From the IMG/VR virus record IMGVR_UViG_3300044681_000086, positions 1-23,373 of that record: a stretch of DNA of 23,373 nucleotides. The stretch is one strand, 5' to 3'. Below, piece by piece: positions 1-23,373 of the stretch. Numbering within the stretch: the first letter of the stretch is position 1; every line of letters begins with the position of its first letter. This stretch comes from a virus. Below the pieces are notes generated by a model. It was not told where the DNA came from. It did not search any database and saw only the letters and a list, made by a program, of their open reading frames with translations. Position numbers and translations under genes: made by a program.

Positions 1-747
1 ATTCGTCCCATCTGGCATGTTGAAGTCAAATAGACCTGTTGCACTTGTAACCGCAAGAGGTTCTGCAAACAAGGCAGTAGATTCGATAATAAACGGAGGT
101 ACATCGTATACGCCTGGATTCGGTTGAGTTTCAATGTCAAGATCAACAGCCGTAACAATCTGAACCTCACCCGCAAGATACATTCCCGCAGGGTGAGCGA
201 ACAGTTTATATACATCTCTCCAAGATTCTGTAGATAATTCCGTTTTAATCAGAATTGCAAACATCTGATACAGTTTATCGTTAGTAAGATATCTCTGAGA
301 CTCAGCACCAATTTTATCTTCACCAACAAAGAAGACTTGTTCCTTACCGTAAATTACATCAGGGTCAATCTGGAAGAATGTCCTGAAGAATTGTTGGATA
401 GTGAACTTAGTTCCCTTTGAACGATACAGTGTGTTTGAATATTTTGCAGCCTCTCTCTTGTCAGCAAACCCTTCGAAGTACGCCTGACCAAGAAGTAATT
501 CATCCTCAATAAAAGAAAGAAGTTTTAAATCTGTCTGTGTGATGTCACGTGAAAAGAACAACTCCTTAATTATATGAGAAGGAGATTCATCTGTCTGTTC
601 AAATTCATAATAATGATTGAGAAAGTTGACAAGATTAGGATAATCCTGTACAATCCAATCAGGGATGACATCCTCTACCGAATAGGTCTGCGTATTTAAA
701 TTACGTCTACCTAAATCGATAAGGGTTCTGTCTAATGCGTGACTCAT
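1..747 (-). CDS. Baseplate/tail structural protein, 3' part cut off by window edge
   Basis: The frame is open from an ATG at 747 through the left edge of the window, so 249 N-terminal codons are visible and the C-terminus is missing. It follows gp6 by 10 nt on the same strand, so it is probably co-transcribed with the baseplate wedge genes. The N-terminal part contains the pattern YPNLVNFLNHYYEF and, later, YRSKGTKFTIQQFFRTFF. Such segments recur near the N-termini of large virion proteins encoded just after gp6 in T4-like marine phages. In T4 the wedge partner of gp6 is gp7, so a gp7-like wedge role is possible, but I base this on position and a remembered pattern, not on a proven domain. 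It has no signal peptide or membrane segment. It could also be a gp8-type or other baseplate-associated structural protein. Confidence 0.6.
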   Translation of the reverse strand, partial: MSHALDRTLIDLGRRNLNTQTYSVEDVIPDWIVQDYPNLVNFLNHYYEFEQTDESPSHIIKELFFSRDITQTDLKLLSFIEDELLLGQAYFEGFADKREAAKYSNTLYRSKGTKFTIQQFFRTFFQIDPDVIYGKEQVFFVGEDKIGAESQRYLTNDKLYQMFAILIKTELSTESWRDVYKLFAHPAGMYLAGEVQIVTAVDLDIETQPNPGVYDVPPFIIESTALFAEPLAVTSATGLFDFNMPDGTN

Positions 748-757
748 TCAAACACCC

Positions 758-2587
758 TTAGTTTGTTGCTGTGACAAGAACACCCTTAGCGGTTGTTCTA
801 TCAACATCTTGTTCTAAGATATATTCTCTCAGAGGTGAAATAGCACTTTGGTTAGAAGGAACTGCCGAGATTTTCACGTAAGTTCCACCGCCCACAATTT
901 GATCAATCTGTAGGCCAACAAAGTTGACCTTACCTGTCGATGGTGTATATGTTCCAACGTTATCAACAACGGTTTTGTTTGTTGCAAGGTTGATCACCTG
1001 AAGTTTGTTGCTGTTCAGTTGGTTTCTAATTTGACACGTTTGGTTTCTAAAGAAGAAAGATGATGATGATACACGATACTGAACATCATCCGGATCAGCA
1101 ATAGGCACAGGGAATGTAAACGTGTAATCTCTTTCCACACCAAGACTAGGAATCAATCTCTGTTGCATCTTAATATCGGCTCGTGATGAGAGAACAGCCG
1201 GACTAACATCATCAACCAAACTCAACATGTTCGATCTACGGAAAGAACTTTCGAACTTTCCTACAGCAGCAGTAAAATAGTTTTCGATAACCGTTCTCAC
1301 ATTATCCTGAATCGTGTTCAATGACAGTGTTGTCAACCTTGGGTTGAACTGGAAGAACACTTGAGGTTCGATATATGTTGTGATTGGATCAGTAAACTTG
1401 ATATCAAAAGAAGCAACACCAAGTTGATCTGACAAATCCTTGATAGAGTTTTTGGTTGTTACAATTCTATCGGCAGGAACATCATCATTAAACTTAATGG
1501 ACATGAAGACCGTTCCGAATTCCGGCTCCGCATTGTCTTCTCCACCCCACGCCTTAATATCAGTAATTAGATTTGAAAAGTTTCTTAATACCAGAGAAGA
1601 ATAGTCAACGTGAGTCACCATTCTATTCTGTGCAGCATACTGGAAAGGAGCATTCTTTCGAATAGATTCGATAGATTCTTTTTCCGCTCCACCGACTGAT
1701 CTACTACGAGTAGTTACCTTTGGTGTTCTGTTTGTTGTGTTATTAATTTTGATGGTGTCGGCTGGTTGAAATATTAAAGCATTATTGCCGGCTTCCCCAT
1801 TACAGGACAAGTACTGAACCACAATCTTATAACCAGACTTGGGTGTCTGACCAAGTGTAGTACCGTTACCAAAACTCAATTCATAATACCCATTAGGCAT
1901 TTCCTTGAGAATGTACAACGTGGACTGTTCGTTGATCGTAGTTGCATCCAAGATATTGGTGTATGTGATATATGAAGATGATGTCGGATTCTCATAAACT
2001 TTAACAATAGCGGTATTGATATCCATATTCACATCGGGAATGATGTAAAGTGCATATTCGTCATTGTCGCCTGCAATGAAGGTCTTTGTCTTTGATTCAC
2101 CTTCGTAGATAGGAATATCAGCCGACCCATCTAATGTTGTAAATCTATAATATCCAGCACCATCATCCGTGGCCTGAATTGTCTCTTGAGTCTGAAACTT
2201 ATAAATGGTTCCATCGATAACTGAGGTGAATTTATATCCACTGGCAACAGTGATCGTATTTTGTCTATCCGTGATACCAGATAGGTTAAGAGCCATTCGG
2301 ATTCTGGCTTCTGCACTGCTCTTTGAATCTGGAATATAACCGACACCTTCTGCCAAAGAGATGATTGAACTGCGAAGTTGTGCAGTAGACAGGAACGACT
2401 CATTAAGCGCAAAGTTAGCGGTAAGGGCATTCAAGTGTGTGTTGTATGCGAGAACGTCTAGAATGTTTGACAGACCAGAAGCTTCAAAGTTATAATCAGC
2501 AAACTCGCCTTTCTCAATCAAGTAATTTTTTAAATTATTCTTGATATTAACAAAGTCTAGCGCTGAAGATTTAATAGTTGTACTCAT
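758..2587 (-). CDS. gp6: Baseplate wedge protein gp6 (baseplate J-like)
   Basis: The 609-aa product is close to T4 gp6 (about 660 aa). In T4, gp6 forms the wedge ring that clamps the baseplate together and belongs to the wider baseplate-J family. The N-terminus (about residues 10-60) has FVNIKNNLKNYLIEKG and an NILDVLAYNTHLNALTANFALNE segment, a hallmark of the gp6/J N-terminal helical region. The central part is beta-rich, with GYYELSFGNGTTLG around residue 235 (the FGDG-like loop of J proteins). From about residue 300 there is a segment with YAAQNRMVTHVDYSSLV, typical of the J core. It starts 1 nt after the gp25 stop, so the two are translated from one message, the usual gp25-gp6 order. Confidence is high from length, motifs and neighbours. 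Confidence 0.9.
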   Translation of the reverse strand: MSTTIKSSALDFVNIKNNLKNYLIEKGEFADYNFEASGLSNILDVLAYNTHLNALTANFALNESFLSTAQLRSSIISLAEGVGYIPDSKSSAEARIRMALNLSGITDRQNTITVASGYKFTSVIDGTIYKFQTQETIQATDDGAGYYRFTTLDGSADIPIYEGESKTKTFIAGDNDEYALYIIPDVNMDINTAIVKVYENPTSSSYITYTNILDATTINEQSTLYILKEMPNGYYELSFGNGTTLGQTPKSGYKIVVQYLSCNGEAGNNALIFQPADTIKINNTTNRTPKVTTRSRSVGGAEKESIESIRKNAPFQYAAQNRMVTHVDYSSLVLRNFSNLITDIKAWGGEDNAEPEFGTVFMSIKFNDDVPADRIVTTKNSIKDLSDQLGVASFDIKFTDPITTYIEPQVFFQFNPRLTTLSLNTIQDNVRTVIENYFTAAVGKFESSFRRSNMLSLVDDVSPAVLSSRADIKMQQRLIPSLGVERDYTFTFPVPIADPDDVQYRVSSSSFFFRNQTCQIRNQLNSNKLQVINLATNKTVVDNVGTYTPSTGKVNFVGLQIDQIVGGGTYVKISAVPSNQSAISPLREYILEQDVDRTTAKGVLVTATN

Positions 2588-2588
2588 C

Positions 2589-3044
2589 TTACCTTAACCT
2601 ATTAATAGACGTTGTGAGTGTTATTTCTTCTAATGAGTTAATAACCCTAAAAACCACAGTAACCTCAATTGAATTAGAATCGGGTTGTATATTTGTTTTC
2701 ACAACGAGAGTATTAAAATCCACTCTAGGTTCATATGCCTTGATAGCGGATTGAATCCTTTTTTTAATTCTTGCTTCAATCATATCATCTGTTAACTCAA
2801 ACAGATATCTTGTAATGTTTCCACCAAAGTATGGTTGAAAAGGTCTTTCACCAAAATTAGTCAACAGAAGATTCTTGACAGCCTGTTTAACCGCAGCTGC
2901 CTCTGTCTTTTTATAAAGGTCTCCCGATACAGGTTTTGGAGTGAATGCGATATCGAAATCGATGTACTTGCGGTTTCTTGTAGTCGCAAGTGTTACCGTA
3001 TCCAATCCCGTGTCTTCGGTAGAAAGAGCTCTTCTAATTGCCAT
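2589..3044 (-). CDS. gp25: Baseplate wedge subunit gp25 (gpW/gp25 lysozyme-like fold)
   Basis: The 151-aa product (T4 gp25 is 132 aa) belongs to the gpW/gp25 family, which joins the wedge to the tube/sheath interface and is conserved in nearly all contractile injection machines. Visible support: an N-terminal YIDFDIAFTPKPVSGDLY segment, then AVKQAVKNLLLTNFGERPFQPYFG (residues 52-75), the conserved helix plus the GERPFxPxFG loop. After this come a helix of basic and acidic residues and a C-terminal beta pair (NSIEVTVVFRVIN). A perfect late promoter motif lies about 28 nt upstream, inside the end of the preceding gene, so gp25-gp6 can be transcribed separately from the upstream hub genes. A purine-rich GAGAGAA precedes the ATG. 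Confidence 0.92.
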   Translation of the reverse strand: MAIRRALSTEDTGLDTVTLATTRNRKYIDFDIAFTPKPVSGDLYKKTEAAAVKQAVKNLLLTNFGERPFQPYFGGNITRYLFELTDDMIEARIKKRIQSAIKAYEPRVDFNTLVVKTNIQPDSNSIEVTVVFRVINSLEEITLTTSINRLR

Positions 3045-3071
3045 TTGTTCTCTCTTGTGTTATACTACGTT

Positions 3072-3079
3072 TATTTATA
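3072..3079 (-). promoter_or_regulatory. T4-type late promoter for gp25-gp6
   Basis: A perfect TATAAATA on the minus strand. In T4 this octamer is the -10 element read by the gp55 sigma factor with gp33 and the sliding clamp. Transcription would start about 6 nt after it, giving a leader of roughly 20 nt before the gp25 ATG at 3044. The motif overlaps the TAA stop of the upstream gene. Confidence 0.75.
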
Positions 3080-3668
3080 CAGATTCTAGAACTTCTACCA
3101 GTTCTTTATTTGATAACAAACGACCATTATATTGTGTCTGCACAACCTGAGTAAATTTAATATCCCATGTAGAAGGAACTGTGGGCATCTCAACTAAAAT
3201 CTGTGAAGTCATACTACCATCGGGGTTGTAATGATCATAGTCTAGGACAAGTCTATTGTATTGCATGTGGTCTTTCCAGAACTTGGCAATATCGTAGGTA
3301 GATGCATGATCGATCTTACCTCGTTTGTTGTAGACTTGATAGACTACCAGTCTACCATCTTCTTTTAGTTTATTGTCACCCTTAACTACCTCGTGCGGGC
3401 CCGCTTCATAAATGCCTTCAGAAATTGTCACTCTGACATCTTTGAATATCTTGGTATCCTGATTTACAGAATTCAACAGTTCAGCATGTAGATACAGGTT
3501 TCTTGCGAGTTGTGATCTTTTTGCAGCTGTCCCAATATGTCCTATACCAGACGCACCATGTCCTAAAAACGTGGCAATAGTCACCCCCTTACCGAGAGGG
3601 AGTTTGGAAGTGATAAGTCTACCTTCCGTATTATCTGGATTGTATTTTGAGTTGGGAATATAAATCAT
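3075..3668 (-). CDS. Conserved phage structural-region protein of unknown function
   Basis: The 197-aa product sits between the spike gene and gp25. Its ATG overlaps the end of the spike gene by 4 nt (ATGA), so translation is probably coupled. I do not recognise a catalytic domain. Visible features: a Gly-rich segment around residues 30-48 (TFLGHGASGIGHIGTAAKR), then SQLARNLYLHAELLNSVNQ, then FKDVRVTISEGIYEAG. The last two recall proteins found next to gp5/gp25 in T4-like marine phages, often listed only as hypothetical or virion proteins. The mixed alpha/beta, soluble character and the location inside the baseplate operon suggest a virion or baseplate-assembly component. That role is inferred from context alone. 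Confidence 0.7.
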   Translation of the reverse strand: MIYIPNSKYNPDNTEGRLITSKLPLGKGVTIATFLGHGASGIGHIGTAAKRSQLARNLYLHAELLNSVNQDTKIFKDVRVTISEGIYEAGPHEVVKGDNKLKEDGRLVVYQVYNKRGKIDHASTYDIAKFWKDHMQYNRLVLDYDHYNPDGSMTSQILVEMPTVPSTWDIKFTQVVQTQYNGRLLSNKELVEVLESV

Positions 3669-5137
3669 GCTGAATCTCCAAATGAGGATAATCTATCCCT
3701 CTCGGCTTCAAGTACGTCTTGTCGTGTCTGAGCGTCCAATCCTAATGTTACCTGTTGTCCCAAATTGGCTTCGGTATTTCCAAGAGGAATCGTACCAACA
3801 AATGATGATGGATTCTGTCCAGTAGTCCTACCAATAGCAGGAGGGTTTACATTCAGAGATTGTGTGCTTATAAGTCCATCCGCCATTGCTCTGAGTTGTA
3901 GATTTTGTCTATTGTCCGAGTCTCTCATTGCACCACGCAAATCTTGAGTTGAGGGTTCACCATCATGGAAAACTCCACCATACCCTTCTGCATCTTCAAG
4001 ATTCTTTTTCAGTTTGTCTCCAGCATCAATTGTTACAGTCTTAATACCATAAGGCCCGCCTAACAAACTTGTCATAACCAACGGAGAAGGAATAGTTGGA
4101 ATTGTCGGGGGTGTTGGGAAAGGAGGAGGTGTAAAGTCCGGAATAGTAGGAGCAGCGCCACCAAGTGCGGCCGCAGAGATTGCAGTCCCAGCGGTCAATG
4201 ATGCCTTTGATACCATTGCTGATATAGACCCACCCAATACGTTACCGTAGAATGCAGCACCAGAAGCAAAGGGAACCGGCCCAGCAGGGCCCATATAAGT
4301 CTTACCAACATAGTCAACAAGTTGTCCGCCAAAAGAACCCGTCACACCAATAACAGAACAATGTATGCCTGTCATGTTGACAACCTTGGATGAAGCTGCA
4401 ACCTCATTCTTACCAGATAACATCACCGTTCCATCAGAAGATAGAGATAGTGTTCCCTCTGTGGACAACGACATACCACCTTTGGCGTTATATTGTGTAG
4501 ACCCAAGAACAGTTTCGATTCTACTTGCACCAACAACGTTTGTCTGGTTACCCTTAATGGTTCCTTCACGATTACCTGAAACTAGATCACGATAGTTCTT
4601 AGCGACCTTTTCGTTCTTATGTCCCTTGGTTCTAATGTTGTAGTTACCACCAACATCAACATTATAATTACCTTCGATGAACATGTCAACATTACCTTTG
4701 TAGGCCATCTTGGTATCACCTTCTACGATGATACGCATGTCACCCCCAACGGTTTCTAGTTTATTTGCAACCGAACTGATATAGATCGTTCCATCAGGAC
4801 GAATCTCAATACCCGCACCCGTCCTATGTTTGATCAGAATCCTTTCACCACCAGCGGTATCGTCATATTCAATTACGTGACCAGAATACGTTTCCTTTAC
4901 TTGGTTGTAAGGATACTGTGAAGGTTGTGTGTCTTTCAGTTCAAGATCAATTTCTGAAAATGTGGCAGTCACATTTAGATCATTGATTTTATCTCCACGA
5001 GCAGCCTTATTGATTGAGGATTCCCCCCAATACTGTTTGCGAGGAAATTCACCAGAGGGGTCTTGAAATCCATAAAGGGGGACTTGCTGTTGACCTTCTT
5101 CTTCACTTCTCTCTGTGATTATATTTTCTTTTGCCAT
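3665..5137 (-). CDS. Baseplate central spike protein, gp5 C-terminal beta-helix type
   Basis: The 490-aa product corresponds to the needle part of T4 gp5 and the related VgrG/gpV spikes, without the OB-fold and lysozyme. Residues about 85-270 hold short beta repeats with regular V/I-x-G-N/D spacing, for example GDTKMAYKGNVDMFIEGNYN followed by VDVGGNYNIRTKG, which would wind into the triple-stranded beta-helix. The start is polar (residues 1-60). After residue 270 comes a small-residue region with AGPVPFASGAAFYG, and a proline-rich stretch near residues 335-350 (PPPFPTPPTIPTIPSP) that may be a linker. The last 100 residues are polar. It overlaps the amidase gene by 1 nt at 5137. No metal-binding tip motif such as HxH was obvious at the C-terminus. 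A separate PAAR-type tip protein might therefore exist elsewhere; that is inference. Confidence 0.75.
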   Translation of the reverse strand: MAKENIITERSEEEGQQQVPLYGFQDPSGEFPRKQYWGESSINKAARGDKINDLNVTATFSEIDLELKDTQPSQYPYNQVKETYSGHVIEYDDTAGGERILIKHRTGAGIEIRPDGTIYISSVANKLETVGGDMRIIVEGDTKMAYKGNVDMFIEGNYNVDVGGNYNIRTKGHKNEKVAKNYRDLVSGNREGTIKGNQTNVVGASRIETVLGSTQYNAKGGMSLSTEGTLSLSSDGTVMLSGKNEVAASSKVVNMTGIHCSVIGVTGSFGGQLVDYVGKTYMGPAGPVPFASGAAFYGNVLGGSISAMVSKASLTAGTAISAAALGGAAPTIPDFTPPPFPTPPTIPTIPSPLVMTSLLGGPYGIKTVTIDAGDKLKKNLEDAEGYGGVFHDGEPSTQDLRGAMRDSDNRQNLQLRAMADGLISTQSLNVNPPAIGRTTGQNPSSFVGTIPLGNTEANLGQQVTLGLDAQTRQDVLEAERDRLSSFGDSA

Positions 5138-7038
5138 TATCTGTCAAACCTATTTTGTACATATTTCTTTACGTCAAACTGTGGGTCATCAGAACCGTTC
5201 TCAATATCACTATGACCGATAACATTCAAGCCAGGGAATCTTCTATAGAAGTTTATCAGGATAGATTCCAAGGTGTCAAATTGGGCTCTTGTATAAGATT
5301 CGATACCCTTATAGAAATCCGGATTTTCTGTACCAGCGGCCGCATTAATCCCACCAACCATAACAACATCGATAGAATAGTTTGCATAATCAACAGGAGT
5401 AACCTCCGAAACAACGTTCGAAGGAATACCTCTTTCTAATGTTCCGTCCCTACGAATTACATAGTGGAACTGCATACCGTTATATCCACGTTCAGTCAAT
5501 CTTTCATGAATATCTGCCGCAGTCAAGAACTGGTTGTTATATGAATTTGTTGAGTGAATAACAAGATGGGTGATAGAACGTTTCGTTACCATAACCTCTT
5601 GTGCAAGTTCCTCATAGGAATCACATGTTGAGAACTTCGGAATACCGCCCGGAGCTTGGTCTGTGTAGTAATTAGACCCGTAGTTCTTCAGGTTCTTATT
5701 CTGATTAAAGAAGTCGTTCTGTGAGACAAAGAGGTTACCCTGAATTGTGGTATCGAAGATAGCAACGTTGTCTTCGGTTGCAACAAAAATTTCATCAAAG
5801 TCTGCAAGAATTGCAGGATCAACTCCACGTAAAACGGCAAGATTGTTGATGTTATCTTGCAGTTGCTTGGTATTAGAATAAGATTCTACCTCAGCGATAA
5901 TAGGAAGCATATCGGGGTGAATGTTCTTGTTCTTGCTGACAATTGTTTTAACAGCATTAGCTACGTCTTTTGGTTGTCCAGTATTAAGTTGATCCATTAC
6001 CGTACCAACTTCTGCCTTAGACAATACCGCACCACCAGTAATTTGTGTGATCGATTTACCCAAAGTTGAGTTATAGTCCTCTACCTTGTTTTGTAGAGAA
6101 CCACCCTTACTTCCAGAAGATGTCAAGGCCTGTGCAACCGCCACCGCAGTGATAAGAGGTGATGCAATATCAAGAACGGTTTCGATTGTATCACCAATAC
6201 CATCAGCTACCTTATTAATACCCTTCTCGATATCAGTAATACTTTTACCAACTTCTTTAAACTTATCTTTAATTCCGGTATCTTGTGCAACAGTATCCAG
6301 AACAGTTCCTAAAGGATCATCAATTGCAGATGCAACTTTAAATACATTTGATGTTACAGCATCCATAGCTGTCCCAATTTTATCAAATTGGTTTCCTAAT
6401 TCCTTTAGACTGTTTATGCCACCAAGACCTTTAAATTCACCACCCGCAGCTTCGATTGATGCTGTGAGACCATCAACCTTTTCCGTAATTGCATTGCCTG
6501 CATTTTCTAACGCATCACCTGTCGCAGCACCAACGTTGATGTTACTTGCCAAATCAGCCAATGCACCCAGAGCGGTAATTAATCTCATGAGTCCAGCAAT
6601 AGTGTCACCAACACCACCACCAATACTATTGATGTTCGCTGATAATAAACTTAAGTCTGTACTATCAACCCAGAACTCTTGTGAGAAAACATTCCATGAC
6701 GCAGAATCAATATTAGCATTTGCAGAATCATCCAACTCTCCACCAATTGTGGCGGTAACTGTGTTTTGAATGTCTGTCGCACTTTGTCTCAAACCAAAGT
6801 CATTAGACTGTATTAATGCCTGACCAGTTGTGTTCGCTTCACCCGCATTATCCGTTCCTGTTAATGACGTAATGCCTGATATGGATTGACCCACTTGTGT
6901 GAAGTTCGTTGTGTTGTTTGCAATATTACGATCAGACACCAACCCAACAGCATTAGTAATGGTTGCGGAGTTCTGAATATTATTTCTATTATTGTCTAGA
7001 CGTAATAACTCGTTTACGCTAGTTTTAGTAACAGCCAT
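5137..7038 (-). CDS. Baseplate hub-associated protein with C-terminal N-acetylmuramoyl-L-alanine amidase domain
   Basis: 633 aa. The last ~145 residues form an amidase_2/PGRP/AmpD-type domain that cuts the bond between MurNAc and L-Ala. It has THLVIHSTNS (H495), FHYVIRRDGTLERG (H525, the usual core strand and hairpin) and VIGHSDIENGSDDPQF (H609 and D618). The expected zinc ligands are H495, H609 and D618, as in the AmpD H/H/D set. The preceding ~480 residues are low in aromatics and rich in A, I, G, N, T. They include long amphipathic helices and hydrophobic runs such as TIAGLMRLITALGALADLAS (near residue 145) and VLDIASPLITAVAVAQALTS (near residue 290), the kind of sequence seen in tape-measure or membrane-penetrating tail proteins. 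A strong SD (GGAGG) precedes the ATG. It lies between the gp5 N-terminal-type gene and the spike gene, so it probably supplies the wall-cutting activity of the tail tip. No signal peptide is seen, which fits delivery by the virion rather than export. Confidence 0.82.
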   Translation of the reverse strand: MAVTKTSVNELLRLDNNRNNIQNSATITNAVGLVSDRNIANNTTNFTQVGQSISGITSLTGTDNAGEANTTGQALIQSNDFGLRQSATDIQNTVTATIGGELDDSANANIDSASWNVFSQEFWVDSTDLSLLSANINSIGGGVGDTIAGLMRLITALGALADLASNINVGAATGDALENAGNAITEKVDGLTASIEAAGGEFKGLGGINSLKELGNQFDKIGTAMDAVTSNVFKVASAIDDPLGTVLDTVAQDTGIKDKFKEVGKSITDIEKGINKVADGIGDTIETVLDIASPLITAVAVAQALTSSGSKGGSLQNKVEDYNSTLGKSITQITGGAVLSKAEVGTVMDQLNTGQPKDVANAVKTIVSKNKNIHPDMLPIIAEVESYSNTKQLQDNINNLAVLRGVDPAILADFDEIFVATEDNVAIFDTTIQGNLFVSQNDFFNQNKNLKNYGSNYYTDQAPGGIPKFSTCDSYEELAQEVMVTKRSITHLVIHSTNSYNNQFLTAADIHERLTERGYNGMQFHYVIRRDGTLERGIPSNVVSEVTPVDYANYSIDVVMVGGINAAAGTENPDFYKGIESYTRAQFDTLESILINFYRRFPGLNVIGHSDIENGSDDPQFDVKKYVQNRFDR

Positions 7039-7040
7039 TA

Positions 7041-7892
7041 TTAACCTCCGCCCATCTGATCATGAATAGTATTCGCAGTATTTATTGCACGATTTGTTAG
7101 GGCTTCTTGATCTGCTTTTAGTACTTCAAGACTTGCAACAACCGTGTTTCCGTTACTTTTATCATTAGCGCTCAATGTTCTTGCACGGGAGAGATTACTA
7201 TTTTTGGCTTCAGAATTAACAAACTCCAGTTGATCACCAAATTCATCAAAGTTTTCTATGGAGTTTCTCAGTCTTTCCGCATCGGTCTCTTGCCAACCAC
7301 CAATGCCATATCGTTGACCATCTTGAGAATAACCCGTCACCATCCCAGAAGAGATGTCTAATGCCGCAGTCATTCCCACTGCTTGTTCTCTGCTCCAACC
7401 ATTTGCGGTAAGATATCTAATCGCTTCCGATTGTCTTGCTAATCTAGTCTCTTCACTGATTTCACCCACGTTTGAGTTTTCTACCAAATCTTCATTAACA
7501 GTTGCACGAGGATTTGTAAACGGTTCCTCAACAAAGCCGGGGTCTTGTCCTACCTGAATAGGACTTGCATATTCAAATGTAGGTAGAGAACCAAGAACGA
7601 TAGGAGTCTGCGATGACTTACCATCCATAAAGAAACCAAACACAATTGTACCAGCCTCCAGTCTAGGTGTAGCACCAAGACCTGAAGTTCCACCTTCGGT
7701 TGTCGGTATTAATACCTGTGCCCAAGGAAGGTCTGCTTGTGGAATATCTCGTGTAGACGGAGACATTGTTCCGTGTATTCTAATTTGCACACGTCCCTCT
7801 AGGTTTTCCCCTTTAGGTGGACGGGCATCAATAACGGTGGCAATAAACCATCGTACATCGTCACCATAATACTGAACGGGAATGGTCTTCAT
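7041..7892 (-). CDS. gp5 N-terminal-type OB-fold protein with tail-lysozyme-like domain
   Basis: 283 aa. Residues about 10-105 match the gp5/VgrG OB-fold that docks on the gp27 hub: VRWFIATVIDARPPKGENLE, then GRVQIRIHG, then LPWAQVLIPTTEGG and GTIVFGFFMDG with a closing VLGSLP. Residues about 153-235 resemble the phage tail lysozyme family: YLTANGWSREQAVGMTAALD (160-179), then YGIGGWQETDAERLR (195-209). In that family the first helix normally ends in an ExG/ESG-type catalytic glutamate. Here the matching place reads DISSGM (residues 179-184) with serine instead, so the domain may be inactive. The C-terminal 50 residues are helical. It follows gp27 by 4 nt. In T4 the OB-fold, lysozyme and beta-helix are one polypeptide; here they lie in separate genes. 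Confidence 0.8.
   Translation of the reverse strand: MKTIPVQYYGDDVRWFIATVIDARPPKGENLEGRVQIRIHGTMSPSTRDIPQADLPWAQVLIPTTEGGTSGLGATPRLEAGTIVFGFFMDGKSSQTPIVLGSLPTFEYASPIQVGQDPGFVEEPFTNPRATVNEDLVENSNVGEISEETRLARQSEAIRYLTANGWSREQAVGMTAALDISSGMVTGYSQDGQRYGIGGWQETDAERLRNSIENFDEFGDQLEFVNSEAKNSNLSRARTLSANDKSNGNTVVASLEVLKADQEALTNRAINTANTIHDQMGGG
7079..7086 (-). promoter_or_regulatory. Possible late promoter for the amidase gene
   Basis: AATAAATA on the minus strand, one mismatch from TATAAATA, placed so that transcription would begin about 35 nt before the amidase ATG at 7038. It lies within the end of the OB-fold gene. A single 7/8 match inside coding DNA can occur by chance, so this is tentative. Confidence 0.35.
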
Positions 7893-7896
7893 ATAA

Positions 7897-9276
7897 TTAA
7901 CCCAAACTATCTTCTACTGCAAATTTAGTTACTTGCATACTTACTTTGTGGGACGGTATTCTGAATTGATGAGCAATAGCCGTTATAAGAAAAGTTCCAC
8001 TCTTCAATCTATCAATTTGTTGTTCCGCATTTTCCAAATCAGGATTATCAGCGTATACCATCAATCGGATTGTATCACCAACACCCTTTTGAGCCTTTAA
8101 TAATTCAGCACCTGTAATTTCTACGGTGAAAGTATTCTTTTGCATTAACGCTTTCACCGCATTAGCCGTCAAAGTAGGCATATACTCATCAATAGTCTCT
8201 TCGAAATGCCAACTCTTATAGTCCTGAGTGTATGTGTTTTCAGATACAATCTTATGTATCTGCGCTGCATCATTTTCATGCATAGGGCCTGCACCAACAA
8301 CGTTGTATTGTTGGTCATATACATTTTGAGTTCCACCCCTAAACATACTACTCATCTTACTAATAGTGTCTGTGATAGAGTTGTGTTTTGACAGGATTAT
8401 AGGATTCGAACCGTGGATATTTGTCACGGTCATTCTTGAACCAGTTGCACCACCCTTTTGTGCAATCTCAAGTTGATTCTGTAATTTACTGGCCTTCATA
8501 GAATTGATATGCCAATGCTTTAAAGGTAGATCATTTAAGTGAGCAGCACCAGTTTGATATTCCTGACCTTGTACTGTGGCACTAGAATATACGTATGGTG
8601 TATTCTGATTAAAAGGCGTTTTTCCCATCAATACATCTAGAGAAGCGAGTTTGATACTAGGTGTGTGTATATTTGAATAGAGAACATAAGGCATTTCCTT
8701 TTCATTAGTGGCCCTCTCCATTAACCAATTAACGGTTTCTAGAGGACTGAGATAGGGAATATAACCTTTCCACTTGGTTTGTTTAGGAGGTCTTGCATCT
8801 TTAATGTCTACACTAATCCCCATGTCGGATGTGCATTTTAAGATTTCTAGTACCGCATTATCCTTCACGGTTCTTGAAATTTTCTGTACATTACTTGCAA
8901 TAGCGTGTTCTTCAATCAATTCGAAAATTACCATAGAGGCAGTTTTCTCAGCATTAGATTTTACTTGGTTTTCGATACCTTTCATCACAAAGGTTTTGCC
9001 GCTTATAGCTCCAGTATTATCTGGATGATCTTCGCCAGGAGTTTCTGATCTTATTTCAATAGTAAGTCTTTCAGTACCCATAGGGCCAATTCTATTGAAA
9101 AGTCCACTGTTATCAGCAATAGCAACTCTACCCGTAACGAAAGGAACATAAATGTTTTCGTAAAGAATAAGTTCCGAGATTAGATTTTTCACATCCTCAT
9201 TATGACCACGATCTGACGTAATGACAGCAGTCTGCAATCTCCATTGCTGAGTACTTTTGGTATTAAAATCTGCCAT
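7897..9276 (-). CDS. gp27: Baseplate hub subunit gp27-like
   Basis: 459 aa, against 391 for T4 gp27, the trimeric torus that holds the gp5 spike and continues into the tail tube. The N-terminal part (about residues 30-120) has LISELILYENIYVPFVTGRV with IADNSGLF and GTERLTIEIRSE, the typical start of a hub/gpD-fold tube domain. Further on, AVLEILKCTSDMGI and YLSPLETVNWLMERA (about residues 145-190) match the conserved helical insertion and the LSP-dependent turn that precedes the second barrel. The C-terminus carries GVGDTIRLMVYADNPDLENA and LKSGTFLITAIAHQFR, a beta-barrel closing segment seen in hub proteins. It lies between gp53 and the OB-fold protein, the expected partner of gp27. The identification rests on position, length and fold-like motifs, because hub sequences diverge strongly. 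Confidence 0.78.
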   Translation of the reverse strand: MADFNTKSTQQWRLQTAVITSDRGHNEDVKNLISELILYENIYVPFVTGRVAIADNSGLFNRIGPMGTERLTIEIRSETPGEDHPDNTGAISGKTFVMKGIENQVKSNAEKTASMVIFELIEEHAIASNVQKISRTVKDNAVLEILKCTSDMGISVDIKDARPPKQTKWKGYIPYLSPLETVNWLMERATNEKEMPYVLYSNIHTPSIKLASLDVLMGKTPFNQNTPYVYSSATVQGQEYQTGAAHLNDLPLKHWHINSMKASKLQNQLEIAQKGGATGSRMTVTNIHGSNPIILSKHNSITDTISKMSSMFRGGTQNVYDQQYNVVGAGPMHENDAAQIHKIVSENTYTQDYKSWHFEETIDEYMPTLTANAVKALMQKNTFTVEITGAELLKAQKGVGDTIRLMVYADNPDLENAEQQIDRLKSGTFLITAIAHQFRIPSHKVSMQVTKFAVEDSLG

Positions 9277-9278
9277 TA

Positions 9279-10409
9279 TTAACTTCTCATTTTAGAGTAG
9301 AACTGTTTTGCTACTCTTTCGACAACACTCTTTTTCAAAACCTTAATTTGTTTTAGTTCATTATTATAGTTTTCAAATCTTTCTCGTACAGTTACACCCG
9401 CTGCGCCTGTAGGTACAATTTGAGTATAGGGATCGATATCAACCCATTCCTTAGTTGTCCTTACTTCTGCATTATCGTAATTTGCAATTGCAGCATTCGC
9501 TTCTGCCTTGGTATATGCAACTAAAATGTTTGTATTAGTATCAAGATTGTAAGCTGTATATGTTGTTCTTTCATAATGATGAATTGCATCGTATTGTGCA
9601 GATTCTTTATGAACAACAAGGGATACGTTCAATCCAGTCACAGGATTGACGAAGTAAATAGACTCGCCCACACCAAAGTTATTATCAAGAGGGTTTCCGA
9701 TATTAATCTCTGTAGTCACAGTATATGTGGAAGATTCTGAGTATGGAATATTGGAGATTTCGAATTTCTTATTGGCCTTACCACTGGTCAATACAATCTC
9801 AACAAACTCCGTAATAATATTACCGTCCTGATATACTTGCCATAATGATGGACTATGGAAACTCTCTCTATCATCAGTTAGCTGATAAGAGACATAACCG
9901 TTTTCATCGGGTTCGATACTAATCGATCTTTGTTCCTGAATAACGGTGTTTGTTGTATCAATAACAAGTTGACCCAAACTAGGGTTCCGTTTAACAATAG
10001 TACCAACCGTACCAGACACAGACCCATACACAACCTGACCCACTTTGAAGGCGGGTTCTAGAGTTGAATCCGTTGTGAAGTCATCTTTGGTTGTCACAAC
10101 TCTGTGGGGATATTTCACCTTGAGTTTATCCAAAACCAGTTCATTGGCAATAGGCCAACCACTCTCTCTGAGTTTATCGTTCATCATATAAAACGTCCAG
10201 TAGAAATCATCCTTTCCATATAGGCGCAAGGATAAAGTATCTGGACGTTCTCCACTGAGAATAGTATAATCCTGATAAAAGGATGTCTCTGTTCTCACTT
10301 GATCAAGGAGGTCAACATAGGTTGAGAGCTTTTGAAACAAGACAGGGTTTTCATTATCACCAAATCGATACCGAATAAGTTGTGTGTTTTTAAAATATTT
10401 TGATGACAT
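9279..10409 (-). CDS. gp53: Baseplate wedge protein gp53-like, enlarged
   Basis: 376 aa, nearly twice T4 gp53 (196 aa), which locks wedge to hub. The N-terminal ~110 residues carry the family signature: a short YRFGDNENPVLFQKLSTYVD start, YQDYTILSGERPDTLSLRLYG, and DDFYWTFYMMNDKLRESGWP, i.e. the LysM-like module in which the text is usually LY(G/N)xxxxYW. Residues about 110-330 form an extra beta-rich insertion (KVGQVVYGSVSGTVGTIVKR and later strands) that T4 gp53 lacks. The C-terminal segment RFENYNNELKQIKVLKKSVV looks like the wedge-contacting helix. The gene ends 3 nt before the gp27 start, and its first base is shared with the last base of gp48. The insertion may be a surface domain; no enzyme motif is visible. 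Confidence 0.78.
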   Translation of the reverse strand: MSSKYFKNTQLIRYRFGDNENPVLFQKLSTYVDLLDQVRTETSFYQDYTILSGERPDTLSLRLYGKDDFYWTFYMMNDKLRESGWPIANELVLDKLKVKYPHRVVTTKDDFTTDSTLEPAFKVGQVVYGSVSGTVGTIVKRNPSLGQLVIDTTNTVIQEQRSISIEPDENGYVSYQLTDDRESFHSPSLWQVYQDGNIITEFVEIVLTSGKANKKFEISNIPYSESSTYTVTTEINIGNPLDNNFGVGESIYFVNPVTGLNVSLVVHKESAQYDAIHHYERTTYTAYNLDTNTNILVAYTKAEANAAIANYDNAEVRTTKEWVDIDPYTQIVPTGAAGVTVRERFENYNNELKQIKVLKKSVVERVAKQFYSKMRS

Positions 10410-11434
10410 TAGTATCCAGCCTCTACTTCTGCTCTGTCTAGAGCCGCACTTTCAACAAATGATAATGATAAATCTACTTCCAAAGGTGTACCATTAGGAA
10501 GAATTGCCATTGTCGAAGCGTTCATTGTTGTGTTAACGTCTCTCAAATAAGAATCTTTAATTTTTGGAGCTTCCCAATCACCACCATAGTCGATATAAAT
10601 TTCGAACTTTTGTGGAAATTTATATCCAAGACCCTCAATGCCACCTACAGGAAAAGTTTCGGGATATAAGTTTTTCCGGAAAAACTTAACAATTGCTTGA
10701 ATTTCATTAGCTTCTGCCTCACTTCTTGCAATGAGTTTGAATGTAAAAGCAAACTCTCTCAGGTTAACCTTGTTAAAGAGTACACGTGTATTAGGATTTG
10801 AAGTTACTCCGAGTTGACCTCTAACAGCACCTTGGACACCGGCATTAGGGATCATAGTCGCTAATTGCGACATACCATATCTAGCTACATCGGTCTGTAG
10901 ATTTGAACTTGCTGCTTGTCTAATAGAATTAATCAAACTTCCTACTGAAGCAGCACCTTCAGACATTATGTTACTTGCCATTCCACCAATTCCACCACTG
11001 CCCATTCCTCTTAAAGCTGCACCCGCACCACGTTCTGCGGCCGCCCCCAACAAACCAAGATCAACAGTATCATAAACAACATTATCTCTGTACTGGAGTC
11101 CAGGCGGGAGATATAAGAGTACCCTATTGCTTAAGGATGCCGTCACAACGATCTCATCGATATCTGCGGGGCCGTTGAAATCTTCATCGTCTCTGTCAAC
11201 ATCAACCGTAGTTGCTGCTGTGGATTGGTTTTCTGGTGCCGCACCGGCAAAACTTTCTCCTTCCTGTCTACTTTCTTCGGCCGAAGGAGTATTATCCCCA
11301 CCTTCCTCAGATGCATTTTGAACATCCTCAGTCGGTGGGGTTGGAGCGTCTGTCTGAGTAGATTGGGAGCCTGTTAAAGAAAACATGACTGCACCAGCAT
11401 ACTCATTGGAGAATTCTTTTGGATAGCGATACAT
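10409..11434 (-). CDS. gp48: Baseplate tail-tube cap protein gp48-like
   Basis: 341 aa (T4 gp48 is 364 aa). gp48 and gp54 sit on the hub and seed the tail tube. The conserved C-terminal half contains NPNTRVLFNKVNLREFAFTF, then KLIARSEAEANEIQAIVKFF with RKNLYPE (about residues 212-260). This is the gp48/gp54 signature of an F-x-F-x-F strand followed by a helix ending in FRKxxYP. It is followed by GYKFPQKFEIYIDYGG and by a beta-rich end (LPNGTPLEVDLSLSFVE). The N-terminal ~25-100 residues are low-complexity and rich in D, E, S, T, Q and P, probably disordered. The middle has a Gly/Ala-rich stretch (GMGSGGIGGMASNIMSEG). It is the first gene of the leftward operon and is preceded by a perfect late promoter. 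Confidence 0.82.
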   Translation of the reverse strand: MYRYPKEFSNEYAGAVMFSLTGSQSTQTDAPTPPTEDVQNASEEGGDNTPSAEESRQEGESFAGAAPENQSTAATTVDVDRDDEDFNGPADIDEIVVTASLSNRVLLYLPPGLQYRDNVVYDTVDLGLLGAAAERGAGAALRGMGSGGIGGMASNIMSEGAASVGSLINSIRQAASSNLQTDVARYGMSQLATMIPNAGVQGAVRGQLGVTSNPNTRVLFNKVNLREFAFTFKLIARSEAEANEIQAIVKFFRKNLYPETFPVGGIEGLGYKFPQKFEIYIDYGGDWEAPKIKDSYLRDVNTTMNASTMAILPNGTPLEVDLSLSFVESAALDRAEVEAGY

Positions 11435-11444
11435 ATTTTAACCT

Positions 11445-11452
11445 AATAAATA
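11445..11452 (+). promoter_or_regulatory. Probable late promoter for gp4
   Basis: AATAAATA on the plus strand, 7 of 8 positions of the T4 late octamer. Transcription would start near 11458 and give a leader of about 30 nt to the gp4 ATG at 11489, where AAGGA serves as ribosome binding site. It lies only 19 nt from the oppositely oriented late motif of gp48. Confidence 0.55.
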
Positions 11453-11471
11453 AGTTGTAAGTTTCTGGTTT

Positions 11472-11479
11472 TATTTATA
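11472..11479 (-). promoter_or_regulatory. T4-type late promoter for the gp48 hub operon
   Basis: A perfect TATAAATA on the minus strand in the gap between gp48 and gp4. Transcription would start near 11466, about 32 nt before the gp48 ATG. A weak TAGG ribosome binding site lies near 11441-11444. It probably drives the gp48-53-27-OB-amidase-spike series. Confidence 0.75.
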
Positions 11480-11488
11480 AGGATTTTC

Positions 11489-11968
11489 ATGGCGTATTCT
11501 GGAAGATACCCCGTAAAAAACAAGACTAAGTATGTTGGTGACCCCAACAGCGTAGTATATAGATCACTGTGGGAAAAACACGCTTTCAAATGGTGTGACA
11601 ACAGTTCAGACGTAAAACGCTGGGCCAGTGAAGAGGTTGTTGTTACATACTTATACGAGGCAGACAAAAGATATCATCGATATTTCGTTGATCTATGGAT
11701 AGAATATAAAGACGGTAATGTGGTCATGGTTGAGATAAAACCAGACCGTGAGACCAGACCACCTACCGGATCACGAAGGACTAAACGTATGTTGGAAGAG
11801 TCTCTCACATATGTCAAGAACCAGAACAAATGGCAAGCCGCAAACAAATACGCAAAGGAACGGGGATGGAAGTTTGAGATATGGACTGAGAAACGATTGT
11901 CCGCTATGGGTATTCTACCTAAGTCAATAAAACCATTAAAACCCTTCCCCAAAAAAATTAAGAAATGA
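11489..11968 (+). CDS. gp4: Head completion nuclease-fold protein gp4 (gp50/gp4)
   Basis: 159 aa (T4 gp4 is about 150 aa). In T4 this protein completes the DNA-filled head before the tail joins. The N-terminus MAYSGRYPVKNKTKYVGDP with VVYRSLWEKHAFKWCD is the family signature. The core has the PD-(D/E)XK/TnsA-like nuclease pattern: WASEEVVV (E48/E49), YFVDLWIEYKDG (D68) and VEIKP (E82, K84). All expected active-site residues are therefore present, which would allow nuclease activity, possibly trimming of packaged DNA ends. The tail is very basic (KPLKPFPKKIKK). It is the first plus-strand late gene. Its TGA overlaps the ATG of the sulfotransferase. Confidence 0.92.
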   Translation: MAYSGRYPVKNKTKYVGDPNSVVYRSLWEKHAFKWCDNSSDVKRWASEEVVVTYLYEADKRYHRYFVDLWIEYKDGNVVMVEIKPDRETRPPTGSRRTKRMLEESLTYVKNQNKWQAANKYAKERGWKFEIWTEKRLSAMGILPKSIKPLKPFPKKIKK

Positions 11969-12549
11969 ATAAGAAAATATTCTTCATAGGATTCAACAAG
12001 ACTGCAACCACATCCTTGCACCATCTTGTGGGAGCATCCGGATATGTTAGTGTTCACTGTCTATATCGTGTGAATGATACATCATGGTTTATAGCCAGAA
12101 AGATGAATGAAAACATAAACGAAGGTAGACCAATACTTCACGATATGGAAAATGCACATGCATATAGTGATATGTTGTATTCAAAACAAAGATCATTTAT
12201 AGAAGGCAACAAGTACTACAAAAAACTCCACGAAGAATATCCAGACTCGTACTTCATTTTACAAACAAGAAATCTTGATGACTGGTTAAGAAGTAGATTA
12301 TATCATAAAAACGGCGCATTTGTCAAGAGGTGTATGAAGTTTAACAGTTGTACTCAAGATGAATTGTTAGCAAAGTGGACATTCGAAAAGAAATCTCGTG
12401 AAAAGGCCATGAAATTCTATTTCAAAGACAACCCTAACTTCTTAGTGTTTGACATCGATAAAGACCCTATAGACAAACTCATCAATCACGTATCCCCTGA
12501 CTTTGAATTAGATAAAAGACGGTGGAGAAGATTGAATGAAACTGTATAA
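11965..12549 (+). CDS. Sulfotransferase family protein
   Basis: 194 aa. Sulfotransferases move a sulfuryl group from PAPS to a hydroxyl or amine of a sugar, lipid, small molecule or protein. The N-terminal strand-loop-helix KIFFIGFNKTATTSLHHLV (residues 4-22) is the 5'-phosphosulfate-binding P-loop (consensus GxxKTGTTSL). Residues 95-113 (SYFILQTRNLDDWLRSRLYH) match the 3'-phosphate-binding strand and helix, with R102, W107 and S110 in the expected places. Residues 160-180 (LVFDIDKDPIDKLINHVS) fit the strand before the C-terminal helix. No signal peptide or membrane segment is seen, so it should be soluble and cytoplasmic. It has no obvious SD; its ATG overlaps the gp4 stop (ATGA), so it is translated by coupling in the late message. 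It is richer in A/T and Lys than its neighbours, which suggests recent acquisition. The acceptor is unknown. Confidence 0.85.
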   Translation: MNKKIFFIGFNKTATTSLHHLVGASGYVSVHCLYRVNDTSWFIARKMNENINEGRPILHDMENAHAYSDMLYSKQRSFIEGNKYYKKLHEEYPDSYFILQTRNLDDWLRSRLYHKNGAFVKRCMKFNSCTQDELLAKWTFEKKSREKAMKFYFKDNPNFLVFDIDKDPIDKLINHVSPDFELDKRRWRRLNETV

Positions 12550-12552
12550 ATA
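12545..12552 (+). promoter_or_regulatory. T4-type late promoter overlapping the sulfotransferase stop codon
   Basis: A perfect TATAAATA on the plus strand, whose inner TAA is the sulfotransferase stop. The predicted start is near 12558, giving about 22 nt of leader, with AGAGG as ribosome binding site before the TTG start at 12581. It can drive the tube, chaperone and tape measure genes. Confidence 0.78.
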
Positions 12553-12580
12553 ACACTAGGAATTAACAGAGGATAATACC

Positions 12581-13183
12581 TTGGCACGAGTTGCAAACGC
12601 ACAGATTATCAATCGATTGGAACTACAGGCGTTCCGTGCTGGCATCACGCCTCGCACAAAGGAATCCCGTGAGTGGTTCATGAAGAAAGCATCGAACCTG
12701 AGAAGCATCAATCGTACCAACTTGATGCAAGAGGCGCCTCTTAAAAAGAAATCGAATAACGTGACTGGAAGAATGTATATGTTCTTCTATGACCCCAAAC
12801 ACAAAGACACCCTACCGTACTACGATGTCTTCCCTTTGGTGTTTGTTATTGGGCCTGCAAAGGACGGTTTCCTTGGATTAAATCTTCACTATCTACCTCC
12901 CCTGTTGAGAGCAAAGTTTCTGGATGCACTCATGGATATTCAGGGAAGAAATCTTACAGACAACACTAAATTAGATTTGTCCTACGAACTCTTGAAGAAA
13001 ACCTCCAAGTTAAAGTATTACAAACCCTGTCTGAAACACTATCTGAACAAACACGTTCAGAGTAAGTTCGCTGAGGTTCCTGCTCCTGAGTGGGAAATTG
13101 CAACTTTCTTACCAACCGCTGATTGGAGAAAGAGAAACAGACAGAAGGTATATAACGATTCAAGGGTTATGATAAATGGCTAG
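12581..13183 (+). CDS. Conserved T4-like phage virion/assembly protein, TTG start
   Basis: 200 aa. I chose the TTG at 12581 because AGAGG lies 8 nt before it and a late promoter lies just upstream. The next Met in frame is residue 34, past a conserved-looking MARVANAQ start. The N-terminal third is basic. The middle (about residues 62-118) is more hydrophobic: RMYMFFYDPKHKDTLPYYDV, then FPLVFVIGPAKDGFLGLNLH, then YLPPLLRAKFLDALM. A basic part follows with LKYYKPCLKHYLNKHVQSKF, and EWEIATFLPTADW near the end. I recall similar proteins in the head-completion/tail region of T4-like marine phages but cannot give a secure T4 name; the DNA end protector gp2 is a possibility by position only. It overlaps the next gene by 8 nt. 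Confidence 0.72.
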   Translation: MARVANAQIINRLELQAFRAGITPRTKESREWFMKKASNLRSINRTNLMQEAPLKKKSNNVTGRMYMFFYDPKHKDTLPYYDVFPLVFVIGPAKDGFLGLNLHYLPPLLRAKFLDALMDIQGRNLTDNTKLDLSYELLKKTSKLKYYKPCLKHYLNKHVQSKFAEVPAPEWEIATFLPTADWRKRNRQKVYNDSRVMING

Positions 13184-13880
13184 TATAGAACAATTAAAAT
13201 CAGCTGCAAGCAAATCCCAAGGGTTTGCGATGGCGAACTTGTTTCAGGTTATTTTACCTCCGTTGGCTGGTGTGTCTTCCGAACAGATAAATGTTATTTG
13301 TAAAATGACAGAATTGCCGGGCAGACAGATTATGTCTATGGAACAGCAACTTGGTACGGTAATGAGAAAGGTTGCTTCTGGTTATGCCACGACTGACATT
13401 AACATGTCGTTCTACGTAATGAATGACCATGCGATTACAAAGTATTTTGATGCTTGGCAGAAATTGGCCCATGATCAAGATACCTACCGAGTTAACTACT
13501 ATATCGATTACGTAAAAGACGTAGAGATCAAACAACTGCAAAAGGGAACGGCCTTCAGTTTGTTTAAAAAACAATTAGGGTTCCTTGGTGGATTGCCTTC
13601 TTCTATTACTGGAAGGTTAGGTAACATTGGTGGGATCGACTTAGGTCAAGGCGAGATAGATATTAAGATTGGGTCGGATGAACATGTAATTCGACACGTA
13701 AAACTCTTGGAAGCATATCCAACAACAGTAAACGCCATATCGTTGGGTAATGATCAAGAGGGTATAAGCGAATTGTCGGTTCAACTGTCGTATCGTGATT
13801 GGAAATCACTAGAAGCAGAAGGGCCGAATAATAACCTTGGGGATGCACTTGTTGGTGGACTTCTCAAGAAGATTTTTTAA
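13176..13880 (+). CDS. Tail-tube-fold protein, probably baseplate tube initiator gp54-like
   Basis: 234 aa. The tail-tube fold is shared by T4 gp19 (163 aa), gp54 (320 aa) and gp48. Visible: MANLFQVILPPLAG (residues 18-31), then CKMTELPGRQIMSMEQQLGT (residues 41-60), the tube-protein loop in which the neutral PGR is typical. After these come INMSFYVMNDHAITKYFDAW and a YYIDYVKDVEIKQL strand. The end has LLEAYPTTVNAISLG and ISELSVQLSYRDWKS, also tube hallmarks. Residues 125-165 form a Gly-rich insertion missing from the short tube protein. The length and the place next to hub/tape-measure genes favour gp54 over the main gp19 tube protein, which normally follows the sheath gene gp18 (not in this window). 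An SD-like AAGGG precedes the ATG within the end of the previous gene. Confidence 0.72.
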   Translation: MASIEQLKSAASKSQGFAMANLFQVILPPLAGVSSEQINVICKMTELPGRQIMSMEQQLGTVMRKVASGYATTDINMSFYVMNDHAITKYFDAWQKLAHDQDTYRVNYYIDYVKDVEIKQLQKGTAFSLFKKQLGFLGGLPSSITGRLGNIGGIDLGQGEIDIKIGSDEHVIRHVKLLEAYPTTVNAISLGNDQEGISELSVQLSYRDWKSLEAEGPNNNLGDALVGGLLKKIF

Positions 13881-13901
13881 TTGCTAGATTAGGAGCGTGA
13901 A

Positions 13902-14609
13902 ATGGCATTACCAAAGTTAAATACAAACCCGATTTATGAGTGTACGATTCCCTCAACGGGAGATAGAGTTTCGTATCGTCCATACTTGGTCAAGGAAGAA
14001 AAAGTCTTGATGATGGCGATGGAGACACAGGATCAGAAACAGGCACTACGTGCAATTGTAGACACCATTGGTGCTTGTGTTCAGGGTGATGGTTTTGATG
14101 CAAAGTCTCTTACGACTTTTGATATTGAATATCTGTTTACTCAGATTAGATCAAAGTCTGTGGGTGAGAACTCAACCATCGTTATGAAGTGTTCTGAATG
14201 TGAAGCTTCAAACGAATACACACTGGACATTTCTACTGTTAAGGTAGAGAAACCGGATGAAAACAATGTTATCAAATTAAGCGACACCGTTAGTGTCGAA
14301 ATGCGATATCCTATTTACAAAAACATCTCTAACGTGAACTTTAATGCGGGCGAGATGGAAGTTGGGTTTGCAATGATTGGTAGTTGTATCAGTGCCGTTC
14401 TCACAGACGATGAACGTATTGATATGAGCGAAGTGTCTAAGGCTGAGATTCAAGAGTTCTTAGAGTCTATGACACAGGATCAGTTCACTCGACTTGCGAA
14501 GTATCTGGAATCATTGCCTGCACTTAGACACAATGCACAGTTCACATGTATTAAGTGTGGTGCAGAAAACGAACGTATGTTAAGAGGTATGCAAGATTTT
14601 TTATCATAA
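13902..14609 (+). CDS. gp26: gp26-type baseplate hub/tail assembly chaperone with two CxxC pairs
   Basis: 235 aa (T4 gp26 is 208 aa). It belongs to the T4 gp26/gp51-type baseplate family. The N-terminus TIPSTGDRVSYRPYLVKEEK is typical. The middle has AIVDTIGACVQG and LTTFDIEYLFTQIRSKSVGE. Two cysteine pairs, C97-C100 (MKCSECEA) and C216-C219 (FTCIKCGAENE), could form one zinc ribbon that pins the two ends together. The SD is TAGGAG 6 nt before the ATG. The gene ends with a canonical slippery heptamer three codons from the stop (see the frameshift feature), so a longer 298-aa product is expected at low frequency. The position directly before the tape measure gene matches the tail assembly chaperone of lambda-type phages (gpG), so a chaperone role is likely. 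Confidence 0.82.
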   Translation: MALPKLNTNPIYECTIPSTGDRVSYRPYLVKEEKVLMMAMETQDQKQALRAIVDTIGACVQGDGFDAKSLTTFDIEYLFTQIRSKSVGENSTIVMKCSECEASNEYTLDISTVKVEKPDENNVIKLSDTVSVEMRYPIYKNISNVNFNAGEMEVGFAMIGSCISAVLTDDERIDMSEVSKAEIQEFLESMTQDQFTRLAKYLESLPALRHNAQFTCIKCGAENERMLRGMQDFLS

Positions 14610-14649
14610 ACCTTTCTCATGATAACTTGGTTAATTATTTTAAAACCAA
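14582..14649 (+). promoter_or_regulatory. Probable programmed -1 ribosomal frameshift site
   Basis: The heptamer T TTT TTA lies at 14597-14603 in the correct phase of the gp26-like gene (codons 233-234: Phe, Leu). An SD-like AAGAGG (14582-14587) sits 9 nt upstream, as in the dnaX frameshift signal. Just downstream is a perfect 7-bp inverted repeat, TTATCAT (14601-14607) with ATGATAA (14619-14625), and then TTGGTT/AACCAA (14627-14632/14644-14649). A -1 slip leads into an open frame that continues to 14797. Without a slip, translation ends two codons later, at 14607-14609. Confidence 0.78.
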
Positions 14650-14797
14650 TTTTTCGTTGATGCAACATCATCATTATAGTTTGACAGAATTAGAAATGAT
14701 GATGCCGTGGGAAAGGGAGATATATGTTACATTATTGGTTGAGTGGATTAAGGAAGAGAATGAGCGTAGAAAACAAGAACAGTCTAGAATGAGTTAA
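14603..14797 (+). CDS. Frameshift-encoded extension of the tail assembly chaperone (gpT-like)
   Basis: This frame is -1 relative to the gp26-like gene. From the slip site it codes for 64 residues, giving a 298-aa fusion of gp26-like residues 1-234 plus this part. It has a short polar start, then QHHHYSLTELEMMMPWEREI with YVTLLVEWIKEENERRKQEQ, a pattern I recognise from T4-like phages and typical of alpha-helical tail chaperone C-termini. The first ATG in the frame (14660) would start a 45-aa product but has no SD in front of it; the other ATG at 14619 is in another frame. It ends 5 nt before the tape measure ATG. The alternative is an independent small gene started at 14660, which I consider less likely because of the exact slippery site. 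Confidence 0.72.
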   Translation: MINLSHDNLVNYFKTNFSLMQHHHYSLTELEMMMPWEREIYVTLLVEWIKEENERRKQEQSRMS

Positions 14798-14802
14798 AAG
14801 AC

Positions 14803-17187
14803 ATGGCAGAAGCACCATCATCAGTAGGTCTTATTAACATTATTAACCTCATGCGTGAGGAAAATAATGTTCGTAATGAATCTATCAAACAAAGTCAAGA
14901 GGGGACAGAAAAGAATACTTCTGACCTCAATAAGACTATGCGTGAGATTCTTGAAGAGATCAAGCAGGATAGACTTCAGAACGAAGAAGACCGTAGAGAA
15001 TCCAAAAAACAGGCTAAAGAAAAGGGGAAAGATTCTGTATCCCCAATGAAGGCTTTTGAGATAGATTGGCCTGCTTTCTCTTGGACTGCTATGATTGGTG
15101 GTATCATTGCTGCATTCGCTGGATTTGTCCAAGGACTTATTAACGGTTGGGTTGGAGCAATAAAAGATGTTATGAAAGCTCTTGGAAGATCGATACGCAC
15201 TCTCTTCAGAGGTATGCGAATAGCGCTACAAGATGCATTCCGAGTAATACTAAACACATTCAGAGCCCTTGGTCGTGGCTTAGAAAAAATGTTTGGTGTT
15301 AGGGGAAGACTTGCTAACATGTTTAATAGGGTTCTGAATTCAAGAATCATGAAACCTATTATGGACGGGGTGCGGGGAGTTCAAAGATTCTTCAGGGGTG
15401 TTAGTTTATTCTTCACCAATTTACGTGTTGCATTCAATTCTGGATTTAATGGTCTTACTAAACTACAAGTAAGTTTACGTCAATTAAATGGACGTTTTAA
15501 AGGGTGGAACGCATTTGACAAAATTGCGAGAGGAATAGGTAAAGCAGCAAGAGTTATTAAATCTGCTGTAGATGGAGTTTCATTCTTCTTTTTTGCAGTT
15601 AGATACTATGCGACTATTGGATTCGATAAACTCCGGTCTATTGGAAGAATGTTGCTTCAGGGAACACGAGTTCTCCGTGGACTAGATGCTGGAGTTGATT
15701 TGGGCCGTGTCGGTTCTGGTATAGGAAGGGCATTTCGTGTCGTTAAATCGGTTTTCGGTACAGCATTTAGTGCCGTAAAAGCAATATTAAGTCCTATCAC
15801 AAGCGTAATATCGAATATCTTCGGGAAAGCGGGTGTGTTAGGAAAATTCTTTGGTTCAATCTTTAGAATCTTCCGTGTCTTTGGTAGGTTCATTGCATGG
15901 CCTATTACAGTTATCATGGGCATCTATGATGGTATCATGGGGTTCATTGATGGTTGGCAATCACGTGAAGGTGAAGGGATATTCAATCAAATTATTGGTG
16001 GTATCTCCGGCGCTCTTGGTGGTATCTTATCAGGACTAGTCGGTGTACCTCTTGACCTTCTGAAAGACTTGGTTAGTTGGATTGCCAGTAAACTTGGATT
16101 TGAAAACTTTTCTGAGTGGTTAGACTCATTCAGCTTTGCTGATATGATATCGGACATGTTCAATGCCCTTGGTCAGATGTGGATTGATATTAAGGATTGG
16201 GTTGTCGGTCTGTTCGATGCAGAAGACCCCGTTGGTTATATCATTGATGGACTCACAGGACTTCTTGATAAGGTCACCGGATTTTTTAGTGACATGTGGG
16301 AAGGTTTAACCAGTTTCCTAAGTCGTGCATGGAGAGGAAGACCTACATGGTTGGGTGGTGATGGAACATTTAGTTTGTCTGGTGGTTCTTCGTCTTCTCC
16401 TGCATCTAGAACAAGAAATGATGCTATTGGTGATGACACTCCTCCCCCAAGAGATACGAGTTATAGAACTCAAACCCGAACCAGAACGAGATCGGCTGGA
16501 AGTGGTTCAAGTGGTTCAGCTGCAGCTGATAATTTAAATTTTGATATAACTCCTACAGGAGATAGGGACGCTGACGTAGAAAAAATCCTATCAACTATAA
16601 GACTAAGAGAGTCGGGTGGAGATTATACTGTTGGTCAAAATGCTGGGGCCTCATCAGCTTCTGGTGCTTATCAATTTCTTGATGGTACATGGCAGACTCT
16701 TACTAGAAACATGGGTATTGGTCAACAGTATACTAGGGCAAAGTTCGCTCCTCCAGAAATTCAAGATGAAGTCGCTCGTAGATATGTACAGGACATCTTG
16801 CGTAGGAGTGGCGGTGACATTAGAGCGGTTCCGAATGAATGGTATACCGGCAACATAGAAGGTAGAATGACCGAAAGACAGTTAGCTGCAAACAACGGTC
16901 TTACTTCTGCACAGTATACTAATCGTTGGTTAAATGATTATAACGGCGGAGTTGGTGCGCCTAGTTCTAGTTCTAGAACAAATGCAGGAACTATGCTTGC
17001 ACAGTTTGGTAATGGTAATGCTGGGAATGGTGGAAACGCATTTGCATCGTTTAACTTCGGAGGTAACAGCAATACTAGTGTTTCGAATACAACAAACACT
17101 CAATCGACTATTGCGCCTGTGTTTGATGTTGATGCAGCGTTTGGGCCGTTTGCAACATCCGCTAACGCACTGTTTGGTGCAGCATAA
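14803..17187 (+). CDS. Tail tape measure protein with C-terminal lytic transglycosylase domain
   Basis: 794 aa, longer than T4 gp29 (590 aa), the protein whose length fixes tail length. Residues 1-75 are highly charged and coiled-coil-like. Residues about 85-120 hold a hydrophobic segment (WTAMIGGIIAAFAGFVQGLI). Residues 120-420 are basic/aromatic amphipathic repeats (FRVVKSVFGTAFSAVKAIL and similar), with more hydrophobic stretches at about 370-430, typical for the part that reaches the membrane. Residues 525-580 are a Ser/Gly/Thr/Arg linker (RTQTRTRTRS). Residues about 595-715 look like a transglycosylase of the Rpf/SLT type: LRESGGDY with the expected catalytic E603, GASSASGAYQFLDGTW, then ARRYVQDILRRSGGD. 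The last 70 residues are Gly/Asn/Ser-rich. The start is 5 nt after the frameshift-extension stop with only a weak SD (AAAAGA), so coupled translation is probable. Confidence 0.85.
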   Translation: MAEAPSSVGLINIINLMREENNVRNESIKQSQEGTEKNTSDLNKTMREILEEIKQDRLQNEEDRRESKKQAKEKGKDSVSPMKAFEIDWPAFSWTAMIGGIIAAFAGFVQGLINGWVGAIKDVMKALGRSIRTLFRGMRIALQDAFRVILNTFRALGRGLEKMFGVRGRLANMFNRVLNSRIMKPIMDGVRGVQRFFRGVSLFFTNLRVAFNSGFNGLTKLQVSLRQLNGRFKGWNAFDKIARGIGKAARVIKSAVDGVSFFFFAVRYYATIGFDKLRSIGRMLLQGTRVLRGLDAGVDLGRVGSGIGRAFRVVKSVFGTAFSAVKAILSPITSVISNIFGKAGVLGKFFGSIFRIFRVFGRFIAWPITVIMGIYDGIMGFIDGWQSREGEGIFNQIIGGISGALGGILSGLVGVPLDLLKDLVSWIASKLGFENFSEWLDSFSFADMISDMFNALGQMWIDIKDWVVGLFDAEDPVGYIIDGLTGLLDKVTGFFSDMWEGLTSFLSRAWRGRPTWLGGDGTFSLSGGSSSSPASRTRNDAIGDDTPPPRDTSYRTQTRTRTRSAGSGSSGSAAADNLNFDITPTGDRDADVEKILSTIRLRESGGDYTVGQNAGASSASGAYQFLDGTWQTLTRNMGIGQQYTRAKFAPPEIQDEVARRYVQDILRRSGGDIRAVPNEWYTGNIEGRMTERQLAANNGLTSAQYTNRWLNDYNGGVGAPSSSSRTNAGTMLAQFGNGNAGNGGNAFASFNFGGNSNTSVSNTTNTQSTIAPVFDVDAAFGPFATSANALFGAA

Positions 17188-17190
17188 AAA

Positions 17191-17213
17191 AAGGGGGACA
17201 CTAAGTCCCCCTT
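17191..17213. terminator. Bidirectional rho-independent terminator between tape measure and gp32
   Basis: A perfect 9-bp stem (AAGGGGGAC / GTCCCCCTT) with a 5-nt loop (ACTAA) lies in the 31-nt gap between two converging genes. Seven A residues precede the stem on the plus strand (14 bp AT-rich flank in total), giving a U-tract for leftward transcription. TTAATCTTT follows it for rightward transcription. Each gene ends within 6 nt of the stem. Confidence 0.88.
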
Positions 17214-17218
17214 AATCT

Positions 17219-18148
17219 TTAGTCTTCCTGTGCCATCTTGGCGAAGTAAGACAGGGTATCACCATCGTCCTCATCGTCTTCCGCACCAAAACTAGGTGAC
17301 GGAGCAGCAACGATTTCAGGTTCAGGTGCAGAACGTCCAACGTTCACTTCAGCAGTCTGAGTCAGTGCCTCGTTACGTGCAGTGACATTAGAACCAACCG
17401 CAGTACCAAGGACTACCTGAAGGCGACCCTTGAGTTCATCGTAAGACTTGAACGTGGTGGGGTTGGTAAACTCGCTGAGATCAAACAACTGGTTGTATGT
17501 TGCTTCCAACTTGACCTCATCCGCTTCGAACAATGCAGATGTAGTCTTAAACTCAGACTTATCGTAGTTACGGTAACCCGCAACGTTACGAATCTTCAAC
17601 TGGAAGTCCGAACCGTTCCAGAAATCGAAAGGATTAATGGGTTCCTCGCCAGGAAACTGAGGTTGCATCACATCCATGATTTTGTCGAAAATCTTCTTAC
17701 CAAAATCAAAGAGGAAGACCTTGCCGTTATTGGCGGTGTTTGCAGGATCGTTGACTACCAGAATGTTTGCAACGTAGTGAAGACGGCGCTTCTGCTTACG
17801 TGCAACTTCCTTGTCATCTTCAATTCCAGAGTTCCACAGACGTGAGTTGAGTTCACCCACAGGATCGTTCTGACCGATAGTAGTCAGAGACTTTTCAATG
17901 TACCACTGACCAGTAGGGCCCTTGAAGAAGTGATCCCAGTAGCGTGCCCAAGGAAGATCGGAACCCTCAGCGGCAGGAAGGAAACGAATAACGGCATAAC
18001 CGTTACCAGATTCATCAACCGTAGGCTTCCAGAATCGATCATCACCATAGCCTTTCTTTTCGGTAGTAGCACCACCGTTCATTTCAGCTGCAGCGTTGAC
18101 CAGTTTAGAAACGTCCATAGACTTGGACTTAAGATTAGCAAAGCTCAT
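17219..18148 (-). CDS. gp32: Single-stranded DNA-binding protein gp32
   Basis: 309 aa (T4 gp32 is 301 aa). It coats ssDNA in replication, recombination and repair and organises the replisome. The N-terminus MSFANLKSKSMDVSKL is the basic self-association arm. The core OB-fold runs through residues ~40-250, with GYAVIRFLPAAEGSDLPWAR, WDHFFKGPTGQWYIEKSL and RRLHYVANILVVNDPANTANNGKVFLFDFGKKI. The tail is acidic (FGAEDDEDDGDTLSYFAKMA), used in T4 to recruit partner proteins. There is no cysteine in the protein, so the zinc ribbon of T4 gp32 is absent; at the expected place the text reads GQNDPVGELNSRLWNSG. The SD GGAG lies 6 nt upstream of the ATG. It has its own promoters and an A-rich leader that may be an autogenous operator. 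Confidence 0.95.
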   Translation of the reverse strand: MSFANLKSKSMDVSKLVNAAAEMNGGATTEKKGYGDDRFWKPTVDESGNGYAVIRFLPAAEGSDLPWARYWDHFFKGPTGQWYIEKSLTTIGQNDPVGELNSRLWNSGIEDDKEVARKQKRRLHYVANILVVNDPANTANNGKVFLFDFGKKIFDKIMDVMQPQFPGEEPINPFDFWNGSDFQLKIRNVAGYRNYDKSEFKTTSALFEADEVKLEATYNQLFDLSEFTNPTTFKSYDELKGRLQVVLGTAVGSNVTARNEALTQTAEVNVGRSAPEPEIVAAPSPSFGAEDDEDDGDTLSYFAKMAQED

Positions 18149-18157
18149 ATATTTCTC

Positions 18158-18187
18158 CGTATGTTTTCGTATGTTTCGTGTATTTTT
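18158..18187 (-). promoter_or_regulatory. A-rich tandem-repeat leader, candidate gp32 translational operator
   Basis: On the plus strand three units of about 10 nt follow each other: CGTATGTTTT, CGTATGTTT, CGTGTATTTTT. The gp32 mRNA leader is therefore a repetitive, A-rich, unstructured stretch ending at the SD. T4 gp32 represses its own translation by cooperative binding to an unstructured leader. The same could happen here; I infer this from the repeats and their position. Confidence 0.45.
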
Positions 18188-18206
18188 GTTTGTCCACGTA
18201 TTGCAT

Positions 18207-18236
18207 AATATACTACATTATTTATGCTTTTGTCAA
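18207..18236 (-). promoter_or_regulatory. sigma70-type promoter of gp32
   Basis: On the minus strand a perfect TTGACA (18236-18231) is followed after 18 bp by TATATT (18212-18207, 5 of 6 matches). Transcription would begin near 18200, about 50 nt before the gp32 ATG. It lies in the gap between the 2OG-oxygenase stop and gp32. Confidence 0.75.
18219..18226 (-). promoter_or_regulatory. Late-promoter-like motif embedded in the gp32 promoter
   Basis: CATAAATA on the minus strand (7 of 8 of TATAAATA) lies in the spacer of the gp32 sigma70-type promoter. It could allow late transcription of gp32 from about 18213. T4 gene 32 is also transcribed from more than one class of promoter. A single 7/8 match is not proof. 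Confidence 0.4.
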
Positions 18237-18243
18237 GCACAAA

Positions 18244-18807
18244 TTAAACCCATGTGACGTACACTTCTCTGTATCCTTGTGTGACAAGTGTACACTCATG
18301 GATCATTCCAGCGGGGAAAGAAATCGTTTCCCCAATATCCAGATCATGGTATGAATAACCATTCTCCGAATCCCTTAGAACCAGAATACCTCCTTCAAGG
18401 TCTTCTGATTTGTCCACCATCGTAACAATGGTGTATGTTCTATCTAGGTATCTGCCGTCCATATCGACAACAGACCCATCGTAAGTATCCTTGTGGGGTA
18501 CGAGGAAGTCTCCTACATCATACCTTAGATAGTTACAATCAACAATCTTACCGCCAAACTCTTTCTCAATAACCTCATTGATTTCTTCAAACCATTCAAA
18601 GAGGACTACCTTATTCTTACCGCTTCGGCCCTTTCGGGTTCCCTTGAATTGACTATAACGATTCTTGGTCTCTTGAGGAAAACTAAACTTGTGCAGATAA
18701 CTTGCCTGACAAGAGGCATCTTCAATATGAGAATCCACCCAAGGAGCTGGAAAGGTTCTCAGTTCCTCAATTTGTTCTTCAGACAGAAGTCTCCTGATAC
18801 TATACAT
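18244..18807 (-). CDS. 2-oxoglutarate/Fe(II)-dependent dioxygenase (prolyl 4-hydroxylase-like)
   Basis: 187 aa. The family uses Fe(II), O2 and 2-oxoglutarate to hydroxylate or demethylate a substrate. The expected ligands are seen: LRYDVGDFLVPHKDTYDG with H105 and D107, IGETISFPAGMIHECTLV with H170, and R180 (QGYREVYVTWV) for the 2-oxoglutarate carboxylate. The double-stranded beta-helix strands are recognisable (TYTIVTMVDKSEDLEGGILV). No signal peptide is present. Such enzymes are frequent in T4-like marine phages; substrates are largely unknown, with phage or host proteins and modified nucleobases as options. It overlaps the gp33 3' end by 8 nt and so is translated in the early message. It takes the place between gp33 and gp32 where T4 has gene 59 (helicase loader). 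Confidence 0.88.
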   Translation of the reverse strand: MYSIRRLLSEEQIEELRTFPAPWVDSHIEDASCQASYLHKFSFPQETKNRYSQFKGTRKGRSGKNKVVLFEWFEEINEVIEKEFGGKIVDCNYLRYDVGDFLVPHKDTYDGSVVDMDGRYLDRTYTIVTMVDKSEDLEGGILVLRDSENGYSYHDLDIGETISFPAGMIHECTLVTQGYREVYVTWV

Positions 18808-18967
18808 CCAATGTATTAACCTTTGGAATAAAGTTCAAGTTCATGGCTTCAACCTCCAACTTGTCCTTAATGTTATCGTTGAGATATTTCTTTACGTCTT
18901 CAAGTTCAATTTTGTTTTCTTCGCAGAGATGGAGAATAGAGTCCATGTAACCAAGACTAGTCTTCAT
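18800..18967 (-). CDS. gp33: Late transcription coactivator gp33-like
   Basis: A short helical protein. T4 gp33 (112 aa) bridges RNA polymerase (beta flap) and the sliding clamp so that the gp55 sigma can fire late promoters. The conserved core is LGYMDSILHLCEENKIELED, then VKKYLNDNIKDKLEVEAMNL, with NFIPKVNTLDV at the end. I choose the ATG at 18967 (55 aa): GGAAGAG precedes it, and it overlaps the upstream gene by only 11 nt. An alternative ATG at 19057 (85 aa) has the better SD (GAGGAA) but would overlap the upstream gene out of frame by 101 nt; total length is then closer to the family. Nearness to gp32, as in T4, and the TATAAATA promoters in this genome support the call. Confidence 0.72.
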   Translation of the reverse strand: MKTSLGYMDSILHLCEENKIELEDVKKYLNDNIKDKLEVEAMNLNFIPKVNTLDV

Positions 18968-19604
18968 CACCGTCTCTTCCACCATCATCGAAAAACTCTT
19001 CTTCGTCAAGAAGCTTGTCTTTTCTGACGACTCCTCTTGCATCATAATCTTTTCCATACCAAAGTTCCTCTAGTTCTTTAGTCCATACTTGATTGATGTC
19101 TGGATAAAAAGTACCGTAACTTCGATTAGGTTCTCCATTTGGATGATAAGACATCGCTACACAGTAGTGGGTCACTCTATGTTCACCACGTTCTCCATAT
19201 CTAAAATCCAACCACACGCCATTATTCAAGTATGATTTCATGTTATGAATATAAGTCTGTAGACTTAAATATTCGGATCGTTCTTTCCAGTCCTTGGAAT
19301 CCTTGAGGTGTTTCATTCCCTTCAAGGCTTGTTCATTATCCTTAATCCACTCCCGCACTTTTTTCCAGTGCAGAGAATGATCTTCAGGTAAATCCCGAAT
19401 TGATTCATGAACAGAAGCAGAACCGTCATGCCCACGTGCTTCACGTGCCTTTGCAAGACGTTCTGCTGCAGCCGCCTTCTGTTCCTCAGACATGGGTTTA
19501 CGTTTGCGCCTAATAGTAGGCGCCTTACGTTCGAACCCCATGGCGTCCAACATCTTCTGTTCTTTTTTCTTACGGGTCTTAGCCGCCTTTTCACCTTTAG
19601 TCAT
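18957..19604 (-). CDS. Conserved phage protein of unknown function, basic N-terminus and acidic C-terminus
   Basis: 215 aa. Residues 1-60 are strongly basic and Ala-rich (MTKGEKAAKTRKKKEQKMLD, RKAPTIRRKRKPMSEEQKAA) and probably helical, suited to nucleic-acid contact. Residues ~70-190 are a globular part with HWKKVREWIKDNEQALKG, YIHNMKSYLNNGVWLDFRYG and YHPNGEPNRSYGTFYPDI. The last 25 residues are acidic (DEEEFFDDGGRDGDED). I remember similar hypothetical proteins before gp33 in marine T4-like phages but no function. It starts 15 nt after the stop of the previous gene and overlaps gp33 at its 3' end, so it belongs to the same early transcript. Confidence 0.78.
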   Translation of the reverse strand: MTKGEKAAKTRKKKEQKMLDAMGFERKAPTIRRKRKPMSEEQKAAAAERLAKAREARGHDGSASVHESIRDLPEDHSLHWKKVREWIKDNEQALKGMKHLKDSKDWKERSEYLSLQTYIHNMKSYLNNGVWLDFRYGERGEHRVTHYCVAMSYHPNGEPNRSYGTFYPDINQVWTKELEELWYGKDYDARGVVRKDKLLDEEEFFDDGGRDGDED

Positions 19605-19619
19605 AGAAGTATCTATACC

Positions 19620-20195
19620 TTAAAGATATTGTCGCAAATCCTCAATCACTTCAGACTGCAATTCACTGGCGGTTTCCCAAATCATCTCAGACCAAACATC
19701 ATACGCTTCTTCGTTTTCAATGTAATCATCTAGAGTAACATCGTCCATGAATCCAAAGGAACGAACCGCTTCGATGTTGTTGGTCTTGAATCGTTCGAAG
19801 ATTTCGTCCTCTTCGAACTGAGAACCATCCTCAGAAGAATAGAGAGTATTGTCCTCTTCATCAACCACAGGTTCCATGATATATGCACCAACAAAATTGG
19901 GCATCTCATCCGTATAGGTGAATACACCAATCGCATCAGGCGCATACTTCAAAACCTCAGTATGTACTTCCTGAAGACCCCAAGGGGCAGACCATGCAGA
20001 AGTACCCATAATATAGAATTCCTTCATTTCACGATCAGCACTTGCGTCTTCGATAGTCGCCCACTTGGGGCCAACCTCATCGATGATGTCAACTTCATAG
20101 AGACTCTCTTTGCCTTCAAAAGTCTTTTCAAGAAAGTCAATTGCCTCATCAGTGAGACGTTCGAACATCAGATTATATTCTACATGGTTTGCCAT
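19620..20195 (-). CDS. Acidic protein of unknown function, weak resemblance to YubB/Api92-type ferredoxin-fold proteins
   Basis: 191 aa and strongly acidic. The start MANHVEYNLMFERLTDEAID, the central FYIMGTSAWSAPWGLQEVHT and EVLKYAPDA recall plasmid/phage Api92/YubB-type proteins. Those have a ferredoxin-like fold with a 'W-s-P-P...i...l...yP' pattern and no established function. The resemblance is weak and judged by eye. The second half (residues 110-191) is a run of Glu/Asp-rich helices, and no catalytic motif is visible. It follows the SH3-like gene by 4 nt, with AAAAGG as ribosome binding site, and is part of the early operon. Confidence 0.78.
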   Translation of the reverse strand: MANHVEYNLMFERLTDEAIDFLEKTFEGKESLYEVDIIDEVGPKWATIEDASADREMKEFYIMGTSAWSAPWGLQEVHTEVLKYAPDAIGVFTYTDEMPNFVGAYIMEPVVDEEDNTLYSSEDGSQFEEDEIFERFKTNNIEAVRSFGFMDDVTLDDYIENEEAYDVWSEMIWETASELQSEVIEDLRQYL

Positions 20196-20199
20196 TACA

Positions 20200-20469
20200 T
20201 TACACCTTTTCGAAAGTAAGAACCTTATCTACACGGAAAGAACGCCACTCCTGAATGTCCGTGTCAAACACACGAAGAGTTGCATCACCACCAACACTCT
20301 GGTCAACCGTACCGCCCTTGGGCATCTTATCAGCAGGAATGTTATCCTGAACCAGAGTTGCTTTCATCTCACGAATGAGACCATCCTTCACCTTCTCAAA
20401 GGACAGGGACACTGTACCTTCACGAAGAGCGGTCAACATTTCATCACGAGTTAGATCAATAGCCATCAT
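20200..20469 (-). CDS. Small SH3-like beta-barrel phage protein (DUF2693-type)
   Basis: 89 aa from the ATG at 20469 (GAGGAAA lies 6-12 nt upstream; a TTG at 20472 and a second ATG at 20466 are alternatives). The pattern LTRDEMLTALREGTVSLSFE, REMKATLVQDNIP and LRVFDTDIQEWRSFRVDKV is that of a small family common in T4-like phages: an N-terminal helix, then strands, ending in 'DxxxxxWRSFRVDxV'. The fold is thought to be an SH3-like barrel. The function is not known. It overlaps the upstream gene by 14 nt, so the two are translated together. Confidence 0.82.
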   Translation of the reverse strand: MMAIDLTRDEMLTALREGTVSLSFEKVKDGLIREMKATLVQDNIPADKMPKGGTVDQSVGGDATLRVFDTDIQEWRSFRVDKVLTFEKV

Positions 20470-20704
20470 CAAAGTTTCCTCTATTTTTGTTTACAGAAAT
20501 CGAATCCTTATAGTGCGTAGAGATATACCTCTGTTCATCACTCCAGTACATACCAGACTGATCATCATAGCGTACATCCACAAGATCATCAACACGTTCC
20601 AACATCCTGTTTACTCGCTTCTTCTTTGCCTTCTTAGCATCCAACTTACGTGCTATCTGGCGAATCAGAGCATACCTCTTTGCCTTATCGAATTGTTCAA
20701 CCAT
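20456..20704 (-). CDS. Small basic protein of unknown function
   Basis: 82 aa from the ATG at 20704. I prefer this start over the ATG at 20719 because GAAAGGG lies 7 nt before it. The N-terminal half is strongly basic and helical (AKRYALIRQIARKLDAKKAK), the C-terminal half polar and acidic with aromatic residues (DDQSGMYWSDEQRYISTHY). There is no known domain. It is an early gene between the 171-aa protein (gap 15 nt) and the SH3-like gene (overlap). Confidence 0.72.
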   Translation of the reverse strand: MVEQFDKAKRYALIRQIARKLDAKKAKKKRVNRMLERVDDLVDVRYDDQSGMYWSDEQRYISTHYKDSISVNKNRGNFDDGY

Positions 20705-20719
20705 TATATACCCTTTCAC

Positions 20720-21235
20720 TTAATCTGTCAAGAACCAATTTGGAATTTTTCGTTTCGTCCACTTCATATCAAAACGAGACTGTTTCGTCTTGTAGAAGTT
20801 CCGGTAGGACGCCACCGGATCACCTTCGACAATGCACTCAGGTTGTGTCTTGAATGCAAGTTTGAATGGGGTATACCCTCCCTTGGGAATGTTCACAGGC
20901 GCACGTGCGAGGCGCTTACCGAACTTCTCCCATGACTTGTGTACCTTACCATACCGATACGTGTACTCCTTGCAGAGTTCCATCCAGTGACGGTAGTGCC
21001 ATTGGTAGTTCGAATCTGACTCCATAGTCCACAGAGTCGAAGGGTGTTTGGGGTGTGCAATCTTATAGAGGTCTTCGTTACCACCATCAAGAACACGATG
21101 GACAGTACACAACATCTGAGCTGACTCAAGGGGCATCTTCACCACGTGCTTGTCACACTGCGAACGTGCAGAGTCTATCGCATCAGGAAACTTGAACCCC
21201 CGTTTCTCATCGTACTCAATACCAAATATATTCAC
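20720..21235 (-). CDS. Conserved phage protein, possibly of the pyrimidine-dimer glycosylase-like group
   Basis: 171 aa from a GTG at 21235 that shares GTGA with the stop of the small gene before it, so translation is coupled. Characteristic segments are QCDKHVVKMPLESAQMLCTV with HRVLDGG, then KHPSTLWTMESDSNYQWHYR with HWMELCKEYTYRYGKVHKSW, and a C-terminal RNFYKTKQSRFDMKWTKR. This His/Trp/Tyr-rich pattern is widespread in phages and sometimes annotated by loose similarity to T4 DenV-type enzymes (DNA repair glycosylase). I could not confirm catalytic residues, so the function is open. The early location fits a nucleic-acid role. Confidence 0.8.
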   Translation of the reverse strand: MNIFGIEYDEKRGFKFPDAIDSARSQCDKHVVKMPLESAQMLCTVHRVLDGGNEDLYKIAHPKHPSTLWTMESDSNYQWHYRHWMELCKEYTYRYGKVHKSWEKFGKRLARAPVNIPKGGYTPFKLAFKTQPECIVEGDPVASYRNFYKTKQSRFDMKWTKRKIPNWFLTD

Positions 21236-21375
21236 TCAAGCTCCCCCTTGTGTTTCTGGTAACCACCCTTCTCCGCCTTCTTGCGGTCAACATATGTTGC
21301 AGGCTTGTTGAACTTGTTAAGGTTCTTAGCAACTGGATTGATCTTGATCTTAACGATCTTCGATTTCTTGTTCAC
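21232..21375 (-). CDS. Small very basic protein (47 aa), unknown function
   Basis: A GTG start at 21375 codes for 47 residues: MNKKSKIVKIKINPVAKNLN, then KFNKPATYVDRKKAEKGGYQ and KHKGELE. It is very Lys-rich. The NPVAKxLxxFxKPxxxxDRKK pattern recurs in small early proteins of T4-like phages, but the role is unknown. It overlaps the 55-aa gene upstream by 26 nt and the GTG of the following gene by 4 nt, which suggests translational coupling. A reading frame kept open and tightly nested between real genes favours a real gene. Confidence 0.7.
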   Translation of the reverse strand: MNKKSKIVKIKINPVAKNLNKFNKPATYVDRKKAEKGGYQKHKGELE

Positions 21376-21517
21376 GTCTATACAACTCCTTCAGGAAGGC
21401 CTCGTTCTTAGAGACGTACTCCTGATATGATACAGGAGGTTCCCCCCAAGTAGCCAACTCTTCATTGTTCTGAAAATACATCTCAAGTACAAAGGTATCA
21501 TAGGAAAACATAGGCAT
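21350..21517 (-). CDS. Small acidic protein (55 aa), unknown function
   Basis: The ATG at 21517 (or GTG at 21520) codes for MPMFSYDTFVLEMYFQNNEE, then LATWGEPPVSYQEYVSKNEA and FLKELYRREQEIEDR. TAGGAG lies 6-9 nt upstream. It lies 12 nt after the SprT-like gene and overlaps the next gene by 26 nt. The composition is that of a small helical soluble protein and no domain is recognised. Confidence 0.66.
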   Translation of the reverse strand: MPMFSYDTFVLEMYFQNNEELATWGEPPVSYQEYVSKNEAFLKELYRREQEIEDR

Positions 21518-21529
21518 CACGTCATACTC

Positions 21530-21967
21530 CTAGTTGGTGAACTTCATTTGGAAAGGGAAACACTTGAGGAACAGTTCCTTCTCAAGACGATACGCTTCCT
21601 TCTCCCAAGGCTGGTTCTCGTATTCGAACCCACCAGCATTGCGACCCTTCCAGACCCAACCGTTACTACCTTCAGCGTCCAACTGGCCACGAATGAACTG
21701 GCGAGCATGAACCATCTCGTGAGCAAGAGTCTGCATCATTTCAAGGAACTTTAACTTACGACCATCATGGTCTTTACGGGAGATGTGAATCTCAGCGTAC
21801 TCACGGTCACCCACGCAGGTTCCGTGAGCTTCGATGTCTTTGTTGGTGAAGGTAATTTCAATCCAAGGATTACGGAGACGGGCCATACCCAACTCCTTGA
21901 CCAGATTGTCCATGAAGACTTCAACAACTTCTTTGTTGGGAACCCGACTTTCGAACATATAGATCAT
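21530..21967 (-). CDS. SprT-like zinc metallopeptidase
   Basis: 145 aa. LEMMQTLAHEMVHARQFIRG contains the HExxH zinc/catalytic motif (H83, E84, H87). The likely third ligand is a glutamate in PWEKEAYRLEKELF (E122 or E124), as expected in SprT/Spartan-like small proteases where the second helix carries it. Upstream, WIEITFTNKDIEAHGTCVGD and EIHISRKDHDGR form the sheet edge typical of the fold. SprT-like enzymes cleave DNA-bound or misfolded proteins; a phage copy could remove DNA-protein crosslinks or host factors. It is the first gene after early promoter copy 1, with GAGAGG as ribosome binding site, so it should be expressed at once after infection. Confidence 0.83.
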   Translation of the reverse strand: MIYMFESRVPNKEVVEVFMDNLVKELGMARLRNPWIEITFTNKDIEAHGTCVGDREYAEIHISRKDHDGRKLKFLEMMQTLAHEMVHARQFIRGQLDAEGSNGWVWKGRNAGGFEYENQPWEKEAYRLEKELFLKCFPFQMKFTN

Positions 21968-21986
21968 GGTTTAACCTCTCATCTCA

Positions 21987-22070
21987 ATTTACACGTATAT
22001 AATAACCGATCTGGCAGGAAAAGGCAAGCCTATTTTGAAAAAAAGTTTTCCCATAAGAATCAATGGGTTA
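21987..22070 (-). repeat. Promoter-bearing intergenic repeat, copy 1
   Basis: From the stop codon of the 22068 gene through the early promoter, this stretch is similar in sequence and order to 22874-22966: TTACC at the upstream stop, a CAATG near it, an A/T-rich tract, GGCAAGAAAAGGCAAGC-like promoter DNA, and ATAATA. See the finding on the two copies. Confidence 0.6.
21999..22027 (-). promoter_or_regulatory. Early promoter, copy 1 (upstream of the SprT-like gene)
   Basis: On the minus strand TTGCCT (22027-22022) and TATTAT (22004-21999) are separated by 17 bp. An A/T-rich stretch (a run of seven T) lies upstream of the -35 and could act as an UP element. The sequence from -35 to -10 is nearly the same as copy 2. 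A weak CCCAT/ATGGG hairpin (22050-22067) lies directly upstream and may end the previous transcript. Confidence 0.75.
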
Positions 22071-22379
22071 CCGTGCCCAACGGCCCTCCGTGGCAGGAGG
22101 GAAGTTGGGTAGACGGCGGACAAAGGATGAGGTCTTGGAACCCGCACCGAACTGGACGTTGACCACGATACCAGCCTTGTTCATAGCGTCCATGTAGGTC
22201 TCATAGTCGCAGTCTTCTTCAAGGTAGGCGTACTTGTCATTGAAATAAGAGTACGCAGTGATCTCGTTACGGATACCAAGTTCGTCTAGGTCAGACAGGG
22301 GGACACGCAACCAACCGTGGCCAGGATCGGCAGTGAAACGGCGGCGTACAGAACCATCAGCATAGGTAGGGATATTCAT
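22068..22379 (-). CDS. Small conserved protein of unknown function
   Basis: 103 aa from the ATG at 22379, whose ATGA overlaps the stop of the 49-aa gene; AAGGAG lies 10 nt before it. A GTG at 22388 would add three residues and is too close to the SD. The sequence has DPGHGWLRVPLSDLDELGIR and SYFNDKYAYLEEDCDYETYM. I know the 'DPGHGWLxVP...LGI...SYxxxxxxYLEEDCD' pattern from small proteins of phages and bacteria without a known function. It is the last gene of the first early unit before promoter copy 1. Confidence 0.8.
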   Translation of the reverse strand: MNIPTYADGSVRRRFTADPGHGWLRVPLSDLDELGIRNEITAYSYFNDKYAYLEEDCDYETYMDAMNKAGIVVNVQFGAGSKTSSFVRRLPNFPPATEGRWAR

Positions 22380-22525
22380 AGTTGGCACTCTCCTTCGAGT
22401 TCAGCGATTTGATTACGGAGCTCCGCAATGCGGGCGTCCACTGCAGCGTTGTCTTCTGGAGACAACTCCCCCTGAATTTCACAGAGGCAAATTAGATCAT
22501 TGTAAAGACCGTCAACATCAACCAT
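22376..22525 (-). CDS. Small helical protein (49 aa), unknown function
   Basis: The ATG at 22525 codes for MVDVDGLYNDLICLCEIQGE, then LSPEDNAAVDARIAELRNQI and AELEGECQL. GAGGAA is the ribosome binding site. It has a likely short coiled coil (residues 28-45) and three cysteines. Its stop overlaps the start of the next gene (ATGA) and it lies 1 nt after the previous gene, so it is in a coupled early operon. Confidence 0.72.
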   Translation of the reverse strand: MVDVDGLYNDLICLCEIQGELSPEDNAAVDARIAELRNQIAELEGECQL

Positions 22526-22526
22526 A

Positions 22527-22664
22527 TCAAAGTTCCTCAATCAATCGTTCAAAGTCACGAACCATGCCTTCACCAGCACGAATCGCATTTTCATCACCCA
22601 TCTCAATATACCGAGCAAGGTTTTCCTTGGCAGCAGCGAGGTAGTTCTCAAGAATCTCACGCAT
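22527..22664 (-). CDS. Small helical protein (45 aa), unknown function
   Basis: The ATG at 22664 codes for MREILENYLAAAKENLARYI, then EMGDENAIRAGEGMVRDFER and LIEEL. GGAG lies 8 nt upstream, and the first base is shared with the stop of the 63-aa gene (TAATG). The whole chain looks like two amphipathic helices. No domain is recognised. Confidence 0.72.
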   Translation of the reverse strand: MREILENYLAAAKENLARYIEMGDENAIRAGEGMVRDFERLIEEL

Positions 22665-22855
22665 TAGATATCTCCGAGGTCTTGGTTCACAAAGACATAG
22701 GCAGGGTTCTGGAACCCACCGAAACCCACTTCGTCAAATCCGTAGAGGACAAGACCGTCAAGGGGATCACTACCGGCTTCGTATTCAACCAGCATGTAAC
22801 CGGCGGGGATCATCCCAACGAAGTTCTGAAGGTCAACAGGAATAATATCGTTCAT
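22664..22855 (-). CDS. Small early protein (63 aa), unknown function
   Basis: 63 aa: MNDIIPVDLQNFVGMIPAGY, then MLVEYEAGSDPLDGLVLYGF and DEVGFGGFQNPAYVFVNQDL. It is acidic, beta-rich and aromatic at the end, with no Lys or Arg. It is the first gene after early promoter copy 2 and is preceded by an A/G-rich GAGAGAAAGAGAGAA tract, which acts as an extended ribosome binding site. No domain is recognised. A high-expression early protein with this charge might bind a basic host target; that is speculation. Confidence 0.76.
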   Translation of the reverse strand: MNDIIPVDLQNFVGMIPAGYMLVEYEAGSDPLDGLVLYGFDEVGFGGFQNPAYVFVNQDLGDI

Positions 22856-22873
22856 TTCTCTCTCTTTCTCTCA

Positions 22874-22966
22874 ACTTACATATACATAATAAGCGCTGGG
22901 GCAAGAAAAGGCAAGCATTATTTTCAAAATAAGCGAAAGTTTATTCCTTTTGAAATCAATGACTTA
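22874..22966 (-). repeat. Promoter-bearing intergenic repeat, copy 2
   Basis: This is the stretch from the stop of the 22964 gene through the early promoter, similar to 21987-22070. It is about 9 nt longer, owing to an insertion between the A/T-rich tract and the stop codon. Confidence 0.6.
22886..22914 (-). promoter_or_regulatory. Early promoter, copy 2 (upstream of the 63-aa gene)
   Basis: On the minus strand TTGCCT (22914-22909) and TATTAT (22891-22886) are separated by 17 bp. TTGCC recurs 10 bp further, inside the spacer. A near-palindrome TTATTTTCAAAATAA (22918-22932) lies upstream. The promoter is nearly the same as copy 1. Confidence 0.75.
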
Positions 22967-23371
22967 CCTACGCATCTGTGAAATTTCTTCGGCCTGTTTC
23001 TGATCAATGACGGGAACCGCATTGCTCTTATGCATTGTGGCGATACCCTTCACCAGAGTTCCCGTATACGTCTGTGGTTCTCTTCTAGGAGTGGCCCCAG
23101 ACACGGTATCCAGACTAGGGTACTTCTCCCTATGTTCACGTGACTGTCTCTCAAAGAGGGTTTCCTCACGCTTGTAGGGTACGAACTCACGTCTGGACTC
23201 AACCTTGCCATGTATCTTGTCGATGTACTGATCAAGGGTCAACTTGGGACTACCACAACGTTTCATCAACTTGTTGTAGTCCCGAAGTTCCTCTTCCCAT
23301 CGGGCGAGTTTCGCCTTGGTGATCTTGGTCTTGCGCTTCTTCTTGTTTAGAGTAGAATACGCATGACCCAT
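22964..23371 (-). CDS. Conserved phage protein of unknown function (TMHKSNAVP motif)
   Basis: 135 aa from an ATG at 23371, 3 nt from the window edge, so the true start could lie beyond it. It is highly basic: LNKKKRKTKITKAKLARWEE, then YNKLMKRCGSPKLTLDQYID. Near the C-terminus there is KYPSLDTVSGATPRREPQTY and KGIATMHKSNAVPVIDQKQA. The 'YPSL...R.EP..YTG....GI.TMHKSN(A)VP' pattern recurs in hypothetical proteins of many tailed phages, so this is a real and conserved gene. The role is unknown; the basic start suggests contact with nucleic acid or ribosome. It precedes early promoter copy 2. Confidence 0.78.
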   Translation of the reverse strand: MGHAYSTLNKKKRKTKITKAKLARWEEELRDYNKLMKRCGSPKLTLDQYIDKIHGKVESRREFVPYKREETLFERQSREHREKYPSLDTVSGATPRREPQTYTGTLVKGIATMHKSNAVPVIDQKQAEEISQMRR

Positions 23372-23373
23372 CA

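Follow-up and report, generated by a model that had tools for sequence, protein, structure and literature searches.

A sulfotransferase gene in an exchangeable slot between gp4 and gp2 of T4-like phages

Why does a sulfotransferase-like gene stand between a head completion gene and a DNA end protector gene in a T4-like phage, and what would its product sulfate? The window analyzed here is a 23,373-base IMG/VR record of a marine T4-like myovirus, in which gp4, gp2, tail tube, baseplate, and gp32 were assigned by profile. On the forward strand, gp4 (head closure or head completion protein, 11489-11968; phrog_218, E = 2.2e-52) forms the left edge of the slot and gp2 (DNA end protector, 12581-13183; phrog_429, E = 1.7e-53) forms the right edge. 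The cargo gene between them, hereafter ST, lies on the same strand at 11965-12549, starts with ATG, encodes 194 aa, and ends with a stop codon at 12547-12549. It had been read as a sulfotransferase in an earlier note on this DNA, and we confirmed it as a real open reading frame.

Several other genes of the window were observed. Two tail genes on the reverse strand encode a 633-aa protein with Amidase_2 at its end (5137-7038) and a 283-aa protein with Gp5 OB and Phage_lysozyme2 (7041-7892); by their predicted content, these are two further cell-wall-degrading domains. The tape-measure protein (14803-17187) was 49% identical to that of the near-identical relative L001 (L001:3655-6030), whereas neighboring proteins were 90-99% identical; its muralytic domain was transglycosylase-like in the window (weak match) and Phage_lysozyme2 (PF18013) in L001, which points to exchange of a domain within this protein. 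Also on the reverse strand, a 2OG-Fe(II) oxygenase (PF13640, just above the cut-off; 18244-18807) adjoins gp32, and the gene at 20720-21235 matched pyrimidine dimer DNA glycosylase (PF03013) weakly, below the cut-off, and is a possible DNA-repair gene.

ST matched Pfam PF17784 (Sulfotransfer_4) with E = 2.4e-9 and 37.8 bits (cut-off 22.8) over residues 4-114. The AlphaFold2 model, based on ten relatives, had a pLDDT of 88.4. Its best structural matches in VIA were SgdX2 (8y9p, Z 14.7) and Cpz8 (9kf2, Z 14.3), over 169 residues, and the other matches were schistosome SULT (Z approximately 13), tyrosylprotein sulfotransferases (Z 11-11.7), and unrelated kinases (Z 10.4 or less). The structure prediction, which without a sulfotransferase fold would have refuted the reading of the earlier note, thus returned such a fold. 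A single-protein sequence search of the PDB with ST gave chance matches only. The P-loop GFNKTATTSL (residues 9-18; 11989-12018, forward strand), which by motif would bind the 5′-phosphosulfate, and the 3′-phosphate segment from R102 (12268-12270) to S110 (12292-12294; whole segment 12268-12294, forward strand) had been described as intact; all were present, numbered correctly, and also intact in a relative with 86% identity. Among intact ST members, N11 and T15 of the P-loop were invariant, R102 and S110 were conserved in 100%, and D69 (12169-12171, forward strand) was conserved in 97%. By eye, the D69 motif looks like TTD-LP of SmSULT, whereas MAFFT placed D69 and Asp91 of SmSULT in different columns. 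Asp91 lies where it can form a hydrogen bond with the drug's accepting hydroxyl (PMC4618941), and by the visual motif match D69 would be its equivalent and a good candidate catalytic base.

SgdX2, Cpz8, and SmSULT (4mua) have the P-loop and the 3′-phosphate Arg/Ser in common with ST and match it across the full chain in their P-loop NTPase-like sulfotransferase fold (VIA Z 13-14.7), whereas ST is approximately 15% identical to them, is shorter, and matches Pfam in its N-terminal half only. Compared with these solved Sulfotransfer_4 relatives, it is also phage-encoded. By profile, predicted fold, and motifs, ST is a PAPS-dependent sulfotransferase of the Sulfotransfer_4 type.

As the earlier note had stated, ST is joined to gp4 by an ATGA stop-start overlap of 4 nt (11965-11968, forward strand): ST starts at 11965 and gp4 ends at 11968. 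The same 4-nt overlap with the gp4 stop (ATGA or GTGA) was found in 23/23 ST loci checked and in 6/9 loci checked with other cargo. An exact TATAAATA late promoter of gp2 lies over the ST stop codon (12545-12552, forward strand). This match is weak by itself because the window contains 3 exact matches against 0.98 expected. The case for a promoter is strong because TATAAATA recurs directly 5′ of gp2 in 20/21 ST-bearing representatives, as compared with 0.8% of random 60-nt stretches. It was also found there in 13/16 empty junctions and 8/10 junctions with other cargo; therefore, being kept whether the junction is empty, holds ST, or holds other cargo, the promoter is a constant component of gp2. 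The perfect late promoter for the next gene that had been noted over the ST stop is this constant element. Arrival of a late promoter with the cargo was ruled out, since empty junctions carry the promoter too. Upstream, AATAAATA (11445-11452, forward strand), with one mismatch to TATAAATA, lies 44 nt 5′ of the gp4 ATG and is the probable gp4 late promoter. Most relatives have an xATAAATA-type element at -33 to -48 of gp4. We infer that AATAAATA functions as a gp4 promoter, which would drive both gp4 and ST. The anatomy of promoters and overlap supports the late expression with virion genes proposed before, and the timing would follow from this anatomy.

The junction was compared among relatives (the best 80 of 270 matches in a gp4 search), and an ST profile search gave 48 relatives, such ST scans favoring members that carry the searched motifs. 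This comparison, suggested in the earlier note, revealed that ST was present, replaced, or absent. In about 35 loci of IMG/VR, counted as records that include some near-copies, ST occupied the gp4|gp2 junction at identities between 86% and 27%, and nearly all viral ST homologues with readable T4-like flanks were located exactly between gp4 and gp2. The single alternative occupants were a GT25 or GT25-like protein, an FkbM methyltransferase, a radical SAM protein with a B12-binding-like domain, and an A-type Fe-S carrier. A further occupant, found in L029-L037 (e.g., L032:968-1687), had 203-239 aa, contained MKVAMCFSGLPRG, gave no Pfam match, and looks like a putative glycosyltransferase. The radical SAM/B12-binding-like protein (564-577 aa; L048, L049, L059, L062, and L075) was ATGA-coupled to gp4 where checked. 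The junction was empty in approximately 70 of 80 loci around the L113-type gp4 and likewise in Phage C48C1. It also lacked ST in L004, the nearest ST-less sister of the window (gp4 83% identical), and no other Sulfotransfer_4 gene was found in records of the L004 type. Because the promoter is constant whatever the occupant, the junction is a one-gene socket that would be read from the gp4 late promoter, and on sequence grounds the cargo is inserted between the gp4 stop and the gp2 promoter.

Four phages had an ST homologue outside the slot, beside uvsY or near nrdA. A virion-structural placement of the L089, L102, and L106 homologues, proposed from ORF sizes, was rejected: the neighbors in L089 and L102 were SSB/UvsX/UvsY and methyltransferases, and L106 was assigned to the same nonstructural setting by its matching layout. 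A tblastn search with three ST family members gave no match in 50,697 isolate phage records. A stretch of a Methylophilales phage used for comparison lacked the gp4 region.

The leading reading of ST function, to which we assign a probability of about 0.5, is that the product of the window gene adds sulfate to a surface glycan of the host envelope late in infection, with host PAPS as donor; sulfation of the virion, sulfation of a metabolite, and a noncatalytic role follow. Under the leading reading, ST has no promoter of its own, would be transcribed late from the gp4 promoter, and would be translated through stop-start coupling to gp4, while gp2 expression would be undisturbed whatever occupies the slot. 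No APS kinase was found above the cut-off in ten related phage records, which may be incomplete, and so PAPS would be supplied by the host. The acceptor would most likely be a hydroxyl group on a carbohydrate of the surface, sulfated late in infection, both catalysis and acceptor being putative. Our best guess for the benefit is that an altered envelope glycan or receptor would reduce superinfection and re-adsorption to debris. In one report, pelagimyophage glycosyltransferases are suggested to modify the O-chain of the host as a defense against co-infection (PMC7029224).

The link to glycans comes from the neighbors of homologues and from the rival cargoes. In Vibrio pacinii, the homologue carries a fused GT92 domain, with a GT2 and another sulfotransferase next to it; the homologue of a Solemya symbiont adjoins a formyltransferase and a polysaccharide deacetylase, a 289-kb virus has five glycosyltransferase-type genes just upstream of its homologue, and two further phages encode FkbM methyltransferases next to theirs. 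Several Rhodobacterales homologues stand alone beside sdhB, outside glycan loci, and are not informative on substrate. A GT2 search of the related records yielded nothing above the cut-off. The radical SAM and Fe-S carrier cargoes are not glycan enzymes; thus, the slot does not dictate function.

A glycan target is favored over a virion protein. Sulfation of the virion itself, on a tyrosine of a head or tail protein or on a glycan carried by one, timed with assembly, would suit the late cotranscription and coupling with gp4, the location held in deeply diverged phages, and the tyrosylprotein sulfotransferases among the fold matches. However, the closest folds are small-molecule sulfotransferases, the enzymes that fill the slot elsewhere are general ones, and relatives whose slot is empty form virions in the absence of ST. 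In the four phages with a homologue outside the slot, the gene is not part of a structural operon. We regard this alternative as unlikely.

ST would be a classical auxiliary metabolic gene if its product sulfated a small metabolite or a lipid of the host, for instance as a means of detoxification or diversion. SgdX2, Cpz8, and SmSULT act on small molecules, and the radical SAM and Fe-S carrier proteins are metabolic cargo of the same slot, but several homologues neighbor glycan enzymes and late timing suits the envelope or virion better than metabolic support. We therefore consider a metabolite target doubtful.

A distant lineage bears on whether catalysis is selected at all. L113-L120, L122, and L123 carry the same gene in the same slot with the P-loop changed to GMDHSANQPL or GMDNSSDQPL, in which N11 and T15 are lost. 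R102 is replaced by V, D69 by E or N, H31 by S, and S110 by N (the L113 type excepted), and H114 has no counterpart in the alignment. Positions conserved in at least 80% of intact members were retained in 26/88 cells at the site and in 120/176 elsewhere. The frame was 192 aa in every copy and dN/dS was mostly 0.11-0.28, as under purifying selection, whereas an open frame survived in 1.25% of simulations with an equal number of random changes. L118 gave no PF17784 match and L113 scored 21.4 bits, below the cut-off of 22.8; the nearest intact relative, L110, was 42% identical over nearly the full length. The L118 model (pLDDT 82) matched sulfotransferases best in VIA (Z 11.5 to SgdX2), whereas Foldseek alone ranked kinases alongside. 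No second PF17784 gene was found in the 145-kb record of this lineage. Loss of P-loop residues in close relatives, named in the earlier note as evidence against its reading, was not observed, but such loss is present in this distant same-slot lineage.

The lineage probably encodes a pseudoenzyme, although residue loss is no proof of lost activity. Because a whole lineage keeps the gene without a PAPS site, catalysis is not always selected. A noncatalytic role in which the protein binds a glycan, a nucleotide, or a protein of the phage, and which either predates or outlives sulfotransfer, would account for the kept frame, core, and predicted fold of a lineage that has lost its site residues and has no second copy in its 145-kb record. 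Yet this is one lineage only, represented mostly by fragments. The residues are retained in the window, in L110, and in the remaining junction members that were inspected, and the window copy may still be catalytic. As an account of ST, such a role is less probable still than a virion or metabolite target. Tentatively, and with low probability, we also propose a broader description: a socket protein with a sulfotransferase fold, derived in place from an active enzyme, that in some lineages is noncatalytic in a selected role, such as glycan or virion binding, and is made with the neck proteins.

The earlier note had regarded ST as recently gained cargo because of an A/T-rich and Lys-rich composition. 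The low GC content stood (34.9% in ST vs. 41-43% in flanking genes, 6-8 points lower in the window, with a smaller gap in most relatives), whereas a Lys excess did not (10% in ST, equal to 10% in gp2 and below 14% in gp4). Recent gain was not supported by the data: ST is old and bound to the junction in deeply diverged phages, with the overlap in every ST locus checked, and ST distances correlated with gp4/gp2/gp26 distances (r = 0.82; 0.73 after thinning near-copies). On the gp4+gp2+gp26 tree, the ST state required 6 changes. L004, the sister that lacks ST, branches from within the carriers, and loss is therefore at least as likely as gain. In the ST tree, genes of Thiocapsa, Rhodobacterales, and other phages were near the junction members. 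One strict clade of junction members was set aside, as the best tree splits them into two groups, although a single clade was not rejected (AU, P = 0.16). These data fit an old entry followed by descent, losses, and some exchange. Between the window and L001, dN/dS was 0.094 for ST and 0.082 for gp19; by this estimate, ST is under purifying selection. Chance or decaying cargo without function, which GC content below that of the neighbors and fast protein evolution might suggest, is contradicted by this purifying selection, with frame and motifs intact across many loci, and is very improbable. Synonymous divergence between L118 and L120 rose from 4% (0.04) in ST to 20% (0.20) in gp4 and 47% (0.47) in gp2, and this jump along gp4-ST-gp2 suggests recombination whose breakpoints lie around the slot.

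Phage sulfotransferases are known as auxiliary genes in OM43 phages and glacier viruses, likewise marine or aquatic, and their role is called unclear (PMC10580990, PMC8290583). The OM43 phage genes are Sulfotransfer_3, whereas ST is Sulfotransfer_4, and neither a fixed junction nor late-operon coupling is described in the accessible text of those reports. The accessible parts of other reports place hot spots of auxiliary metabolic genes in T4-like cyanophages and pelagimyophages near gp5, gp46-gp25, gp16-gp17, psbA, and gp23, and in a VrlC-gp14 island (PMC3037559, PMC8115048, PMC7029224). Like gp4|gp2, these are fixed places that gain and lose single or grouped host-type genes; the gp4|gp2 junction, however, is not among the hot spots named there, and its cargo is a single gene fitted in between a stop codon and a promoter. 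We found no description of a gp4|gp2 socket or a phage pseudo-sulfotransferase in the open-licence literature.

A late socket at a fixed place, with cargo that can be exchanged, is a natural experiment, in which the same phage backbone carries a sulfotransferase, a glycosyltransferase, a methyltransferase, or nothing, and the lineage with the decayed site separates binding from catalysis. Together, the socket and this lineage allow the question of what phage sulfotransferases do to be addressed with simple biochemistry and a comparison of isolates.

Follow-up and report, generated by a model that had tools for sequence, protein, structure and literature searches.

A predicted -1 frameshift joins gp26-type and gp51-type tail assembly chaperone sequences in a T4-like phage and its relatives

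The window analyzed here is the whole 23,373-nt fragment of IMG/VR record IMGVR_UViG_3300044681_000086, and all positions, including those of an earlier note on this DNA, are window positions. Annotation with PHROG and Pfam revealed that the fragment, which belongs to a marine T4-like phage, carries T4-like tail and replication genes, among them genes for baseplate wedge, hub, tube cap, head closure, DNA end protector, tail tube, gp26-type, tape measure and gp32-type single-strand binding proteins. A sulfotransferase-like ORF lies between the head-closure and DNA end protector genes (11965-12549, + strand; Pfam Sulfotransfer_4, E=2.4e-9; N-terminal GFNKTATTSL; no PHROG match), and a gene among the baseplate genes (5137-7038, - strand) encodes a C-terminal amidase domain (Amidase_2, E=3e-8, residues 486-619). 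A small SprT-like protein with a HEMVH metalloprotease motif and a sub-threshold Pfam match is encoded at 21530-21967 (- strand). The features of the chaperone locus and its two neighbors are the following:

13176-13880, + strand: tail tube protein (gp19-type), the upstream neighbor (PHROG_45 tail tube, E=1.6e-26)
13902-14609, + strand: gp26-type tail assembly chaperone, short form (G / TAC-N), 235 aa
14582-14587, + strand: internal SD-like AAGAGG, ending 9 nt before the slip site
14597-14603, + strand: slippery heptamer T_TTT_TTA, in the 0-frame phase X_XXY_YYZ
14603-14797, + strand: -1 frame (T / TAC-C), gp51-type C-terminal tail, 64 aa plus stop
14607-14609, + strand: 0-frame stop TAA, with a single sense codon (TCA) between heptamer and stop
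14617-14660, + strand: downstream stem-loop, 14617-14632 paired with 14644-14660
14803-17187, + strand: tape measure protein (PHROG tail length tape measure, best E=1.9e-13)

The chaperone locus is thus placed between the tail tube gene and the tape measure gene, as in the G/GT type. The last codons of the gp26-type ORF are GAT (14595), TTT (14598), TTA (14601), TCA and TAA, so that T_TTT_TTA forms a canonical tandem-slip heptamer in the correct phase. Open from 14555, the -1 frame reaches its stop at 14795-14797, and a slip at the heptamer would join codons 1-234 to a further 64 codons (14603-14794) in a 298-aa product. The predicted peptide across the -1 junction is GMQDFLIINLSHDNLVNYFK, and the short form would end in GMQDFLS. 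The earlier note had claimed an in-phase T TTT TTA at 14597-14603 near the gp26-like stop, an AAGAGG 9 nt upstream of it, a -1 frame open to 14797, a 298-aa fusion beside the 235-aa product, and a position of the gp26-type gene directly before the tape measure gene. Coordinates, codons, ORF reading and codon counts (234 + 64) agree with the first four of these claims, and the PHROG identification of 14803-17187 confirms the last.

Homology searches indicated that the two reading frames encode two parts of one protein family. The short form matched Pfam T4_baseplate (PF12322; E=5.5e-59, residues 10-234) and PHROG_150 'baseplate hub' (E=1e-63), and its AlphaFold2 model (pLDDT 87) resembled models of the gp26 family. 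The -1-frame peptide matched PHROG_634 'baseplate hub assembly catalyst' (E=3.6e-28, positions 59-119 of 121) as well as positions 235-277 of PHROG_150, the part of that family lying beyond the short form, and hhalign matched the -1-frame alignment to the gp51 tail of T4 and Aeromonas phage Aes012 with a probability of 95.7 (E=9e-9). Three helices were predicted for this tail (pLDDT 84). The earlier note had described it as a helical segment; the homology refines this by identifying it with the C-terminal part of T4 gp51. T4 gp26 covers PF12322 only, while T4 gp51 covers PF12322 and then the same tail, so that gp26 corresponds to the short form and gp51 to the long form, encoded by two genes; Aes012 likewise has one gene for the short form (gp26) and another for a long form that is intact (gp51). 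On this domain coverage, the window locus corresponds to T4 gp26 and gp51 within one gene. Among the listed Foldseek matches of the short form to solved structures, the HK97 tail assembly chaperone 2ob9 had the highest probability (0.66), with a target TM of 0.41-0.48 and an E-value of 1.0, a weak match that makes a fold resemblance to the HK97 chaperone suggestive only. The short-form profile found no match among the sequences of solved structures, and the -1-frame profile gave chance-level matches only.

We assembled a panel of 262 loci, 261 of them complete, consisting of the window, IMG/VR contigs and 22 annotated frameshift-type phages. The annotated phages include Kyanoviridae cyanophages, pelagiphages, Vibrio phage nt-1 and its relatives, and phages of Rhizobium, Sinorhizobium, Stenotrophomonas and Pseudomonas; searching with the nt-1, RL2RES and SD25 proteins yielded just one or two loci apiece. 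Dereplication at <85% nucleotide identity left 177 loci. Alignment of homologous loci, which the earlier note had proposed as a check, showed T_TTT_TTN in phase in 259 of the 261 complete loci and a -1 frame conserved as protein. The same heptamer was found in the last ten codons of none of 350 other ORFs (at least 120 codons long, from the 177 loci). The 0-frame stop follows the heptamer at a distance of 0 or 3 nt in 240 of the 259 loci; it lies 24 nt past the heptamer in the pelagiphage Mosig (L082) and in 15 other panel loci. The only loci without TTTTTTN are two near-identical Ackermannviridae vibriophage loci (L089 and L109; Vibrio phage vB_VpaS_SD25). Both read CAC GTT TTT CGC TAA, with a -1 frame that is still open and has tail-like sequence, and their GTTTTT is perhaps a slip site of the GTTTTT type.

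A run of six or seven T could also give rise to a fusion through transcriptional slippage, in which a base is inserted or deleted and an edited mRNA is translated into a nearly identical product. However, 171 of the 259 loci have just six T followed by C, which is short for polymerase slippage. Such slippage would need no codon phase, and yet the phase is kept in 259 of 259 loci despite stops at 0, 3, 6 or 24 nt. This phase conservation, together with selection on the SD-like element and stem described below, which fits ribosomes, makes transcriptional slippage very unlikely.

Codon choice and the pattern of variability across the slip site bear on whether the poly-T end could simply reflect a constraint on the short protein (D/S-F-F/L), with the -1 frame open by chance. 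Phe-Phe or Phe-Leu is indeed conserved at the end of the short protein; however, the adjacent Phe codons differ from each other, the first being TTT in 177 of 177 dereplicated loci and the second TTC in 132 of 162, and TTT accounts for 73% of Phe codons in the rest of the gene. Under codon usage, this pattern has a log10 P of about -63 if the loci are assumed to be independent; this and the other cross-locus significance values given here are inflated, because the loci are related. Before the heptamer, variability was highest in the wobble position of the 0 frame (0.62, vs 0.49 and 0.34), and directly after it in that of the -1 frame (0.61, vs 0.47 and 0.34), a signature that persists further downstream. 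At the protein level the tail is strongly conserved: PWER does not vary across a 20-sequence alignment, the PxE core lies exactly 34 codons past the slip in 167 of 177 loci, and the -1 frame is under strong purifying selection downstream of the heptamer. Codon choice and the switch in coding signature lead us to reject a chance open frame or a pure protein constraint, to which we assign a negligible probability.

Two further elements of the locus show signs of selection. The 21 nt upstream of the heptamer bind the anti-SD sequence better than synonymous shuffles do (-6.75 vs -5.03 kcal/mol, p=3e-19, 177 loci), and the Glu codon at the SD-like site is GAG rather than GAA in a ratio of 83:20, compared with 1164:2797 elsewhere. 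The element, located 8-9 nt 5' of the heptamer, is therefore retained beyond synonymous expectation, and the internal AAGAGG of the window is likely to be a frameshift stimulator. Downstream of the heptamer, RNA across the whole panel was more stable than synonymous shuffles at +12..+63 (-8.42 vs -4.75), with no clear excess beyond that interval. In the cyanophage clade (119 loci) the stem begins about 6 nt past the heptamer. The clade that contains the window (32 loci) showed a fold excess at +18..+63 (-5.67 vs -2.93, p=8e-5) and none over synonymous shuffles at +9..+48 (p=0.79), so that a cyanophage-like stem right behind the slip site is not supported for this clade. The downstream inverted repeats pointed out in the earlier note are real, pairing 14617-14632 with 14644-14660 around an inner stem of TTGGTT (14627-14632) and AACCAA (14644-14649), and the covariation score of this stem in the window clade exceeded that of all column shuffles (0 of 500), a kind of count that relatedness inflates. 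The window stem starts 13 nt past the heptamer, where the usual spacing is 5-9 nt; this spacing, the ordinary folding at +9..+48 and the weak fold resemblance to HK97 weigh against the frameshift reading. Judged from these comparisons, downstream RNA structure is significant and clade-dependent.

Public annotation treats the -1 frame differently: none of the 22 frameshift-type phage records joins the frames, the second frame being given as a small CDS of its own in 20 and left unannotated in 2. Such a gene would be translated from a ribosome binding site of its own or by re-initiation past the gp26 stop. In keeping with this possibility, a -1-frame ATG is present within -13..+23 nt of the stop in 82 of the 177 loci, mostly from one cyanophage clade, and in three vibriophage loci stop and start overlap as TAATG; in some cyanophages and vibriophages, a near-stop ATG might allow re-initiation as an additional route. 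However, 30 of the 32 loci of the window clade are without such an ATG. Past the slip site of the window, no -1-frame ATG, GTG or TTG has a plausible SD, as had been claimed from the sequence (the best, -2.7 kcal/mol at 14735, is too far downstream), and the sole -1-frame start before the slip site is a GTG at 14555. We therefore reject an independent -1-frame start for the window. Across the dereplicated loci, an SD-backed -1-frame start within 25 codons was found in only 6 of 177, and in 133 of 177 a stop closes the -1 frame no more than 10 codons upstream, while those annotated starts that were measured are scattered from 5 to 95 nt past the heptamer. A separate gene would also leave unexplained the fixed phase of the heptamer, the SD-like element and the coding signal that continues up to the heptamer, and the tail is fused in T4 gp51. 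We consider a separate gene improbable.

The phase of the heptamer, the switch in coding frame, the unusable starts, the SD-like element, the stem and the T4 gp51 fusion together favor a -1 programmed frameshift that would yield a short G-type and a long GT-type chaperone, a reading to which we assign a probability of roughly 0.93. The G/GT-type interpretation proposed in the earlier note is thus supported by heptamer conservation, the coding switch, the stimulators and the gp51 fusion. The analysis establishes the sequence elements, how well they are conserved, the switch in coding frame and the kinship with T4 gp26/gp51, whereas the occurrence and rate of the frameshift and the function of each form are inferred; the following sequence of events can be postulated. 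Most ribosomes would terminate at 14607 and produce the 235-aa short form. A minority would pause on T_TTT_TTA, aided by the internal SD and the downstream stem; the tRNAs on TTT and TTA would re-pair one base back, and the slipped ribosome would read the -1 frame to 14797, producing the 298-aa long form. If the two forms act like lambda gpG and gpGT, their common domain may coat the tape measure protein, and the additional tail of the long form may recruit tail tube subunits, with both chaperone forms absent from the finished tail.

The arrangement downstream raises the possibility of a further role for the frameshift. The tape measure ATG lies 5 nt past the -1-frame stop and has a weak SD. 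Among 164 placeable loci, the next gene overlaps the -1-frame stop or begins no more than 30 nt from it in 160, and its SD is often weak, although in some lineages this next gene is a small ORF rather than the tape measure gene. It is conceivable, though we regard it as rather unlikely, that the frameshift also sets the amount of tape measure protein: with its start at the end of the -1 frame and a weak SD, the tape measure gene would be translated mostly by frameshifted ribosomes, and how often they slip would determine how much long chaperone is made per tape measure protein. Near the C terminus of the tape measure protein itself, residues 596-662 weakly resemble a transglycosylase (Pfam E=0.0015).

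In their 2022 abstract, Vladimirov et al. reportedly state that several T4-like groups retain frameshifting, T4 itself using genes 26 and 51. An earlier review described the G-T frameshift as conserved in long-tailed phages 'except T4' (Atkins et al. 2016, PMC5009743). Passages in later papers credit Vladimirov, Gautam and Davidson (2022, Virology 566:9-15) with identifying the T4-like tail assembly chaperones (PMC10885494, PMC12846349) and with the poly-T slippery sequences in T4-like chaperone genes (PMC12846349), and one notes that some T4-like phages have a short gene and a long fusion gene with no frameshift (PMC10885494). According to these passages, a frameshifted chaperone in T4-like phages is a mechanism already reported in 2022. 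The window shares with the gp26/gp51 family described there the protein family, a site before the tape measure gene and a poly-T slip, and belongs to its frameshifting type, from which it differs in nothing essential; T4 itself has the separate genes 26 and 51. The likeness to lambda gpG/gpGT consists of a -1 frameshift late in the chaperone gene with the same two-form logic (PMC5009743), and of a second frame that lies just before the tape measure gene and touches it, H overlapping T in lambda. The lambda slippery site is GGGAAAG, in contrast to the TTTTTTN of the window type, and the resemblance to lambda is one of arrangement, that of fold being weak and to HK97 2ob9. A conserved chaperone -1 frameshift with a T-rich slip motif has also been described in the myovirus Pseudomonas phage Adele (Vandenendeviridae/Andersonviridae; PMC12846349). 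The Adele-type motif, GTTTTT (PMC12846349), matches that of the two Ackermannviridae vibriophage loci, and is unlike the TTTTTTN of the other loci.

The present analysis adds to this work locus-wide evidence, a downstream stem supported by covariation, and a possible link between the frameshift and the tape measure gene. It also suggests that public records misannotate the long form, giving a 'baseplate hub assembly catalyst' as a gene of its own with arbitrary starts, or omit it, and that the long form should be annotated as a joined CDS. The sampled T4-like phages, which are mostly marine, are predicted to keep the frameshift, and the separate genes 26 and 51 of T4 may represent an alternative solution for the same need.
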